Assembly (NCBI RefSeq): GCF_014196835.1
Contig: NZ_JACIEK010000005.1
Location: forward strand, 130,811 to 194,810
Origin: Aureimonas pseudogalii
GTDB taxonomy: Bacteria; Pseudomonadota; Alphaproteobacteria; Rhizobiales; Rhizobiaceae
Direction of reading: 5' to 3'
Length of the DNA stretch: 64,000 nucleotides
The notes beneath the pieces are model-generated. The model was given only the letters and a program-made list of their open reading frames with translations. It was not told the DNA's origin and did not search any database. The position numbers and the translations under genes are program-made. Every line of letters begins with the position of its first letter. Positions within the stretch are counted from its first letter, which is position 1. Shown piece after piece: positions 1-64,000 of the stretch.

Positions 1-1104
1 GACCCCGAGGCGCTCTGCCTCGTGCTGGCCGCCGACCATATCGTCGCCGACGACGAGCTCTTCGTGGAAGACTGCCTCACCGCTGCGCGCTGCGCGGGCG
101 AGGGGCGCATCATGATGCTGGGCATCCATCCGACCTGGCCTTCCACCGGATACGGCTACATCGCCGCCGGCGAGCCGCTGGGGGAGGACCAGTGCTTCCA
201 GGTGCAGCGCTTCGCCGAGAAGCCGGATACGCAGACCGCCGAGCGCTACATCGAGGAAGGTTACAGCTGGAACAGCGGCAACTTCCTGTTCCCGGTGCCG
301 GTGATGCTGGCCGAACTCGAGGCCAACGTGCCCGAGGTGCTGGCGGCGGCACGCGGCGCCATTGAGGGCGCGAAGCGCGATCTCGACTTCCTGCGTCTCG
401 ACAAGGACGCCTTCGCCCGCTCGCCGCGCATCTCCATCGACTATGCCGTGATGGAGCGCACGCGCAAAGCCGGCGTGCTCAAGGCCCGTTTCCGCTGGTC
501 GGACGTCGGCTCCTGGGATGCGCTCTACGACATCAAGACCCGCAACGACGACGGCAACGTGCTGGAGGGGCCGGTCTCGGTTCTCGGCACCACGGGAAGC
601 TTCGTGCGCTCCGACCAGGTGCTCACCACCGTGGTCGGGCTCGACAACGTCGTGGTGGTCTCGACGCCGGACGCCGTTCTCGTCGCCTCCAAGGACCGCG
701 CGCCCGACGTCAAGGCGCTCGTGGCGCAGCTCCACCGCGAGGGCCGTTCGGAGGCCGGGCAACATCACCGCATCCACCGCCCCTGGGGCTGGTATCAGCG
801 CATCGACATCGGCGCGCGCTTCCAGGTCAAGCAGATTTGCGTCAAGCCGGGCGGCGTGCTCAGCCTGCAGCGCCACTACCACCGCGCCGAGCATTGGGTG
901 GTGGTGCACGGCACGGCCGAGGTGACGATCGACGACGTGGTGCGGCTCTACCACGAGAACGAGGCGGCCTACCTGCCGATCGGCTGCACCCACCGGATGC
1001 GCAATCCCGGCAAGATCGACCTCAACATCATCGAGGTGCAGGTCGGCTCCTACACCGGCGAGGACGACATCATCCGCTTCGAGGACATCTACGCGCGGAA
1101 CTGA
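1..1104 (+). CDS. manC: Mannose-1-phosphate guanylyltransferase / mannose-6-phosphate isomerase, 5'-truncated by the window edge
   Basis: Bifunctional type II enzyme that makes GDP-mannose from mannose-1-phosphate and can interconvert mannose-6-phosphate and fructose-6-phosphate. The reading frame is open from the first base, so the true start lies upstream. About 367 residues are visible, against roughly 470 for the family, and the N-terminal nucleotide-binding loop is outside the window. Visible marks are FAEKP, WNSGNF and FRWSDVGSWDAL of the nucleotidyltransferase domain, then a C-terminal cupin domain starting near RPWGWY with the QRHYHRAEHW metal-binding stretch. The phosphomannomutase gene follows after 38 bases, so the two probably form one operon supplying GDP-mannose to Gmd and Fcl further downstream. 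Confidence 0.95.
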   Translation, partial: DPEALCLVLAADHIVADDELFVEDCLTAARCAGEGRIMMLGIHPTWPSTGYGYIAAGEPLGEDQCFQVQRFAEKPDTQTAERYIEEGYSWNSGNFLFPVPVMLAELEANVPEVLAAARGAIEGAKRDLDFLRLDKDAFARSPRISIDYAVMERTRKAGVLKARFRWSDVGSWDALYDIKTRNDDGNVLEGPVSVLGTTGSFVRSDQVLTTVVGLDNVVVVSTPDAVLVASKDRAPDVKALVAQLHREGRSEAGQHHRIHRPWGWYQRIDIGARFQVKQICVKPGGVLSLQRHYHRAEHWVVVHGTAEVTIDDVVRLYHENEAAYLPIGCTHRMRNPGKIDLNIIEVQVGSYTGEDDIIRFEDIYARN

Positions 1105-1142
1105 CGCCCGGACCTTTCCCGCCAAGCGAGACCTGTCGATCC

Positions 1143-2573
1143 ATGAGCAGCCTGAAATTCGGAACGAGCGGCCTGCGCGGCCTGGTGGTGGATCTCGTCG
1201 GCGGCCCGAGCCGCGACTGGACCACCGCCTTCCTGCAGCATCTGAGCGCGAGCGGCGCCGCGCCGGCCTCGCGAGAGATTCTGGTCGGGCGCGACCTTCG
1301 CTCCAGCAGCCCGGCGATCGCGCGCGACTGCCTGGAGGCGGCGGCGGCATTGGGCTGGCGGGCGATCGACTGCGGCGCGCTGCCGACGCCGGCGCTGGCG
1401 CTCGATGCGCTGCGCCGCGGCGCGGCGGCGGTGATGGTGACCGGCAGCCACATTCCCGACGACCGCAACGGGCTGAAATTCTACCGGCCGGACGGCGAGA
1501 TCACCAAGCAGGACGAGGAGGGCATTCGCGCCGCCTTCGAGGCCGAACCGGACGCAGCCGCTACATCGGCAGACGGCGCGATCGAGACGGGCGAGGGTGC
1601 GGTCGAGCGCTACGTCGCCCGCTACGTCGATTTCTTCGGGCCGCAGGCGCTCGCCGGCCTGCGGGTCGGTGTCTACCAGCAGAGTTCGGTGGCGCGCGAC
1701 GTGCTGACCGATGGTCTGGCCCGCCTCGGCGCAACCGTCACGCCGCTGGCGCGCGCCGACAGCTTCATTCCCGTGGACACCGAGGCGCACAGGCCAGAAG
1801 ACGTCGAACTTCTCGCCGTCTGGGGCGCGGAAGGACGGTTCGACGCGATCGTCTCCACCGACGGCGATGCCGACCGCCCGCTCGTGGCCGACGAGACGGG
1901 CCGCGTCGTGCGCGGCGATCTCGTGGGTCTTCTCACGGCGCGCCAGCTCGGCGCGAGCGTCGTGGTGACGCCCGTCACCTCCTCGTCCAGCATGGAGCGC
2001 GCGCCCTTCCTCGACGCGGTGCGCCGCACGCGCGTCGGCTCGCCCTTCGTCATCTCCGGCATGGAGGAGGCGCTTGGCGAGACCACGGGCGTCGTCGTCG
2101 GCTTCGAGGCCAATGGCGGCGTGCTGCTCGGGTCCGACGTCGAGATCGGTGACCGGCGCCTCGCCGCGATGCCGACGCGCGATGCGTTCCTGCCGATCGT
2201 CTGCGTGCTCGCGCAGGCGAAGTCGGCGGGCCAGTCGGTGTCGCAGGTCGTGGCCGGGCTGAAGGCCGGCTCGGCAGCGGCCGACCGCCTGCAGGAGGTG
2301 CCGTCCGAGCGGAGCCGCGCCTTCCTCGCGCGGCTGGCGGAGATGCCCGGTGCCGCCGATGCGTTGTTTGCGGAGAAGGGCGGCGTCGCCGCGATCAACA
2401 CGTTCGACGGCGTGCGGATCACCGCGGGCGACGGCTCGATCGTCCACTACCGCCCCTCCGGCAACGCGCCGGAGCTGCGCTGCTACGTGGAGGCGGCCGA
2501 CGATGGGGCGGCGGCGCGGCTGCTCAAGTGGGGGCTGACCATGGCCTCCGCGGAGATCTCGCGCGAGGCTTGA
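1143..2573 (+). CDS. Phosphomannomutase / phosphoglucomutase family protein
   Basis: A 476-residue alpha-D-phosphohexomutase that should interconvert mannose-6-phosphate and mannose-1-phosphate, the substrate of the upstream ManC. Family motifs appear in order: FGTSGLRG at the N-terminus, the phosphoserine loop VMVTGSHIPDDRNG (Ser102), the metal loop STDGDADRP near residue 240, the sugar-specificity loop FEANGG, and the phosphate-binding RPSGNAPELR near the C-terminus. The serine loop is TGSHIP rather than the commoner TASHNP, a variant seen in some members. I place the start at ATG 1143, where the conserved N-terminus begins. The last 91 bases overlap a convergent gene on the other strand. 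Whether it also acts on glucose phosphates cannot be told from sequence. Confidence 0.92.
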   Translation: MSSLKFGTSGLRGLVVDLVGGPSRDWTTAFLQHLSASGAAPASREILVGRDLRSSSPAIARDCLEAAAALGWRAIDCGALPTPALALDALRRGAAAVMVTGSHIPDDRNGLKFYRPDGEITKQDEEGIRAAFEAEPDAAATSADGAIETGEGAVERYVARYVDFFGPQALAGLRVGVYQQSSVARDVLTDGLARLGATVTPLARADSFIPVDTEAHRPEDVELLAVWGAEGRFDAIVSTDGDADRPLVADETGRVVRGDLVGLLTARQLGASVVVTPVTSSSSMERAPFLDAVRRTRVGSPFVISGMEEALGETTGVVVGFEANGGVLLGSDVEIGDRRLAAMPTRDAFLPIVCVLAQAKSAGQSVSQVVAGLKAGSAAADRLQEVPSERSRAFLARLAEMPGAADALFAEKGGVAAINTFDGVRITAGDGSIVHYRPSGNAPELRCYVEAADDGAAARLLKWGLTMASAEISREA

Positions 2574-2947
2574 TCCGGGATCGACGACGCATCGCTCGAT
2601 GGCGCCACCGAGCGTGTCGGCTCACGCTCGACCGGGGATGTCGGAAACAGCCGGACGAGCCCGAGGCGGACGGCGACGAGGATGAGCGTCGGCCAGAACA
2701 TCGTGTTGGCGATGTCGTGCAGCGAGCCGGCCCAGTCGCCCTCGCTCGGATCGGGAAAGGCGCCGCTGAGCTCCGTGGCTTCGTTGAGAAGTTCGGCCGC
2801 GAGCACGAAGAGCCAGGCCCGCACGATGTGTCGGCCCTTGAGCAAAGCCGCGGCCGCCAGCATCAGACCGAGCCCGATATGCACGTGCAGCGCGTCGCGT
2901 GCCAGTCCGGTGAGACCGACGATGTCCTGTTTCATCCATTCGGGCAT
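2483..2947 (-). CDS. Small integral membrane protein of unknown function
   Basis: I do not recognise the family. The 154-residue product starts MPEWMKQDIVGLTG and has about three hydrophobic stretches: around residues 20-40 (IGLGLMLAAAALL), 42-58 (VRAWLFVLAAELL) and 90-112 (MFWPTLILVAVRLGL). A polar, serine-rich tail of about 40 residues follows. The acidic loop ELSGAFPDPSEGDWAGSLHD lies between the second and third segments. The final 30 or so codons overlap the 3' end of the convergent phosphomannomutase gene, so the tail is weakly supported and the functional protein may be essentially the membrane part. Two palindromic sites lie just upstream in the divergent promoter region. Protein-like composition supports a real gene. 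Confidence 0.6.
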   Translation of the reverse strand: MPEWMKQDIVGLTGLARDALHVHIGLGLMLAAAALLKGRHIVRAWLFVLAAELLNEATELSGAFPDPSEGDWAGSLHDIANTMFWPTLILVAVRLGLVRLFPTSPVEREPTRSVAPSSDASSIPDQASREISAEAMVSPHLSSRAAAPSSAAST

Positions 2948-3017
2948 GGGGTCGCTTCCAGCCGGTTCGTCGGTTGCACGTCGTTCTAGGCTCACGACCT
3001 GACGGGAAACTGATCGA

Positions 3018-3074
3018 TTTCGCAAGTGCGAGACGGGGTGGCAGCTTGCCGCCTCCGTTTCGCGAATGCGAAAC
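3018..3074. promoter_or_regulatory. Tandem TTTCGC-N4-GCGA palindromes in a divergent promoter region
   Basis: Two similar dyads lie between the minus-strand membrane-protein gene (start 2947) and the plus-strand EEP gene (start 3125). The first, 3018-3031, is TTTCGC-AAGT-GCGA. The second, 3057-3074, is the perfect GTTTCGC-GAAT-GCGAAAC. Their centres are 40 bp apart, close to four helical turns, as expected for a protein binding twice on one face of the DNA. The regulator is unknown. Confidence 0.4.
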
Positions 3075-3124
3075 ATATTCCTGATCCTGCAACGGTGCGG
3101 GGAGGGCACGGGAGCGCCGGGCGC

Positions 3125-4084
3125 ATGCGACTGCGAGACGAACTGTCGGGCGCTCTGACGCTGGCGGGCGCCGCGCTCGCGACGATCGCGGCGCTCTCGG
3201 TGGTCGAGCCGTTCGCAGTCCGCTTTCCCGTCGCCGCGCAACTCGCGCCGATCGTTGCCGCGCCGCTTCTCCTCGTGGCGCTTGCATTGGTGATACTGCG
3301 CCGAAGGGCGCGACCTGCAGTCCTGGTGGTGCTGGCCGCGGCGGCGCTCTGGTCCGCCTTCGACCGATGGCAGGCGGTGTCGCAGGGCCCGGCCGACCTG
3401 CAATCCAGAGCAGACGCGGTGTTCACGCTGGTCAGCTTCAACGCGTTCCATGCCAACGAACGGGCGGCGGACGCCGTGCCCTATCTCCTCGCCAGCGGCG
3501 CCGATGCCGTACTGCTGCTTGAGGCCGAGGGCTTCGCGACCTCTCTGCCCGTGCTCTCGACGGTCTATCCCTACCGGATCGGCTGCGACGGGCGATCGAA
3601 ATGCGACATGCTGCTGCTGTCGAAACATCCGCCCAAGGCGGCTTGGACGGCGAGCCTCGGCGCTGTGCCAGCCAGCCGCTACGTCCAGTTCGGCATCGAC
3701 TTCGACGGTCATCCGCTGACGCTGGTCGGCGTCCATCTGACGAAGCCCTGGTTCGACGACCTCGCGGCGATCGAACTCAGCGTCCTCGCCGAGCGGGTGA
3801 GCCGGCTGCGCGAGCCGGTCCTTCTGGCCGGCGACTTCAATACCCTGCCATGGTCGCCGCAGCTGGCGGACTGGGCACGCCGGACCGGTTTCGTCTTCTC
3901 CGGCTCCTATGTCGGCACCTGGCCGGCGGCGCTCGGTGCGCTGCGGCTGCCGATCGACCACGTGTTGGCGCGCGGCGCCACGATCCTGTCCGTGGAGGCG
4001 ATGCCCGGTTCGTTCGGGTCGAACCATCGCGGACTGGTGACCCGTTTCGCCGTTCCACGCGGCGGGCGTCCGTCGCTCGGGTGA
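3125..4084 (+). CDS. Endonuclease/exonuclease/phosphatase (EEP) family protein, membrane-anchored
   Basis: A 319-residue protein with an N-terminal membrane region of about three hydrophobic segments (residues 10-85) followed by an EEP hydrolase domain that probably faces the periplasm. Catalytic-domain marks are VSFNAFHAN near residue 103, LLLEAEG, GVHLTKPW, AGDFNTLPWSP (metal and substrate Asp/Asn), IDHVL and the C-terminal SNHRGLV histidine motif. Members cleave phosphodiesters or phosphomonoesters, and the natural substrate here is unknown. ATG 3125 is chosen because the membrane segment begins right after it. The gene stands alone, about 120 bases before the type I secretion operon, and may share its promoter region with the divergent membrane protein. 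Confidence 0.85.
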   Translation: MRLRDELSGALTLAGAALATIAALSVVEPFAVRFPVAAQLAPIVAAPLLLVALALVILRRRARPAVLVVLAAAALWSAFDRWQAVSQGPADLQSRADAVFTLVSFNAFHANERAADAVPYLLASGADAVLLLEAEGFATSLPVLSTVYPYRIGCDGRSKCDMLLLSKHPPKAAWTASLGAVPASRYVQFGIDFDGHPLTLVGVHLTKPWFDDLAAIELSVLAERVSRLREPVLLAGDFNTLPWSPQLADWARRTGFVFSGSYVGTWPAALGALRLPIDHVLARGATILSVEAMPGSFGSNHRGLVTRFAVPRGGRPSLG

Positions 4085-4204
4085 CGGGTCCGGTCGGGAG
4101 ACCATGTTGTGGATTTCGTTCACTATTGCGCTTATCCAAGCCTTCACGCCGCGAGGGGTAGCGTGGAGCGATCCGCCAATCGTCTCGAAAGCAGGTCGCG
4201 TGCG

Positions 4205-5944
4205 ATGACCCAGTCTGCCGGCCCTCTCGGAGCAGCCGTCCGCTCCTTCCGAACCATCCTGACGCCGGTCCTCGCGTTCAGCACGATCTGCAATCTCCTG
4301 GCCTTCGCCATGCCGATCTACATGATCCAGGTCTACGACCGGGTCCTGTTCTCGCGCTCCGTGCCGACGCTCGTGACGATCGCCGCGATCACCGTCGCGC
4401 TGCTCGTGTTTCTCGGCGTCTTCGACTTCCTGCGCTCGCGCATTCTCGTGCGCGCCGGTCTGCGGTTCGACGAGCTGATCGCGCGGCCGCTGTTCACGCG
4501 CCTCGCCACGCCGCAGCGCGATCCCCGCCGCAACGGCAAGATCCGGCATCTGCGCGACGCCGACCAGTTCCGCGAGTTCCTCACCGGCGCAGGCCTCGTG
4601 ATGTTCCTCGACGCGCCTTGGGCGCCGCTCTTCATCCTCCTGTGCTGGATGCTGCATCCTGCATTGGGAATGACGGCGCTCGTCGGCGCGGTGGTGGTGC
4701 TCGGGTTGGCGCTGATCAACGAGCGGGCGACGCGCAGCCATGTCGAGGCCGCCAATCAGGCGTCGAGCGCCTCGTTCGCGGAAGCCGCGCTGATCCTCGA
4801 CAGCATCGCGACGATCCGTCCGCTCGGCATGGGCACGCGCATGCTCGACCGCTGGAAGGTCTCTCGCGACAAGGTGCTGGCGGCGCAGACCCGCGCCAAC
4901 GACATTTCCGGCGCACTGCTGGCGCTGTCGAAATTCGCGCGCATGCTGCTGCAACTCTGCCTCATCAGCGTCGGCGCCTACCTGACGATGCAGAACCAGA
5001 TTTCCGGCGGCTCGATGTTCGCGGCCTCGCTGCTCATGGGCCGCGCGCTCGGGCCCGTCGAGCAGGCGGTGGCGAACTGGAAGCCCTTCCTCGAAGCGCG
5101 CGCTGCCTATCGCCGCCTGAACGAGCTCTTCGACGCCGCGCCCAGCGTGCAAGCGCCGATGGACCTGCCGGTGCCCAAGGGCGTCCTGTCGGTGGAGAAC
5201 GTCACGGTCGCCGATCCCGCCACCGGACGCGCGTTTCTCAGCAATGTCTCGTTCACCCTGGCGCCCGGCTCGATCCTGGCGCTGGCCGGCCATTCCGGCG
5301 CCGGCAAGTCGACGCTGATCCGCGCCGTCGTCGGCGCCATCGCGGCAGACCGTGGCACGGTGCGAGTGGACGGCTTCGCGCTCGACCAGTGGAACCCGGA
5401 CACGCTCGGCCGGCATGTCGGCTACGTCGCGCAGGAGATCGTGCTCTATCCCGGCACCGTCGCCGAGAACATCGCCCGCATGGCCGAGCCCGACGGCGAC
5501 GCGGTGATCGAGGCGGCCGGCCATGCCGGGCTGCACGAGCTCATCCAGAAGCTGCCGGAGGGCTACGCGACCAAGATCGGCCCCGGCGGCGTCGCGCTCT
5601 CGGGCGGCATCCGGCAGCGCGTGGCGCTGGCCCGCGCCCTCTACGGCAATCCCTGCCTCGTCATCCTCGACGAGCCCAACGCCCATCTCGACGCGCAGGG
5701 CGAGGCTTGCCTCATCCGCGCCATCAACGGCGCGCGCGGGCGCGGCGCGGCGGTGCTCTTCTCGGCCCACAAGACCAAGATCCTCGCCATCGCCGACAGC
5801 GTGCTCACCCTCGCGAACGGCACCGTGAAGGCCCACGGCCCGCTGCAGACCCAGCCGCGCCTCGCCACCACGACCGATACCGCCTCTTCCCTCGGCAACC
5901 CACAGGACCTGCTCCATGCTGCCGTTCATCAGCTCGCGTCGTAA
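4205..5944 (+). CDS. prsD: Type I secretion system permease/ATPase (PrsD/HlyB-type)
   Basis: A 579-residue inner-membrane ABC exporter, with an N-terminal six-helix transmembrane domain (about residues 20-300) fused to a nucleotide-binding domain. ATPase motifs are Walker A GHSGAGKST, signature LSGGIRQRVALARAL and Walker B LVILDEPNAHLD. There is no N-terminal C39 peptidase domain, as is normal for exporters of C-terminally tagged substrates such as PrsD of rhizobia. The signature has Ile where Gln or another polar residue is usual. ATG 4205 (MTQSAGP) is preferred over an upstream in-frame start at 4109 because the family N-terminus begins there. It overlaps the adaptor gene by 29 bases, so the two are translationally coupled. 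The outer-membrane TolC partner is not in this window. Confidence 0.93.
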   Translation: MTQSAGPLGAAVRSFRTILTPVLAFSTICNLLAFAMPIYMIQVYDRVLFSRSVPTLVTIAAITVALLVFLGVFDFLRSRILVRAGLRFDELIARPLFTRLATPQRDPRRNGKIRHLRDADQFREFLTGAGLVMFLDAPWAPLFILLCWMLHPALGMTALVGAVVVLGLALINERATRSHVEAANQASSASFAEAALILDSIATIRPLGMGTRMLDRWKVSRDKVLAAQTRANDISGALLALSKFARMLLQLCLISVGAYLTMQNQISGGSMFAASLLMGRALGPVEQAVANWKPFLEARAAYRRLNELFDAAPSVQAPMDLPVPKGVLSVENVTVADPATGRAFLSNVSFTLAPGSILALAGHSGAGKSTLIRAVVGAIAADRGTVRVDGFALDQWNPDTLGRHVGYVAQEIVLYPGTVAENIARMAEPDGDAVIEAAGHAGLHELIQKLPEGYATKIGPGGVALSGGIRQRVALARALYGNPCLVILDEPNAHLDAQGEACLIRAINGARGRGAAVLFSAHKTKILAIADSVLTLANGTVKAHGPLQTQPRLATTTDTASSLGNPQDLLHAAVHQLAS

Positions 5945-7277
5945 GTCCGAACCCTCGGGCGAGGACCGCCACAGCCGGTCCATCCGCCGCCTGTCACGCC
6001 TCGGCTACGGCACCGCCGTTCTCGGTCTCGGCACGTTCGTCTCCTGGGCGGTTCTGGCGCAGGTCGCCAGCGCCGTGATCGCCAAGGGCACCGTCGCCGT
6101 CGCCTCGACCCGCAAGTCGATCGAGCACCTCACCGGTGGCATCGTGTCGACGATCGACGTGGAGGAGGGGCAGGTGGTGCGCAAGGGCCAGCGTCTCCTG
6201 ACCCTGGAGGCGACCGAGACGGCGGCGCAGATCGACATCCTGCGCTCGCGCTACGTCGCGGCCTTCCTCACCGATCTCCGCCTGAAGGCCGAGGTCGAGA
6301 ACGAGGAGAGCTTCGCGGTGGAGCTGCCCACCCGCACCCTTCTGTCGGATCTCACCGGCGAGGCCGGCGAGGCGCGCTTCGCCGAGGCCTTCGAGACGGA
6401 AGCGCGCGTCTTCGCGACCCGCCTCGCGACCCGCCAGCGCCAGATCGAGATCTACGCGAACCAGAAGCGCCAGTTCGCCGCGCAGGTCGAGAAGCAGTCG
6501 GAGCGCCTCGACCGGCTGGACGCGCAGATCCGCGACGCCGCCAAGCAGATCGAGAGCACGCGGGAGCTCGTGGGGAAGGGTTTCGTCTCGACGTCGACGC
6601 TCGTCACCAAGCAGGCCGATCTCGGCGAGTTGGAGGATCAGCGCGCCGCCATCGCCATTCAGCGCGACCAGGCCCGCTCCTCGCTCGACGGCGTCGATCT
6701 CGAACGCCTGAAGGCCGACCAGACGCGGCAGGAGGAGATCGGCAAGCAGCTTTCCGAGACGCGCGCCGAGGCCGCTTCGCTGAAGGTTCAGCTCGACATG
6801 CAGCGCCAGCTGCTGACGCGCACCGAAATCCGCTCGCCGCAGGACGGCGTGGTGCAGAACCTGCGCGTGCGCGCGCTCGGTGCGGTGGTGACGCCCGGCG
6901 TCGCGGTGATGGAGATCGTGCCGACCTCGGACGACCTCGTGGTCAGCATGCAGCTGCCCGTGAACTATGCCGACCAGGTGAAGCCGGGCATGCCGGCGAA
7001 CCTCCGGTTCTCCGGACTGCAGTCCTTCCACACGATGCAGATGACGGGCACGGTGCTGCGCATCTCGCCGGACGCGGTGCCGGACGAGCAGGGTCGCCGC
7101 ACGATCGTCAACGGCGAGGTGCGCCTCGACATGGCCGACGCGCCGGCGGACCTGACGGAGCGCCTGCGACCGGGCATCGAGGCCGAGATCGTCATCCCCA
7201 CGGCGGAGCGCACGGTCGCCTCCTACCTGACGCGGCCGCTGACCGACGCCTTCGCCCACTCGATGCGCGAGCGCTGA
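5916..7277 (+). CDS. prsE: HlyD-family type I secretion periplasmic adaptor (PrsE-type)
   Basis: A 453-residue membrane-fusion protein that should bridge the inner-membrane exporter and an outer-membrane TolC channel. There is a short cytoplasmic N-terminus, one transmembrane helix at about residues 30-52 (AVLGLGTFVSWAVLAQVASAV), a biotinyl-lipoyl-like half motif (HLTGGIVSTIDVEEGQVVRKGQ), a long helical hairpin rich in Glu, Gln and Arg (about 130-290), the second lipoyl half (IRSPQDGVVQNLRV) and a beta-barrel C-terminus. Its start lies inside the ATPase gene, a tight operon arrangement typical of prsDE. The next gene begins 69 bases later with its own strong ribosome binding site. Confidence 0.93.
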   Translation: MLPFISSRRKSEPSGEDRHSRSIRRLSRLGYGTAVLGLGTFVSWAVLAQVASAVIAKGTVAVASTRKSIEHLTGGIVSTIDVEEGQVVRKGQRLLTLEATETAAQIDILRSRYVAAFLTDLRLKAEVENEESFAVELPTRTLLSDLTGEAGEARFAEAFETEARVFATRLATRQRQIEIYANQKRQFAAQVEKQSERLDRLDAQIRDAAKQIESTRELVGKGFVSTSTLVTKQADLGELEDQRAAIAIQRDQARSSLDGVDLERLKADQTRQEEIGKQLSETRAEAASLKVQLDMQRQLLTRTEIRSPQDGVVQNLRVRALGAVVTPGVAVMEIVPTSDDLVVSMQLPVNYADQVKPGMPANLRFSGLQSFHTMQMTGTVLRISPDAVPDEQGRRTIVNGEVRLDMADAPADLTERLRPGIEAEIVIPTAERTVASYLTRPLTDAFAHSMRER

Positions 7278-7346
7278 GGGCCGCGATCTATCCCCCTTCG
7301 CGCCGTCGGCCCGACAATCGCCGCGTTTCTTGCGAAGGAGGGTCGG

Positions 7347-7679
7347 ATGGCCAAGGTGACAGTGACGTTCTGCCAGGTGGGCAACCGCTCGATCGAGGGC
7401 GGCTCGATGCCGGTGCCGCGGTTTGCCGGCAGCCGGTCCGAGGTTCTCGCCAGCGGCGCGGCGTCGGTGGCGAGCACGCTCGCGAGCGGCGATCCGCCGG
7501 GCTCGGGCTTCGTGTCGGTGACGGCCGAGGAGGGGGCGGTCTGGATCGCCTGCGGCGCCGCGCCGGTGGCGCAGCTTCCCGCGGCCGGCGCGCCGGTCTC
7601 GGGCTTCCTGGTGCTGGACGGGCAGACGCGCGACTTCGCGCTCGACTTCGGCGATCGCATCGCCGTGCTGGACCGCTGA
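7347..7679 (+). CDS. Uncharacterised 110-residue protein beside the type I exporter
   Basis: I do not recognise this family. The product begins MAKVTVTFCQVGNRSIEGG and is rich in Ala, Gly, Ser and Val, with alternating hydrophobic and polar residues that suggest a compact beta-sheet fold. It has no signal peptide and no transmembrane helix. A very strong ribosome binding site (GAAGGAGGG) lies 4 bases before ATG 7347. The stop codon is only 2 bases from the start of the SGNH hydrolase gene, so the pair is co-transcribed and probably translationally coupled. Position after prsDE makes it a candidate exported or surface component, but no RTX repeat or known secretion signal is visible. Confidence 0.75.
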   Translation: MAKVTVTFCQVGNRSIEGGSMPVPRFAGSRSEVLASGAASVASTLASGDPPGSGFVSVTAEEGAVWIACGAAPVAQLPAAGAPVSGFLVLDGQTRDFALDFGDRIAVLDR

Positions 7680-7681
7680 CG

Positions 7682-9142
7682 ATGATGCTCGGTCTTTCCG
7701 GTTCGGGCCGCGCCGGCGGCGGTCTGCGCCTTCCCATCACCGTTTCGGCCTCGGGCGGGCGGACGGTCGCCTCCGGTCTCGTGCGCGACGGCGCGGGCGC
7801 GGCGCTCGGGGGTCGCTCCGTCACGGTCTTCGTCGACGGTGCGCAGCGCGGCAGCGCGACGGCCGATGCAAGCGGTCGCTGGTCGCTCGACCTCGGCGTC
7901 CTCGACGGCGGCGCGCACCGCATCGAGGCCCGAGCCGATCTGCCCGTGCGCTCGGCAGCGAGGCTGCTGCAAGTCGCGCTGACACAGCGCCTCGCCGCCA
8001 ACAACCGCGTCGCCGCGCTCGGCGACAGCCGGACGCTCGACAATTTCCGCTCGGGCACCATCACCAATATCGGCCCGGTGACCTGGGCGCGGCAGCTCTC
8101 GCTCGGTCGCATCGACTTTCGAAAGGCGCGTAACAGCGGCGTCGGCGGCGCCACGACCGAGGAGATCCGCGCCAACCAGTTCCCGGCCGTGCTCGCCTCC
8201 GATGCCGCGATCCTGGTGCTTCTAGGCGGCGTCAACGATGCCAACAGCGGTGCGATCTCGGCGCAGCGCACGCTCGAAAACCTCGCCTTCATGGCCCGGA
8301 CCTTCGTCCAGTCCGACCCCGGCCGGGTCTGCCTCCTCCTCGACGAGGTGCCGGTGGCCGGCCTCGGCTACCCCGACAAGCAGATCGCGGTGCGCGACGG
8401 CGTGCGTGCGCTCGCCGATCCCGCGTCCGGCCTCGTCGTGGTGCCGAGCTGGAACGCGGTTGCAGCCGGGCCCGACTCGGCGTCGCCGCTCGGCTGGGCT
8501 TACCGCGACGGCATTCACTGGTCGAAGCGCGGCGCTTTCGCCGTCGGTCGCGAGATCTGGCAGGCGCTCGCCCGGGTGACCCGCACCTACGACCCGCAGA
8601 CGCGGGCGGGCGTGCTCGTGGGCGGGGACTTCGTGACGAGCGGCGCGGCGCCGTCCGGCTGGACCGTGCCCTCCGGCACCGGAATCACGACGCGCATGGA
8701 GGAGGCGAACGGCCTCAACTGGCTGGTGATGAGCTTTTCCGGCGTCGCTTCGCTCAACGTGAACGCCTACGTCTCGTCGACGGCGATTCCGGCGGGGCTG
8801 ACCCCGGGAACCTCGCTCGCCGACGTGCAGATGCGCTACCGGATCGACGCGGGGTCGGAGAACCTCTCCCTCGTCGGGCTGGAGATCCGCCGACAGTCCG
8901 GCCAGCGCCTGTCGGCGGCCACGGGGGAACTGGCGACCGACGGGTTCGACATGGGATCGACCTTCGAGGCCGCGAGCGGACCGCTGCCGCCGGACGCGGT
9001 CGATGGGCTGCTGGCGCCGCCGCCGGGAGACCTCGCCGGTGCCACCCAGCTTCGGCCGTTCTGGCTGACGGTGAAGGGCATTGCCGGGCAGCCGGCGAGC
9101 GGCACGGTGCGCGTCGCCATGCCACAGCTGCGCGCTGCCTGA
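7682..9142 (+). CDS. SGNH/GDSL-family hydrolase with N-terminal Ig-like domain
   Basis: A 486-residue protein. Residues 1-100 resemble a bacterial Ig-like or carbohydrate-linked beta domain (VRDGAGAALGGRSVTVFVDG, DASGRWSLDL). The SGNH domain follows: block I AALGDSRTLDN (nucleophile Ser), block III GGVNDAN, and block V DGIHWSKRG carrying the Asp/His pair. The C-terminal 150 residues look like a beta-sandwich, possibly a carbohydrate-binding module. Such enzymes usually remove acyl groups from sugars, so a role in polysaccharide deacetylation fits the neighbouring GDP-fucose genes, but this is inference. There is no N-terminal signal peptide, leaving type I export or cytoplasmic action open. 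A start at 7685 is equally possible. Confidence 0.82.
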   Translation: MMLGLSGSGRAGGGLRLPITVSASGGRTVASGLVRDGAGAALGGRSVTVFVDGAQRGSATADASGRWSLDLGVLDGGAHRIEARADLPVRSAARLLQVALTQRLAANNRVAALGDSRTLDNFRSGTITNIGPVTWARQLSLGRIDFRKARNSGVGGATTEEIRANQFPAVLASDAAILVLLGGVNDANSGAISAQRTLENLAFMARTFVQSDPGRVCLLLDEVPVAGLGYPDKQIAVRDGVRALADPASGLVVVPSWNAVAAGPDSASPLGWAYRDGIHWSKRGAFAVGREIWQALARVTRTYDPQTRAGVLVGGDFVTSGAAPSGWTVPSGTGITTRMEEANGLNWLVMSFSGVASLNVNAYVSSTAIPAGLTPGTSLADVQMRYRIDAGSENLSLVGLEIRRQSGQRLSAATGELATDGFDMGSTFEAASGPLPPDAVDGLLAPPPGDLAGATQLRPFWLTVKGIAGQPASGTVRVAMPQLRAA

Positions 9143-9154
9143 GACGGCGAAGGC

Positions 9155-9184
9155 GGATCGGGAGCGGCGGGCCGCTCCCGATCC
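9155..9184. terminator. Perfect 14-bp hairpin between convergent genes
   Basis: Arms 9155-9168 and 9171-9184 are exact reverse complements (left arm GGATCGGGAGCGGC) separated by two bases. The hairpin sits 12 bases after the SGNH hydrolase stop and 2 bases before the fcl stop codon on the other strand. It probably ends transcription in both directions, although neither side has a T-run. Confidence 0.55.
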
Positions 9185-9186
9185 AA

Positions 9187-10131
9187 TCAGGCGTGGTGGG
9201 CCTGGAACCACTCGTAGGTCCGGCGCACGCCGTCTTCGAGGCCGATGCGCGGTTGCCAGCCCATGCCGCGCAGCCGGTCGGCGCTCATCAGCTTGCGCGG
9301 CGTGCCGTCCGGCTTGGTGAGGTCGTGGATGATCTCGCCGCGATAGCCGACGACGTCGCAGACGAGCTGCGTCAGCTCCAGGATGCTGAGATCCGTGCCC
9401 GATCCGATGTTGACGTGCATCTCGTCGGAATAGTGCTGCATCAGGAAGACCGCCGCATCGGCGCAGTCCTCGACATGCAGGAACTCGCGGCGCGGCGTGC
9501 CCGTACCCCAGACGGTGATGCTCGGCGCGTTCGCGAGCTTGGCCTCGTGCGCCTTGCGCAGGAGCGCCGGCATGACGTGGCTGGAGGCGAGGTCGAAATT
9601 GTCGCCGGGGCCGTAGAGATTGGTCGGCATGCCCGAGATGAAGTCCCAGCCATACTGGCGCCGGAACGCCTGACCGATCTTGATGCCGGCGATCTTGGCC
9701 ACCGCGTACCACTCGTTGGTGGTCTCGAGCGGTCCGGTGAGGAGCGATTCCTCCTCGATCGGCTGCGGCGCGAGCTTGGGGTAGATGCAGCTCGACCCCA
9801 GGAACAGGAACTTCTCGGTGCCCGCCTCGTGCGCCGCCTTCGAGACGTTCGCCGCGATCATCAGATTGTCGAACAGGAAGTCCGCCGGATAGGTGTCGTT
9901 GGCCAGAATGCCGCCGACCTTGGCCGCCGCCATGAACACCACGTCCGGGCGAAGGTCGCGCAGCAGGGCCTCCGCCTCAGTCTGGCGGCGCAGATCCGCC
10001 CGGTCGCGGCCCGCCGTCAGAACCTCGCAGTTCTCGCTCGCGAGGCGCCGCACGATGGCCGAGCCGACCATGCCGCGATGGCCGGCGACGAAGATGCGCT
10101 TGCCGGAGAGATCGTAGGAACCCTCAGGCAT
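9187..10131 (-). CDS. fcl: GDP-L-fucose synthase
   Basis: A 314-residue NADPH-dependent epimerase-reductase of the extended SDR superfamily. It converts GDP-4-keto-6-deoxy-D-mannose, the product of Gmd, to GDP-L-fucose in the cytoplasm. Motifs are the Rossmann loop [10 protein letters not shown] near residue 16, [10 protein letters not shown] with the catalytic Ser/Cys region, and the YAVAKIAG catalytic Tyr-x3-Lys. The conserved [13 protein letters not shown] and [15 protein letters not shown] follow. It overlaps the upstream gmd gene by 8 bases, so the two enzymes of the pathway are translationally coupled. The length is normal for the family. Confidence 0.95.
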
Positions 10132-11191
10132 CGGCCAGCACCGGGCTGTTCGCCATGATCTTCATGTCCTCGCGCACCATCTCGGCCACGAGCTCGCGCA
10201 CGCCGGTCTCGTGCTTCCAGCCGAGCACCTCGCGCGCCTTGGTCGGGTCGCCGAGCAGGAGCTCGACCTCGGTCGGGCGGAAGTAGCGCGGGTCCACCTC
10301 GATGAGGCAGGCGCCGGTTGCGGCGTCGAAACCCTTTTCATCGACGCCCGTGCCGCGCCATTCGATGGTGATGCCGACTTCGGCAAAGGCCCATTCCACG
10401 AACTGGCGCACATAGGTGGTCTCGCCGGTCGCCAGCACGTAGTCGTCGGGCTTTTCCTGCTGCATCATCAGCCACATGCCGCGGACGTATTCGCGGGCGT
10501 GGCCCCAGTCGCGCTGGGCGTCGAGATTGCCGAGATAGAGCCGCTCCTGGCGCTTCTGCTTGATGGCCGCGACGGCGCGGGTGATCTTGCGCGTCACGAA
10601 GGTCTCGCCGCGCAGCGGGCTCTCGTGGTTGAAGAGGATGCCGTTCGAGGCATGCATGCCGTAGGCCTCGCGGTAGTTCACCACGATCCAGTAGCCGTAG
10701 AGCTTGGCCGCCGCGTAGGGGCTGCGCGGATAGAACGGCGTCTTCTCGCTCTGCGGCACCTCCTGCACCAGCCCGTAGAGCTCGGAGGTGGAGGCCTGGT
10801 AGAAGCGCGTCTTGTCGTTCAACCCGAGAAGGCGGATCGCCTCGAGCAGCCGCAGCGTGCCGATCGCGTCGGCATTGGCGGTGTATTCGGGGGTCTCGAA
10901 GCTCACCTGCACGTGGCTCTGGGCCGCGAGATTGTAGATCTCGTCCGGCCGGGTCTGCTGCACGATGCGGATGAGGTTGGTGGAATCCGTCATGTCGCCG
11001 TAGTGCAGGATGAAGCGCGGATCCGCCTCGTGCGGGTCCTGGTAGAGATGTTCGACGCGGCCCGTGTTGAACGACGAGGAGCGGCGCTTCAGACCGTGGA
11101 CCGTATAGCCTTTCGACAGCAGCAGCTCGGCAAGATAGGCCCCGTCCTGACCCGTCGCGCCCGTGATCAGGGCAACCTTGTTTTCCGCCAT
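10124..11191 (-). CDS. gmd: GDP-mannose 4,6-dehydratase
   Basis: A 355-residue NADP-dependent extended SDR that converts GDP-D-mannose to GDP-4-keto-6-deoxy-D-mannose, the first step towards GDP-L-fucose or GDP-rhamnose. Diagnostic features are the Rossmann motif [13 protein letters not shown] at about residue 10, the [10 protein letters not shown] segment, the active-site STSELYG and [13 protein letters not shown] (Tyr-x3-Lys), and the [21 protein letters not shown] stretch typical of Gmd. It precedes and overlaps fcl. ManC and the phosphomannomutase at the start of the window supply its substrate. The 184-base gap to the divergent polymerase-like gene should hold the promoters of both. Confidence 0.96.
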
Positions 11192-11375
11192 GACGGCTCC
11201 TCATGCTCAATCGTAAGCCTGGTGCAGGCAAACTAGGCGGACTTAAACGCAATTGCGCTGTGCGGTGCAATGACGAAAGGATATCATGGGTGCGGTGCAG
11301 GCTGGATGTCGCCGTGTGGCAGGCCGGGACGGTGCCTGAAAGGACATGCGCCGTTCGCGTGGGACGAGGTGATCG

Positions 11376-12740
11376 ATGACGGTTGCAGGCCGTACACTTG
11401 CCGGGCGAGGCGTCCGGACTGCCCGGCAGACCGGTGGGCTCGCCGAGCAGCTACGCCGGTATCTTGACGTCTACATCCTCGTGGCCTCGCTGTTCGCCAC
11501 GTTCTTCCTCGACCTGCGGGGAACCGCCGAGATCGCTCAACTCGGCTCGACCGCGATCTGGGCCGACGATCTCGTGACGCTCGCCCTCGGGCCGCTGGTT
11601 CTCTTCATTCTGGGAACGCGCGTCCGCCTGCCGCTCGTGATCACCATCTTCACGCTGATCTACGCGGTCGCCATGCTGCGCGGGGCCTTCAGCGATCCGC
11701 TGCGGACATTCCTCGGCTTCCGCTTCGACACGGTGTTCTTCGGACTGCTGCTCTGCGTCCTCACCGGCGGCATCGAGCGCGTCGGCTACGGCCGCGTCAC
11801 GCAGATCTTCACCGGCTTCGCGCTGGCCACCTGCGCGCTCTCGCTGCTGCGCAACGTCTTCGGCTTCGAGCTTTTCGCGGCCGTCGAATGGACCACCATT
11901 CCGGGCGTTCTCTACAATGACGGGCGCACGCTCAACGCCTTTTCCGTGCTGCTTCTGTCGATCGCGATCGTGCTGCGCATGTGCCGGCGCATCGAGACGG
12001 GCCCGCCGGGCGAGCATCGCTTCCGTCTCGACGCGCTGACGATCCTGTTCCTCGCCGCGATCCTCCTGTCGGGACAGCGGACCGCCTCGATCGGCCTGAT
12101 GATCGCCCTCGGCTTCATGCTGTGCAACCGCTACCGCGGCGTCACCTATCTCGGCATCGTCGCCATCATCCTGGGCTTCCTCGCCCTCGCGATCACCAAC
12201 ACGCCGATCAACGCCCAGCTGATCGAAGGCACCGCGGCGCAATATGGCAAGGGCGGCACCTTCACCTACCGGACGCTGATCTGGTCCGGCTTCCTGCAGA
12301 ACCTCGCGGACTGGTCGACCTTCGACTACCTGTTCGGGTTGCCGCTCGGCGATCGGCCGAAATACTACCTGTTCACCGCCACGCACGTGCGCCTCTGGGG
12401 CGGATCGATCCACAGCGCCTATCTCGGCACCATCGTGAACACCGGCTTCGTCGGTCTGGCGCTGCTCATGGGCATCTCGCTCTGGCGGCTGATCACCGCC
12501 TATGCGGGCTACGTGACCTATGCCAGCCGCGGCTTCCGCTTCTCGCCCGAACTGCGGCTGTGCCTGGCGATGCTGATCATCGTCATCGGCTTCAGCTACG
12601 AGTGGCGCGGCCTCTGCGGCTTCGTCGTGGGCGTGCTCGTGGCTCTGCCGACGCGCAAGGAAAGCGTCGCCGCCCGCAGACCCGCGATCCCGCCCCGCAG
12701 CGATGTGACGGCAGCTCCCGGTCTTGCCCGCTCGGCCTGA
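11376..12740 (+). CDS. O-antigen ligase / polysaccharide polymerase-like membrane protein
   Basis: A 454-residue polytopic inner-membrane protein with roughly ten to twelve hydrophobic segments between residues 28 and 430. The large periplasmic-type loop after residue 285 (QYGKGGTFTYRTLIW) and the following SIHSAYLGTIVNTGFVGLALL resemble the Wzy_C/WaaL region, where a conserved His and Arg act in glycosyl transfer. I infer polymerisation or ligation of a fucose-containing exopolysaccharide or O-antigen, consistent with divergent gmd-fcl. The C-terminal 35 residues are polar and probably cytoplasmic. The ATG is preceded by a GAGG ribosome binding site 6 bases away. Assignment as polymerase versus ligase is not possible from this sequence. 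Confidence 0.8.
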   Translation: MTVAGRTLAGRGVRTARQTGGLAEQLRRYLDVYILVASLFATFFLDLRGTAEIAQLGSTAIWADDLVTLALGPLVLFILGTRVRLPLVITIFTLIYAVAMLRGAFSDPLRTFLGFRFDTVFFGLLLCVLTGGIERVGYGRVTQIFTGFALATCALSLLRNVFGFELFAAVEWTTIPGVLYNDGRTLNAFSVLLLSIAIVLRMCRRIETGPPGEHRFRLDALTILFLAAILLSGQRTASIGLMIALGFMLCNRYRGVTYLGIVAIILGFLALAITNTPINAQLIEGTAAQYGKGGTFTYRTLIWSGFLQNLADWSTFDYLFGLPLGDRPKYYLFTATHVRLWGGSIHSAYLGTIVNTGFVGLALLMGISLWRLITAYAGYVTYASRGFRFSPELRLCLAMLIIVIGFSYEWRGLCGFVVGVLVALPTRKESVAARRPAIPPRSDVTAAPGLARSA

Positions 12741-12865
12741 TCGCGAAGGCGAGGGGAACCGCTTCCACTCTGCGGCCGATGAACGGGACGCACGAGAAAG
12801 GGCTTGCCTTGGCCCGCGCCGCGAGGCCCATGCTCGTGGCCGATCACGGGAGATGGAAAGCCGGC

Positions 12866-13960
12866 ATGCCGATCCGAATCGAACTCGACGACGCGATGTT
12901 CGCCATGAACGAGAAGCCCCTCTGCACGCTCGCGAGCTTCGAGGTCTCGACCTTTCGCTACCGCTCCGGAGTGGCGGCGCTGCGACTGCGCAACCGGCGC
13001 GGCGAGATCGTGGCGCTGCCCTATCGAGGCCAGCAGATCTGGCGGGCGAGCTTCGACGGACGCGAGCTGACGATGCGCTCGATGTTCGAGGAGCCGGCCG
13101 CCTCGCTCGTCTATCTCGAAAGCTACGGCGCCTTCCTCATTCACTGCGGGCTGACCGCGATCGGCGCGCCGGCCGAGGGCGACGACCATCCGCTGCATGG
13201 CGAACTGCCGACCGCGGCCTTCCGCGACGCCCATCTCGTGGTGGACGAGGCCCGGCAGACGGTGACGCTCGGCGGCACGTTCCGGCACACGGTGGCCTTT
13301 TTCACCGACTACGAGATGAGCTGCGATCTGACGCTGCAGGCCGACGCGGCGCTGATCGACGCCCATCTCCATGTGCGCAACCGCAAGCGCACGCCGATGC
13401 CGCTGATGTATCTCGCGCATCTGAACTTCCGGCCGGTGGACGACGGCGAACTCGCCTACACCGCGCCCTATACGGCCGAGGCCGTTCGCGTGCGCCGCAC
13501 GATCCCCGGACACATCACGCCCGGGCCGGGCTACGGCGACTTCATTGCCCGGCTGGCCGAGGATCCCGCCCTCCACCACAAGCTGACGCCCGGCCTCGCC
13601 TTCGATCCCGAAGTGGTGTTCACCATCGACGCGGTAGCCGATGGCGACGGCTGGGCCCACGCCGTCCAGCGTCATCCCGACGGCACGGCCGACTATGTCG
13701 GCCACCGCCCGGAGCAGGCGCCCGTCCTCAACCGCTGGATCTGCCGGACGCCCGACCAGGACGCGATCGGCTTCTCGTTCCCCTCGACCTCGATGAGCGG
13801 CGGACGATCGCTGGAAATGCGCGAGGGGCGCTACGTCCGGCTGGAAGGGGGCGAAAGCTGGCGCTGCGACATGCGCTTCGGGCTGCTGACGGCGGAGGAG
13901 GCGCAGGGCGCCGCGCAGCATATCGACGCCGTGATGGGACGAAGCGACGGGCAGGGCTGA
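12866..13960 (+). CDS. DUF4432 / aldose 1-epimerase-superfamily protein
   Basis: A 364-residue protein of the galactose-mutarotase-like superfamily, closest in feel to DUF4432 proteins. Supporting stretches are LRNRRGEIVALPYRGQQIW near the N-terminus, GCLTAIG-type CGLTAIGAPAEGDDHPLHGELP (here a His-rich active-site strand), MYLAHLNFRPVDDG in the middle and the C-terminal YVRLEGGESWRCDMRFG. Members bind sugars or sugar phosphates, and the reaction is unproven for most. I chose ATG 12866 because GGAAAG lies upstream at a usable distance. In-frame starts at 12779 and 12830 lack a convincing site or sit too close to one. It follows the polymerase-like gene and may share its transcript. The small-RNA terminator on the opposite strand begins 20 bases after its stop. 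Confidence 0.72.
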   Translation: MPIRIELDDAMFAMNEKPLCTLASFEVSTFRYRSGVAALRLRNRRGEIVALPYRGQQIWRASFDGRELTMRSMFEEPAASLVYLESYGAFLIHCGLTAIGAPAEGDDHPLHGELPTAAFRDAHLVVDEARQTVTLGGTFRHTVAFFTDYEMSCDLTLQADAALIDAHLHVRNRKRTPMPLMYLAHLNFRPVDDGELAYTAPYTAEAVRVRRTIPGHITPGPGYGDFIARLAEDPALHHKLTPGLAFDPEVVFTIDAVADGDGWAHAVQRHPDGTADYVGHRPEQAPVLNRWICRTPDQDAIGFSFPSTSMSGGRSLEMREGRYVRLEGGESWRCDMRFGLLTAEEAQGAAQHIDAVMGRSDGQG

Positions 13961-13979
13961 CCCCGGCCGGTCTCCAGGC

Positions 13980-14085
13980 AAAAGAATGCCCGCCTCGGCA
14001 AGCCGGGCGGGCTAATTTATGCAAACAATCGGGAGGAACGCTTGCTATCTCCATCTATGCGCCCTCCGCGGCCGGCTTGGCGATA
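13980..14085 (-). ncRNA. Putative small RNA with anti-Shine-Dalgarno loop (copy at 14.0 kb)
   Basis: Read on the minus strand, a hairpin presents CGTTCCTCCCG in its loop between GCAA and TTGC arms (14021-14045). Then TGCATAAATTAGCCCGC leads into a GC-rich hairpin (arms 14002-14012 and 13988-13999) followed by TTCTTTT, a normal intrinsic terminator ending at about 13980. The element at 20.8 kb has the same order and similar bases (TGCACAAACTGGCCCGC). Loops exposing UCCUCCC are typical of alphaproteobacterial trans-acting sRNAs of the alpha-r14/AbcR kind that mask ribosome binding sites. Family membership is inferred by eye. The 5' end is approximate. Confidence 0.6.
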
Positions 14086-14091
14086 GAGGAG

Positions 14092-14112
14092 TTTGCATGG
14101 CTGCCATGCAAA
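14092..14112. promoter_or_regulatory. Perfect 21-bp palindrome (10+1+10) in a divergent promoter region
   Basis: TTTGCATGGC and GCCATGCAAA flank a single T. The site lies between the divergent small RNA (minus strand) and the response-regulator gene (start 14156). Part of it, CCATGCAAAAT, recurs in the putative promoter of the second small RNA at 20781-20791. It is a probable operator for a dimeric regulator, whose identity is unknown. Confidence 0.5.
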
Positions 14113-14155
14113 ATACGTTAGGACGATGCGGACCCTTTCCGAGGAACGCGACGCG

Positions 14156-14889
14156 ATGACCGGCGCGCCGCGCATCCTCGTCATCGACGACGATCGCGAC
14201 ATCCGCGAACTGCTCGGCCGCTACCTCGAGACGCAGAGCTTCGAGTCCGTGCTCGCCGGTGATCGGCGCGCGTGCGAGACGTGCCTCGCGGAGGGGCGCA
14301 TCGACCTCGTGGTGCTCGACGTGATGCTGCCCGACGCCTCGGGGCTCGACATCTGCCGTGAGATCAAAGGTCGTCCCGGCGCCCCGGCGGTGATCCTGTT
14401 GACGGCCCTGAAGGAAGACGTCGATCGAATCGTCGGGCTCGAACTCGGCGCCGACGACTATCTCGGCAAACCCTTCAACCCGCGCGAGCTCGCCGGCCGG
14501 TCCGCGCCGTGTTGCGGCGCGGACCGGCCGGCGATGCGGCGGCGCGCTCCCCGCCGCCGGCCCGGCGCATCTTCCGGTTCGAGAGCTACGAGGTGGACGA
14601 GGCGGCGCGCGACGTGTGGGACGAAGCCGGCACCCCTGTCGCGTTGACCGGCGCGGAGTTCGACCTTCTGCTGATCTTTCTGGAGCGGCCGCACCGCGTC
14701 CTGTCGCGCGAGACGCTTCTCGATCTCCTGCACGGGCGCGTCTCGGCCGATCCGCTCGACCGCACGATCGACGTGACCATGAGCAGCCTTCGTCGCAAGT
14801 TCGGCGACAACGGTGTGTTTCGCCTGTTCAAGACCGTGCGCAACGGCGGCTACCAGTTCGCTGCGCGCGTGGAGGTCGGCACGTCATGA
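14156..14889 (+). pseudogene. OmpR/PhoB-type response regulator interrupted by a one-base frameshift
   Basis: The receiver domain is intact: VIDDDRD acidic pocket, phospho-acceptor Asp55 in VVLDVMLPD, Thr/Ala switch and Lys105 in LGKPFNPREL. The winged-helix DNA-binding domain (ALTGAEFDLLLIFLERP, RTIDVTMSSLRRKFGD, KTVRNGGYQF) is also intact but lies in another frame. The break is near 14498-14502, where CGGTCCGCG stands in place of the CGGGTCCGCG needed to read GRVRAVLRRG. Restoring one G gives a continuous 244-residue protein. As read, the product stops at 14647 after 163 residues. ATG 14156 has GAGGAA nine bases upstream. The histidine kinase gene overlaps the stop by four bases. This is either a real inactivating mutation or a one-base assembly error in a G run. 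Confidence 0.85.
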
Positions 14890-16124
14890 CCTCGCTGCGC
14901 GCGCGCCTCGCCGCGCTGCTGGTGGTCGCCATCCTCGCCGTCGTGGTGATCGCCGCCGCGGTGACCGTGCGGATCGTCGAGCGGCCGCGCGGCGACGCGC
15001 CGCCGGACGCGCTCTTCGCCGAGCAGACGCATCGGCTGATCCGGTTGATCGGCGGCTCGGCCGATCGGGCTGCGGCTGTCGGCATCCCGGTCGGTGGCGC
15101 GCCTCCTGCGAGCGCGAGCGCGCCCCCGCACGAGCCGGGGGCGACGCTCTTCGATCCCGCGGTTCGGATCGTCCGGTCGCCGGACGGCGATGCCGCACTC
15201 GCCGTGCCGCTCGAAGCCGGGCGCTGGGCCTATCTGCCGACGCTTCGAGGGCCGCCGTCACCGGTGCGACCGCTTGCGGCCTATCTGGCGCTCGTGGTTC
15301 TCGGCGCGCCGGCGGTGTCCCTCTATGCGGCGTCGCGGATCGTCGGACCGCTCGCCGTCCTTGAAGCGGCGGCGATCCGCATTCGGCCGGACGGCACCCT
15401 GCCGCACGTGCCCGAAGAGGGACCGGCCGAGGTGAAGGCGACGGCGCGCGCTCTGAACGCTCTGTCGCAACGGCTCGCGAGCGCAACGGAAAGCCGCATG
15501 CGGCTGGTGGCGGCCGCTGGCCACGACTTGCGGACGCCGATGACGCGCATGCGCCTGCGCGCCGAATTCCTGCCCGAAGAGGATCGGGCGACCTGGCTCC
15601 GCGACCTTGCGGAGCTCGACGCGATCGCCGACAGCGCCATTCGCCTCGTGCAGGAAGAGGCGAGTGCGGGCGAGCGTCGGTCGCTCGACCTCGGCGCCCT
15701 CCTTTCCGCCCTGGTCGGCGAACTCGGAGAGATCGGCCTCGTCGTCGCGATCGAGGGCGAGATGCCGCCGGCGAGCGTTCGCGGCGAGCCGCTCGGCCTG
15801 CGACGCGCCTTCGGCAACCTTCTGGAGAACGCCGCGCGCCACGGCCAAGACGCGAGCGTCCGGATGCGCGAGGCGGCTGGGCACGGGATCATCGAGATCG
15901 ACGACCGCGGACCGGGCATTCCCGATGCGCTGCTCGACCGCGTCTTCGAGCCCTTCGTCCGCGTCGATCCGGCGCGCGGTCGCGAAACGCGGGCTTCGGG
16001 CGCGGGAGCAGGCCTCGGTCTCGCCATTGCCCGCGAAATCGTCGAGCGGCACGGCGGCACCATCGCCATCGCCAACCGCGAGGGCGGCGGGCTGCGCCAG
16101 AGCGTCTCGCTACCGCTCGGCTGA
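14886..16124 (+). CDS. Sensor histidine kinase (EnvZ-like class I)
   Basis: A 412-residue inner-membrane kinase. The first transmembrane helix covers about residues 10-30, a proline- and alanine-rich periplasmic domain of some 85 residues follows, and the second helix covers about 122-145. A HAMP-like linker (SRIVGPLAVLEAAA) comes next, then the H-box GHDLRTPMTRMRLRAEFL with phospho-accepting His near residue 213. The ATP-binding domain shows N (NLLENAARHG), G1 (DDRGPGIPD), F (FEPFVR) and G2 (GAGLGLAI). The ATGA overlap with the regulator gene shows a coupled two-component pair. The kinase is intact although its partner regulator is frameshifted. The stimulus is unknown. Confidence 0.9.
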   Translation: MTSLRARLAALLVVAILAVVVIAAAVTVRIVERPRGDAPPDALFAEQTHRLIRLIGGSADRAAAVGIPVGGAPPASASAPPHEPGATLFDPAVRIVRSPDGDAALAVPLEAGRWAYLPTLRGPPSPVRPLAAYLALVVLGAPAVSLYAASRIVGPLAVLEAAAIRIRPDGTLPHVPEEGPAEVKATARALNALSQRLASATESRMRLVAAAGHDLRTPMTRMRLRAEFLPEEDRATWLRDLAELDAIADSAIRLVQEEASAGERRSLDLGALLSALVGELGEIGLVVAIEGEMPPASVRGEPLGLRRAFGNLLENAARHGQDASVRMREAAGHGIIEIDDRGPGIPDALLDRVFEPFVRVDPARGRETRASGAGAGLGLAIAREIVERHGGTIAIANREGGGLRQSVSLPLG

Positions 16125-16139
16125 CGCGAGGCCGACCGT

Positions 16140-16736
16140 TTAGCCGATGCGTCCGACCACCGATCCCGTCGCCTGCCGGGCGGTCTGCCACCCGCCGAGG
16201 ACGTCGTTCCAGAGCGCTCCGAAACGTGTGGGGGCCGCCGGTTCGGCTTGCATGAAACGTCCCGCATCGCCGCCATCGGTAGGGGTCTTCAGCTGCGAGG
16301 GGGCGGCAGCGTCTTCGGCGGCGCGGGAGATCGCGGCGCCGACCGGCTCGCGCTGCGCGACCCGCAGGAGCAGCGGGTCGCGCGACTCGCAGGCTGGATG
16401 GCATTCGTCGAAGCGCAGCGTCTCGGAGGCGAGGCTCGCCAGCCCGGCGCTGCGAACCGCGACGACGGGCGCGGCCCGCGACGCGCGACCGGTTCGCACG
16501 CGCACCACCGCTTCTGCAATGCTCGGCGAGCGGGTACGGGCGTCCCGGCCGGCGGGCACGGGAAGGCGGGCTTCCCGCAGGCTTGCCGGCGCGACGTTTT
16601 CGACCGCAGGTGCCGGGTGCGCGGCGGCGGCGGGCCTCCCGACTTCGTCCGCTTGCGCGAGGGCGGACGAACGTCCGAACGAGCCCCCGTCGTCGGCGAG
16701 TTGCGACCAGTCGACCCCGGCAAGGGTGTGCTCCAT
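16140..16736 (-). CDS. Uncharacterised alanine-rich protein
   Basis: A 198-residue product starting MEHTLAGVDWSQLADDGG. It is rich in Ala, Arg, Pro and Ser, has no transmembrane helix and shows no recognised motif. The C-terminal part (RFGALWNDVLGGWQTARQATGSV) is the most protein-like, with possible amphipathic helices. The start lies three bases after the stop of a 36-codon gene and has no Shine-Dalgarno sequence of its own, which suggests translational coupling. The opposite strand is also open over most of this stretch, but its product is a low-complexity Ser/Arg/Ala chain without a ribosome binding site, so I favour the minus strand. A real gene is likely but not certain. Confidence 0.45.
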   Translation of the reverse strand: MEHTLAGVDWSQLADDGGSFGRSSALAQADEVGRPAAAAHPAPAVENVAPASLREARLPVPAGRDARTRSPSIAEAVVRVRTGRASRAAPVVAVRSAGLASLASETLRFDECHPACESRDPLLLRVAQREPVGAAISRAAEDAAAPSQLKTPTDGGDAGRFMQAEPAAPTRFGALWNDVLGGWQTARQATGSVVGRIG

Positions 16737-16739
16737 CTG

Positions 16740-16850
16740 CTAAGCCGCCTGCAGGGCGACCATGACCGTGCCCGACACCAGCGCCTGGACGGCGAGGCGG
16801 CGGGCGAGGTTGCCGGTCAGCGACAGGCCGCGGGTCCAGTTGCGCTGCAT
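16740..16850 (-). CDS. Very small protein (36 residues) with one hydrophobic segment
   Basis: The short frame starts MQRNWTRGLSLTGNLARRL and ends in the hydrophobic AVQALVSGTVMVALQAA, giving a basic N-terminus followed by a possible membrane-inserting helix. A good ribosome binding site (GGAG, about 9 bases before the ATG) precedes it. The stop is followed after three bases by the start of the 198-residue gene. Small size makes the call uncertain; ribosome binding site, composition and coupling support it. Confidence 0.4.
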   Translation of the reverse strand: MQRNWTRGLSLTGNLARRLAVQALVSGTVMVALQAA

Positions 16851-16918
16851 CGGTTCATCTCCGTCTCGAACCTTTGCAGGGTGCGGGAATTCCGCGACAG
16901 GTTTCGGGCCGTGATGTT

Positions 16919-16937
16919 ACGTTTCGTATCCAAACGT
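16919..16937. promoter_or_regulatory. Inverted repeat ACGTTT-N7-AAACGT upstream of the small minus-strand genes
   Basis: Perfect 6-bp arms (16919-16924 and 16932-16937) flank cgtatcc in the gap between the epoxide hydrolase stop (16965) and the start of the 36-codon gene (16850). It is placed as an operator would be for the two small genes. No regulator is suggested by the sequence. Confidence 0.3.
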
Positions 16938-16964
16938 CTCGCCGATGTTGCCGCCTTGCCGGCC

Positions 16965-18110
16965 CTAGCCGAGCGATCGCGCCCAGTCGCGCAGGTCGTC
17001 CACGAAGAGCGCGGGTTCCTCCATCGCCGCGAAGTGCCCACCGCGTTCCATGTCGCGCCAGCGCTCCACCCGGTAGCCGCGCTCCACCCAGCTTCGCGGC
17101 GGGTTGGGCGAGCGGGGGTCGGGATAGGCCGAGAAGGCGGTGGGCACCTCGGCCCGCTGCCCGGCGGCCATCTTGCGCACGCCCTCTTCTGCCGCACCCG
17201 CATAGATCCAGGCGGCCGTCGTGAAAGCGTCGTTCATGACGTAGATCATCACATCGGTCAGCAGTTGGTCGAGCGTGAACACCTCCTCGAAGCGTTTGTG
17301 GCGAAGGTCCGCCCAGTCGTGGAAGCGCTCTACCAGCCACGCCGCCTGCGCCATCGGATTGCCGGCCATCGCATAGGCGAGGGATTGCGGCTTCGTGCCC
17401 TGCAGGTGCGAATAGCCGCCGAGCCGCTGCTGCGCGTCGTCGAAGTCGGCCTTCCAGGTCTTTTCCTCGGGGGTCTCCGGGTCGCCGGCCGGCTGCACGA
17501 GCAGGTAGTTCAGATGGATCGCCCGGACACTTGCGGGATGGTCGAGCGCGATCCAGGCGCTGACGCCGGCGCCCCAGTCGCCGCCTTGCGCGAGATAGCG
17601 GGGATAGCCGAAGCCCTCGCGCATCATCGTGTCGAAGAGGCGTGCCACGGTGCGCGGGCCGATCGGCCGCGTCGGCTTGCCCGAGAAACCGAACCCCGGC
17701 AGCGAGGGGATCACGAGGTCGAACGCATCCTCCGCGCGCCCGCCGAAGCGGCTGGGAAAGGCGAGGGGTTCGGCGACCTGCCAGAACTCGTAGATCGACC
17801 CCGGCCAGCCATGCGTCAGGAGCAGCGGGCGGCGCCCCTCGGCCTCGCCGACGAGATGGACGGCATGGATGTCGAGATCCTCGACGCGCACGGTGAACTG
17901 CGGAAAGCGGTTGAGCTCGCGCTCGGCGGCAGCGGGAACGAACCCGTCGAGCCAGTACTGTCGCAGCCTCTCCAGAAAGGCCGGGTCGCAGCCGTAGCGC
18001 CAGCCGTCGCCGTCTGCGCTGTCCGGGGCGAGAGGCGGGTGGAAGGCGCGGACCTGTTCCATGATCCGGCGCAACTTCGCCTCGTCCCATGTAATCTCGA
18101 AGCGCTGCAT
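16965..18110 (-). CDS. Epoxide hydrolase (alpha/beta-hydrolase with EHN N-terminal domain)
   Basis: A 381-residue enzyme of the microsomal-type epoxide hydrolase family, expected to hydrate epoxides to diols through a covalent ester intermediate. The N-terminal lid domain (FEITWDEAKLRRIMEQV) precedes the alpha/beta-hydrolase core. Motifs are the oxyanion HGWPGSIYEFW, the GFGFSGKPTRPIG segment, the nucleophile elbow GGDWGAGVSAWIALDHP (Asp), and C-terminal RGGHFAAMEEP with the catalytic His. The start at 18110 (MQRFEITW) follows GGAG by 9 bases. An in-frame start at 18149 would add 13 atypical residues. The neighbouring MFS exporter on the same strand hints at a detoxification role, which is inference only. 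Confidence 0.9.
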   Translation of the reverse strand: MQRFEITWDEAKLRRIMEQVRAFHPPLAPDSADGDGWRYGCDPAFLERLRQYWLDGFVPAAAERELNRFPQFTVRVEDLDIHAVHLVGEAEGRRPLLLTHGWPGSIYEFWQVAEPLAFPSRFGGRAEDAFDLVIPSLPGFGFSGKPTRPIGPRTVARLFDTMMREGFGYPRYLAQGGDWGAGVSAWIALDHPASVRAIHLNYLLVQPAGDPETPEEKTWKADFDDAQQRLGGYSHLQGTKPQSLAYAMAGNPMAQAAWLVERFHDWADLRHKRFEEVFTLDQLLTDVMIYVMNDAFTTAAWIYAGAAEEGVRKMAAGQRAEVPTAFSAYPDPRSPNPPRSWVERGYRVERWRDMERGGHFAAMEEPALFVDDLRDWARSLG

Positions 18111-18257
18111 GGTGGGTGTCTCCGTCGAGGCGCCGGTTCCCGGCACCAATGGAGACTGAATCTGGTCTCGCCGACATGGCGGGCCAGCGGCACCGGGGTC
18201 GGAAATCTTCGCCGGCCACCGGTCGGATCGCGACCGCGCCGCCCGGCGGCTCCGAGT

Positions 18258-19652
18258 TCAGCCGTCGATGTCGGCGGCTTGCGGGGCTGCCACCGGCGCG
18301 GCGTCGGGGACGAAGCGGCGCATCGCGCTCGGCACGATGCCGGCGGCTGCCAGACACGTCGCGAGGACGAGGGCGGTCGGTACCGCATGGCTGGGAACGA
18401 GGCCGAAGATGACGGCGAGGAACGCCACGCCCAACGACTGGCCGACGAGCCGCGCCGTGGACTGGATGCCGCTGGCGCCGCCAGAACGCTCGCGCGGGGC
18501 GCTGGCGATCAGCACCTTGTTGTTGGGCGACTGGAACAGACCGAAGCCGAGGCCGGCCACCACGAGGCGCCAGACGAGATCGGCATCGCTCGGCGCGGCG
18601 GGAAGCCAGACGAGCGCGAAGAGGCCGGCGGCGAAAACCGCGAGGCCGAATGCGGCGAGGCGACCGGGCTCGAAGCGATCGGCCAGCCGCCCCGAGACGA
18701 AGGCGGCGAGTGCGGTGGCGATCGGCCACGGCGTCATCAGCAGCCCGGTCTCGGCGGCGCTGCGCCCCAGTGTGTCGTGGAGCAGGAAGGGCAGTGATAC
18801 GAAGGCGATGCCTTGCGCGCTGAAGGAGCAGATCGAGGTGATCGCCGAGAGCGCGAAGACGGGCCGCGCCAGAAGATCGACCGGCAGGAGCGGCGCCGCG
18901 AGGCCGAGTTGGCTGCGCACGAAGACGATGCCGACGCCGAGCCCAAGCACGATCTGCCCGATCGCCAGCGCCGCACCCTCGGCATGGCCGAGCCCGTTGA
19001 TGCCGGAGATGACGAGGCCGAACGTCGCTGCGCTGAGCAGCGCGCTGCGAACGTCGAACGGATGGGGCGAGCGCGGCGTGTGGGGCAGGGTGCGCGATCC
19101 CACGAGAAGCGCCAGGATCCCGATGGGAACGTTGATCAGGAACAGCGCCTGCCACGGCGCCACCGTCAGGATCAGCCCTGCGATGGATGGGCCGGCGGCC
19201 GAGGAGACGCCGACGATCATCGCGACGTTGCCGACCGCGCGTCCCAGCATGGCGCGCGGAAAGATGAACCGCACGAGCGCGATGTTGATGCTCATCACGC
19301 CGGCGGCGCCGAGCCCCTGCAAGGCGCGAGCGGCCACGAGCAGGGGCAGCGAACTCGACAGCGCGCAGAGAAGCGACGCGATCGTGAAGAGCGCGAGACC
19401 GCCGAGATAGACGCGGCGATAGCCGATGCGCTCGCCGAGCGAGGCCAGCGGCAGCAGCACCATGGTCACGGCGAGCTGGTAGGCGTTCACCACCCAGATC
19501 GCATCGACGGGCCGGATGCCGAGCTCGCGCGTGATCGGCGGCAGCGCGATGTTGGCGATGGCGCCGTCGAGGACCGCGACGAAGAGGGCGAGCGCGATCG
19601 TCGCGAAGGCGAGATTGCGCTGCCGCTGGGGAAGACCGTCTTGCGGATGCAT
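18258..19652 (-). CDS. MFS transporter, DHA2-like drug exporter
   Basis: A 464-residue inner-membrane protein with about 14 hydrophobic segments, the size and pattern of the DHA2 (EmrB/QacA) proton-antiport drug exporters. Marks include the N-terminal FVAVLDGAIANIALPPITREL (helix 1, matching the motif D1 area), GERIGYRRVYLGGLALF (motif A, loop 2-3) and ALQGLGAAGVMSINIALVRFIFP (helix 4). The substrate is unknown. It lies 148 bases upstream of the epoxide hydrolase on the same strand and could be co-transcribed. Both strands are open here, but only this frame gives a membrane protein with recognisable motifs. Confidence 0.88.
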   Translation of the reverse strand: MHPQDGLPQRQRNLAFATIALALFVAVLDGAIANIALPPITRELGIRPVDAIWVVNAYQLAVTMVLLPLASLGERIGYRRVYLGGLALFTIASLLCALSSSLPLLVAARALQGLGAAGVMSINIALVRFIFPRAMLGRAVGNVAMIVGVSSAAGPSIAGLILTVAPWQALFLINVPIGILALLVGSRTLPHTPRSPHPFDVRSALLSAATFGLVISGINGLGHAEGAALAIGQIVLGLGVGIVFVRSQLGLAAPLLPVDLLARPVFALSAITSICSFSAQGIAFVSLPFLLHDTLGRSAAETGLLMTPWPIATALAAFVSGRLADRFEPGRLAAFGLAVFAAGLFALVWLPAAPSDADLVWRLVVAGLGFGLFQSPNNKVLIASAPRERSGGASGIQSTARLVGQSLGVAFLAVIFGLVPSHAVPTALVLATCLAAAGIVPSAMRRFVPDAAPVAAPQAADIDG

Positions 19653-19864
19653 GCGGAACGCCTGTGGGGGTCCGGCAGGACCGACCCATCCATCGAAGCC
19701 TCGGATGGGCCGCTGGTATCGCGATCACCGAGCCGTGACCAGTCCGCCGAGATGCCCGAACGGCATTTTCGTCAGCATCCCATGCTATTCCGGCGGGATT
19801 TCCGAAGCGTAAGACATCGTGCCGCAGCGAGCAGGGTGGTTTGTCCCGCACCCGCGAGAGAGCC

Positions 19865-20056
19865 TTAAAGGCTGGGATAGAACATTCCGAGCTGGGCCTG
19901 TGGCTGCGTCTCGCTCAACACCAGCTTGAACCGACCATCCGGGTCTTCCACCCAGCGAGCGATGTCCTCGGTCCGCAAGTCCAGTGAATATTCTTTAAAG
20001 CTTACTGGTCCCGGTGTCTTCGCATGTGCAACATCTCGCCAGCTGACAGTGAGCAT
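19865..20056 (-). CDS. Small protein of unknown function (63 residues)
   Basis: The frame begins MLTVSWRDVAHAKTPGPVSF and ends QAQLGMFYPSL. The balanced soluble composition includes VEDPDGRFKLVL, which reads like a beta-strand pair, and there is no membrane segment. GAGG sits nine bases before the ATG at 20056. I do not recognise the family. It is separated by 146 bases from the downstream-reading response regulator gene on the same strand, so a functional link is possible but unproven. The stretch 19653-19864 between it and the MFS gene shows nothing else convincing. Confidence 0.55.
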   Translation of the reverse strand: MLTVSWRDVAHAKTPGPVSFKEYSLDLRTEDIARWVEDPDGRFKLVLSETQPQAQLGMFYPSL

Positions 20057-20202
20057 CTTCCTGGACCTCGTCGGTTGATTGCTATGAAGATACATGAAGG
20101 ATCTGACCAGAGCATGTCTCGATTGGGAAAATTTGTTGGTGTGTCGGCGAAGACACGTGACCGCCGGGAATGGCGCTGAGTTCGCGATAGGAGATCCAAC
20201 GT

Positions 20203-20622
20203 CTATCCGGCGGCTTCGTCTTTGCCCGGTTCGTCGTTCGACCGTTCCTCCACCGGCAGAGCGCCAAGCGATTTCTGCACGGACTCGAGCACGAGGTCGG
20301 GCGTGAACGGCTTGTTGATGAACTGCGCTCCCGCCGGCAGGTCGTGAGGGCCCGGCCCGATTGCGCCGGACGCGACGATGACGCAGACATGCGGCCAGCC
20401 CTCGGCCACACGTCGCGCCAAGGCGAACCCATCGAGTTCGCCGGGCATCTGCACGTCCGTGAAGAGAAGCCGAAGGCTCATGTGCTGGTCGAGCAGCGCA
20501 TAGGCCTCGTCGGCGTTGCGCGCTTCCACGACGTGGAACCCGGCCTCGCTCAGAATGTCGCCGGCATCCATGCGGATCAACGGTTCGTCGTCCACCACGA
20601 GGGCGATAGGTGGCTGTGACAT
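20203..20622 (-). CDS. Single-domain response regulator (CheY-like)
   Basis: A 139-residue receiver domain without an output domain. It has the acidic pocket VVDDEPL (Asp11, Asp12), phospho-acceptor Asp56 in LLFTDVQMPG, the switch Ser in VIVASGA and Lys104 in FINKPF. A short acidic tail ends the protein. Such regulators act through protein-protein contacts, often in phosphorelays or the general stress response of alphaproteobacteria, but no partner kinase is adjacent. GAGGG lies 4 bases before the ATG. The plus-strand small RNA starts about 175 bases upstream of its start and reads away from it. Confidence 0.88.
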   Translation of the reverse strand: MSQPPIALVVDDEPLIRMDAGDILSEAGFHVVEARNADEAYALLDQHMSLRLLFTDVQMPGELDGFALARRVAEGWPHVCVIVASGAIGPGPHDLPAGAQFINKPFTPDLVLESVQKSLGALPVEERSNDEPGKDEAAG

Positions 20623-20797
20623 CGGACCCTCGGTCGTTTCGATAGGGAAACAAGCCGAGGGGCACGGATCGGTTCCCGCGAACGCGATCGATCCACAGAC
20701 GATCGGCCACCGCCTCCAATCCGGTGGCGTCCCGCCCGACCCCGGCACAGAGACCGCATGGTTGCGCTGCGGCATAGCTCCCATGCAAAATCGCGCA

Positions 20798-20901
20798 TTC
20801 TCTCCTGCAGCGCAGCATGGCATGGTGGCTTTGCATCGTTTCCTCCCAGATCCATGCACAAACTGGCCCGCTCGGTCCTCCCCCGAGCGGGCTATTTTTT
20901 T
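20798..20901 (+). ncRNA. Putative small RNA with two anti-Shine-Dalgarno loops (copy at 20.8 kb)
   Basis: A plus-strand transcript is implied by a strong intrinsic terminator: arms 20866-20875 and 20883-20892 (GCCCGCTCGG and its complement), loop TCCTCCC, then a run of seven T. Upstream, TGCAT and ATGCA arms enclose a loop carrying CGTTTCCTCCCAGATCC. Both loops therefore expose UCCUCCC, complementary to ribosome binding sites. A possible promoter is TTGCGC (20762-20767) and CAAAAT (20786-20791) with 18-base spacing. Both flanking protein genes are on the minus strand, so the terminator belongs to neither. The architecture matches the element at 14.0 kb and resembles alpha-r14/AbcR-type sRNAs, by eye only. 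Confidence 0.68.
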
Positions 20902-20920
20902 GTCCGGCCGTCCGCTGCGA

Positions 20921-22714
<1,794 letters not shown>

Positions 22715-22849
22715 GGCGAACTCCTGGGCGGGCGGGAAGCGGCTGGTGCTTGGAACGCCCGGCCGAATAGCGGTTTCGGCAGGGGAGAGAGGCCAGCCGT
22801 CGCCGACGTCAAGCGGCGGACGAATGTCGGCCGAAGCGGGGGGCGTCGG

Positions 22850-23479
22850 TCAGGCCAGATCGCGCGAGCCCACGATGTGAACGCCCGGCCGTCCCGTCAG
22901 CGCCGCTTCGACGAGCGTCTCGGCAATGCGCGGCGCCGGATGGAGCCGAAGCCGGCGCGGCAGGATCGGAGACAGCCAGCCGCTCGCCGATTGGGCCAGT
23001 CGTTCGGCGGGTCGGCTCTCAATGCGCTCGCCGCCGATCAGGCCGGGGCGCACGAAGGTGAGCGAGGGAAATCCGAGGGCTGCGAGGTCTTCCTCCAGTT
23101 CACCCTTCACGCGAAGATAGAAGAAGCGCGACGCGGCGTCGGCGCCGGCGGAGGACGTCAGCGCAATCCGCCGTGCGCCGCACTCGCGCGCCCATCCGGC
23201 CAGAGCGAGCGGAAGATCGTGGTCGACGCGGCGGAACTCCGGCTTCGATCCGGCGCGCGCGAGCGTCGTGCCGAAGGCGAGGATCACGGCATCGAGCGGC
23301 CGCTCGCCCGCCGTCTCCGGCCATCGCACGAGATCGACGAGCGGCGCGTCGAGCTTGGCATGGAGCGGGAGCGACCGCCGCACGGGCGCGAGGACTTCGC
23401 TGACGCGCTCGTCGGCGAGCAGGCGTTCCAGCACGTGGCCGCCCACCAGCCCGGTGGCTCCGAGGAGCAGGATCTTCAT
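22850..23479 (-). CDS. NAD(P)-binding atypical SDR (TIP30/HTATIP2-like oxidoreductase)
   Basis: A 209-residue single-domain Rossmann protein. The N-terminus MKILLLGATGLVGGHVLERLL has the GxxGxxG nucleotide motif, followed by AFGTTLARAGS and RIALTSSAGADAASRFFYLRVKGELE. This last stretch is the substrate-side region of the TIP30-like atypical SDRs, with Tyr-x3-Lys present as YLRVK. LTFVRPGLIGG closes the core. The role in bacteria is mostly unknown and no substrate is suggested. It ends 28 bases upstream of the transglutaminase gene start-to-stop block on the same strand, so the two may be co-transcribed. Confidence 0.85.
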   Translation of the reverse strand: MKILLLGATGLVGGHVLERLLADERVSEVLAPVRRSLPLHAKLDAPLVDLVRWPETAGERPLDAVILAFGTTLARAGSKPEFRRVDHDLPLALAGWARECGARRIALTSSAGADAASRFFYLRVKGELEEDLAALGFPSLTFVRPGLIGGERIESRPAERLAQSASGWLSPILPRRLRLHPAPRIAETLVEAALTGRPGVHIVGSRDLA

Positions 23480-23507
23480 CTCGACCGCTCCCGTTCGACG
23501 CCCGGCT

Positions 23508-24374
23508 TCAACTGGCGCCGGCGTCCGGCGCAGGTTCCTCAGTGGAGATGGCGTCGGCGGTGCGTCCGGGAAGCTCGGGCGAGCCGTCGGCGTGCTCGAT
23601 CGTGATCTTCACCGGGCCGGGCTCCATCTCGCCGAAGGGCGAGGAGAACGCGATCTCGGCGGCGTCGCGCCCGACGCCGATACGCACGAGCCCGTCGAGA
23701 TTGGCCTGCCGCGTGCCGTCGAAGAGCCACCAGCGCCCGTCCAGATACGCCTCGAACACGGCGTGGAAGTCGCGCGGCTCCAGCCCGTAGGCGTAGCAGG
23801 AGACGAAGCGGGCGGGGATGTTCAGCGCCCGGCAGAAGGCGATGCCGAGATGGGCAAAGTCGCGGCAGACGCCGGCGCGCAGGATCAGGCTTTCGTCGGC
23901 CGTGGTCTGCTCGTCCGACGAGCCGCGGCGATAGTCGAGATTGTCGTAGAGCCAGTTGCAGATGGCGGTGACGCGGCCATGACCCTTCGGCAGGTGGCCG
24001 AACTCCTTCTGGGCGAAGGCGGCAAGGCGATCCGACGAGACGAAGCGCGACGGCAGGAGAAAGGGCATGATGTCGAGGGGCAGTGCGGCGAGCGGCGTTT
24101 CGTCGATGCCGGCCGGGTCGGCGCGGAAGACGTCGAGCGTCACCTCCGCCTCGTAATGGACGTTGAGCGGGCCGGGCTGCGCCTCGATGGCGAAATAGCG
24201 GTTCTGCACGGAGGGCACCGTGTAGACGCGGCGCGCGGCGTCGGGTGTGATCGTCAGGCGCTCCACCAGATCGTGGTGGCGCTGGAGCTTCGCCACTTCG
24301 AGGTTGAAAATGAAGACGGTGGTCGACTTGATCTCATAGGACAGATCGCAGCCCAGCTTGTATCGCACCGTCAT
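23508..24374 (-). CDS. Transglutaminase-like cysteine peptidase family protein
   Basis: A 288-residue cytoplasmic protein with an N-terminal beta domain (residues 1-130; VRYKLGCDLSYEIKS) and a transglutaminase-core domain. The catalytic triad appears as GVCRDFAHLGIAFCRALNIPAR (Cys), DFHAVFEAYLDG (His) and WWLFDGTR (Asp). Bacterial members act as peptidases or amide hydrolases and are often encoded beside ATP-grasp/alpha-E gene pairs, which are absent here. ATG 24374 is chosen because GAGGG lies seven bases upstream and the family N-terminus starts there; the frame stays open further upstream. A palindrome at 24437-24452 sits in the promoter region. Confidence 0.88.
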   Translation of the reverse strand: MTVRYKLGCDLSYEIKSTTVFIFNLEVAKLQRHHDLVERLTITPDAARRVYTVPSVQNRYFAIEAQPGPLNVHYEAEVTLDVFRADPAGIDETPLAALPLDIMPFLLPSRFVSSDRLAAFAQKEFGHLPKGHGRVTAICNWLYDNLDYRRGSSDEQTTADESLILRAGVCRDFAHLGIAFCRALNIPARFVSCYAYGLEPRDFHAVFEAYLDGRWWLFDGTRQANLDGLVRIGVGRDAAEIAFSSPFGEMEPGPVKITIEHADGSPELPGRTADAISTEEPAPDAGAS

Positions 24375-24436
24375 CGCTCGTCCCTCGCTCAAAGCCTCGA
24401 TCCCCTCGGGTTCGCTCCGGCACGAGGGAAGATGGA

Positions 24437-24452
24437 CTTCGCAACCGCGAAG
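24437..24452. promoter_or_regulatory. CTTCGC-N4-GCGAAG palindrome between divergent genes
   Basis: A perfect 6+4+6 dyad lies between the transglutaminase gene (minus, start 24374) and the glutathione transferase gene (plus, start 24590). The core TTCGC-N4-GCGAA matches the two sites at 3018-3074, including spacing, so one regulator could bind all three. Confidence 0.35.
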
Positions 24453-24589
24453 CGAAGATGGCGCAAGCAGATTTATGCCGGGTATCGAAGACCCCCTTCG
24501 CCGGAAGACGGTGCGTCGCGCTTGAGCGGGCGCTTGGGGCATGCCAAGCCCGTGCCATCCGCATCGATGCCAGAAGGACACGAGATCCC

Positions 24590-25198
24590 ATGAAGCTCTT
24601 CTACAAGCCCGGCGCCTGCTCGCTCGCCCCCCACATCGTCGCCTGCGAGGCGGGCGTCGCGCTCGATCTCGTCTCCGTCGATCTCGCCGCGAAGACGCTT
24701 CCGGACGGCGAGGACTATTTCGCCGTCAACCCGAACGGTTACGTGCCGGCGCTCGACATCGGCGACGGACCGGTGCTCACCGAGGCCTCCGTCGTTGTGC
24801 AGTATCTCGCCGACCGGAACCCCTCGTCCGGCCTGATGCCGCCGGCCGGCGACCCGGCGCGCTACCGGGTGCAGCAGTGGCTCGCCTTCATTTCCACCGA
24901 ACTTCACAAGTCCTTCAGCCCGCTGTTCAAGCCGGGCACGCCGGAGGAGACGAAGACGGCCTCGCGTGCGCTTCTCGACAAGCGCCTCGGCTTTGTCGAT
25001 GCCGCCCTTGCGGATCGCACCTACCTTACGGGCGAAACCTTCACGGCGGCCGACGCCTACGCCTTCACGGTGCTGCGCTGGGCCGCGCCCATGAAGATCG
25101 ACCTGTCGGGCTTTCCTGCGGTGATGCGCTTCATGGCGGCAGCCGGAGCGCGTCCGGGCGTGCGGCAAGCGCTCACTGAAGAAGGCATCGCCGCCTGA
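24590..25198 (+). CDS. Glutathione S-transferase (beta-class-like)
   Basis: A 202-residue enzyme. The N-terminal thioredoxin-fold domain starts MKLFYKPGACSLAPHIVACE, where Cys10 and Ser11 occupy the positions used by beta-class GSTs. NPNGYVPALDIGDG (cis-Pro) and LTEASVVVQYLAD (glutathione-binding Glu-Ser/Ala) follow. The C-terminal helical domain covers residues 85-202, with TYLTGETFTAADAYAFTVLRWA carrying the N-capping motif. It probably conjugates or isomerises electrophiles with glutathione in the cytoplasm. It is a single-gene unit ended by a hairpin shared with the convergent dinB. Confidence 0.93.
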   Translation: MKLFYKPGACSLAPHIVACEAGVALDLVSVDLAAKTLPDGEDYFAVNPNGYVPALDIGDGPVLTEASVVVQYLADRNPSSGLMPPAGDPARYRVQQWLAFISTELHKSFSPLFKPGTPEETKTASRALLDKRLGFVDAALADRTYLTGETFTAADAYAFTVLRWAAPMKIDLSGFPAVMRFMAAAGARPGVRQALTEEGIAA

Positions 25199-25205
25199 TT
25201 GGCCT

Positions 25206-25228
25206 GGGGGCCGGCGCGTCCGGCCCCC
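25206..25228. terminator. GC-rich hairpin between convergent GST and dinB genes
   Basis: Nine-base arms GGGGGCCGG (25206-25214) and CCGGCCCCC (25220-25228) enclose CGCGT, directly between the two stop codons. It has no T-run but is placed as a bidirectional terminator. Confidence 0.5.
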
Positions 25229-25229
25229 G

Positions 25230-26345
25230 TCACAGCGGCAGCGCGAACTGGACGGGCGCGGTCTCTCCTGGTTCCGCGAAGGACGAGATGGTGACGCCGA
25301 GAAGCCGGATGCCCTTGGGCGCCGGCAGCAGCGCCTGGAGCAGCTCGAGCACCGGGCGCTCCAGCGCCTCGCGTGAGGCGACCGGCGCCGCATTGGAGCG
25401 GGCGCGGGTGATCTGCTGGAAGTCGGCGAACTTGACCTTCAGCGTCACGGTTCGCCCGGCCAGGCCATGCGTCTCGCAATGGCGCCAGACCTTGTCGATC
25501 AGCGGCGCGAGCGCGGCCTCGAGATCCTCGCGCTGGCGCAGATCCGACGAGAAGGTCGATTCCGACCCGACCGACTTGCGCTCGCGATTGGCCCGAACCG
25601 GGCGATGGTCGATACCCCGCGCGATGCCGTGGTAGTACGGGCCGGACTTGCCGAAATGCGCGGTCAGGAACTCGATCGTCTGGGCCCGCAGGTCCGCCCC
25701 CGTGTGGAGCCCCAGCCGATGCATGCGCTCGGCGGTGGCGGGGCCGACGCCGTGGAACTTCTTCACCGGCAGGGTTTCGACGAAGCCGGGCCCCATCGCC
25801 GGGGTGATGACGAAGAGCCCGTCCGGCTTCATCTGGTCCGACGCGATCTTGGCGAGAAACTTGTTGTAGGAGACCCCGGCCGACGCGGTGAGGCCGGTGC
25901 GCCGGCGGATCTCGGCGCGGATCGCCTCGGCGATGGCGGTGGCGGAACCGATCCCCCGGATGTTCTCGGTCACGTCGAGATAGGCCTCGTCGAGCGACAG
26001 CGGTTCGATGATCGCGGTGTGCTCGGCGAAGACGGCGCGGATCTCGGCAGAGATCGCCTTGTAGACCTCGAAGCGGGGCTTGACGAAGACGAGGTCGGGG
26101 CAGCGCCGGCGCGCGGTGATCGAGGGCATGGCGGAATGGACGCCGAAGCGGCGCGCCTCGTAGCTCGCCGCCGCCACGACGCCGCGCTCGCGCGAGCCGC
26201 CGACCGCGACGGGCAGGCCGCGCAGCGAGGGGTCGTCGCGCTGCTCCACCGAGGCGTAGAAGGCGTCCATGTCGACATGGATGATCTTGCGCCGCGGGGG
26301 ATCGTCAGTGCGCGAATCGCCCGATGATCTCGTTTCGTTCCTCAC
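25230..26345 (-). CDS. dinB: DNA polymerase IV (Y-family, DinB)
   Basis: A 371-residue low-fidelity translesion polymerase. Motifs are the catalytic HVDMDAFYASVEQRDDP, the ASYEARRFGVHSAMP fingers segment, and EPLSLDEAYLDVT with the second pair of catalytic acids. GVSYNKFLAKIASDQMKPDGLFVI and a helix-hairpin-helix region around FHGVGPATAERMHRLGL follow. The little-finger domain ends RLLGVTISSF, and the extreme C-terminus (PVQFALPL) is a good candidate for the beta-clamp binding motif. It lies downstream of the tctA gene on the same strand, separated by a terminator-like hairpin, so it probably has its own promoter. I saw no clear LexA box upstream. Confidence 0.95.
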   Translation of the reverse strand: MRNETRSSGDSRTDDPPRRKIIHVDMDAFYASVEQRDDPSLRGLPVAVGGSRERGVVAAASYEARRFGVHSAMPSITARRRCPDLVFVKPRFEVYKAISAEIRAVFAEHTAIIEPLSLDEAYLDVTENIRGIGSATAIAEAIRAEIRRRTGLTASAGVSYNKFLAKIASDQMKPDGLFVITPAMGPGFVETLPVKKFHGVGPATAERMHRLGLHTGADLRAQTIEFLTAHFGKSGPYYHGIARGIDHRPVRANRERKSVGSESTFSSDLRQREDLEAALAPLIDKVWRHCETHGLAGRTVTLKVKFADFQQITRARSNAAPVASREALERPVLELLQALLPAPKGIRLLGVTISSFAEPGETAPVQFALPL

Positions 26346-26364
26346 GTCTTCTCATAGCAAACGA

Positions 26365-26389
26365 GGGCGCCCCCTTGCCAGAGGCGCCC
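26365..26389 (-). terminator. Putative terminator after the tctCBA operon
   Basis: Seven-base arms GGGCGCC and GGCGCCC (26365-26371, 26383-26389) lie between the tctA stop and the dinB start. On the minus strand they are followed by CTCGTTTGCT, a weak T-rich tail. Confidence 0.4.
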
Positions 26390-26421
26390 CCGTAATCGCG
26401 ACGGTCGGTGTGCTTAAGGGC

Positions 26422-27939
26422 TTAGCGGGCGCCGGTCTCGCTCGTCGCCGCCGGCCGCAGCCGGGCGACCGCAGCCGAGACGAGCGGCCAGACGAGGAGG
26501 AGGATGGCGAGGCCCATCAGCGTTCCCACCAGCGGGTTCGACCAGAAGATCGAGAGCGAGCCGCCGGAATAGAGCATGGACTGGCGGAACGCGTCCTCGG
26601 CCTTGTCGCCGAGCACCATGGCGAGCACCAGCGGGGCGATCGGATAGTCCAGCCGCTTGAAGACGTAGCCGACGATGCCGAAGGCGACGGCGAGCCATAC
26701 GTCGAAGGCCGCGTTCGCCACCGTGTAGGCGCCGATGAGGCAGACCACGATGATGATCGGGCCGATGATGCCGAAGGGAATGCGCAGGATCGACGCGAAG
26801 AGCGGCACGGTGGCGAGCACCAGCACCACGGCGATGACGTTGGAGAGGTACATCGAGGCGATGAGGCCCCAGACGAAGTCGGGCTGTTCGACGAAGAGGA
26901 GGGGGCCGGGCTGCAGGCCCCAGATCATCAGGCCGCCCATCATCACCGCCGCCGTCGCCGAGCCGGGCACGCCGAGCGCCAGCATCGGCAAGAGCGCCGA
27001 GGTGCCGGCGGAGTGGTCGGCGACCTCGGGCGCGACGACGCCTTCCGGCTCGCCCTTGCCGAAGTTCCGTCCGTAGCGGCCGAAGCGCCGGCCGATGCCG
27101 TAGCTCATGAAGGAGGCCGCGGTCGGGCCGCCGGGCGTGATGCCCATCCAGACGCCGATCGCCGCCGAGCGCAGGAAGGTCGCCCAATAGTGCGGCAGGC
27201 GGGCGAGCGCCTTGAAGATCTCGCGGATCTCGATCTTCGAGGAGACGCCCTTGAACTTCAACTCCTCCTGCACCGTCAGGAGCAACTCGCCGATACCGAA
27301 GAGGCCGATGACGGCGACGAGGAAGGAGACGCCGCGCAGGAGGTCTGTGAAGCCGAAGGTGAGGCGCAACTCGCCCGACACCGTGTCCATGCCGACGGTG
27401 GCGAAGGCGAGGCCCGCCAGCAGCGAGACGCCGGCCTTCATCGGATCGCCGCCGCCGAGCCCGATGAAGGAGCAGAAAGCGAGGAGGTAGATCGCGAAGA
27501 ACTCCGGCGAGGAGAAGCGCAGCGCGAACTCGGCGATCCAGCCGGCGAGCAACGTGATGACGATGACGCCGGTGAGTGCGCCGATGCCGGCCGAGAAGAA
27601 GGCGGTGGCGAGGGCCTCCGTGGCGCGGCCTTGCTTGGCCATCGGATAGCCGTCGAAGGTCGTTGCGACGGAGGAGGGCTCGCCGGGAATGTTGAAGAGG
27701 ATCGAGGTCGTGGAGCCGCCGAACAGCGCGCCCCAGTACATCGAGGACAGGAGGATGATCGCCGAGACCGGGTCCATCGTGAAGGTCAGCGGCAGGAGCA
27801 GCGTCACGCCGTTGGGCGCGCCGAGCCCCGGCAGCACGCCGACGAGGATGCCGAGCAGCACGCCGGCGACGATCAGCGCCACGTGGTAGAAGGAGAGCGC
27901 GACCGAGAAGCCGTGCAGGAGATTGGCGAAATCGGCCAT
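26422..27939 (-). CDS. tctA: Tripartite tricarboxylate transporter large permease, TctA family
   Basis: A 505-residue inner-membrane protein with about 11-12 hydrophobic segments, the normal size for TctA, the ion-coupled permease subunit of a TTT carboxylate importer. Family marks are GVLPGLGAPNGVTLLLPLTFTMDP near residue 35, SMYWGALFGGSTTSILFNIPGEP, and GITPGGPTAASFMSYG near residue 270, with LGVPGSATAAVMMGGLMIWGL later. It follows tctB by 12 bases in the order tctC-tctB-tctA, with binding protein first. The operon context with sugar-acid enzymes suggests the cargo is a hydroxylated short-chain carboxylate. Confidence 0.95.
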   Translation of the reverse strand: MADFANLLHGFSVALSFYHVALIVAGVLLGILVGVLPGLGAPNGVTLLLPLTFTMDPVSAIILLSSMYWGALFGGSTTSILFNIPGEPSSVATTFDGYPMAKQGRATEALATAFFSAGIGALTGVIVITLLAGWIAEFALRFSSPEFFAIYLLAFCSFIGLGGGDPMKAGVSLLAGLAFATVGMDTVSGELRLTFGFTDLLRGVSFLVAVIGLFGIGELLLTVQEELKFKGVSSKIEIREIFKALARLPHYWATFLRSAAIGVWMGITPGGPTAASFMSYGIGRRFGRYGRNFGKGEPEGVVAPEVADHSAGTSALLPMLALGVPGSATAAVMMGGLMIWGLQPGPLLFVEQPDFVWGLIASMYLSNVIAVVLVLATVPLFASILRIPFGIIGPIIIVVCLIGAYTVANAAFDVWLAVAFGIVGYVFKRLDYPIAPLVLAMVLGDKAEDAFRQSMLYSGGSLSIFWSNPLVGTLMGLAILLLVWPLVSAAVARLRPAATSETGAR

Positions 27940-27951
27940 GTCAGCGGATCC

Positions 27952-28506
27952 TCAATGGATGCCGAGAAGCGGCATCACGACGCCCTTGGCGAGCGGCACC
28001 TGGAACCAGAATTCGAAGAGCACGAAGAAGGCGCCCATCGTGCAGAGCGCGATCAGGAGCGCCTTGGCGACCCCGACCTTGCCGAGCGTCATCATCGAGA
28101 AGACGAGGAAGAGCGCGCCCGAGAGGTAGAGTCCGAGCCAGGGAATGAGCGCGGCCGAGACGGCGGTGGGGATGAACACCGAGGCGATGCGCCCGAGCGA
28201 GCCCGGTTCGAAGAAGCGCTCGTCGAAATTCGTCGCCGGGTGCAGCGCCGCCGGGCCGGCGATCTCGGTATCGGCGATGACTGCGGCGTTCGAGGCAGCG
28301 GCGCGTCGTCCGGTAAGCCCGTATTTCAGCGCGATGGCGAGGCCGAGCGCCACGAGGATCAGCCCGATGCGGAAGGGGAAGTAGCCGGCGGCCGGGCCGA
28401 AATCGGTCCAGCCCGTGCCATTCTCCAGGCTGCCATAGGCGGTGATGCCGCCGAGCGCGGCGAGCGCCACGCCGGTGGCGACTTCGACATGACGACGCGT
28501 CAGCAT
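27952..28506 (-). CDS. tctB: Tripartite tricarboxylate transporter small permease, TctB family
   Basis: A 184-residue membrane protein with four or five hydrophobic helices, matching the TctB subunit that pairs with TctA. The N-terminus reads MLTRRHVEVATGVALAALGG, and GPAAGYFPFRIGLILVALGL is the conserved first loop and helix 2. The second half (SAALIPWLGLYLSGALFLVF, ALCTMGAFFVLFEFWFQVPL) holds the remaining helices. ATG 28506 is preferred because GAGGGAG lies about eight bases upstream; an in-frame start at 28554 would add a polar, atypical extension. It sits between tctC and tctA. Confidence 0.92.
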   Translation of the reverse strand: MLTRRHVEVATGVALAALGGITAYGSLENGTGWTDFGPAAGYFPFRIGLILVALGLAIALKYGLTGRRAAASNAAVIADTEIAGPAALHPATNFDERFFEPGSLGRIASVFIPTAVSAALIPWLGLYLSGALFLVFSMMTLGKVGVAKALLIALCTMGAFFVLFEFWFQVPLAKGVVMPLLGIH

Positions 28507-28617
28507 CGGCGGACTCCCTCGGGATATGGAGACGGGAAGCGTCGGCTTGGCCACAGCGGGCTTGTCGCCGACGCCCGGTCCGCTCCGCTTCGGCGAACCG
28601 GGCGCGTTGCCGGTCGC

Positions 28618-29613
28618 TTACTTCGCGAGCCAGCCGTCGGCGGCGAACTGCGCCTTGGACTTCTCGAGATCGGCGGCGATGAAGCTCTTGAACTCGTCAC
28701 CCGTCATGAAGCGCGCCGTCTGCGACGTCGTCTTCAGATAGTTCTGGAAGTCCGGCGTCTCCGACGCCTTCTGCAGAAGGTCGGTGTAGTAGGCGACCGC
28801 CTGCGGATCGGCGTCCTTCGGCGCGAAGACGGTGCGCGGCATCTGGAAGCTCTCCAGCGCCAGGCCCTGTTCCTTGCAGGTCGGGATGTCGTTCCACGAC
28901 ATCGTTTCCGTCACCTTCTCCTTGTAGGCCATGCGCTGGGGCGCGACCACGCAGAGCGGCTTGGCCTGTCCGGCACGCCACTGGCCGACGTTCTCGGCGG
29001 GGTTGTTGGTATTGGCGTCGATGTGGTTGCCGGCGAGTTGCACCGCCGCTTCCGAGCCCGACTTGAAGGGGATGTAGACGAACTTCGCGCCGGTCGCGTT
29101 CTCGATCTGGCGCAGCAGGGTCTGGTCGACGTCCTTCGACTGCGAGCCGCCGAACTTGAGCTTGCCGGGGTTCTCCTTGCCGGCCGCCGCGAGATCCATG
29201 ATCGTCTGGTATGGGGCGTCGGCCTGCACCCAGACGATGAACTCGTCCAGTGCCAGCGCGGCGACGGGCGTCAGGTCCTCGGCCTGGAAGCCGAGCTTGG
29301 TGACGAGCGGCAGGGTCCACTCGTTCGAGGTGCCGAAGATCAGCTTGTGGTCGTCGCCGGTCGCGCCCTTGCCATAGATGAAGGCCTCGGCGCCCGAGCC
29401 GCCGCCCTTGTTGGCGACGACGACGTTCTCTTCGGTGAGGTTGGCCTTGGCGATCGCCGCCTGGATCTGGCGGGCGAACTGGTCGGTGCCGCCGCCCGCG
29501 CCGCCGGCCGCGATGAACTCGATGGGCTTGGACGGCGCCCACTGCGCCTGCGCCGACGTGGCGAGGGTCGCGGCGGCGATGGCGACGAGGCTGGCTGCGA
29601 TGCGGGTCTTCAT
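28618..29613 (-). CDS. tctC: Tripartite tricarboxylate transporter substrate-binding protein, TctC family
   Basis: A 331-residue periplasmic binding protein with a Sec signal peptide (MKTRIAASLVAIAAATLATSAQA, likely cleavage after residue 23). The mature protein begins WAPSKPIEFIAAGGAGGGTD, the conserved beta1-alpha1 ligand loop of TctC/Bug proteins. VVANKGGGSGAEAF and FKSGSEAAVQLAGNHIDANTNNP form the second ligand-contacting region. It should capture a carboxylate and deliver it to TctAB. GGAGGATG precedes the ATG. It lies 65 bases after the DhaK-type kinase gene, inside the same operon, tying the imported carboxylate to the enzymes encoded upstream. Confidence 0.94.
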   Translation of the reverse strand: MKTRIAASLVAIAAATLATSAQAQWAPSKPIEFIAAGGAGGGTDQFARQIQAAIAKANLTEENVVVANKGGGSGAEAFIYGKGATGDDHKLIFGTSNEWTLPLVTKLGFQAEDLTPVAALALDEFIVWVQADAPYQTIMDLAAAGKENPGKLKFGGSQSKDVDQTLLRQIENATGAKFVYIPFKSGSEAAVQLAGNHIDANTNNPAENVGQWRAGQAKPLCVVAPQRMAYKEKVTETMSWNDIPTCKEQGLALESFQMPRTVFAPKDADPQAVAYYTDLLQKASETPDFQNYLKTTSQTARFMTGDEFKSFIAADLEKSKAQFAADGWLAK

Positions 29614-29678
29614 GGTGTCATCCTCCCAGATGGATCGAGGGGTTCGGGGGTGCCGGACGGCGCCCTCCGGTGGTGGAG

Positions 29679-31409
29679 TCAGGCAGGTTGCGGGCTCGCG
29701 CGAGCCTCGGAGAGGCAGGCCGCGACGGTGCGGGCGACAAGCGCCAGCGACACGGCGCCGGCGTCGGGATGGCCGAGGCTCTTGGCTGCGAGCGGCCGAG
29801 CCCGGCCGAGACGCGGCGTAAGCGCCGCGGTGGCGTCGGCCGCGGCCGCGGCGGCGTCCGTGGCGGCGGCCCAGCTTTCGCGCAGCGAGGTGCCCGCCTC
29901 GACCTGCGAGCCGAGCGTCTCGACGAAGGGCAGCAGCGCATCGACCAGCGTCTTGTCGCCGAGCTTGGCGCGGCCCAGCGTGGTGACGGCTTCCGCCGCC
30001 GCCTTGGCCCCGGCCGCGACGCGCGCGGCATCCGACGTGCCGGCGTCGCCGAGCTCGCCGCCCCAGGCCCGCAGGAGCAGGCCCCAGATCGCGCCCGAGG
30101 TTCCCCCGGCCGTGTCGGCCCAGGCATCGCCCGCCGCAGCCATGAGCGAGCCGGCGCCTGCGCCGGCCGCCAGCGCCTCGCGCGCGGCCGTGGCTGCGGC
30201 CTGCGATCCGCGACGCATGCCCTGGCCGTGGTCGCCGTCGCCGGCAATGGCGTCGATGCGTCCGAGCTCGACCTCGGCGTCCTTCAGCGCGGCGGCGATC
30301 GCCTCGATCGCGCTCAGAGCCACCGCGGCGGAGGCCTTCGACGCCCTGTCGGCAGGCGGATAGGTGCGCGTCTCGTCGGCCAGCACGATGGGCGGCGCGG
30401 CTTCGCGCGGGGCCATCGTGCCGCGCCGGAAGGTGGCGGTGTCGGCGGGTGCGCGCCAGAGCGGCTCCAGCTCGTCGTCGAGCCAGGTCAAGGTCAGGGA
30501 GCAGCCGGCCATGTCGAGGCTGGTGACGAACTCGCCGACCTCCGGCTCCACCAGCGTCAGCCCGGCGCCGCGCAGGCGCTCGGCGACATGGGTCCAGAGG
30601 ACGAAGAGTTCCTCGTATTTGGTGGCGCCGAGCCCGTTGAGGATCGCGGCGACGCGGCCATTGGCGCCCGCCGGCCGCTCGGCGAGGAGCGGCGTCACCA
30701 GAAGGTCGGCGAGCTTCGAGGCGGGCATCATAGCCTCGTCTCGAATGCCGGGCTCGCCGTGGATGCCGAGACCGAGGGCGACCGTGCCGGGCGCGACCGT
30801 GAAGAGCGGCCCGTCGGCGCCGGGCAGGCGGCAACCGGCAAAGGCGATGCCGAAGGACTGGGTGCGGGCGTTGGCGAGCTGTGCCAGGCGCTCCACCGCG
30901 TCGAGGTCGTGTCCGGCCTCGGCGGCCGCCCCGGCGATCTTGAACACCGGCACGTCGCCTGCGACGCCCCGGCGCAGCGTCGGGGTCTCGGCCGGGGCGC
31001 TCGCCACGTCGTCGGTGACGGCGAGGATGCGCACGTCGATGCCCTCGGCGCGAAGTCGCGTCGCCGCCGCGCCGAAGTTCAGCACGTCGCCGGCATAGTT
31101 GCCGAAGCCAAGCACGATGCCACCGCCGCGGTTCGCCAGCCGGCAGATGCGTGCGACGCCTTGCGTGGACGGCGAGGCGAAGACGTCGCCGGCCACCGCC
31201 GCGTCGGCGAAGCCGGGACCGACATAGCCGAGGAAAGCCGGATAATGGCCGGAGCCGCCGCCGATCACGACCGCCACCTTGCCCTCGTCGCTGGCGCTCG
31301 CACGCACCGCGCCGGAGGGAACATGACGCACGAGGCGGGCATGTACGTCGCAGAAGCCCTGGAGGGCGGTAGCGGCGAAGCGTTCGGGTTCATCGAAGAT
31401 TGCGGTCAT
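29679..31409 (-). CDS. Dihydroxyacetone/erythrulose-type kinase (fused DhaK-DhaL)
   Basis: A 576-residue ATP-dependent ketose kinase. Residues 1-335 are a DhaK domain with GGGSGHYPAFLGYVG (His55) and GLGIHGEPG, whose His217 matches the residue that binds the substrate carbonyl covalently. Residues 355-576 are a DhaL domain with the ADP/Mg loop GDGDHGQGM (Asp391, Asp393) and GGTSGAIWG. Fused enzymes of this type phosphorylate dihydroxyacetone, erythrulose isomers or related ketoses, and GSGHYP instead of GSGHEP suggests a non-dihydroxyacetone substrate. The start overlaps the stop of the isomerase gene by four bases. Together with PdxA2 and TctABC, it probably phosphorylates an intermediate of acid-sugar breakdown; this is inference. 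Confidence 0.9.
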   Translation of the reverse strand: MTAIFDEPERFAATALQGFCDVHARLVRHVPSGAVRASASDEGKVAVVIGGGSGHYPAFLGYVGPGFADAAVAGDVFASPSTQGVARICRLANRGGGIVLGFGNYAGDVLNFGAAATRLRAEGIDVRILAVTDDVASAPAETPTLRRGVAGDVPVFKIAGAAAEAGHDLDAVERLAQLANARTQSFGIAFAGCRLPGADGPLFTVAPGTVALGLGIHGEPGIRDEAMMPASKLADLLVTPLLAERPAGANGRVAAILNGLGATKYEELFVLWTHVAERLRGAGLTLVEPEVGEFVTSLDMAGCSLTLTWLDDELEPLWRAPADTATFRRGTMAPREAAPPIVLADETRTYPPADRASKASAAVALSAIEAIAAALKDAEVELGRIDAIAGDGDHGQGMRRGSQAAATAAREALAAGAGAGSLMAAAGDAWADTAGGTSGAIWGLLLRAWGGELGDAGTSDAARVAAGAKAAAEAVTTLGRAKLGDKTLVDALLPFVETLGSQVEAGTSLRESWAAATDAAAAAADATAALTPRLGRARPLAAKSLGHPDAGAVSLALVARTVAACLSEARASPQPA

Positions 31410-32353
31410 GCGTGCGTCTCCGGGCGCGGCAGGATGCGACGCAGATAGTCGCGGTTGGTGGCGCTGACGCTCAATCCGTCGCCGCCGTAATGTTCGACGA
31501 GGAGGGCGGAACGGAAGCCGTGGGCAAGCGCCATGCGCAGCGCCGTGCGGTAGTTGATGAGACCGAATTCGAGCGGGGCGGGCGCGGTCATCACCGCGCC
31601 GGTCGTCTCGTCCTCGATGCGGGTGTAGTTCTTCACGTGCCAGTAGCCGGCGAAGGGCGCGACCTTCTCCATCATCGTCTGCCAGTGCTCCACTGGGCGA
31701 TGCAGGCGAATGAGATTGCCGAGATCGGCGTTGATCTTCACGTTCGGCAGATCGACGTCGGTGACGAGGCGCACGGCGCCGTCGGCGGTGCCGATCAGCG
31801 TGTCCTCGTACATCTCCAGCGAGATCTCGAGCCCGAGATCGGCGGCATGCCGGCCGAGGTCGCGCACCCGCTCGACGGCGAGGTTCCACGTTCCGGCGTC
31901 GTCAGGGTTGCGCTCGCCCTGCACCGTCCAGAACCACAGCGCCTTTTTCTGCGCCTCGTTCAGCGGGCCAAAGAAGCCGAAGGAGACGGCCTTCGCGCCG
32001 ATCCCTGCGGCGGTGTCGAGCAGGCGATGGCCGTAGGCGAGATGCGCCTCGCCGTGCGCGGGATCGACGAGGTTCTTGCGCGCGGTGGAGACGGCGGGAA
32101 TCGTCAGGCCGTGGTCGGCGACGACGCCCAGGAACTCGTTCAGCCGCGAGGGTTCGAGATCGGCGATGCGCAGCCAGCCGTCGGTCGGATCGAGCTCGGT
32201 GAAGCCGGCGTCGGACACGTCGGCGAGGGTCGCGGACCATTCCTCGGCGGATTGGTCCTGCGTCGAGCGGCCGTCGGGCAGGGTGCCGGGATACTGGATC
32301 ATCGCCGCGGCAATGGGCCAGTTCGTCCGGTCGAGTTTCGTGTCGGATGTCAT
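31406..32353 (-). CDS. Sugar phosphate isomerase/epimerase family protein (xylose-isomerase-like TIM barrel)
   Basis: A 315-residue AP-endonuclease-2-type TIM barrel. Likely metal and substrate residues are spread over barrel strands: LDPTDGW, LEISLEMYEDTL (Glu), VKINADLGNLIRLHRP (Asp), YWHVKNYTR (His) and LLVEHYGGDG (Glu) at the C-terminus. Members isomerise or epimerise sugars and keto-sugars, and this sequence does not reveal which. A GGAGG site precedes the ATG at 32353. It is the second gene of the operon, between the PdxA2-like dehydrogenase and the DhaK-type kinase, overlapping the kinase by ATGA. It probably prepares the ketose that the kinase phosphorylates. Confidence 0.85.
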   Translation of the reverse strand: MTSDTKLDRTNWPIAAAMIQYPGTLPDGRSTQDQSAEEWSATLADVSDAGFTELDPTDGWLRIADLEPSRLNEFLGVVADHGLTIPAVSTARKNLVDPAHGEAHLAYGHRLLDTAAGIGAKAVSFGFFGPLNEAQKKALWFWTVQGERNPDDAGTWNLAVERVRDLGRHAADLGLEISLEMYEDTLIGTADGAVRLVTDVDLPNVKINADLGNLIRLHRPVEHWQTMMEKVAPFAGYWHVKNYTRIEDETTGAVMTAPAPLEFGLINYRTALRMALAHGFRSALLVEHYGGDGLSVSATNRDYLRRILPRPETHA

Positions 32354-32421
32354 GCGTTTCCTCCCCGCAGGACGAACGGTTCGGCTGGGGGCCCTCCACC
32401 CCCGGCCGAAGGCGGGCGATG

Positions 32422-33471
32422 CTATTCGGCGGCGACGCGCAGCTGGCGCTGCTGGTTGGCCATGCGCACAGCCAGGCGGAAGGCCTCGCGCGTCGCGCCG
32501 ATGTCGGCCTTGCCGGTGCCGGCGATGTCGTAGGCGGTGCCGTGGGCGGGGGTGCAGAGCGGGAAGGGCAGGCCACCCATCATCGTCACGCCCTTGTCGA
32601 AGCCCATCATCTTCATCGCGATCTGGCCCTGGTCGTGATACATGGTCAGCACCGCGTGATAGCCCTCGTTGAGCGCCCGCAGGAACACCGTGTCGGCCGG
32701 GAACGGCCCCTCGACGTCGAAGCCCTTGGACTTGGCCGCGGCGACGGCCGGCTCGATGATGTCGATCTCCTCCATGCCGAACGACCCGCCGTCGCCCGCA
32801 TGCGGGTTGAGCCCGGCCACCGCGATGCGCGGGCGCTCGATGCCCGATTGCGCGAGACAGCGATGGGTGAGGTCGACCTCGGCGAGGATCGCTTCGACGC
32901 TCAGGTGATCCGACACCGCCTTCAGCGGGATGTGCGAGGTGACGCGGGCGTTCCAGACCTTCTCCAGAACGTTGAACTCGCGCACCTTGCCGCGAAAGCC
33001 GGTGACGTCGACCACGAAGCGGATCTCGTCGTCGTAGCCTTCATAGGCGTAGCGCATCGCCTTCTTGTTGAAGGGTGTGAAGCAGACGGCGTCGGCCTCT
33101 CCGCGATGCGCCATTTCGAGCGCGGCGCGGAAGTTCTGGGTGGCGAAGGTGCCGCCGGCCAGCGTCGCCTCGCCGCGCTGCACCGTCTCCGGCGCGCAGT
33201 TGGCGAGATCGACGAAGACGGGGCGCGAGCCGGCGGGGGCGCGGGGGGCGTCGGCCGACACATAATCGAGGTCGAGCGTGACGCCGGCTTCGCGGGCGCC
33301 CTTCTCCAGGATGCGGCGGTCGCCGAAGACGGTGAGGCGGGCGGCCTCGTGGGTCTCGGGCAGAGCGAGGAGCATCGCGGTCAGCTCGGGGCTGATGCCC
33401 GCGGGGTCGCCCATGGCCAGAGCCACGATGGGGCGTGCCGTCGACGAGGGTGCCATCGCTTCGTTCGTCAT
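32422..33471 (-). CDS. pdxA2: 4-hydroxythreonine-4-phosphate dehydrogenase-like protein (PdxA2 type)
   Basis: A 349-residue NAD(P)-dependent, metal-dependent oxidative decarboxylase. PdxA-family motifs are ALAMGDPAGISPEL, GGTFATQNFRAAL, CFTPFNKKAM, TSHIPLKAVSDHLS (metal His), GLNPHAGDGG and MYHDQGQIAMKMMGFDKGV (metal His). The context is catabolic rather than vitamin B6 synthesis: it heads an operon with a kinase and TTT transporter and a divergent GntR gene. PdxA2 enzymes oxidise threonate or erythronate 4-phosphates to dihydroxyacetone phosphate and CO2. The kinase expected beside it (DUF1537) is absent; a DhaK-type kinase is present instead. A GGGAGG site lies upstream of ATG 33471. Confidence 0.9.
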   Translation of the reverse strand: MTNEAMAPSSTARPIVALAMGDPAGISPELTAMLLALPETHEAARLTVFGDRRILEKGAREAGVTLDLDYVSADAPRAPAGSRPVFVDLANCAPETVQRGEATLAGGTFATQNFRAALEMAHRGEADAVCFTPFNKKAMRYAYEGYDDEIRFVVDVTGFRGKVREFNVLEKVWNARVTSHIPLKAVSDHLSVEAILAEVDLTHRCLAQSGIERPRIAVAGLNPHAGDGGSFGMEEIDIIEPAVAAAKSKGFDVEGPFPADTVFLRALNEGYHAVLTMYHDQGQIAMKMMGFDKGVTMMGGLPFPLCTPAHGTAYDIAGTGKADIGATREAFRLAVRMANQQRQLRVAAE

Positions 33472-33536
33472 CGCGAACCTCCCAGTTGCAAAACGTCGCC
33501 TTTGCTACCCGAGCTGAATGCGCGTATCAAGTGTTT

Positions 33537-33551
33537 TGTATGCTGCATACA
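33537..33551. promoter_or_regulatory. Probable GntR operator, TGTATGC-T-GCATACA
   Basis: A perfect 7+1+7 palindrome lies between pdxA2 (minus, start 33471) and the gntR gene (plus, start 33675). TGTATNCA-type dyads are usual for FadR-subfamily GntR proteins. It is 66 bases from the pdxA2 start, a position that could block or overlap its promoter. Confidence 0.6.
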
Positions 33552-33674
33552 GAATTAGGCGGTTTGACGGGACGGCGAGCGCGTGGTGAGTGCGCAGGCG
33601 ATGGCCGTTCACGCTGCTGCGATTACCTTCGCGCACAACCGCGATCGCCAGGACGACGGCATGGGAGACATCCG

Positions 33675-34391
33675 ATGAGCGAGACGCTGGAGACGGGCGG
33701 GCACGACGGTTCTTTTGCGACCGCGAGCGACGCGGGCCCGATCGAGCCGGGGCGCATCTCGCGGCAGTCGCTGCACGACACGATCGTCACGCGGCTGCGC
33801 GACATGATCATCGAGGGCGCGCTCGTGCCCGGCACTCGCCTGCACGAAGGTCAGCTCGGCGAGCAGCTCGGCATTTCCCGCACGCCGCTGCGCGAGGCCA
33901 TCAAGTATCTGGCGAGCGAAGGGCTCGTCGAGCTCGTTCCCAGTCGCGGCGCCGTGGTGAAGCGCTTCGACCGCAAGGACGTGCAGGACATGATGACGGT
34001 GATCCGCGCGCTGGAGGAACTGGCCGGACGCCTCGCCGTCACCGCGGCGAGCGATTCGGGGATCGCGGCCGTGCGCCGCGCGCACGACGCGATGCTGGAG
34101 CGCTACGCGGCGAAGGACCGGCTCGCCTACTACAAGCTCAACCAGTCGATCCACACGATGATCGTGGCGCTCGCCGACAATCCTGCGCTCGCGCACGTCC
34201 ACGCCACGCTGCAGATGCGGCTGAAGCGCATCCGCTTCATCGGCCACGAGGAGCCGGCGATGTGGGCGGCGGCCGTGAACGAGCACCAGGAGATGATGGC
34301 GGCGCTGGAGGCACGCGACGGCGACCGCCTCGCCGAGGTGCTCGGCCGCCATCTCGGCAACGCCTGGACGCGGGTCGAAACGGGCTTGTGA
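33675..34391 (+). CDS. GntR-family transcriptional regulator (FadR/FCD subfamily)
   Basis: A 238-residue regulator. The N-terminal winged helix-turn-helix covers residues 30-95 (IVTRLRDMIIEGALVPGTRLHEGQLGEQLGISRTPLREAIKYLASEGLV). The all-helical FCD effector domain follows, with the metal/ligand residues expected in AHDAML, NQSIHTMIVALADNP and EHQEMMAALEARD. Such proteins repress catabolic operons until an organic acid binds. It is divergent from the pdxA2 operon with a palindrome between, so that operon and its own gene are the likely targets. ATG 33675 begins after a GGGAGA site. Confidence 0.92.
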   Translation: MSETLETGGHDGSFATASDAGPIEPGRISRQSLHDTIVTRLRDMIIEGALVPGTRLHEGQLGEQLGISRTPLREAIKYLASEGLVELVPSRGAVVKRFDRKDVQDMMTVIRALEELAGRLAVTAASDSGIAAVRRAHDAMLERYAAKDRLAYYKLNQSIHTMIVALADNPALAHVHATLQMRLKRIRFIGHEEPAMWAAAVNEHQEMMAALEARDGDRLAEVLGRHLGNAWTRVETGL

Positions 34392-34549
34392 CGCGAGGCC
34401 CCATGCCGGCTGTTTTTGCGCGGATCGGCGATAAGTTGGATTCCTGTTCTTTGATCGCGGCGCTCCCCCGCGGCATCTCTTGCAGGTCGATGCTCGCCTT
34501 TGGCGTGCAGCCGGCGCCATCGCCTTCGGGCTTTCGTTAGGAAACTTTC

Positions 34550-35377
34550 ATGCTTCGTCACCCCACCGCCCATCGCTCCGTCACCCGTCGCCCGGTCCTC
34601 GCCGCGCTTCTGGCCTCCGTGACGGCGATGGGAATGGGCATGGCGTCGGCGCAGGCCGAGACCGTGAAGGTCGGCATCATGGCCGGCGAGGACGAGGACG
34701 TCTGGAAGGTCGTCGCGACCGAAGCCGCCAAGGGCGGGCTGACGGTGGAGCCGGTGATCTTCGCGGACTACACGCAGCCGAACGAAGCGCTCGACCGCGG
34801 CGAGATTCAGGCCAACGCCTTCCAGCACAAGCCCTATCTCGACGCGCAGGTGCAGCAGCGCGGCTACAAGGTCGTGCCCGCCGGATACACGGCCTTGTTC
34901 CCGATCGGCCTCTATTCGAAGTCGGTGGAGAGCGTCGCCGAGCTTCCCGAGGGCGCCGCGATCGGCATTCCCAACGATCCCTCCAACGGCGGGCGGGCGC
35001 TCAACCTCCTGCAGGATCTCGGCATCATCAAGCTGCGCGAGGGCGCTGGCATCCTCGCCACCGCCATCGACGTGGAGGAGAACCCCAGGAATGTCGAGAT
35101 CCGCGAGCTGGACGCCGGCATCGTCGGGCGCTCGATCGCCGATCTCGCGGCCGGCGTCGTCAATACCGACTGGGCGTTCAAGAGCGGGCTCGATCCCGCG
35201 AAGGAGCGGATCGGGCAGGAGACGCTGACCGACAACCCCTATCGCAACTTCATCGCCGTGCGCACCGACGACGAGACCAAGCCCTGGGTGAAGACGCTCG
35301 TCTCCGCCTACCAGAGCGAGCCGGTGAAGGCTGCGCTCCAGACCGCCTACAAGGGCGCCGCCCTTCCGGCCTGGTAA
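34550..35377 (+). CDS. metQ: MetQ/NlpA-family methionine ABC transporter substrate-binding protein
   Basis: A 275-residue periplasmic protein, first gene of metQ-metN-metI. A twin-arginine-containing signal (VTRRPVLAALLASVTAMGMG) is followed by ASAQAETVKVGIMAGEDEDVW. The NlpA fold shows PVIFADYTQPNEALDRGEIQANAFQHKPYLDAQ, the conserved aromatic/polar methionine-site stretch, and AAIGIPNDPSNGGRALNLLQ. No lipobox cysteine is present, so it is probably a soluble periplasmic protein rather than a lipoprotein. AGGAAA precedes the ATG. I looked for a SAM riboswitch in 34392-34549 and did not see one. Methionine is the expected ligand, but related amino acids are possible. Confidence 0.93.
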   Translation: MLRHPTAHRSVTRRPVLAALLASVTAMGMGMASAQAETVKVGIMAGEDEDVWKVVATEAAKGGLTVEPVIFADYTQPNEALDRGEIQANAFQHKPYLDAQVQQRGYKVVPAGYTALFPIGLYSKSVESVAELPEGAAIGIPNDPSNGGRALNLLQDLGIIKLREGAGILATAIDVEENPRNVEIRELDAGIVGRSIADLAAGVVNTDWAFKSGLDPAKERIGQETLTDNPYRNFIAVRTDDETKPWVKTLVSAYQSEPVKAALQTAYKGAALPAW

Positions 35378-35480
35378 GCCCGCCGCCCCTCCCGCCGGAT
35401 CGCCGCTGAGCGACCGCCGCCTCGCCGCGGCGGTCGTCTCGTTTCACGGCCCGGCTCTTCTTCTCGTGCGGACCGATGCC

Positions 35481-36548
35481 ATGCCCGATTTCCCGACGAC
35501 CGAAGCCGGCGCACCGCCGATCCTGCGCTTGGCCAACGTCTCCAAGCGCTTCGGCGCGCATGCCGCGCTCGCCGGCGTCGATCTCGAGATCCGCCGCGGC
35601 GAGATCCTCGGCATCATCGGCCGCTCCGGCGCCGGCAAATCGACGCTGATCCGCTGCATCAACGGGCTGGAGCGGCCCGACGCGGGGCGCGTCGAGGTCG
35701 AGGGCCGCGCGATCGAGGCGTTGAGCGATTCGCAGCTGCGGCCCGTGCGCCGGCGCATTGGTATGATCTTCCAGCACTTCAACCTCCTCGCCAACCGCAC
35801 CGCGGCCGAGAACGTGGCGCTGCCGCTGAAGATCGCGGGAACGAGCCGGGCCGAGCGCGAGCGCCGCGTCGCCGAACTCCTCGATCTCGTCGGTCTGGCG
35901 GGGCGCGGCGGGCAGTATCCCGCGCAGCTCTCCGGCGGGCAGAAGCAGCGCGTCGGCATCGCCCGTGCGCTCGCCGCCGACCCGGCCCTGCTCCTCTCCG
36001 ACGAGGCGACGTCGGCGCTCGATCCCGAGACCACCGAGCAGATCCTGGCGCTGCTCGCCGAGATCAACCGGCGGCTGGGGCTGACCATCGTCCTCATCAC
36101 CCACGAGATGGACGTGGTGCGCCGCATCGCCGGGCGCGTCGTGGTGCTGCATGCCGGCGCCATCGCCGAAGAGGGGCCGACGGGCCGCGTCTTCGCCGAT
36201 CCGCAGGCCGAGGCGACGCGCAACCTCCTCGGCGTCTCCGCCGCCGCCGGCCTGCCCGCCGCGATCCGCGACCGTCTTCAGGCCGACCCGTCGGGGGAGG
36301 CGATCCTGCGGCTCGATCTCGGCGGAGCGGCCGCGCCCATGCCGATCCTCTCGGACGTCGCGATCCGCCACGGCGTGGCGATCCGCATCCTGGGTGGAGC
36401 CGTGGACGAGATCGGCGGCGACACGGTGGGGCGGCTCTTCCTCGGCGTCACGCCGCGCGCGTCCGCCGATCTTCCCGCCATTCTCGACCAGCTCGCCGCC
36501 GCCACCCTTCGCACGGAACTTCTCGGCCATGTCTCCCCAGCTCGTTGA
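35481..36548 (+). CDS. metN: Methionine ABC transporter ATP-binding protein
   Basis: A 355-residue cytoplasmic ATPase. Motifs are Walker A GRSGAGKST near residue 48, Q-loop FQHFNLL, signature LSGGQKQRVGIARAL, Walker B ALLLSDEATSALD and switch HEMDV. A C-terminal NIL domain (about 275-355, LRLDLGGAAAPMPILSDV) is the regulatory methionine-binding domain that makes MetN distinct from other ABC ATPases. ATG 35481 is chosen; a GTG at 35466 in frame is possible. The gene overlaps metI by 20 bases, so the transporter subunits are coupled. Confidence 0.94.
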   Translation: MPDFPTTEAGAPPILRLANVSKRFGAHAALAGVDLEIRRGEILGIIGRSGAGKSTLIRCINGLERPDAGRVEVEGRAIEALSDSQLRPVRRRIGMIFQHFNLLANRTAAENVALPLKIAGTSRAERERRVAELLDLVGLAGRGGQYPAQLSGGQKQRVGIARALAADPALLLSDEATSALDPETTEQILALLAEINRRLGLTIVLITHEMDVVRRIAGRVVVLHAGAIAEEGPTGRVFADPQAEATRNLLGVSAAAGLPAAIRDRLQADPSGEAILRLDLGGAAAPMPILSDVAIRHGVAIRILGGAVDEIGGDTVGRLFLGVTPRASADLPAILDQLAAATLRTELLGHVSPAR

Positions 36549-37188
36549 CCTCCTCGTCCGCTCGACCTGGGAAACCATCCTGATGACGGCGGCGTCGGGC
36601 CTCGCCGCGCTCGTCGTCGGCCTTCCCATCGGGCTGGCGCTGGTCCTCACCGATCGGGGCGCGATCCTCGAGGCGCCCTGGACGAACCGCGTCCTCGGCG
36701 CGCTCGTCAACGCCTTCCGCTCCGTGCCCTTCATCATCCTGCTCGTGGCGCTCATTCCCTTCACGCGCCTCGTGGTCGGCACCTCGATCGGCACGCTGGC
36801 GGCGATCGTGCCGCTGTCGGTGGCCGCGATCCCCTATTATGCGCGCATCGCCGAGGTCTCGCTGCGTGAGGTCGATCCGCAGCTGGTGGAAGCGGCACGG
36901 GCCATGGGCGCGACGCGGCCCACTATCGTGCGCGAAGTGCTGCTGTCGGAGGCGCTGCCGAGCCTCGTGTCGGGCTTCGTGGTGACGCTCGTCACTCTCA
37001 TCGGCGCCACGGCCGTCGCGGGCGCCATCGGCGCGGGCGGGCTCGGCGACCTCGCGATTCGCTACGGCTACCAGCGCTTCGAGACGAGCGTGATGGTGGC
37101 GGTGGTGGCCGTACTCATCGCGCTCGTCTGCCTGCTGCAATGGGGCGGCGACCGGCTGGTGGCGCGCCTCGACCATCGCAAGGGCTGA
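36529..37188 (+). CDS. metI: Methionine ABC transporter permease
   Basis: A 219-residue inner-membrane permease with five hydrophobic segments, the MetI size. The EAA loop that contacts MetN is seen as YYARIAEVSLREVDPQLVEAARAMGATRPTIV, near residues 103-134. GAIGAGGLGDLAIRYGYQRFE follows in the periplasmic-side turn. It starts inside metN at ATG 36529 and ends the operon. The next gene, jetA, begins 130 bases later, far enough for its own promoter. Confidence 0.94.
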   Translation: MSPQLVDLLVRSTWETILMTAASGLAALVVGLPIGLALVLTDRGAILEAPWTNRVLGALVNAFRSVPFIILLVALIPFTRLVVGTSIGTLAAIVPLSVAAIPYYARIAEVSLREVDPQLVEAARAMGATRPTIVREVLLSEALPSLVSGFVVTLVTLIGATAVAGAIGAGGLGDLAIRYGYQRFETSVMVAVVAVLIALVCLLQWGGDRLVARLDHRKG

Positions 37189-37317
37189 GCGCCCGCACCT
37201 GTGGAGCGAGTGGAGCCCGGCGGGCCGCATGGTTGATCGAAGGTTGACGGCTCGCTAGACAGGGTCGGTCCTGCCCCGCCGACGCGCGCCCGGCCTCCGC
37301 GCGCGATCAGGTTCTGA

Positions 37318-38724
37318 ATGCCGCTTTTCGACGTCCTGCCTCCCGATCTCTTCCGGCCGCTCGCCGCGGCCTCGAAGCAGCTCTATGCCGAGTTGCTGCT
37401 GCACCTCCACCGCACCGCCTTCGCGCTGGCCGGCGAGGCGCCGAGCCGGTCCGAGGTGGTCGGCGAGATCGAGGCGTTCCTCACCGGCTTCGAAACCGGC
37501 GGCGAGCCGGCTGCGGACGACGAACTGCCTGATGTCACACGGCCCGAGGACCGCCCGTCCGCCTATTATGCCCGGCTGATCGAGACGGGCTGGCTCGTCG
37601 AGCATCGCGAGCGCTACGTGCGCCGGGTGGATCTCGACCCCGACGCCGCCGGGCTGCTCCACCTCCTGTCGCAGATCGAGCGCGGCGAGACGCGCACCTA
37701 TGGCGGCGCCGTGCTCGGCGTGCTCGCGGCGCTGGAGAGTGCGGCATCGCAGCCGCTGGAGCGCTCCGAGAGCCTGCAGAACGCGGCGCGCGAATCGGCT
37801 GACTTCATGGCCCATATGCGAACCGTCTCGGTGTCGCTACGCCAGGCGGAAGATCGCATCCTGCGCCAGCCGACGCTGCGCGAGGTCTTCCGGCACTTCT
37901 TCGAGGATTTCGTCGAGCGCCATCTCATCCGCGACTTCAAGACCCTGCACACGAAGGACAATCCCTTCCGCTTCCGCTCCGGCATCGTGCGGCAGGCCGT
38001 CGCCATGGCCGAGGACGCCGCGCTGGTGGCCGCGCTCGGCGCGGCCTACGCCCGCGAGGGGCGGGCGCCCGACGCCGGCGAGGGCGAGGCGCGCGTGCGC
38101 GGCGAACTCGCCGAGATCGAGCGGGTGTTCGAGGCGGCGGCCTCGCATCTCGACGCGATCGACGGCACGGTGGCGCGCATCGAGCGGCGCATCGTCAACG
38201 CCGCCCGCTACATGGACCGGATCGCCAATCCTTCGCAGGCTCTCATCGCCGAGGCGCTGCGCGTGGTCGCCGGCTTCGAGGGCGACGAGGTGCCCGTGGC
38301 GACGGCGCTCCTGCCGCGCATCCTGCCGCTCGGCCCCGTGCACATTCCCGCGCCGCGCCGCGAGCGCGCGCCGATCGAGCCGACGATCCTCCATGATACC
38401 GAGCCCGACCCCGCCGTGGTGCTCTACGCCCGCGCCAAGGAGGAGTATGTGCGGCGAACGCGCGTCACCGCGCCGGTGCTGGCCGCCTTCTTGGAGCGGG
38501 CGCTCGGGGCGGGGTCGCAGGTGCGCGGTCGTGACATCGGCGTCGTGACGGTGGACGACTTCGTGGCCTTCCAGCGGCTGCGGGAGCTGCCCTCGATCTT
38601 CGGCGGCGCGCTTGCGAAGCCCTACGAGATCGTGCTCCTTCCCGAGCGCTGCAGCAACGACTGGATCTCCTGCCAGGATTTCCTGATCCGCCGCAGGCCA
38701 ACAGGACAGACGCATGCAGCGTGA
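37318..38724 (+). CDS. jetA: JetA/MksF-like kleisin subunit of a Wadjet-type SMC complex (DUF5716-like)
   Basis: A 468-residue protein, first gene of a three-gene SMC operon. The N-terminal winged-helix-like region (LFDVLPPDLFRPLAAASKQLYAELLLHLH) and a mid-part rich in helices (AEIERVFEAAASHLDAIDGTVARIERRIVN, residues 260-300) fit the kleisin JetA/MksF, which bridges the SMC heads and binds JetB. Identification rests mainly on position: jetB overlaps its 3' end by 11 bases and jetC follows. In the family it belongs with DUF5716-type JetA rather than DUF3375, as far as can be judged by eye. Weak AGGTT ribosome binding site before ATG 37318. Confidence 0.8.
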   Translation: MPLFDVLPPDLFRPLAAASKQLYAELLLHLHRTAFALAGEAPSRSEVVGEIEAFLTGFETGGEPAADDELPDVTRPEDRPSAYYARLIETGWLVEHRERYVRRVDLDPDAAGLLHLLSQIERGETRTYGGAVLGVLAALESAASQPLERSESLQNAARESADFMAHMRTVSVSLRQAEDRILRQPTLREVFRHFFEDFVERHLIRDFKTLHTKDNPFRFRSGIVRQAVAMAEDAALVAALGAAYAREGRAPDAGEGEARVRGELAEIERVFEAAASHLDAIDGTVARIERRIVNAARYMDRIANPSQALIAEALRVVAGFEGDEVPVATALLPRILPLGPVHIPAPRRERAPIEPTILHDTEPDPAVVLYARAKEEYVRRTRVTAPVLAAFLERALGAGSQVRGRDIGVVTVDDFVAFQRLRELPSIFGGALAKPYEIVLLPERCSNDWISCQDFLIRRRPTGQTHAA

Positions 38725-39394
38725 GACCGACGAGTTCCGCGACATCGTGGACGGCGACTGGGCGGGCGGCCACATCGCCGGCCGGCGCCCGAACGCCGAG
38801 GAACTGACGCGCGCCCTTCAGGTGATGATCACGCGCCAGTGCGTCTACGCCCACACGAGCGGTGTCGGGCGCACCTACGATCTCGTGCGCGCCTATTCCG
38901 GCTTCTTCGAGCGCTATTTCGGGGCGCTCGGCTATCGGCTGGCCGTGTCGCCGCGCGACCAGATGGTGGCCTTGAGCGTGCCCGCCGACGAGCCGCGCTA
39001 CGATGGCGTCTTCGAGCGCCTGCGCAAGGACGAGACGCTGGTTCTCCTGGCGCTGCGGCTTCTCTGGGAGGAGGCGCTGCGCACGCACGAGATCGGCGAG
39101 GCCGGCATCGTCGAGACCTCCACCGACGATCTCGTCGATCGGCTCGCGGCGGTCACCGGCGCGCCGCCGCCCGAGGAGACGCGCCTCACCGAGATCCTGC
39201 GCGGCTTCGCGCGTCACGGCGCCGTCCGGCTCGGCGAGCGAGACCGGATCCGGCGCGCCTCGCCGCTCGCCGTGCTGCCGGGCATCGCCGTGCTCGTGCC
39301 CGACAGCTACCTCTCCGACCTCACCCTCTGGGCAGGCGCGCCGCCGCGCGCCGCCGCGCCCGGCGAGGCCGACGGGGAGGGTGCCCGTGTATAG
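38714..39394 (+). CDS. jetB: JetB/MksE-like protein (DUF4194)
   Basis: A 226-residue winged-helix (KITE-type) subunit of an SMC complex. The core ALQVMITRQCVYAHTSGVGRTYDLVRAYSGFFERYFGALGY (residues 35-75) and the following LRKDETLVLLALRLLWEEAL resemble DUF4194/JetB and MksE proteins. It should bind the JetA kleisin and help open and close the complex. Its start lies inside jetA and its stop lies 8 bases inside jetC, so all three proteins are made together. Length is normal for the family. Confidence 0.85.
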   Translation: MQRETDEFRDIVDGDWAGGHIAGRRPNAEELTRALQVMITRQCVYAHTSGVGRTYDLVRAYSGFFERYFGALGYRLAVSPRDQMVALSVPADEPRYDGVFERLRKDETLVLLALRLLWEEALRTHEIGEAGIVETSTDDLVDRLAAVTGAPPPEETRLTEILRGFARHGAVRLGERDRIRRASPLAVLPGIAVLVPDSYLSDLTLWAGAPPRAAAPGEADGEGARV

Positions 39395-42300
39395 CCTTCG
39401 CCGCATCTCGCTGGTGAACTGGTACCTCGTCGACGCCAAGGACATCGAGATCCGCGGCGAGGCCGCGCTGATCGGGCCGACCGGCGCCGGCAAGTCCTCG
39501 ATCCAGGACGCGATCCAGACCGTCATCACCGGCGTCAATGCCAACCGGCTGAACCTCAACGCCAGCGCCAGCGGGCGCTCCTCGCGCAGCGTCCTCGAAT
39601 ATTGCCTCGGCATGACCGGCGACCCCGCCGAGGACGGCCGGCCGCTGCGCTCGTCCTGCGAGACCATTCTCGCGCTGACCTTCGTCAACGACTACACCGA
39701 CGAGCCGATCGCCGTGGGCGTGGCGCTCGCCGCCCGCCATGGCGACAGCCGCGAGGAGGTGCTCTCGCGCTTCATCGTGCCGGGCCACGCCTTCACGGTG
39801 GAGGACATCCGCCGGGGAAAAAGCGGCGTCGCGCCCTGGGCCGAGATCGCGGCCCGGCTGCGCGCGCTCAGCCCCGAGATGAGCGAGCACCGCGCCTCGG
39901 CCGAGCGTTTCACGTCGGAAATGCTGGCGGCGATGCGCGGCCCCGGCCAGCCGCCGAACGCGCGGCATTTCCTGCGCGCCTTCTCCAATGCGCTCGCCTT
40001 CAAGCCGATCTTCGATCCCACGATCTTCGTGCGCGACTTCGTGCTGGAGCCCGAACCGCTGGACGTCGAGCGCGTGCGCGCCTCCATCGCTACCTGGCGT
40101 GAACTCGAACGGCTGATCGAGGACGCCGAATCGCGGCATCGCCATGTCCGGCGCATCGCCGAGCGCTTCCGCGTCTGGGCCACAGCGCGGCTCGGCGCCG
40201 ACCGCGAGCGCTGGCGGGCCGCGAGCGCCGAGGCGCGGCGCTGCGCCCACGAGGTGCGGGCCGCCCGTGCGACGCTGCTGGCGCGCTTGCGCGAACTCGA
40301 GATCGAGCGGGGTGTGCTCACCAGCCGCCGAGAGTGGATCCGCAACTGGGACGACGAGATCCGCTCGCGCCAGGCGCTTCTGGCGCAGGCCGGGGGCGAA
40401 TCGCAGCTGCGCCAGATCGCGGCGGAGGCCGCGCTCGCCGGGCGCGACCTGAAGGAGGCCGAGGCCGCCTGGACACGCATCCGCGGTGCCTTTGCGGCGC
40501 TCGTGCGCCTTGCCGAGACGGCCGGCACAGTCCACGGCGCCCATGCCGGCGCCGTGGACGCGGCTCGGCAGGCGCTGGCGCTGGCGCCCGAGGGCACGCC
40601 GCTTCACGAGGCGCTGCGCGGGCGCGGCGACCGGCTGCAGGCGCTGGCAGCCGAGGCAGCGGCGATTGAGGCCTGGAGCTTCGATCTCGATGACGCCGCC
40701 GACCGGCTGGCGGCCGAGGCTCGGCAGCTCGAATCCGATCTTCTGCGCGTCGAAGGCGGGCTGCAGCGCCCGGCCGGCGCCATCCTCTCGCGCGAGACGA
40801 CGCGGCTGCTCGCGATGCTCACCGAGCGCGGCATTCCCGCGGTGCCGCTCTGCGACGTCGTCGAGGTGGTGGATGCCGAATGGCAGTACGCCGCCGAGGC
40901 GCTGCTCGGGCGCGGGCGCGAGGCGGTGATCGTCGAGCCACGCCTTCTGCCCTCGGCCTTCGACCTGATGTGGAGCGACCGCAACGCCTTTGCCGGCTGC
41001 ACGCTGGTGAAGACGAGCGCGACGCGCGGCACGCCCGTGCACGTGCCGAAGGGCAGCATCGTCGAGGCGCTGCGCTCCGACGACGAGCACGCGCGCGCCT
41101 TTCTCGCCGTGCGCATCGGCGCCTTCCGCAAGGCCGAGACCGATGCCGAGCTCGACCGGCTCGACCGCGGCGTGATGCGCAACGGCAAGACCTCCTCGGG
41201 CATGGGCCTTTCGGTCCAGCGCGACCTGCGCGACCTCGTTCTCGGGCGCGGCGTGGACGAAGGGCGCAACGGACGGTTGGAGGCCGAGGCGACGGCGCTG
41301 CGCCGCGCGATCGGCGAGAATCGGGTAAAGCTGCGGCTCCTGCGCGAGGCCGCCCGGGGCCTGCCGGCCATCGTCACGGCGCTTCGGGCCGAGCCCGGTC
41401 CGTTCGACCTCGAGCACCGCGTCTCAGCGGCGCGCCTGCGCACGGAGACGCTCTCGCGCGACCGGCGGGCGGTGGAGGCGGGCGACGCCAGCGAGCTTCG
41501 GGCCGAGATCGACGAGATCCGGGCCGAGCGCGACGCCCATGCCACGGAACTGGCCGAGGAGGTGGAGCCGCGGGTGCAGGAGCTGCAGGGGAGCGCCGCG
41601 ACGGCCCGCGCGAAGCTCGATCTCGCCACCGAAAAGCTGCGCGGCGCCTCGCTCGCGCGCCGGCGTGCCTGGAGCGCGATCGACGACGAGGGCAGCCGCG
41701 CGCTCGTCGCCGCCGGGCCTGAGGGCGAGCGGCTCGATCCCGTCGAGCTTTGCGCGAGGTTTCGCGAGCGCGTGCGCCACGAGGAGAGCGAACGGCGCGA
41801 CGCCGCCGCCTGGCTCTCGACCCTTCGCAACGACGCGCGCGCGGCCGCCGAAGCGAGCGAGGGCACGGCGCGCCGCGAGCAGCTGGTGGCGCTGCGCGAT
41901 CTCACCGAATATGCCGCGAGCTGGAAGGTCGCGGTGCCCGCGGTCGATGCCGACACGATGGTTAACGGCTATCTGTGGATCGTCGACGAGACGGCGCGAC
42001 TGGAGACGCACGAGCTGCGCGGCTACCGCGACGCCTGCGCCAAGGCCGGCGACGAGATGCGCCGCATGCTGCGCGAAGATCTGCTGGCGCGGCTGTCGGA
42101 GAAGCTCGGCAAGGTCTCCTATCGCCTCGCCGGCATCAACCGCCTGCTGAAGCGCCACCGCTTCACCGGGCAGACCTACGCCTTTACCTACGCGGTCAAC
42201 ACACGGCTCGCGAGCCTTCATGCGCTGGCCGAAAGGGCGGCGGCGGGCGAGCTGACCGACGAGGTCTTCGACGGCTCGATGGGCGAGGTGGAGGCGATGA

Positions 42301-42806
42301 TCGAGGGCGGCGAGGATGCCGTCGCGATGGCCGACTATCGGCAGTATTTCACGTTCGAGATCGTGATGACGGACGCGCGCGGCGGCCGCACGACGCTGTC
42401 GTCCCGCGCGTTGAAGGGCTCGGGCGGCGAGGCCCAGGTGCCGTTCTACGTGGCGATCGCCGCCTCGCTGGCGCTCGCCTACTTCCCCGGTCATGTCGCG
42501 GGGAAGCCCGCCGGCATGGGACTGGCGCTGTTCGACGAAGCGTTCAACAAGCTCGACGTGCCGAACACGCAGGCGCTCCTGCAGTTCTTCCGCGACATGG
42601 GCCTGCAGCTTCTCATCGCCGGCCCCGAGGACAAGCGCGCCACCTTCACCGAGGTGCTGGATACGATCGTGCTGGTGAACAAGTCGCTGGACGGGCGCTC
42701 GGTCTATATCGACACGGAGCATCCGGGCGCGGCCGCCAAGGCGGCTCTCGCGCGGCTCAACCCCGACCATCGCGGGATCGAAGGCTTCCGCTCCGCCGCC
42801 GAATAG
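39387..42806 (+). CDS. jetC: JetC/MksB-like SMC ATPase
   Basis: A 1139-residue SMC-like ATPase. The N-terminal head half has Walker A GPTGAGKSS (residues 30-38). Long coiled-coil arms with many Arg, Glu and Ala heptads occupy roughly residues 230-480 and 620-880, with a globular hinge-like part between (about 480-620). The C-terminal head half carries the signature GSGGEAQVPFY near residue 1011 and Walker B MGLALFDEAFNKLD near 1048, which include the catalytic Glu. I chose GTG 39387 because GGGGAGG lies six bases before it; GTG 39381 is too close to that site. No jetD/mksG nuclease gene follows: the next gene, 58 bases on, is convergent DUF6481. The complex therefore looks like a loop-extruding motor without its partner nuclease in this locus. 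Confidence 0.9.
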   Translation: MYSLRRISLVNWYLVDAKDIEIRGEAALIGPTGAGKSSIQDAIQTVITGVNANRLNLNASASGRSSRSVLEYCLGMTGDPAEDGRPLRSSCETILALTFVNDYTDEPIAVGVALAARHGDSREEVLSRFIVPGHAFTVEDIRRGKSGVAPWAEIAARLRALSPEMSEHRASAERFTSEMLAAMRGPGQPPNARHFLRAFSNALAFKPIFDPTIFVRDFVLEPEPLDVERVRASIATWRELERLIEDAESRHRHVRRIAERFRVWATARLGADRERWRAASAEARRCAHEVRAARATLLARLRELEIERGVLTSRREWIRNWDDEIRSRQALLAQAGGESQLRQIAAEAALAGRDLKEAEAAWTRIRGAFAALVRLAETAGTVHGAHAGAVDAARQALALAPEGTPLHEALRGRGDRLQALAAEAAAIEAWSFDLDDAADRLAAEARQLESDLLRVEGGLQRPAGAILSRETTRLLAMLTERGIPAVPLCDVVEVVDAEWQYAAEALLGRGREAVIVEPRLLPSAFDLMWSDRNAFAGCTLVKTSATRGTPVHVPKGSIVEALRSDDEHARAFLAVRIGAFRKAETDAELDRLDRGVMRNGKTSSGMGLSVQRDLRDLVLGRGVDEGRNGRLEAEATALRRAIGENRVKLRLLREAARGLPAIVTALRAEPGPFDLEHRVSAARLRTETLSRDRRAVEAGDASELRAEIDEIRAERDAHATELAEEVEPRVQELQGSAATARAKLDLATEKLRGASLARRRAWSAIDDEGSRALVAAGPEGERLDPVELCARFRERVRHEESERRDAAAWLSTLRNDARAAAEASEGTARREQLVALRDLTEYAASWKVAVPAVDADTMVNGYLWIVDETARLETHELRGYRDACAKAGDEMRRMLREDLLARLSEKLGKVSYRLAGINRLLKRHRFTGQTYAFTYAVNTRLASLHALAERAAAGELTDEVFDGSMGEVEAMIEGGEDAVAMADYRQYFTFEIVMTDARGGRTTLSSRALKGSGGEAQVPFYVAIAASLALAYFPGHVAGKPAGMGLALFDEAFNKLDVPNTQALLQFFRDMGLQLLIAGPEDKRATFTEVLDTIVLVNKSLDGRSVYIDTEHPGAAAKAALARLNPDHRGIEGFRSAAE

Positions 42807-42863
42807 GCGCGGCGAGACGCGCATGGTCGGGCGGCGGCCGCGAGGGGCCGCCGCACCGGATCG

Positions 42864-43268
42864 TCAATTGTTGCGGCGCGCCTGCCGGGCGGCGTAGCGC
42901 GCGTCTCGGGCAGCCTTGAGGGCCGCCTCGTCGCGCAGGAAGCTCGCCACATGCTTGTCGGCTTCCTTGGCCTTGGCCTTCTCGGCGGCGAGCTCGGCTT
43001 CGAGCGCCTCCTGCCGGACGGCCTCTTCCTGGGCCGCCACCTCGGCGGCGACGCGCTGGCGCTCGGCCTCTTCGAGAGCCTGAGCTTCGGCTTCCTTGGC
43101 GCGGGCGGCTTCGCGTTCCGCGCGGGCTGCGACCACCAGGGCGCGCTCGGCGCGGCGCGCCTCAAGAGCGGGGTCGGCGAGCTTGGCCTTCGCCTTCTCG
43201 AGAAGAGCGGCCTTGGCCTGGCGTGCGGTGTCGCGGCGCCCCGCAAAATCTGCGTTGTCGTGCTTCAA
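42864..43268 (-). CDS. DUF6481 family protein
   Basis: A 134-residue, highly charged, Ala/Arg/Glu/Lys-rich protein. The N-terminal FAGRRDTARQAKAALLEKAKAKLADPALEARRAER resembles DUF6481 proteins of Hyphomicrobiales. The rest is one long predicted helix or coiled coil ending in DARYAARQARRNN. Function is unknown. The frame has no ATG at the family start, so I place it at TTG 43268, which gives (M)KHDNADFAGRRD. A promoter-like pair lies about 75-100 bases upstream. It is convergent to jetC with a 57-base gap. Confidence 0.75.
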   Translation of the reverse strand: MKHDNADFAGRRDTARQAKAALLEKAKAKLADPALEARRAERALVVAARAEREAARAKEAEAQALEEAERQRVAAEVAAQEEAVRQEALEAELAAEKAKAKEADKHVASFLRDEAALKAARDARYAARQARRNN

Positions 43269-43579
43269 AGTGGAGTCTCGATCATCATCGGTGAGGTTCG
43301 GCGCCCCTTGAGCCGGCGGACCGGGCAGGGCGTACGAAAGTCTTATAGCGCAAAACCTGCGTTTTGCCCAACCCCTATCGCCGCAGCCGGCCGGGCGCGT
43401 GCGGAGATAGGGATCGAGCACTTGCCATCGTCGAGACAATTGCGGCGACGGCAGCAAGCCGCGGAGCAATGTCCCCGTGTCGGCGACAGCCGCCCCGTCG
43501 CCGCGCAAGCCCTTCATCCTGTTGACGCTCTTGCCGAATCATCGATTGTGATGCGACGGCGCGGATTGTAGGCTTGGGC
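43269..43579. other. Divergent intergenic region between DUF6481 and LysM genes (311 bases)
   Basis: It holds the minus-strand promoter listed at 43343-43371 and a plus-strand TTGACG (43522-43527) that may be the -35 box of the LysM gene, with no good -10 box. The hairpin-forming GCAAAAC-N4-GTTTTGC (43350-43367) lies within the minus-strand promoter spacer. No convincing coding frame was seen. Confidence 0.4.
43343..43371 (-). promoter_or_regulatory. Sigma-70-type promoter for the DUF6481 gene
   Basis: On the minus strand, TTGGGC (43371-43366) and CTATAA (43348-43343) are separated by exactly 17 bases. The spacer is mostly a dyad (GCAAAAC/GTTTTGC), which could be an overlapping operator. Confidence 0.5.
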
Positions 43580-45052
43580 ATGCCGCATCCTTCGCGGCTT
43601 CGGATTCTTGAAAGCGTTTCGGTCATGGGTCGACGGCTTCCCGTCCTGTTCTTCGTCGTGGTGCTGGCGGCGTTCGCGCTCGGTTGGCGTTCGGGCGTGT
43701 TCGAGCCGACGCTCGTCGAGCCGGCGCGCGGACCCGAGACCGCGAGCGACGCCGGGCAGGCGCGACAGGCCGCGCTGGAGCCGTCCGTCGTGGATTCCTC
43801 ACCCGTGGCGCCGGTGACGCCGACGCCGTCCGAGCCGAGACAGACGCCTGCGCAGGCGACGTCCGACTCTGCCGCGAAGCCGAGTTTCGACGTGGTGCGC
43901 GTCGAGCCCGACGGGTCCGCCGTCATTGCCGGGCGGGCCGAGCCCGGACGCAGCATCACTGTGGTGAACGGCGATACGGTGCTCGGCGAAACGCGGAGTG
44001 GAGCAGGCGGCGAGTTCGTGCTCGACCTGACGCTTCCGGCTGGCGAGCATCGCCTCCGACTGGCGCAAGGCGACGCCGCCGATGCGAACGCGCCGTCCGC
44101 GCTCTCCGACGAGGCGGCCATCGTCAACGTGCCCCCGAAGGACCGCGCGAACGAGCTGCTCGTGATGATGGAGCGGCCGGGGCAGGCCTCCGAGATCCTC
44201 GTCCGCCCGCGGCCCGCCGAGCCGCAGGTGGCGGCGGTCTCGCCAGTCGAAGTCCCGGCGACGCCGGAGTCGCCCGCCGCCGCTGTCAAACCCGTCACGC
44301 CGTCGCATCCAGACAAGCTTGCGCCGACTGCGGCCGAAACGACCATGGCCGACGGCTCGACGGGTGCCGCGACCGGCCCCGAACGCCGGCTCGCGGTGGA
44401 GGCCGTCGAGATCGAAAACGGTCGCCTGTTCATCGCCGGCTCCGCCGATCCACGCTCCACCATCCGCATCTATCTCGACGACAAGCTCGTGACGGAGACG
44501 CGGGGCGGCGAGGGCGACCGGTTCATCGGCAGCGCGCTCGCGGGCGTCGCGGTCGGCGACCATGTCATCCGCGCCGACGAGATCGGGCCGGACGGGCAAG
44601 TCGTGGCGAGAGCCGAAGTGCCGTTCAACCGGCCCGACCTCGGCTCGATGTCGGCGGTGGCGTCGAGCGCCCGGCCGGCGGACGAGACGGAGCGAACCGC
44701 GAGCGCGCCAATGAACGAAGCGCCGGCGGTGGCTGCGCCGGGCAGCGTGGTTGCGGCGGGCTCGCCCGAAGCGTCGGAGGAGATGACGGCAGCGACGGAT
44801 GCGATCGCCGCCCCGACCGCCGAGGCCGGCCTGCGCACCTCCGTCCAGGCGCCGCTCGAGACGGTGCAGGCGCGCGTCATCATCCGCCGGGGCGATTCGC
44901 TCTGGCGCATCTCGCGCACCACCTACGGGCGGGGCAGTCGATACAGCGTGATCTATCTCGCCAACGGCGACCAGATTCGCAATCCCAACCGGATCTACCC
45001 GGGACAGGTGCTGAAACTGCCCAAGGACGAAGCCAGCGACGGTCAGGGCTGA
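43580..45052 (+). CDS. LysM-domain protein with Ig-like repeats
   Basis: A 490-residue envelope protein. A single N-terminal transmembrane helix (about residues 20-38, LPVLFFVVVLAAFALGW) is followed by a long Ala/Pro/Glu-rich periplasmic region. That region carries two Ig-like or Big-type modules: VVRVEPDGSAVIAGRAEPGRSITVVNGD near 110-200 and VEAVEIENGRLFIAGSADPRSTIRIYLDD near 275-350. A C-terminal LysM domain (VIIRRGDSLWRISRTTYGRGSRYSVIYLANGDQI...PGQVLKLP) should bind peptidoglycan. The pattern is familiar in Hyphomicrobiales, with unknown function in cell-wall upkeep. I use ATG 43580; ATG 43625, just before the helix, is also plausible. Confidence 0.85.
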   Translation: MPHPSRLRILESVSVMGRRLPVLFFVVVLAAFALGWRSGVFEPTLVEPARGPETASDAGQARQAALEPSVVDSSPVAPVTPTPSEPRQTPAQATSDSAAKPSFDVVRVEPDGSAVIAGRAEPGRSITVVNGDTVLGETRSGAGGEFVLDLTLPAGEHRLRLAQGDAADANAPSALSDEAAIVNVPPKDRANELLVMMERPGQASEILVRPRPAEPQVAAVSPVEVPATPESPAAAVKPVTPSHPDKLAPTAAETTMADGSTGAATGPERRLAVEAVEIENGRLFIAGSADPRSTIRIYLDDKLVTETRGGEGDRFIGSALAGVAVGDHVIRADEIGPDGQVVARAEVPFNRPDLGSMSAVASSARPADETERTASAPMNEAPAVAAPGSVVAAGSPEASEEMTAATDAIAAPTAEAGLRTSVQAPLETVQARVIIRRGDSLWRISRTTYGRGSRYSVIYLANGDQIRNPNRIYPGQVLKLPKDEASDGQG

Positions 45053-45270
45053 CGGCCAGACGCCAGTGTCCACGGCTGACGGTCCGTTCGTGGACATTCG
45101 GTCGCGCATGGGAGCCATCGCACTGGTCGAGCGGGGCGGGGAGGACTAGAACCCTTCCAAATCGGCGGGCCAGACGGCCACGCCCTTCGCGCAGCGGCGC
45201 GACCTCCAGCGGAATCGATCGACCCTTGTCCCGACCAGAACAGCCTGCGGTGTCCGGCGACGGCAGCGCC

Positions 45271-47121
45271 ATGTGGACGACGCTCAAGAACCTGTGGCCC
45301 TACATGTGGCCGCAGGAGAGGCCGGACCTGAGGGCCCGCGTGCTCTGGGCGAGCTTCTATCTCGTGCTCGCCAAGCTGCTGACGGTGGGCATTCCCTATT
45401 TCTACAAATGGGCCACCGACGCGCTGGACGGCGCGAACTCCGCCGAGCGCGTGCTGCCGCTGATCCTCACCGGCGCCATCACGCTCGTCGTCGCCTACAA
45501 CGTGGCGCGTGTCGTCTCGGTCGCGCTCAACCAGCTGCGCGACGCGCTCTTCGCCCGCGTCGGGCAATATGCGGTGCGGGTGCTCGCCTACCGCACCTTC
45601 GTGCACATGCACGAGCTCTCGCTGCGCTTCCATCTGGAGCGGCGCACCGGTGGCCTCAGCCGCATCATCGAGCGCGGCACCAAGGGCATCGAGACGATCG
45701 TGCGCTTCACGATCCTCAACACCGTGCCGACCATCCTCGAATTCGCGCTGACGGCGGCGATCTTCGGCTTCACCTACGGCGTCTGGTATCTCGTCGTCAT
45801 CGCGGCCACGGTGTTTCTCTACGGCTGGTTCACGATCAAGGCGAGCGACTGGCGCATCGGCATCCGCCGCGAGATGAACGAGAGCGACACCGACGCCAAC
45901 ACCAAGGCGATCGACTCGCTTCTGAACTTCGAGACCGTCAAGTATTTCGGCAACGAGACGATGGAGGCCGAGCGCTTCGACCGCTCGATGGCGCGCTACG
46001 AGAAGGCGGCGACGCAGACCTGGACCTCGCTCGGCTGGCTGAACTTCGGGCAGGGCGTCATCTTCTCGGCCGGCATGGGCACGGCGATGGTGATGTCGGC
46101 GCTGGAGGTGCGCGCGGGCACGCAGACGCTCGGCGACTTCGTCTTCATCAACGCGCTGCTGATGCAGCTCTCGATCCCGCTCAACTTCATCGGCTTCGTC
46201 TATCGCGAGATCCGGCAGGGCCTCACCGATATGGAGGAGATGTTCCGCCTCCTCGCCATCCGGCAGGAGGTGACGGACCGCGCCGACGCGCCGGACCTGA
46301 GCGTACGCGAGGGCGCCATCCGCTTCGAGGACGTGCGCTTCTCCTACGACCCGGAGCGGCAGATCCTGAAGGGCATCTCGTTCGAGGTGCCGGCGGGCAA
46401 GTCGGTGGCGATCGTCGGGCCGTCGGGCGCCGGCAAGTCGACGATCTCGCGCCTGATGTTCCGGTTCTACGACGTGGATTCCGGCCGCATCACGATCGAC
46501 GGGCAGGACATCGCCGGCGTTCGGCAGGCGAGCGTGCGCGCGGCCATCGGCATCGTGCCGCAGGACACCGTGCTCTTCAACGACACGATCGCCTACAACA
46601 TCCGCTACGGCCGCCCCGACGCGCCGGAAGACGAGGTGCGGCGCGCCGCCGATCTCGCGCAGATCGCCGGCTTCATCGAGATGCTGCCGGAGGGGTTCGA
46701 GACGATGGTCGGCGAGCGGGGTCTGAAGCTCTCGGGAGGCGAGAAGCAGCGCGTCGCTATCGCTCGCACCATCCTCAAGAGCCCGCCGATCCTCATCCTC
46801 GACGAGGCGACCTCGGCGCTCGACACGCACACCGAACAGGAGATCCAGAGCGCGCTGCAACTCGTCTCGCAGCAGCGCACGACGTTGACGATCGCGCACC
46901 GGCTCTCGACCATCATCGACGCCGACGAGATCATCGTCCTGCGCGCCGGCGAGATCGTGGAGCGCGGTACGCATCGCGACCTCCTGGCCGCCGGCCGGCT
47001 CTACGCCGAGATGTGGGCGATGCAGCGCGAGGCGAGCGAGGCGGAAGAGACCTTGCGCCGCGCCCGCGAGGCCGATGCGCTCGGCGTGCTGGAACGCAAG
47101 CGTGACCGCCAGCCGGTGTGA
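45271..47121 (+). CDS. Atm1-type ABC exporter (ABCB7/HMT1 family)
   Basis: A 616-residue half-transporter with a six-helix membrane domain (residues 1-330) and a C-terminal ATPase. Family marks are YKWATDALDG in the first periplasmic loop, SLRFHLERRTGGLSRIIERGTKGIE, and NETDAN-like MNESDTDANTKAIDSLLNFETVKYFGNE, a hallmark of Atm1 proteins where glutathione binds. ATPase motifs are GPSGAGKST, LSGGEKQRVAIART and ILILDEATSALD. It probably exports glutathione-linked sulfur or metal compounds, linked to iron-sulfur or heavy-metal homeostasis. ATG 45271 has no clear ribosome binding site; a TTG at 45226 in frame would add 15 residues. Confidence 0.92.
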   Translation: MWTTLKNLWPYMWPQERPDLRARVLWASFYLVLAKLLTVGIPYFYKWATDALDGANSAERVLPLILTGAITLVVAYNVARVVSVALNQLRDALFARVGQYAVRVLAYRTFVHMHELSLRFHLERRTGGLSRIIERGTKGIETIVRFTILNTVPTILEFALTAAIFGFTYGVWYLVVIAATVFLYGWFTIKASDWRIGIRREMNESDTDANTKAIDSLLNFETVKYFGNETMEAERFDRSMARYEKAATQTWTSLGWLNFGQGVIFSAGMGTAMVMSALEVRAGTQTLGDFVFINALLMQLSIPLNFIGFVYREIRQGLTDMEEMFRLLAIRQEVTDRADAPDLSVREGAIRFEDVRFSYDPERQILKGISFEVPAGKSVAIVGPSGAGKSTISRLMFRFYDVDSGRITIDGQDIAGVRQASVRAAIGIVPQDTVLFNDTIAYNIRYGRPDAPEDEVRRAADLAQIAGFIEMLPEGFETMVGERGLKLSGGEKQRVAIARTILKSPPILILDEATSALDTHTEQEIQSALQLVSQQRTTLTIAHRLSTIIDADEIIVLRAGEIVERGTHRDLLAAGRLYAEMWAMQREASEAEETLRRAREADALGVLERKRDRQPV

Positions 47122-47255
47122 CGCCAGTCTCGCCGTGCGGCTTCTCGCGTTGAGCCCGCCGGCATTCCCCCCTATGTGAAGACGACGGCGCCGGCGACGG
47201 TGCCGATCGTGCGCCGATCCCGGCGACCTGCCACCCTGAAAGGATCCCGCTCTCG

Positions 47256-47954
47256 ATGGACATGATCGCATCGATCCGCAACGCTCTGGTGCCCATCCAT
47301 CGAGCCGGCACCCCCTTCATCGCCGGGTTCTTCGTTGCCGCCGTGCTGCTCGGGCTCCTGTGGGAGCCGCTGTTCTGGGCCGGTCTCGTGCTGACGCTCT
47401 GGTGCGCTTACTTCTTCCGCGATCCCGCGCGCGTCACGCCGGTCTCGGATCATCTGGCCGTGAGTCCGGCGGACGGGCGCGTCTCGTTGGTCGGCCATGT
47501 CGTGCCGCCCACGGAACTCGGCCTCGGCGACGAGCCGTTGCTGCGCATCTCCATCTTCATGAACGTCTTCGACTGCCACGTGAACCGCGCCCCGGTGCGC
47601 GGTCGCATCGCGCGGATCGCCTACAAGGAGGGGCAGTTCAAGAACGCCGAGCTCGATAAGGCGAGCGAGGTGAACGAGCGCTCGTCCCTGGTGATCGACA
47701 GCCCGCGCGGCGAGGTCGGCGTGGTGCAGATTGCCGGCGCCATCGCGCGGCGCATCATCGTCTTCTCGCAGACCGGCGACCATCTGGAGGCCGGCGAGCG
47801 CTTCGGTCTCATCCGCTTCGGCTCGCGGCTCGACATCTACCTCCCCGACGGCGCGGTCGCGCGCGTCGCGGAAGGGCAGACGGCGGTGGCCGGCGAGACC
47901 GTAATCGCGGACTACGCGGAGCGCTCGCACGGCTGGTCGTGGCGCAAGGATTGA
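47256..47954 (+). CDS. psd: Phosphatidylserine decarboxylase (short, bacterial type)
   Basis: A 232-residue pyruvoyl enzyme that makes phosphatidylethanolamine from phosphatidylserine at the inner membrane. The N-terminal hydrophobic part (residues 20-50) is followed by [36 protein letters not shown] with the catalytic His, and the self-cleavage region [14 protein letters not shown], where Gly-Ser (near residue 189) splits the alpha and beta chains. The short length is normal for the rhizobial Psd. It is followed by pssA four bases later, giving both steps of the pathway in one operon. Confidence 0.95.
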
Positions 47955-47958
47955 TGGG

Positions 47959-48768
47959 ATGATCGAGCCGACCCCGAGCGACCCTCTCGCAGCGCCCAAG
48001 CCCACACCCGCCGCGTCGCGGGTGTCGTTTCGGCAGATCCTGCCCAACCTCGTGACGATCCTGTCGATCTGCGCGGGCGTCACTGGCATCCGCTTCGCCT
48101 TCGAAGGTCGGTTCGAGCTGGCAGTGGGACTGGTGCTCGGCGCGGCCTTCCTCGACGGCATCGACGGGCGCATCGCGCGGCTCGTCAACGGCCAGAGCCG
48201 CTTCGGCGCCGAGATGGATTCGCTCGCCGACATCTGCAATTTCGGCGTGGCGCCGGCGCTGCTGCTCTATGCCTACACGCTGCACGACGCCGGCTCGATC
48301 GGCTGGATCGCGGCGCTTCTCTACATTAGCGGCTGCGCGCTGCGCCTCGCGCGCTTCAACACGATGCTGGACGAGCCCAACCGCCCGGCCTGGAAGACCG
48401 CCTATTTCGTCGGCGTGCCCGCGCCGGCGGGGGCAGGGCTCGCGCTCTTTCCGGTCTATCTCGGCTTCACCAGCAACGTGAACTTCCCGGACATCACCGC
48501 CTTCGTCGCGGCGCTCTACCTCGTCGCGATCGGTCTGCTGATGGCGAGCCGCATACCCACCTATTCCGGCAAGACGATCGGCATCCCCGTGCGGCGCGAC
48601 TACGTCGTGCCGATGATCCTCTTCGTGGTCCTCTATATCGGCCTGCTGCTCAGCTTCTTCTGGGAAACGCTGACGGTCTCGGCGCTCGCCTACTTCGCGT
48701 CCATTCCCTTCGCGGTCCGCTCCTATCGCCGGCAGGTCGCCCGCAACCCCGTCGAGCCGCACGTCTGA
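47959..48768 (+). CDS. pssA: CDP-diacylglycerol-serine O-phosphatidyltransferase
   Basis: A 269-residue integral membrane enzyme that forms phosphatidylserine, the substrate of Psd. The CDP-alcohol phosphotransferase motif is complete: DGIDGRIARLVNGQSRFGAEMD with the later SLAD, supplying the four metal/catalytic Asp residues. About seven or eight hydrophobic helices cover the rest. It sits four bases after psd, in the usual rhizobial order. The next gene (PPOX family) starts 10 bases later and may be co-transcribed. Confidence 0.95.
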   Translation: MIEPTPSDPLAAPKPTPAASRVSFRQILPNLVTILSICAGVTGIRFAFEGRFELAVGLVLGAAFLDGIDGRIARLVNGQSRFGAEMDSLADICNFGVAPALLLYAYTLHDAGSIGWIAALLYISGCALRLARFNTMLDEPNRPAWKTAYFVGVPAPAGAGLALFPVYLGFTSNVNFPDITAFVAALYLVAIGLLMASRIPTYSGKTIGIPVRRDYVVPMILFVVLYIGLLLSFFWETLTVSALAYFASIPFAVRSYRRQVARNPVEPHV

Positions 48769-48778
48769 GGAGATTCGC

Positions 48779-49333
48779 ATGGCCAAGCAGTTCGCCGCGA
48801 TCGACGAGGCGCGGCAGGCCTTCGTCGAGCGCCAGCGCATCTTCTTCGCAGGCTCGGCGGTGGAGGGCAGCCGGGTCAACATCTCGCCGCGCTCCACCGA
48901 GCACCTGCACGTGCTCGGGCCCAACGCGGTCGCCTATCTCGACCTGACCGGCAGCGGCAGCGAGACGGCCGCGCACATCCGGGCCGGGGGCGCGATGACG
49001 ATCATGCTCTGCGCCTTCGAAGGGCCGCCGTTGATCCTGCGCCTCTACGGCAAGGGTCGCGTCGATTTTCGGGGCTCGCCCGCCTACGACGCCTTCCTTG
49101 CGGAGCGCTACGACGGCCGCGAACCGCTCGGCGCCCGGCAGGTCGTGACGCTCGGCATCAATCTCGTGCAGACCTCATGCGGCTACGCCGTGCCGCTCTT
49201 CGCGCGCACGGGCGAGCGGCCGGTGCTCGACCGCTGGGCTGAGGCGAAGGGCGAGGACGGGCTGAAGGCCTACCGTCTGGAGAAGAACCTCGTCAGCATC
49301 GACGGGTTGCCGACCGGCTTCGCGGAAGCCTGA
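48779..49333 (+). CDS. Pyridoxamine 5'-phosphate oxidase-family (FMN-binding) protein
   Basis: A 184-residue split-barrel flavoprotein of the PPOX superfamily. The N-terminal ERQRIFFAGSAVEGSRVNISPRST and VAYLDLTGSGSETAAHIRAGG regions correspond to the strand with conserved phosphate contacts. ILRLYGKGRVDFRGS and a C-terminal QTSCGYAVPLF strand follow. These standalone proteins are common in alphaproteobacteria; substrate and role are mostly unknown. Cys in TSCGYAVP is conserved in related sequences as far as I recall, not verified. GGAG lies just upstream of ATG 48779. Confidence 0.85.
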   Translation: MAKQFAAIDEARQAFVERQRIFFAGSAVEGSRVNISPRSTEHLHVLGPNAVAYLDLTGSGSETAAHIRAGGAMTIMLCAFEGPPLILRLYGKGRVDFRGSPAYDAFLAERYDGREPLGARQVVTLGINLVQTSCGYAVPLFARTGERPVLDRWAEAKGEDGLKAYRLEKNLVSIDGLPTGFAEA

Positions 49334-49345
49334 CGGGGCCTTGCC

Positions 49346-50086
49346 TCACTCGGGATCGCGGTAGGCAAGGAAGCAGTTCTTGCGCACGTCGAAGAGCCCG
49401 CCGGTCTGCGTCACCGACGGCAGGGTCAGCGGCAGGATGGCGGCAGCGACGTCCGTCGCCTTCGGCAGCGTGTCCGGGTCTTCGCCCGGCATCGCCATCG
49501 CCCGCATCGCCGTGCGCGTGGCGCCGGGGTTCACCGAGTTCACCCGCAGGGGGAGGTTCGCGGTCTCGTTGGCCCAAGAGCGCACCATTGCCTCGCCCGC
49601 CGCCTTGGTGGCGGCGTAGAGGCTCCAGAACGCCTTGCAGGAATGCGCGGCACCCGACGACAGGAACACAGCCCGGCCGGCTTCAGACGCGCGCAGCAGC
49701 GGGTCCACCGCCCGGATCAGCCGCCACGTCGCGGTGACGTTGAGCATCATCGTCTTCTCGAAGGTCTTCGCCTCGATATGGCCGATGGGCGCGAGCACAC
49801 CGAGCGACCCGGCATTGGCGACGAGCACGTCGAGCTTGCCCCAACGCTCGTGGATGGCCCCGCCCAGCCGGTCGATGCCCGCCATGTCGGCGAGGTCGAG
49901 CGGCACGAGCGTCGCCGAGCCGCCGGCGGCCTTGATCTCGTCGTCGAGATCCTCCAGTCCGCCGACGGTGCGGGCGGTGGCGACGACATGGGCGCCCTCT
50001 GCTGCCAGCAGCTTGGCTAGCTGGTAGCCGATGCCGCGCGAGGCACCGGTGACGAGCGCGACGCGCCCTTCGAGTTGTCCTGCCAT
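49346..50086 (-). CDS. SDR-family NAD(P)-dependent oxidoreductase
   Basis: A 246-residue classical short-chain dehydrogenase. Motifs are VTGASRGIGYQ (cofactor), ADMAG, NAG at VANAGSLGVL, the catalytic Ser in FLSSGAAHSCKAFW and Tyr-x3-Lys in LYAATKAAGE, then VNPGATRTAM. The substrate is unknown. It directly follows purF on the same strand with a 17-base gap, a conserved neighbour pair in Rhizobiales, so it is probably read from the same transcript. The C-terminal DVRKNCFLAYRDPE is the expected end for the family subgroup. Confidence 0.9.
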   Translation of the reverse strand: MAGQLEGRVALVTGASRGIGYQLAKLLAAEGAHVVATARTVGGLEDLDDEIKAAGGSATLVPLDLADMAGIDRLGGAIHERWGKLDVLVANAGSLGVLAPIGHIEAKTFEKTMMLNVTATWRLIRAVDPLLRASEAGRAVFLSSGAAHSCKAFWSLYAATKAAGEAMVRSWANETANLPLRVNSVNPGATRTAMRAMAMPGEDPDTLPKATDVAAAILPLTLPSVTQTGGLFDVRKNCFLAYRDPE

Positions 50087-50103
50087 GGTCGGACCGATCC
50101 TCC

Positions 50104-51564
50104 TCAGCCGTTGCCGCCGAGCAGCGAGAGCTGGCGCACGTTGTCGGAGCCGTCGAAGTCGGTGAGGGCAGTCGGATAGTCGCCGGTGAAGCAGGCGTCG
50201 CAGAACTGCGGGGCGTGCGGGTTGCGCTCCGGCTCGAAGGAGGCGCGGTAGAGCCCGTCGATCGTCACGAAGGCGAGGCTGTCCACCTGGATGTACTCGG
50301 CCATCTCCTCGATCGTCATGCGCGAGGCCAGAAGCTTCGACTTTTCCGGCGTGTCGACGCCGTAGAAGCAGGAGGCGCGGGTGGGCGGCGAGGCGATGCG
50401 CATATGCACTTCCGTGGCCCCGGCCTCGCGCACCATGCGCACGATCTTCTGCGAGGTGGTGCCGCGCACGATCGAGTCGTCCACGAGGATGACGCGCTTG
50501 CCCTCGATCATCGCCCGGTTGGCGTTGTGCTTGAGCTTCACGCCCATGTGGCGGATCGAATCGGAAGGCTGGATGAAGGTGCGCCCGACATAGTGGTTGC
50601 GGATGATGCCGAGCTCGAAGGGAAGCTTTGCCTCCTGCGCATAGCCGATGGCTGCGGGGACGCCGGAATCGGGCACAGGCACCACGATGTCGCCCGTCTC
50701 CACGCTCTCGCGCGCCAGCTCGGCGCCGATCCGCTTGCGGATCTCGTAGACGTTGCGGCCCTCGACGTTGGAATCGGGCCGCGCGAAATAGACGTATTCG
50801 AAAATGCAGAAGCGCGAGCGGCGGGCTTGGAACGGGAACAGGCACTCCACGCCTTCGTCGCTGACGATCACCATCTCGCCCGGCTCGATGTCGCGCACGA
50901 AGGTGGCGCCGATGATGTCGAGCGCGCAGGTTTCCGAGGCGAGGATCACCGAGCCTTCGAGTTCGCCGAGCACGAGCGGCCGGATACCCAGCGGATCGCG
51001 CACGCCGATCATGCGGCCGGGCGCCATGCCGACCAGCGAGAAGGCGCCTTCGAGGCGCGACAGCGCGTCGATCAGCTTGTCGGTGAAGGCCCGCGCGCCG
51101 GAGGTGGCGACGAGGTGGAGGATCGTCTCGGTGTCGGAGGTGGATGAGAAGATCGAGCCGCGACGCTGCAATTCGCGCTGCACCGTCATGGCGTTGGTGA
51201 TGTTGCCGTTGTGGGCGACGGCGAAGCCGCCGGCCGACAGCTCGGCGAAGAAGGGCTGGACGTTGCGCAGACCGCCGCCGCCGGTGGTGGCGTAGCGCGT
51301 GTGGCCGATGGCGCAGGTGCCGGGCAGGCGCTCCAGCACCGACTGCTTGGTGAACGTGTCGCCGATCAGGCCGGCGTGGCGCTCCACGTGGAACTGCGTG
51401 CCGTCGTAGGAGACGATGCCCGCCGCCTCCTGGCCCCGATGCTGCAGCGAATGGAGGCCGAGCGTGACGAGGGCCGCCGCGTCGGTGCGGGCGAAGATGC
51501 CGAAGACGCCGCATTCCTCATGCAGACTGTCGTCGTCCGTGTCGCCGAAGGGGGTCTCGCCCAT
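50104..51564 (-). CDS. purF: Amidophosphoribosyltransferase
   Basis: A 486-residue first enzyme of purine synthesis, converting PRPP and glutamine to phosphoribosylamine. The N-terminal propeptide (about 17 residues) ends before CGVFGIFAR, whose Cys18 becomes the N-terminal nucleophile of the glutaminase domain after processing. GLHSLQHRGQEAAGI and GHTRYATTGG follow. The phosphoribosyltransferase domain has the PRPP loop VILVDDSIVRGTTSQKIV. The C-terminal cysteine pairs (TRASCFYGVDTP, FCDACFTGDYP) could bind an iron-sulfur cluster or zinc. ATG 51564 is chosen from the conserved start MGETPFGDTDDDS. cvpA lies upstream on the same strand. Confidence 0.96.
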   Translation of the reverse strand: MGETPFGDTDDDSLHEECGVFGIFARTDAAALVTLGLHSLQHRGQEAAGIVSYDGTQFHVERHAGLIGDTFTKQSVLERLPGTCAIGHTRYATTGGGGLRNVQPFFAELSAGGFAVAHNGNITNAMTVQRELQRRGSIFSSTSDTETILHLVATSGARAFTDKLIDALSRLEGAFSLVGMAPGRMIGVRDPLGIRPLVLGELEGSVILASETCALDIIGATFVRDIEPGEMVIVSDEGVECLFPFQARRSRFCIFEYVYFARPDSNVEGRNVYEIRKRIGAELARESVETGDIVVPVPDSGVPAAIGYAQEAKLPFELGIIRNHYVGRTFIQPSDSIRHMGVKLKHNANRAMIEGKRVILVDDSIVRGTTSQKIVRMVREAGATEVHMRIASPPTRASCFYGVDTPEKSKLLASRMTIEEMAEYIQVDSLAFVTIDGLYRASFEPERNPHAPQFCDACFTGDYPTALTDFDGSDNVRQLSLLGGNG

Positions 51565-51714
51565 GGTGTCACACCCTTTTTCCCAAACACCGGAGGTCGC
51601 GGCGCCCGTCATCCAAAGATGGGGACCGCTCCGGGAAAACAAACCAGAAACGCTCGGGCCGTCGCCGTCCCGAGCCGATCGTTCGACGGGCCGCCGCAAT
51701 GCGGCAGCCGGATG

Positions 51715-52347
51715 TCAGTTCGCGGGCGCTTCCGCGGGCTGCTCGCCCTGCTGGATCGCATCCTCGATGGAACTGGGCTGGTCCGCCATGCCGCTGTCGG
51801 GAGCTGGCGTGCCGTCGGGCGCGGCCGGCGGCGTGCCGAAGCGCTCGCGAATCTGCTCTTCCGGATTGTCGGGCAGCGCCGCCACCAGCTTGACGCCGAG
51901 TTCGTCGAGCATCGGCTTGGAGCGCGCGGCGGTGACCCAGCTCGGCTGGTTGCCGGCCTCGGGCGGCGTAAGCCAGTTGAAGAAGACCATGGCGACGACC
52001 ACGAGCAGCAGGCCGCGCGCCGCGCCGAAGAGGAAGCCCAGCGTGCGGTCGATCGCGCCGACGCGGCTGTCGATGATGAAGTCGGCGATCTTCAGCGTGA
52101 TGAAGGAAACGATGATCAGCGTCAGGAAGAACAGGCCGGCGGCGGCAGCGGCCGTCGCCACCGTCTCGCTCGAAATATACTGCCGCGCGAAGGGCGTAAC
52201 CTGCCCGTAGAACAGGAAGGCGACCGCCGCGGCGGCCACCCAGGACAGGACGGACAGGACCTCGCGCGAGAAGCCGCGGACCATGGCGAGCAGCGCCGAG
52301 ATCAGCATGATGGCGACGAGGATCGCGTCCAACAGGGTGAATGTCAT
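51715..52347 (-). CDS. cvpA: CvpA family membrane protein
   Basis: A 210-residue inner-membrane protein with four hydrophobic segments between residues 5 and 125. It has the conserved GFSREVLSVLSWVAAAAVAF helix and RTLGFLFGAARGLLLVVVAMV helix of the CvpA (colicin V production) family. The last 80 residues are polar and proline-rich and probably cytoplasmic or periplasmic. cvpA before purF is a classic arrangement across proteobacteria. The molecular role is unclear, although the family is linked to envelope and bile-salt tolerance in other bacteria. Confidence 0.93.
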   Translation of the reverse strand: MTFTLLDAILVAIMLISALLAMVRGFSREVLSVLSWVAAAAVAFLFYGQVTPFARQYISSETVATAAAAAGLFFLTLIIVSFITLKIADFIIDSRVGAIDRTLGFLFGAARGLLLVVVAMVFFNWLTPPEAGNQPSWVTAARSKPMLDELGVKLVAALPDNPEEQIRERFGTPPAAPDGTPAPDSGMADQPSSIEDAIQQGEQPAEAPAN

Positions 52348-52425
52348 TCGGGGCCGGGCCTCTCGGGGTCTCGAACGTTTCCAAACGTGCGACCGCTGTT
52401 CTTACAGAGCGTGCAGCGCGAAAAA

Positions 52426-53814
52426 TCAAGTGTCGGATTGCGGAGCACGCCCCGCGACGCGTGCGACGAGATGGGCGAGCGTCTCGATTTCATGCGCCTC
52501 GACGCCGCGTCCCTTCGGCAGATCGGCCGAGCCGGCGGGCACCACGGCCTGCGCGAAGCCGAGCTTCTCGGCCTCCTTCACCCGCTGCCCGGCATGGGAC
52601 ACCGGGCGAACGGAGCCCGAGAGGCTGACCTCGCCGAAGAAGACGCAGTCCGCCGGCAGCGGCTGGCCCGACAGCGACGACACGAGCGCGGCGGCCACCG
52701 CCATGTCGGCGGCGGGCTCCTTGATGCGATAGCCGCCGGCGACGTTGAGATAGACGTCGTGCTGACCGAGCCGCACGCCGCAATGGGCTTCGAGCACCGC
52801 AAGCACCATGGCGAGGCGCGGCGTGTCCCAGCCCAGCACCGAGCGGCGCGGTGTGCCGAGCGGCGAGGGGGCGACGAGCGCCTGGATCTCGACCAGCACG
52901 GGCCGCGTGCCCTCGATACCCGCGAACACCGCGGCGCCCGGCGCCTTGCCGTTGCGCTCGCCGAGGAAGAGCTCGGACGGGTTCTGCACCTCGCGCAGGC
53001 CGAGATCGCTCATCTCGAAGACGCCGATCTCGTCGGTCGGCCCGAAGCGATTCTTGACGGTGCGCAGGATGCGGTAGTGATGCCCGCCTTCGCCTTCGAA
53101 ATAGAGCACGGCATCGACCATGTGCTCGATGACGCGCGGGCCGGCGATCTGGCCTTCCTTCGTGACGTGGCCGACGAGAATCACCGCCGCGCCGCTCGAC
53201 TTGGCGTAGCGGATGAGCGCCTGGCAGCCAGCGCGAACCTGCGTCACCGTTCCCGGCGCCGAATCGGCCATGTCGGTCCAGACGGTCTGGATCGAATCGA
53301 TGATCACGAGATCGGGGCGTTTGTCCTGCGTCAGCGTCGCGAGGATGTCCTCGATGTTGGTCTCGGCCATGAGCTGCACGCTCGTGTCGTCGGCCTTCAG
53401 GCGCTGCGCGCGCAGGCGCACCTGCGCCACCGCCTCTTCGCCCGAGACGTAGATCACCTTGTGGCCGCCGCGTGCCAGCGCCGCCGCCGCCTGCATCAGC
53501 AGCGTCGACTTGCCGATGCCGGGGTCGCCGCCGACGAGCAGCGCCGATCCGCGCACGAAGCCACCGCCCGTCACCCGGTCGAGTTCGTCGATGCCCGAGA
53601 TGATGCGCGGCGCCTCTTCCAGCTCGCCCGACAGCGGCAGCAGCGCCACCGGCTTGCCCTTGCGCTTGGAGCGCAGCGGGCCGCCGCCGATGCCGTTGGT
53701 GTCGCTCTCCTCGACGATGGTGTTCCACTCGCCGCAGGCCTCGCACTTGCCCATCCAGCGCGAGTAGACCGCGCCGCAGTTCTGGCAGATGAAGCTCGCC
53801 TTGGTTTTCGCCAT
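52426..53814 (-). CDS. radA: DNA repair protein RadA
   Basis: A 462-residue RecA-like motor that aids branch migration in recombinational repair. Domain order is: an N-terminal zinc finger (CQNCGAVYSRWMGKCEACGEW), the RecA-like ATPase with Walker A LVGGDPGIGKSTLL and the RadA-specific KNRFG motif (VKNRFGPTDE), and a C-terminal Lon-like domain (ARRSVLGWDTPRLAMVLAVLEAHCG, NVAGGYRIKEPAADMAVAAAL). The length is normal. It is followed by cvpA at a gap of 78 bases and preceded by alr within 5 bases, so all are one minus-strand transcription block. Confidence 0.96.
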   Translation of the reverse strand: MAKTKASFICQNCGAVYSRWMGKCEACGEWNTIVEESDTNGIGGGPLRSKRKGKPVALLPLSGELEEAPRIISGIDELDRVTGGGFVRGSALLVGGDPGIGKSTLLMQAAAALARGGHKVIYVSGEEAVAQVRLRAQRLKADDTSVQLMAETNIEDILATLTQDKRPDLVIIDSIQTVWTDMADSAPGTVTQVRAGCQALIRYAKSSGAAVILVGHVTKEGQIAGPRVIEHMVDAVLYFEGEGGHHYRILRTVKNRFGPTDEIGVFEMSDLGLREVQNPSELFLGERNGKAPGAAVFAGIEGTRPVLVEIQALVAPSPLGTPRRSVLGWDTPRLAMVLAVLEAHCGVRLGQHDVYLNVAGGYRIKEPAADMAVAAALVSSLSGQPLPADCVFFGEVSLSGSVRPVSHAGQRVKEAEKLGFAQAVVPAGSADLPKGRGVEAHEIETLAHLVARVAGRAPQSDT

Positions 53815-53819
53815 GCCGG

Positions 53820-54962
53820 TCAGACCGCCAGCCGGGCGACGCGGGGGCCCAACCCTGTGAGGAACTCGTAGGCGATGGTGCCGGCGCGCCGCGCCGTCTC
53901 GTCGATCGCGATCTGCGCTCCGAACATCTCCGCCACCTCGCCGGGAACCACCAGGTCCTCGGGAAGATCGGTGACGTCCACCAGTGTGAGGTCCATCGAG
54001 ACGCGGCCGAGCACCGGCGCGCGGCGTCCGCCGATCGAGACTTCGGGCGCCGGCTCGCCAGGCCGCAGCGGCGTGACGCCGGAGGAGGAGCGCAGATAGC
54101 CGTCGGCATAGCCGATGCCGATCGTGGCGATGCGCGTGGCGCGCTCCAGCTTCGCCGTGGCGCCATAGCCGGCCGCTTCGCCGCGCGGCGCCGTGCGCAC
54201 CTGGAGGATCTGCGCATAGAGCGTCGCGACCGGGCGCAGCGCCGCCGACGGGTCGAGCGCGGTCTCGCCGCCGTAGAGCGCGATGCCGGGCCGCGTCAGG
54301 TCGAAATGGTAGGGCCTGCCGCGAAAGACGCCGGCGGAGTTGGCGAGCGAGCGCGCCACATGCGGAAACAGCGCGGCGATGCGCTCGAAGACGTGGCGCT
54401 GCGCTTCGCTCTGCGCCGAGGCTGGATGGTCGGCGGATGCCAGATGGCTCATGACGAGCGTCACGTCGAAAGCCCCGGCCCGCGCCAGCGCGGCGGCCTT
54501 GCGGGCGTCGGCCTCGTCCATGCCGAGCCGGTTCATCCCGGTTTCGAACTGGAGGGCGGCCGGGGCCGGCAGCCGGCCGATGCCGGTCTCCTGCCAGATG
54601 CGGGCGTCGTCGAGATTGGACAGGACGGGGACCAGCCGGTGCTCGCGACAGATCGCGGCGGCGTCGCCATCGAGGCCCTGCAGCACGAAGATGCGGGTGT
54701 TGGCACCCGGTAGCGCGGCGCGCAACTCCGCGCCCTCCTCGGCCCAGGCCACGAAGAAATCACGGCAGCCGGCGGCAAAGAGCGCCTTGGCGACATAGGG
54801 GGCGCCGAGCCCGTAGCCGCCGGCCTTCACCGCCGCGCCGGTGCGCGCGCCGGGGGCGGTGTTGGCCATGTGCCGCCAGTTGGATTTCAAGGCCCAGCCG
54901 TCGATCGTGACGAAAGGGCGACGTCCGCTGTGGGGGACGGCGGAGAGGACGGGATGTGACAT
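53820..54962 (-). CDS. alr: Alanine racemase
   Basis: A 380-residue PLP enzyme making D-alanine for peptidoglycan. The PLP lysine is Lys46 in AAVKAGGYGLGA. FETGMNRLGMDEADA, VTLVMSHLASADHP and the C-terminal domain residues AAGYGATAKLERATRIATIGIGYADGYLRSSSG (catalytic Tyr) follow. RVSMDLTLVDVTD is the conserved C-terminal strand. The usual VKADAYG motif is VKAGGYG here, a mild variant. It lies between dnaB and radA on the same strand, the standard Rhizobiales order. Confidence 0.95.
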   Translation of the reverse strand: MSHPVLSAVPHSGRRPFVTIDGWALKSNWRHMANTAPGARTGAAVKAGGYGLGAPYVAKALFAAGCRDFFVAWAEEGAELRAALPGANTRIFVLQGLDGDAAAICREHRLVPVLSNLDDARIWQETGIGRLPAPAALQFETGMNRLGMDEADARKAAALARAGAFDVTLVMSHLASADHPASAQSEAQRHVFERIAALFPHVARSLANSAGVFRGRPYHFDLTRPGIALYGGETALDPSAALRPVATLYAQILQVRTAPRGEAAGYGATAKLERATRIATIGIGYADGYLRSSSGVTPLRPGEPAPEVSIGGRRAPVLGRVSMDLTLVDVTDLPEDLVVPGEVAEMFGAQIAIDETARRAGTIAYEFLTGLGPRVARLAV

Positions 54963-54979
54963 GGCGGGCTTCTATAGCG

Positions 54980-56464
54980 CTATTCGTAGCGTTCGGGCAG
55001 CTGGCTCTCTTCGGCGAGATCGGTGAAGCGCGTGAACTCGGCCTGGAAGGCGAGGGGCGCAGAGCCGGTGGGGCCGTGGCGCTGCTTGGCGATGATGACC
55101 TCGGCCTTGCCGCGGGCGTCGTTCATTTCCTGCTGCCATTTCATATGCTCGTCGGTGCCGGGCTTCGGCTCCTTGTTCTGCAGGTAGTACTCGTCGCGAT
55201 AGACGAACATCACCACGTCGGCGTCCTGCTCGATCGAGCCGGATTCTCGGAGGTCGGACAGCTGCGGGCGCTTGTCCTCGCGGTTTTCCACCTGACGCGA
55301 GAGCTGCGACAGGGCCACGATGGGCACGGCCAGCTCCTTGGCGAGCGCCTTGAGCCCGGTGGTGATCTCGGTGATCTCCTGCACGCGGTTGCCGGCGTTC
55401 TTCGAGGATCCCTGCATCAGCTGCACGTAGTCGATCACCATCACGTCGAGGCCGCGCTGGCGCTTGAGGCGACGGGCGCGGGCCGCGAGCTGGGCGATCG
55501 AGATGCCGCCGGTCTGATCGATGTAGAGCGGCGCCTTCTGCATCATCTCGGTGCAGGCGACGAGCTTGGAATATTCGGCGTCGGTGATGTTGCCGCGCCG
55601 AATCTTCGACGAGGAGACCTCGGACTGTTCGGAGATGATGCGGGTCGCCAGCTGTTCGGCCGACATTTCCAGCGAGAAGAAGGCGACGACGCCGCCGTTC
55701 TTGGCCTTGAACGAGCCATCGGCCTGCTCCGCCGGCTCGTAGGCGGCTGCGATGTTGAAGGCGATGTTGGTGGCGAGCGAGGTCTTTCCCATGGCGGGGC
55801 GCCCGGCAAGGATGATGAGATCGGACGCCTGCAGGCCGCCGAGCCGGCGGTCCAGCTCGCGGATGCCGGTGGAGGTGCCCGACAGGCCGCCGTCGCGGTC
55901 CTTGGCCGCACCCGCCATCTCGATGGCGAGCGCCATCGCATCCTCGAATGACTGGAAGCCGCCGTCGTAGCGCCCGGTCTCGGCCAGCTCGAACAGCGAC
56001 TTCTCGGCGTCCTCGATCTGCCGCTTGGGCTCGGCGTCCACCGGCGCGTCGAAGGCGAGGTTCACCATGTCCTCGCCGATGCGGATCAGCGATCGGCGGA
56101 TGGCGAGATCGTAGATCGCGCGGCCGTAGTCGGCGGCGTTGATGATGGTGGTGGCTTCGGCTGCGAGGCGCGCGAGATATTGCGCGAGCGTCATGTCGCC
56201 GATGCGGTCGTTGGCGGCCAGGAAGGTCTTGATCGTCACCGGATTGGCGATCTTGCCCATCTTGATCATCACCGAGGCCTTCGAGAAGATCTCACGGTGG
56301 ATGCCCTCGAAGAAATGGTCGGGCTTCAGGAAGTCGTGGACGATGTAATACGCGTCGTTGTTGACGAGGATCGCGCCCAGCAGCGCCTGCTCCGCCTCGA
56401 TGTTCGCCGGTGCCTCGCGATAGAGCGGGGACTCCTCCTCGAACTTGCGTGCGGCTTCCGCCAT
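54980..56464 (-). CDS. dnaB: Replicative DNA helicase
   Basis: A 494-residue hexameric helicase. The N-terminal domain (residues 20-125: PANIEAEQALLGAILVNNDAYY, DHFFEGIHREIF) interacts with primase. The RecA-like C-terminal motor has Walker A GRPAMGKTSLATNIAF near residue 222, FSLEMSAEQLATR, MVIDYVQLMQG (Walker B/H3) and LSQLSRQVENREDKRPQLSDLRESGSIEQDADVVMFVYRDEYY. There is no intein. The start follows the conserved MAEAARKFEEESPLYREAPAN-type leader. It is separated by 311 bases and a strong terminator from the upstream rplI operon. Confidence 0.96.
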   Translation of the reverse strand: MAEAARKFEEESPLYREAPANIEAEQALLGAILVNNDAYYIVHDFLKPDHFFEGIHREIFSKASVMIKMGKIANPVTIKTFLAANDRIGDMTLAQYLARLAAEATTIINAADYGRAIYDLAIRRSLIRIGEDMVNLAFDAPVDAEPKRQIEDAEKSLFELAETGRYDGGFQSFEDAMALAIEMAGAAKDRDGGLSGTSTGIRELDRRLGGLQASDLIILAGRPAMGKTSLATNIAFNIAAAYEPAEQADGSFKAKNGGVVAFFSLEMSAEQLATRIISEQSEVSSSKIRRGNITDAEYSKLVACTEMMQKAPLYIDQTGGISIAQLAARARRLKRQRGLDVMVIDYVQLMQGSSKNAGNRVQEITEITTGLKALAKELAVPIVALSQLSRQVENREDKRPQLSDLRESGSIEQDADVVMFVYRDEYYLQNKEPKPGTDEHMKWQQEMNDARGKAEVIIAKQRHGPTGSAPLAFQAEFTRFTDLAEESQLPERYE

Positions 56465-56775
56465 GCCGGGCCTCTTCCTGATCGGGGGTAGGCAATCACC
56501 CTACAGGAGATCGCGGCGCGAGACCAAACGCGCGATACGCGCGAGGCATGAAAAACCGTCGCATCGGCGGAACGCCACCATGCCGGTGGAGAACCTGTGG
56601 GAAACGTTTGGCGGAATTGACACGCACATGCCAAGCGACGTCGGCTCGGCGGGATGACGATCCTGCATCGATCGAGATCGCGGAGGAAGAACGCAAAAGA
56701 GCCCCGGCAAGCCGGGGCTCCAACTCGAGTCTCGAAGTCGGCCGCCCGTCGCGCGGTCGGCCGTCCAGGCGCCGT
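56465..56775 (-). other. Intergenic region between rplI and dnaB (311 bases)
   Basis: It contains the rplI-side terminator listed at 56695-56720. The remaining 230 bases before the dnaB start should hold the dnaB promoter, but I could not pick a convincing -35/-10 pair. No coding frame with protein-like composition was seen. Confidence 0.4.
56695..56720 (-). terminator. Intrinsic terminator after rplI
   Basis: On the minus strand, GAGCCCCGGC and GCCGGGGCTC form a 10-bp stem (56720-56711 and 56708-56699) with a two-base loop, followed by TTTTGCG. It ends the rpsF-rpsR-DUF2232-rplI operon 55 bases after rplI. Confidence 0.85.
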
Positions 56776-57354
56776 TCAGGCCTGCTCTTCGGTCTCGTCC
56801 GTCTCCTCGGAGACCTCGGTCTCCTCGTCGAGCTGCTCGTCCTCGTCCATGCCGTAGATGGCGTCGGCCGAGGTGAGGGTCTCGCCGCGCGCCTGACGCT
56901 CGGCCTCTTCGTGCGAACGTGCGATGTTCACCTCGATCATGACCGAGACTTCCGAATGCAGCGCGATCGACACCTTGTGCAGGCCGATCGTCTTGATCGG
57001 CAGGTTCAGTTCAACCGAGTTGCGATTGACGTTGAAGCCCTCGGCCTTGACGAGATCGGCGATGTCGCGCGCCGAAACCGACCCGTAGAGCTGGCCGGTC
57101 TCGCCGGCCGAGCGGATCGTAGTGAAGCGCTTGCCCTCGAGCGACTGGCCGATCGTCTGGGCCTCGCTCTTGCGCTCTTCGTTGCGGGCGATGAGCTGGG
57201 TCTTTTGCGCTTCGAACTTGGCGCGGTTGGCCTCGTTGGCGCGCAGCGCCTTGCCCGTGGGCAAGAGGAAGTTGCGGGCGAAGCCGTCGCGCACGCGAAC
57301 GGTCTCGCCCATGTGGCCGAGGCGGGTGATGCGCTCGAGAAGAATGACGTCCAT
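56776..57354 (-). CDS. rplI: 50S ribosomal protein L9
   Basis: A 192-residue protein of the large ribosomal subunit. The N-terminal domain shows [19 protein letters not shown] and [23 protein letters not shown], the rRNA-binding loop. A long connecting helix and the C-terminal domain ([38 protein letters not shown]) follow. The acidic tail after residue 165 ([20 protein letters not shown]) is an extension common in Rhizobiales L9 and absent in E. coli. ATG 57354 is the conserved start. Confidence 0.97.
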
Positions 57355-57382
57355 GATCGGGATCCTTTGAGAAGGGAGGTTG

Positions 57383-58312
57383 TCAGGCTGGGGATGCCGG
57401 CGCTGCCGGCGGTTTCGCGGTCTCGAACAGGCCGAGCACCATGAAGGCAAGAAGAGGGAACGACAGCAGCAGGATCGCCGCGTAAGCGGTGAACAGCAGC
57501 AGGCCGCGCGCGGCGCGCCCCCGCGTGCGCCGGTGGATCGCAGCGAGCCCCGCCAGCGTGAAGGCCGACGCGAACGCGCCCGTCACCACGGCGCCGAGCA
57601 GCCCCATAGCGCCGGGTGCGAAGCAGGCCGCCAGCGCCAGCGCGAAGACCGGCAACGCGACGCGGGGCAGGGTGGCCGTCGCCGGCAGGTCGTCCTTCGG
57701 GCGCGGCAGCCGGCCGCTGAGCCGGACGATCGCGGCCGACAGGTAGAGGCACACCACCATCGTGACCACGAGGAAGGCCGGCAGTACGAAGGGCGAGGCG
57801 GTCACCGCGAAGCGGGTGAACTCCTCGATCTGCTCGGGCGAGACGCCGGTCTCGGCGCTCTGCGTCTGCAGAGCCTGCGTCATCACCGTGCCCACTTCGG
57901 CCGGATCGTAGCCGGACAGCCAGCCGAGCCCGATACAGGCGGCAGCTATGAGCGCGGCGATGGCGAAGAGGATGCGGCGGACGGGAAACCAGTCGAGCGT
58001 CGGCACCTGCGGGTCGCCGACCGGGCGCGCCAATCCGGCGACATGGCCAACGATCGCGGCGGGCAGGCCGACCGACAGGAGGATCGTCAGTCCGCCGAGC
58101 ACCGATCCGACGAAGGCGGAGACGGCGATGAAGGCGGTGATCGCGGCGAGGAAGCCGGATTTCGAGCCCCAGCCGAGGCTGGCGAGAAGCACGGGAATGG
58201 GGGCGGCGAGCGCGAGACCCACCGCGCCGGGCGACTGGACGACCAGTCCGGCGAAGAGAAGGGCGGTCGCGGCGCCGGCCGCGAGCCCCGTCAGGAGGGC
58301 ATCGGGTTTCAT
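57383..58312 (-). CDS. DUF2232 family membrane protein
   Basis: A 309-residue polytopic inner-membrane protein with eight or nine hydrophobic segments, including [20 protein letters not shown] at the N-terminus and [29 protein letters not shown] at the C-terminus. It belongs to the DUF2232/YybS-like group. In Rhizobiales it is always found between rpsR and rplI, as here. Its function is unknown; the location suggests co-expression with ribosomal proteins. Confidence 0.9.
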
Positions 58313-58421
58313 GTGGGTTCGCTGTCCTGCCTGCGGCAGTTAGGGGACCCATGTCGGCCCCAACTCGGCTTTGGCCTCGAGATCCGTGGGGCGCCGAACG
58401 GCCGCGGACCTTAGAAGTGAA

Positions 58422-58446
58422 CCCCGCGACGCCATGCGTCGCGGGG
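58422..58446 (-). terminator. Hairpin after rpsR, possible attenuator
   Basis: Arms CCCCGCGACG (58422-58431) and CGTCGCGGGG (58437-58446) enclose ccatg, 24 bases past the rpsR stop on the minus strand. The tail (TTCACTTCTA) is only partly T-rich, so some transcription may pass into DUF2232-rplI. Confidence 0.55.
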
Positions 58447-58470
58447 TCCGAATGCGTATCGTCTCGAAGA

Positions 58471-58719
58471 CTACTTCAGGACGTAGGGCAGCAGGCCGAG
58501 GAAACGGGCGCGCTTGATCGCCTGGGCGAGGGCGCGCTGGTTCTTCTGCGACACCGCGGTGATGCGGGAGGGGACGATCTTGCCGCGCTCGGAAATGTAG
58601 CGCTGCAGGAGACGGACGTCCTTGTAGTCGATCTTGGGCGAATCGCTCGCCGCGAACGGATCGGACTTGCGCCGGCGATGGAACGGGCGACGCGTGGGCA
58701 TCTGGGCGACGTCGACCAT
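58471..58719 (-). CDS. rpsR: 30S ribosomal protein S18
   Basis: An 82-residue small-subunit protein with the family core CPxS-type region replaced by [60 protein letters not shown]18 pairs with S6 on the 30S platform. Its ATG shares one base with the rpsF stop, so the partners are translationally coupled. N-terminal [22 protein letters not shown] is the usual alphaproteobacterial extension. There is no zinc-type Cys set. Confidence 0.97.
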
Positions 58720-59162
58720 TATGCGGCCTCCTCAGTACGCGGGCGACGGGGACGATCGTCGTCCTCGCGGCGCGGGCGGTCTTCGCGGTCACGACGCGGA
58801 CGATCGCCGCCGTCGCGGTCGCCGCGACGCGGACGGTCGTCGCGCTTCTGCATCATCGCCGACTGACCCTCGTCGTGCTGCTCGACGCGGATCGTGATGT
58901 AGCGCAGGATGTCTTCGTTGAAGCGCATCTGGCGCTCCATCTCTTCGACCGCCGCCGAGGGGGCGTCGATGTTGAGGAGCGTGTAGTAGGCCTTCCGGTT
59001 CTTCTTGATCCGGTAGGTGAGGGTCTTCAGACCCCAATTCTCGACCTTGCCGACCTTGCCGCCATTGGCCTCGAGCACGCCGCGGTACTGTTCCACGAGT
59101 GCTTCGACCTGCTGGCCGCTGATATCCTGTCGGGCAAGGAATACGTGCTCGTAGAGCGCCAT
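58719..59162 (-). CDS. rpsF: 30S ribosomal protein S6
   Basis: A 147-residue protein. Residues 1-105 are the ferredoxin-like S6 fold ([71 protein letters not shown]). A tail of about 40 residues, made of repeated Asp-Arg-Pro-Arg-Arg units, follows; such charged tails are usual in Rhizobiales S6. AAGG lies nine bases before the ATG. It is the first gene of the minus-strand ribosomal operon. Confidence 0.97.
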
Positions 59163-59765
59163 AATCGTTCGCCTTTTCCATCGTGTTGTTTGCCCGGATC
59201 CGGCGGCTAAGCCTCTGCGACTCTCCTGCTGGCCCGGAGGCCGTGAGTGGAAAGGCGCGTCGATAGAGACGGTCGAGAGCGGGAACACGGGAAGACGAAG
59301 CGCCGCCTCAGGCGCTTGGCCGCTCGATTCGTGAGCGGTCTTCCGTTCAGCCCCCGGCCGGACGTCGGGCAATGACGGGGTGCGCTTAACGTCTTTCGCT
59401 CGTCTTGGCAAGCGTTGGAGGGGAAGCCCACGGCTCGGAGCGAGAGCCACTAAGCGTCATCTAGCAGGTTCAGCGATAGGTCGGTGCTGAGAAAAGACCG
59501 ACGTCAGCCCACGCTTTACGAATGATCGAGACGAACGGCCGGCGTCGATGCCGGCGGCGGCCACCAGCCTCCTTCGAGCCATTGGTCGCCCCCATCTCGT
59601 GCGACGTCGAAAGGGCGTGATTTCGGTCGGAGAGCGGTCGCCTGTTCCTCGCTGCCTGCCTCGATCCGGCCGCAGCTCACCCCTCAATGCTGCGCCGCGC
59701 CTTGACAGTTCCGCGAACCCTCCCGCATCACCCGAACAAATCGATGATTTTGAGAAGGGGTTCGG
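59163..59765. other. Divergent intergenic region between rpsF and fabD (about 600 bases)
   Basis: It must contain the promoter of the ribosomal operon (minus) and of fabD (plus). On the plus strand CTTGACAG at 59701-59708 is a good -35 element; 17 bases later GCATCA is a poor -10. I found no gene with protein-like composition or a ribosome binding site, no tRNA-like cloverleaf and no intrinsic terminator. Confidence 0.4.
59702..59730 (+). promoter_or_regulatory. Possible fabD promoter
   Basis: A consensus TTGACA is followed after 17 bases by GCATCA. The pair lies 36 bases before the fabD ATG. The -35 box is strong and the -10 box weak, so the call is tentative. Confidence 0.35.
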
Positions 59766-60707
59766 ATGTCGCTCGCGCTCGTATTTCCCGGCCAGGGCAG
59801 CCAGACGGTCGGCATGGGACGCGAACTGGCCGAGGCGTTCCCGGAAAGCCGGAAGGTCTTCGACGAGGTCGACGAGGCGCTCGGCGAACGGCTCTCGGCG
59901 CTGATCTTCGACGGGCCCGAAGACGCCCTGACGCTCACGGCCAACGCCCAGCCGGCGCTGATGGCGGTGTCGTTGGCCGCGATGCGGGCGCTGGAGTCGC
60001 GCGGCCTCGACCTCGGCGCACACGCTGCCTTCGTGGCCGGCCATTCGCTCGGCGAATATTCCGCGCTGGCCGCCGCCGGATCGCTCTCGATCACCGACGC
60101 CGCGCGGCTCCTGCGCATTCGCGGCAAGGCGATGCAGGCGGCGGTGCGGCCGGGCGAGGGGGCGATGGCCGCCATCATCGGGCTCGACGAGACGCAGCTG
60201 GCCGCTGTGTGCGCGCAGGCAAGCGAGGGCGGCGTCTGCCAGATCGCCAACGACAATGGCGGCGGGCAGATCGTCATCTCCGGCACAAAGGCCGCCGTCG
60301 AGCGTGGCATGCAGCTGGCGAGCGAAGCCGGTGCCAAGCGCGCCATCGCGCTCGCCGTGTCCGCGCCCTTCCATTCGATGCTGATGCAGCCGGCGGCCGA
60401 GCGCATGCGCGAGGCATTGGCCGGCGCATGGATCGAGGCGCCGCGCGTGCCGCTGGTCGCCAACGTGCTGGCGTCCGCCATCTCCGATCCCGACGAGATC
60501 CGTCTTCGGCTCGTCGAGCAGGTGACGGGGCAGGTGCGCTGGCGCGAAAGCATGAGCTATCTCGCCGACGCCGAGGTCGATCTCCTGTTCGAGGTCGGCG
60601 CGGGCAAGGTGCTCTCCGGTCTCGCCAAGCGAATCGACAAGCGGTTGGCGGCGCAGCCGGTGGGAACGCCCGCCGAGGTCGATGCCGCGATGGCCAAGCT
60701 CGCCTGA
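59766..60707 (+). CDS. fabD: Malonyl-CoA:ACP transacylase
   Basis: A 313-residue cytoplasmic enzyme that loads malonyl groups onto ACP for fatty-acid synthesis. Motifs are FPGQGSQTVGMGREL at the N-terminus, the nucleophile elbow AGHSLGEYSA (Ser94), the Arg region LRIRGKAMQAAV (malonyl carboxylate) and SAPFHSMLM (catalytic His203). Gly-rich VGAGKVLSGL ends the domain. GAGAAGGGG lies before ATG 59766. It starts the fabD-fabG-acpP-fabF-mltG cluster. Confidence 0.96.
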   Translation: MSLALVFPGQGSQTVGMGRELAEAFPESRKVFDEVDEALGERLSALIFDGPEDALTLTANAQPALMAVSLAAMRALESRGLDLGAHAAFVAGHSLGEYSALAAAGSLSITDAARLLRIRGKAMQAAVRPGEGAMAAIIGLDETQLAAVCAQASEGGVCQIANDNGGGQIVISGTKAAVERGMQLASEAGAKRAIALAVSAPFHSMLMQPAAERMREALAGAWIEAPRVPLVANVLASAISDPDEIRLRLVEQVTGQVRWRESMSYLADAEVDLLFEVGAGKVLSGLAKRIDKRLAAQPVGTPAEVDAAMAKLA

Positions 60708-60768
60708 ACTCGACCCCACATCCATCTCTCAAGGCTGCCACGAGCAGCCATTAGCAGGGAACCGATCC

Positions 60769-61506
60769 ATGTTCGATCTGACCGGCCGCAAGGCCCTCGT
60801 GACAGGCGCCAGCGGCGGCATCGGCGAAGCGATCGCGCGCACCCTTCATGCGGCGGGCGCGACGGTGGGCCTCCATGGCACCCGGCGCGAGAAGCTCGAA
60901 GACCTCGCCGCCGCGCTCGGCGAGCGGGCGCACGTCTTTCCCGCCGATCTCGGCAGCCGTGAAGACCAGAAAGCGCTGGCGGAAGCGGCCGACGCCGGGC
61001 TCGGCGGGGTCGATATCCTCGTCAACAACGCGGGAATCACCAAGGACGGGCTCTTCGTGCGCATGTCGGACGAGGACTGGGACCGGGTGATCGAGGTCGA
61101 TCTTACCGCCACCTTCCGTCTCACCCGCGGACTCACGCACCAGATGATGCGCCGTCGCTATGGCCGCATCGTCAACATCACCTCGATCGTGGGCGTCACC
61201 GGCAATCCCGGCCAGACCAACTACTGCGCGGCGAAGGCCGGCATGATCGGCTTTTCCAAGTCGCTCGCGCAGGAGATCGCCTCGCGCAACGTCACGGTCA
61301 ACTGCATCGCGCCCGGCTTCATCTCCAGCGCCATGACCGAGAAGCTGAACGACAAACAGAAGGACGCGATCATGGGAGCGATCCCGATGAAGCGGATGGG
61401 CGATGCATCCGAAATCGCGTCCGCCGCGTTGTTTCTGGCGTCCGAAGAGGCGGGCTACGTCACCGGCCAGACGATCCACGTCAATGGCGGCATGGCGATG
61501 ATCTAA
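60769..61506 (+). CDS. fabG: 3-oxoacyl-ACP reductase
   Basis: A 245-residue NADPH-dependent SDR that reduces 3-ketoacyl-ACP. Motifs are VTGASGGIGEAIA, the NNAG loop in DILVNNAGITKDGLFVRM, NITSIVGVTGNPGQTNY with the catalytic Ser and Tyr, CAAKAG Lys, and CIAPGFISSAMT. The C-terminal VNGGMAMI end is the FabG tetramer signature. It lies 61 bases after fabD and is followed by the acpP leader with a stem-loop. Length is standard. Confidence 0.96.
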   Translation: MFDLTGRKALVTGASGGIGEAIARTLHAAGATVGLHGTRREKLEDLAAALGERAHVFPADLGSREDQKALAEAADAGLGGVDILVNNAGITKDGLFVRMSDEDWDRVIEVDLTATFRLTRGLTHQMMRRRYGRIVNITSIVGVTGNPGQTNYCAAKAGMIGFSKSLAQEIASRNVTVNCIAPGFISSAMTEKLNDKQKDAIMGAIPMKRMGDASEIASAALFLASEEAGYVTGQTIHVNGGMAMI

Positions 61507-61636
61507 ACGACGCCCGGAGGCGTTGGCCCGGCACGCACCCCGTGCTAAGTCGCGCCTCTCTGGCGAAGGACCGGATGCCCTCGACCCATGGCGCCTCGAA
61601 GGGCCGGCCGGAGCGGGCACAGCTTGATTAACCGGA

Positions 61637-61662
61637 GTCCGACCGTTAACGAAACGTCGGAC
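61637..61662 (+). promoter_or_regulatory. Hairpin in the acpP leader
   Basis: GTCCGAC (61637-61643) pairs with GTCGGAC (61656-61662), and GTT/AAC extend the stem inside with one bulged C, around loop AACGA. It ends 23 bases before the acpP ATG. It has no T-run, so it is not a terminator. It could stabilise the abundant acpP mRNA or be a protein site. Confidence 0.35.
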
Positions 61663-61685
61663 GCCATCTCAACGAAGGAATGACC

Positions 61686-61922
61686 ATGAGCGATACCGCT
61701 GAACGCGTGAAGAAGATTGTCGTCGAGCACCTGGGCGTCGAGCAGGAAAAGGTGACCGAGAACGCATCCTTCATCGACGATCTCGGCGCGGACAGCCTCG
61801 ACACGGTCGAGCTGGTCATGGCGTTCGAGGAAGAGTTCGGCGTCGAGATCCCCGACGATGCGGCCGAGACCATCCTGACGGTCGGCGATGCGGTCAAGTT
61901 CATCGAGAAGAACCAAGCCTGA
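61686..61922 (+). CDS. acpP: Acyl carrier protein
   Basis: A 78-residue acidic carrier of fatty-acid intermediates. The phosphopantetheine site is Ser37 in [19 protein letters not shown], followed by [16 protein letters not shown]. Helices 1-4 and the length match type II ACPs exactly. ATG 61686 ([10 protein letters not shown]) is used because GAAGGA lies six bases upstream; ATG 61680 in the same frame overlaps the ribosome binding site spacing and is not favoured. It sits between fabG and fabF. Confidence 0.97.
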
Positions 61923-61959
61923 CGCTCTGACGGTCGCCGTCGCTGCAGAAGAGTATCGA

Positions 61960-63225
61960 ATGAGACGAGTCGTCATTACCGGCGTCGGCATGGTGAGCCC
62001 TCTCGGGGCCGGTGTCGACACCACCTGGAAGCATCTGCTGGACGGTCGCAACGCGGCCCGACGGATCGAGAGCTTCGAGGTCTCCGACCTGCCCTGCCAG
62101 ATCGCGTGCCAAATCTCCCGTGGAGACGGCACCGACGGGACCTTCAATCCAGATCTCTGGATGGAGCCCAAGGAGCAGCGCAAGGTCGACGATTTCATCA
62201 TCTTCGCGGTGGCGGCGGCGGCCGAGGCGCTGGATGATGCCGATTGGCATCCCGAGACCTACGATGATCAATGCGCCACCGGCGTGATGATCGGATCCGG
62301 CATCGGCGGCCTTCAGGGCATCGAGCGCCATTCGCTGATTCTCGCCGAGAAGGGTCCGCGACGCATCTCGCCCTTCTTCATTCCCGGCAGCCTGATCAAT
62401 CTGGCGTCCGGTCACGTCTCCATCCGCAACAAGCTGCGCGGTCCCAATCACTCCGTGGTGACGGCCTGCTCCACCGGCGCGCATGCGATCGGCGACGCGT
62501 CGCGTCTCATCATGCTCGGCGATGCCGACGTGATGGTCGCCGGCGGTGCCGAATCGCCGGTGTGCCGCATCTCGATGGCGGGCTTCGCGGCCTGCCGCGC
62601 GCTGTCCACGAGCTACAACGACGACCCGACTGCCGCCTCGCGCCCCTATGACCGCGGCCGGGATGGCTTCGTGATGGGCGAGGGCGCCGGCGTCGTGGTG
62701 CTCGAGGAATACGAGCATGCGAAGGCCCGCGGCGCGCGGATCTACGCCGAGATCACCGGCTACGGTCTCTCGGGCGATGCGCATCACATCACGGCGCCGG
62801 CCGAGGACGGCGACGGCGCCTATCGCTGCATGCGCATGGCGCTAAAGCGGGCCGGCATCGACCCCGGCGAGATCGACTACATTAACGCACACGGCACCTC
62901 GACGCCGCTCGGCGACGAGATCGAACTGCGCGCGATCGAGCGCGTGCTTGGCGACGCGGCCTCGCGCGCGACCATGTCGTCCACGAAGTCGGCGATCGGT
63001 CACCTTCTCGGGGCCGCCGGCTCGGTCGAGGCGATCTTCTGTGCGCTGGCGATTCGCGACAACGTGGCGCCGCCGACTCTCAATCTGAACGATCCGTCGG
63101 TGGAGACGTCGATCGACCTCGTTCCCAAGCGCAAGCGCGAGAAGCCGATCGACATCGCGCTATCGAACTCCTTCGGCTTCGGCGGAACCAACGCATCCCT
63201 CGTGCTGCGCCGCGTGGTGGACTGA
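61960..63225 (+). CDS. fabF: 3-oxoacyl-ACP synthase II
   Basis: A 421-residue condensing enzyme that elongates acyl-ACP and aids unsaturated-fatty-acid control. The Cys-His-His triad is complete: Cys170 in VVTACSTGAHAIG, His311 in INAHGTSTPLGD and His348 in KSAIGHLLGAAGS. MRRVVITGVGMVSPLGAGVD is the conserved start and NSFGFGGTNASLVL the conserved end, with Phe next to the active site. It starts 38 bases after acpP and precedes mltG, the usual order in Rhizobiales. Confidence 0.97.
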   Translation: MRRVVITGVGMVSPLGAGVDTTWKHLLDGRNAARRIESFEVSDLPCQIACQISRGDGTDGTFNPDLWMEPKEQRKVDDFIIFAVAAAAEALDDADWHPETYDDQCATGVMIGSGIGGLQGIERHSLILAEKGPRRISPFFIPGSLINLASGHVSIRNKLRGPNHSVVTACSTGAHAIGDASRLIMLGDADVMVAGGAESPVCRISMAGFAACRALSTSYNDDPTAASRPYDRGRDGFVMGEGAGVVVLEEYEHAKARGARIYAEITGYGLSGDAHHITAPAEDGDGAYRCMRMALKRAGIDPGEIDYINAHGTSTPLGDEIELRAIERVLGDAASRATMSSTKSAIGHLLGAAGSVEAIFCALAIRDNVAPPTLNLNDPSVETSIDLVPKRKREKPIDIALSNSFGFGGTNASLVLRRVVD

Positions 63226-63380
63226 CCGACCCGGTCTTTTGCCACATTCCGATGATGGATCGAGCGTCCATCGCGAGCGTCGTTCGGGACGGCGAAAGCT
63301 GGAGCCGATCGCGGCGCTGCATTTGACAATGACGGGCCCGGCATCGGCGTGATGTCGCGCCCTCTCGCGGAGGCGCCGTC

Positions 63381-64000
63381 GTGACGACCGGACCCGAGAC
63401 GACGACCCGTCCCCCGATGGACGCCCCCGCTCTGGTGACGCATGCCGATCTGGTGGCTGACCGCCGGCGCGCCAGGCGCCGTTCGAAGCGGGCCCGCGGC
63501 GGTCTCGTGACGTTCCTCAGCTTCCTCTTCTCGCTGGCGCTGATCGCCGTGATCGGTGCGGCGCTTCTCTTCGTCTGGGGTCAGCGCCAGTTCGAAGGGC
63601 CGGGCCCGCTTCAGCAGGAGGCGACCTATCTCGTGCCGAAGGGTGGCGGGCTCGATACCATCGCGGCGGGTCTCGCCCGCAAGGGCATCGTCAGCGATCC
63701 CCGGATCTTCGAACTCGGCGTGCGCTACGAGAAGGCGGGCTCTGAGCTCAAGGCCGGCGAATACGCCTTCGCACCGGGCGCCAGCATGCGCTCCGTGATG
63801 GAGACCTTGCGCAGCGGCAATTCCATCCTGCACTCGGTCACCATTCCCGAGGGCTGGACCGTGCAGCAGATCTACGCGCGCCTCGCCGGCGACGAAACGC
63901 TGGTGGGCGACATGCCGGCCACCGCGCCGGAGGGAACGCTGCTGCCGGAAACCTACAAGTTTACCCGCGGCATGAGCCGCGCCGAACTCGTGGCGCAGAT
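63381..64000 (+). CDS. mltG: Endolytic murein transglycosylase MltG, 3'-truncated by the window edge
   Basis: Only the first 206 residues are in the window. A cytoplasmic N-terminus rich in Arg (DRRRARRRSKRARGG) is followed by one transmembrane helix near residues 50-75 (LSFLFSLALIAVIGAALLFVWG). A LysM-like subdomain comes next (YLVPKGGGLDTIAAGLARKGIVSDPRIFELG, then LKAGEYAFAPGASMRSVMETL). SVTIPEGWTVQQIYARLA and LLPETYKFTRGMSRAEL belong to the start of the YceG catalytic domain, whose catalytic Glu lies further on. It cleaves nascent glycan strands in the periplasm. GTG 63381 has GGAGG seven bases upstream; ATG 63417 is an alternative. Confidence 0.9.
   Translation, partial: MTTGPETTTRPPMDAPALVTHADLVADRRRARRRSKRARGGLVTFLSFLFSLALIAVIGAALLFVWGQRQFEGPGPLQQEATYLVPKGGGLDTIAAGLARKGIVSDPRIFELGVRYEKAGSELKAGEYAFAPGASMRSVMETLRSGNSILHSVTIPEGWTVQQIYARLAGDETLVGDMPATAPEGTLLPETYKFTRGMSRAELVAQ

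What the first reader, a model, noticed from the sequence alone, without database searches (positions are those of the whole stretch)
37318..42806. Wadjet/MksFEB-type SMC operon without its nuclease gene
Three tightly overlapping genes encode JetA-, JetB- and JetC-like proteins. In Wadjet defence loci a fourth gene, jetD (mksG), supplies the TOPRIM-type nuclease that cuts plasmids. Here the gene upstream is metI and the one downstream is convergent DUF6481, so no nuclease is encoded in the locus. The neighbours are housekeeping rather than defence genes. The complex may serve chromosome organisation or segregation, use a nuclease encoded elsewhere, or act on plasmids without cutting. Seen: gene set, overlaps, intact Walker A, signature and Walker B of JetC. 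Inferred: role.
Basis: partly seen in the sequence, partly recalled or inferred. Interest (0 to 1): 0.75.

Follow-up and report, generated by a model that had tools for sequence, protein, structure and literature searches.

The report
Wadjet-type DNA motor lacking its nuclease
A three-gene DNA-handling machine related to an anti-plasmid defence system lacks its DNA-cutting subunit throughout a lineage of bacteria, and in this genus it may be the only chromosome-organising machine of its class.

Summary
jetA (37318-38724), jetB (38714-39394) and jetC (39387-42806) overlap tightly and match Wadjet type I families strongly. No JetD family was found in the 99.99%-complete genome. This is not a local loss. 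The JetC falls in a supported clade of 17 Hyphomicrobiales proteins (Aureimonas, Antarcticirhabdus, Microvirga, Rhizobium, Methylobacterium), none with jetD beside it. The clade is nested among alphaproteobacterial complexes that mostly keep jetD and is separate from the gammaproteobacterial JetD-less group. The genes are under purifying selection. The metI/DUF6481 neighbourhood is not conserved.

Unexpectedly, Smc and ScpA were not found in any of 21 genomes of this genus, while 74 and 70 of the other 80 relatives have them. In the 10 genus members with jetABC it may thus be the only condensin-like complex. The other 11 carry neither, so a strict replacement is not shown.

Best reading: an MksBEF-like chromosome-organising motor derived from Wadjet by loss of the nuclease, independently of the gammaproteobacterial group. 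The kind is known (P. aeruginosa MksBEF); the lineage and the apparently Smc-less host are new to me. The role is inferred.

The parts
37318..38724 (+). jetA / mksF, kleisin (468 aa)
   Evidence: PF18982 3.9e-84; PADLOC JetA1 PDLC00466 1.7e-171. AlphaFold model of modest confidence (pLDDT 72, pTM 0.44); best Foldseek match chain E of the JetABCD entry 8q72, presumably JetA (E 5.4e-4, but TM-score only 0.18), then MukF. A sequence profile found no solved JetA
38714..39394 (+). jetB / mksE, KITE subunit (226 aa)
   Evidence: DUF4194 7.9e-18; PADLOC JetB1 1.9e-93; profile matches solved JetB chains, E 2.4e-9; model pLDDT 85 matches 8as8 JetB, VIA Z 13.2, rmsd 4.5, 180 aligned
39387..42806 (+). 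jetC / mksB, SMC-type ATPase (1139 aa, GTG start)
   Evidence: AAA_29 2e-13 and SbcC_Walker_B 5.6e-20; PADLOC JetC1 PDLC00506 1443.7 bits; profile matches solved JetC chains, E 2.5e-21
39474..39500 (+). Walker A of JetC, residues 30-38 (GPTGAGKSS)
   Evidence: read from the sequence; residues 30-36 and 38 invariant in 10 orthologues, 37 is S or T
42414..42437 (+). ABC signature of JetC, residues 1010-1017 (KGSGGEAQ)
   Evidence: read from the sequence; invariant in 10 orthologues
42519..42539 (+). Walker B of JetC, residues 1045-1051 (GLALFDE)
   Evidence: read from the sequence; invariant in 10 orthologues
36541..37188 (+). metI (name by eye), upstream neighbour, not part of the system
   Evidence: 87% identical to a gene of G012 that is followed there by another gene and not by jetABC
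   Evidence: 129-codon frame; no match over 60 bits at the nine same-genus orthologous jetABC loci; its family was not tested here

Best explanation
jetABC encodes a SMC-kleisin-KITE complex that descends from a type I Wadjet (JetABCD) which lost the JetD nuclease in an ancestor shared by this Hyphomicrobiales clade. It has since been kept as a nuclease-free, ATP-driven DNA motor. By family knowledge JetC dimers, bridged by JetA with JetB bound, load on DNA and extrude loops using ATP. Without JetD no cut follows, so the likely job is organising or segregating the chromosome (or a large replicon), as MksBEF does in P. aeruginosa. Shown: gene set, families, motifs, no detectable JetD, clade, purifying selection. 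Inferred: loop extrusion, chromosomal role, and the direction of the change (loss rather than gain).
For: Strong family matches to all three subunits. JetD absent by two domain families in the own genome. PF09983 detected JetD in all eight genomes whose JetC loci carry one by my own JetD profile; the two seeds of that profile had themselves come from a PF09983 search. The JetC tree puts 17 JetD-less Hyphomicrobiales rows together (SH-aLRT 99) inside an alphaproteobacterial group of 25 rows, six with JetD; at least 4 changes of JetD presence. One clade for the two main JetD-less groups is rejected, p-AU 3e-5. dN/dS is 0.055-0.23 in 15 comparisons among seven sister genomes and 0.20-0.39 between the window's copy and two of them. 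No Smc (best 28.6 bits, cut-off 567) or ScpA in the own genome. PMC10586767 (passages) states that P. [quoted passage not shown]
Against: Patchy: jetA is in 10 of 21 genus genomes, so it is dispensable at species level, which suits an accessory or defence gene as well. I count five different neighbourhoods within Aurantimonadaceae, and related copies lie on plasmids. The 11 genus genomes without it also lack detectable Smc, so it cannot be what makes Smc loss tolerable in them. No functional data. The tree is a quick one with several long branches, and it cannot tell loss of JetD from gain.
Confidence: 0.6

Rival explanations
1. Non-cutting plasmid or mobile-element control: JetABC still recognises small circles by extruding them fully, and compacts, silences or mis-segregates them without cleavage.
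For: Type I Wadjet subunits; patchy distribution in the genus; the JetB N-terminal segment EFxxIVD is much like that of the JetD-bearing relative L044, so surfaces for a partner may persist.
Against: All four subunits were needed to suppress plasmid transformation in B. subtilis (PMC10586767, passages). In the window and the nine same-genus loci the neighbours that I could recognise by eye are not defence genes.
Confidence: 0.2
2. The nuclease is supplied in trans by an unrelated or highly diverged gene elsewhere.
For: Only the known JetD families were searched (PF09983, and PF11795 in the own genome alone); an unrelated enzyme would be missed. MAG G002 and Microvirga do hold a JetD elsewhere.
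Against: Those two JetD genes sit at the end of their own complete jetABC. 13 of 15 clade genomes searched whole have no PF09983 match. I saw no gene that recurs beside jetABC across the five neighbourhoods (by eye).
Confidence: 0.1
3. A decaying remnant of a defence system with no present function.
For: Loss of one essential defence subunit; a lone JetC fragment (L098) exists in Microvirga.
Against: All three ORFs are intact in the window and nine orthologous loci, motifs are conserved, dN/dS is well below 1, and the clade is old enough to span several families.
Confidence: 0.03

Closest known systems
Wadjet type I (JetABCD / MksFEBG / EptABCD)
   Same: JetA, JetB and JetC families, gene order A-B-C, overlapping genes, ATPase motifs
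   Different: No JetD (MksG) found in the locus or genome
P. aeruginosa MksBEF (PMC10586767, passages; PMC7485682, start of abstract and one passage)
   Same: Nuclease-free SMC-kleisin-KITE complex thought to come from JetABCD
   Different: P. aeruginosa has Smc besides; no Smc or ScpA was found in this genus. Its sequence was not in my tree; the gammaproteobacterial JetD-less group that was is a separate clade
MukBEF
   Same: Kleisin/KITE/SMC plan; the JetB model, and weakly the JetA model, also match MukE and MukF folds
   Different: JetC scores as JetC1; in the solved-structure search MukB (E 3.4e-6) is far weaker than JetC (E 2.5e-21)
Smc-ScpAB
   Same: Same superfamily
   Different: JetC scores 23 bits against the TIGR02168 cut-off of 567

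Membership tests
Wadjet type I | JetA, JetB and JetC of the type I families in one operon | tested here: met
   PADLOC JetA1/JetB1/JetC1; overlaps
Wadjet type I | JetD TOPRIM nuclease as fourth gene | tested here: not met
   none in the locus; PF09983 and PF11795 not found in the genome
Wadjet type I | Intact JetC ATPase motifs | tested here: met
   conserved in 10 orthologues
Wadjet type I | Cleaves or restricts small circular plasmids | not testable with these tools
   needs an experiment
MksBEF-like condensin without MksG | Three-gene SMC-kleisin-KITE operon related to JetABC, without nuclease | tested here: met
MksBEF-like condensin without MksG | Common descent with P. aeruginosa MksBEF after one loss of the nuclease | tested here: inconclusive
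   one clade with the gammaproteobacterial/Geomonas JetD-less rows rejected; P. aeruginosa itself not in the tree
MksBEF-like condensin without MksG | Contributes to chromosome organisation or segregation | not testable with these tools
   needs Hi-C or microscopy
Smc-ScpAB | Smc family score over the cut-off | tested here: not met
   23 bits against 567

The most novel reading that the evidence does not exclude
In Aureimonas species that carry it, a disarmed Wadjet has become the only condensin of the cell after the lineage lost Smc-ScpAB: a defence machine turned chromosome organiser, independently of MukBEF and of P. aeruginosa MksBEF. The species with neither complex would be condensin-free bacteria of normal genome size.
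Probability: 0.3. Interest if true: 0.85.

Novelty: new variant of a known kind. Interest (0 to 1): 0.6.

Why it matters
The idea that MksBEF, and perhaps MukBEF, are defence systems that lost their weapon rests largely on comparison (PMC10586767, passages). This clade offers another lineage in which the nuclease is gone and the motor is kept under selection, with relatives that still carry JetD. Because no Smc or ScpA was found in the genus, it offers a clean test: delete jetC in a strain with no other known condensin, and compare species with and without jetABC. The apparent lack of Smc and ScpA across 21 genomes is worth a study in its own right.

Tried and rejected
Nuclease hidden in the genome: tested with two JetD domain families, none. 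Conserved neighbour as a replacement effector: none seen in five neighbourhoods. A second SMC complex in the 11 genus members without jetABC: PF13558 gave no match in six and one weak match (at most 27.2 bits) in five. All five are one SbcC-like ATPase family with an SbcD-like gene beside it, as are the other five such loci that I read. Viral carriage: no relative in viral contigs (48 pattern matches, none confirmed). Scar of the smc and scpAB loci: I took 2.0 Mb of the 3.74-Mb main contig of G012 and looked for genes that flank smc and scpAB in relatives. None of the flanking genes tested lay in that part, so the scar could not be examined. JetD-docking motif: the review mentions an IFDR motif at the JetB N-terminus. 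The structure paper I tried for it was not held, and the short alphaproteobacterial JetB N-termini could not be matched to that motif, so nothing is claimed. JetA profile against solved structures: no JetA; the fold search gave a weak match. Promoter and terminator scan of the operon: none found. A second clade test (Hyphomicrobiales rows with Salipiger and Novispirillum) did not finish. Literature: Aureimonas with SMC and condensin, and Aurantimonadaceae with ScpA, found no paper. JetD-less wording: of 14 papers (12 listed) only the review held a phrase for loss of JetD. A wider search on Smc loss and Rhizobiales/Aurantimonas held 32 papers, 12 listed, none on this group by title. Only the open-licence library was searched, and the paper that first described MksBEF was not held.
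Full report
What is there. Three genes, jetA 37318-38724, jetB 38714-39394 and jetC 39387-42806, overlap by 11 and 8 bases. All three match Wadjet type I families strongly. Profiles of JetB and JetC find the solved JetB and JetC chains (E 2.4e-9 and 2.5e-21); a single-sequence search with JetC had found none of them. A JetB model fits solved JetB and MukE. A lower-confidence JetA model has chain E of the JetABCD entry 8q72 as its best match, then MukF, with low TM-scores, and a JetA sequence profile found no solved JetA. Walker A, signature and Walker B of JetC are conserved in 10 orthologues.

No nuclease. JetD_C (PF09983) and DUF3322 (PF11795) have no match in the genome. The search can see JetD in this class: of 38 genomes reached through JetC loci, 10 rang; eight of these are the genomes whose loci carry a JetD by a profile that I built from two JetD seeds (which PF09983 had first found), and two have it elsewhere. 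In 101 genomes (own and relatives) JetA occurs in 11 and JetD in 4. Within the genus 10 of 21 genomes carry jetABC. Only G002 also has a JetD, and that sits at the end of a second, complete jetABCD (L029). In an even sample of the class, 8 of 385 genomes have a JetA match, 6 over the cut-off. Four of these six have jetD beside it (G094, G189, G374, G433) and two do not (own, G421). The two weak ones (G371, G385) have no JetD match and were not followed up.

A JetD-less clade. A pattern scan of one genome per species found 273 relatives of JetC; the tool keeps the best 80, which gave 78 loci. Of 19 plasmid records with a match I read three. I placed 43 JetC proteins on a tree. Left out were eight loci that duplicate G-handle genomes, most of the Oceanospirillales loci, partial JetC genes, the plasmid copy L123, and L120, whose JetC is split. 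Seventeen Hyphomicrobiales rows form a group with support 99; none has jetD next to it. They are nested in an alphaproteobacterial group of 25 rows in which six have JetD. Of the 17, 15 belong to genomes searched whole: 13 have no JetD (own genome, eight of the genus, Leaf427, the MAG of L035, Antarcticirhabdus, G421) and two (G002, Microvirga massiliensis) have it only in a separate complete Wadjet. For the two plasmid rows (L110, L111) only 9 kb each side was read. The JetD-less Oceanospirillales and Geomonas rows (12 in the tree; 16 genomes of that group searched whole, 0 with JetD) are a different group, and forcing both into one clade is rejected (p-AU 3e-5). Two single rows, L048 (Salipiger) and L102 (Novispirillum), also lack JetD, in the locus and in the genome. 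At least four changes of JetD presence are needed; the count does not depend on the root and so cannot by itself tell loss from gain. It is a quick tree with long branches, and the tool warns of them.

Kept, not decaying. dN/dS in five close pairs of seven sister genomes (three pairs share genomes) is 0.055-0.118 for jetC, 0.071-0.179 for jetA and 0.120-0.231 for jetB. The window's own copy has no close pair. Against L026 and L027 it gives 0.34-0.38 for jetC, 0.31-0.39 for jetA and 0.20-0.26 for jetB, at dS 0.60-0.77. The window and G012 copies are 66, 78 and 71% identical (jetA, jetB, jetC). The 18 window frames with a match in 2.0 Mb of G012 span 28-94%, some probably paralogues or wrong frames; the syntenic pdxA and its neighbour are at 79-81% and metQ/metN at 69-70%. 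This fits, but does not prove, descent within the genus.

Place. The neighbours are not conserved. Seven of nine same-genus orthologues share one site, beside genes I read by eye as EF-P, EpmA, EpmB and a NUDIX gene; two share another (L026, L027); the window has a third. Leaf427 and Antarcticirhabdus add two more. In G012 metI is followed by another gene. In Methylobacterium bullatum (L111) and G421 (L118, nearly the same JetC) the operon stands beside genes I read by eye as rpoN, hpf and ptsN. In Rhizobium leguminosarum it lies on a 1.3-Mb plasmid, and a more distant copy in a Salipiger on a 316-kb plasmid. No relative was found in viral contigs.

The host lacks Smc. I searched for the canonical condensin to see whether JetABC would be redundant. 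The best Smc score in the own genome is 28.6 bits (cut-off 567; 47 of 60 candidates scored). All 21 genomes of the genus have none at E 1e-20, three of them single-contig (G003, G005, G007, none of which has jetABC); of the other 80 relatives 74 have one, and 70 of these exceed the family cut-off. The six without are, by elimination from the list, G026, G040, G042, G043, G047 and G057. ScpA is found in 70 of the other 80 and in none of the 21; it is missing from the same 27 genomes plus G025, G069, G085 and G091 (those not listed are inferred by elimination). Limits: only six candidates per genome were scored; ScpA scores are weak in this order anyway (E 5e-7 to 6e-23), so Smc is the stronger evidence; ScpB was searched only in the 2.0 Mb of G012; and the deletion sites were not seen. 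The 27 genomes are related, so they are not independent cases. For the 11 genus members without jetABC, a search for the SbcC/JetC-type Walker B found nothing in six and an SbcC-like ATPase with an SbcD-like partner in five. So 10 genus genomes have JetABC as their only SMC-kleisin complex detected (G002 has a full Wadjet besides), and 11 have none detected. This makes a chromosomal role for JetABC more likely but not compulsory. It argues against a strict replacement, because Smc is missing with and without JetABC.

Known kind. The review PMC10586767 (passages read) says that P. [quoted passage not shown] PMC7083940 (passages) contrasts MksBEFG of C. glutamicum with P. aeruginosa MksBEF. PMC4255302 (passages) notes that MksBEF is widely distributed and often found with MukBEF, Smc-ScpAB or other MksBEF. 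PMC10123090 (passages) reports the four-gene operon, with MksG, as conserved in Pseudomonas species; PMC10512200 (passages) treats MksBEF and Wadjet as one kind. Hence a nuclease-free JetABC is not new in kind. New here are the alphaproteobacterial lineage and the apparently Smc-less host. That neither is in print is supported only by the searches in an open-licence library.

Mechanism and verdict. The most likely mechanism is ATP-driven DNA loop extrusion by a JetABC dimer, without cleavage, serving chromosome or large-replicon organisation (confidence 0.6). The motor activity and the target are inferred from the family; nothing here measures them.

Noticed in passing
whole genome G000 and 20 same-genus genomes: Canonical Smc (TIGR02168) and ScpA (PF02616) not found in any of 21 genomes of the genus nor in six more of the family, while 74 and 70 of the other 80 relatives have them.
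   Followed up: partly
L119:6074-12983: Microvirga massiliensis has a complete jetABCD beside genes that read by eye as gyrB, recF and dnaN, besides its JetD-less jetABC about 640 kb away on the same contig (L041).
   Followed up: no
L098:8959-9483: A lone 174-aa C-terminal JetC fragment, 80% identical to the window's JetC, on another contig of Microvirga massiliensis.
   Followed up: no
L110:6445-12465 and L123:4964-10423: JetD-less jetABC carried on a 1.3-Mb Rhizobium leguminosarum plasmid and a 316-kb Salipiger plasmid; a plasmid-borne motor of this sort could serve the plasmid's own partition.
   Followed up: no
L048:6922-12420 and L102:4331-10026: Two further single JetD-less alphaproteobacterial operons among JetD-bearing relatives; no JetD was found in their genomes.
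   Followed up: partly
L216:8102-11548, L221:5122-7986, L225:5434-8082: An SbcC-like ATPase with an SbcD-like gene beside it, found in ten Smc-less genomes that I read and in none of five Smc-bearing same-family genomes checked; porin-like genes follow in some loci.
   Followed up: partly
L030, around 9700-11500: Genome G061 of the same order has a JetD and an SbcC-type Walker B protein close together without a PF18982 JetA, so probably another Wadjet subtype.
   Followed up: no
L120:9581-14585: JetC of G189 is split into two frames upstream of a jetD frame; error or real break unknown.
   Followed up: no
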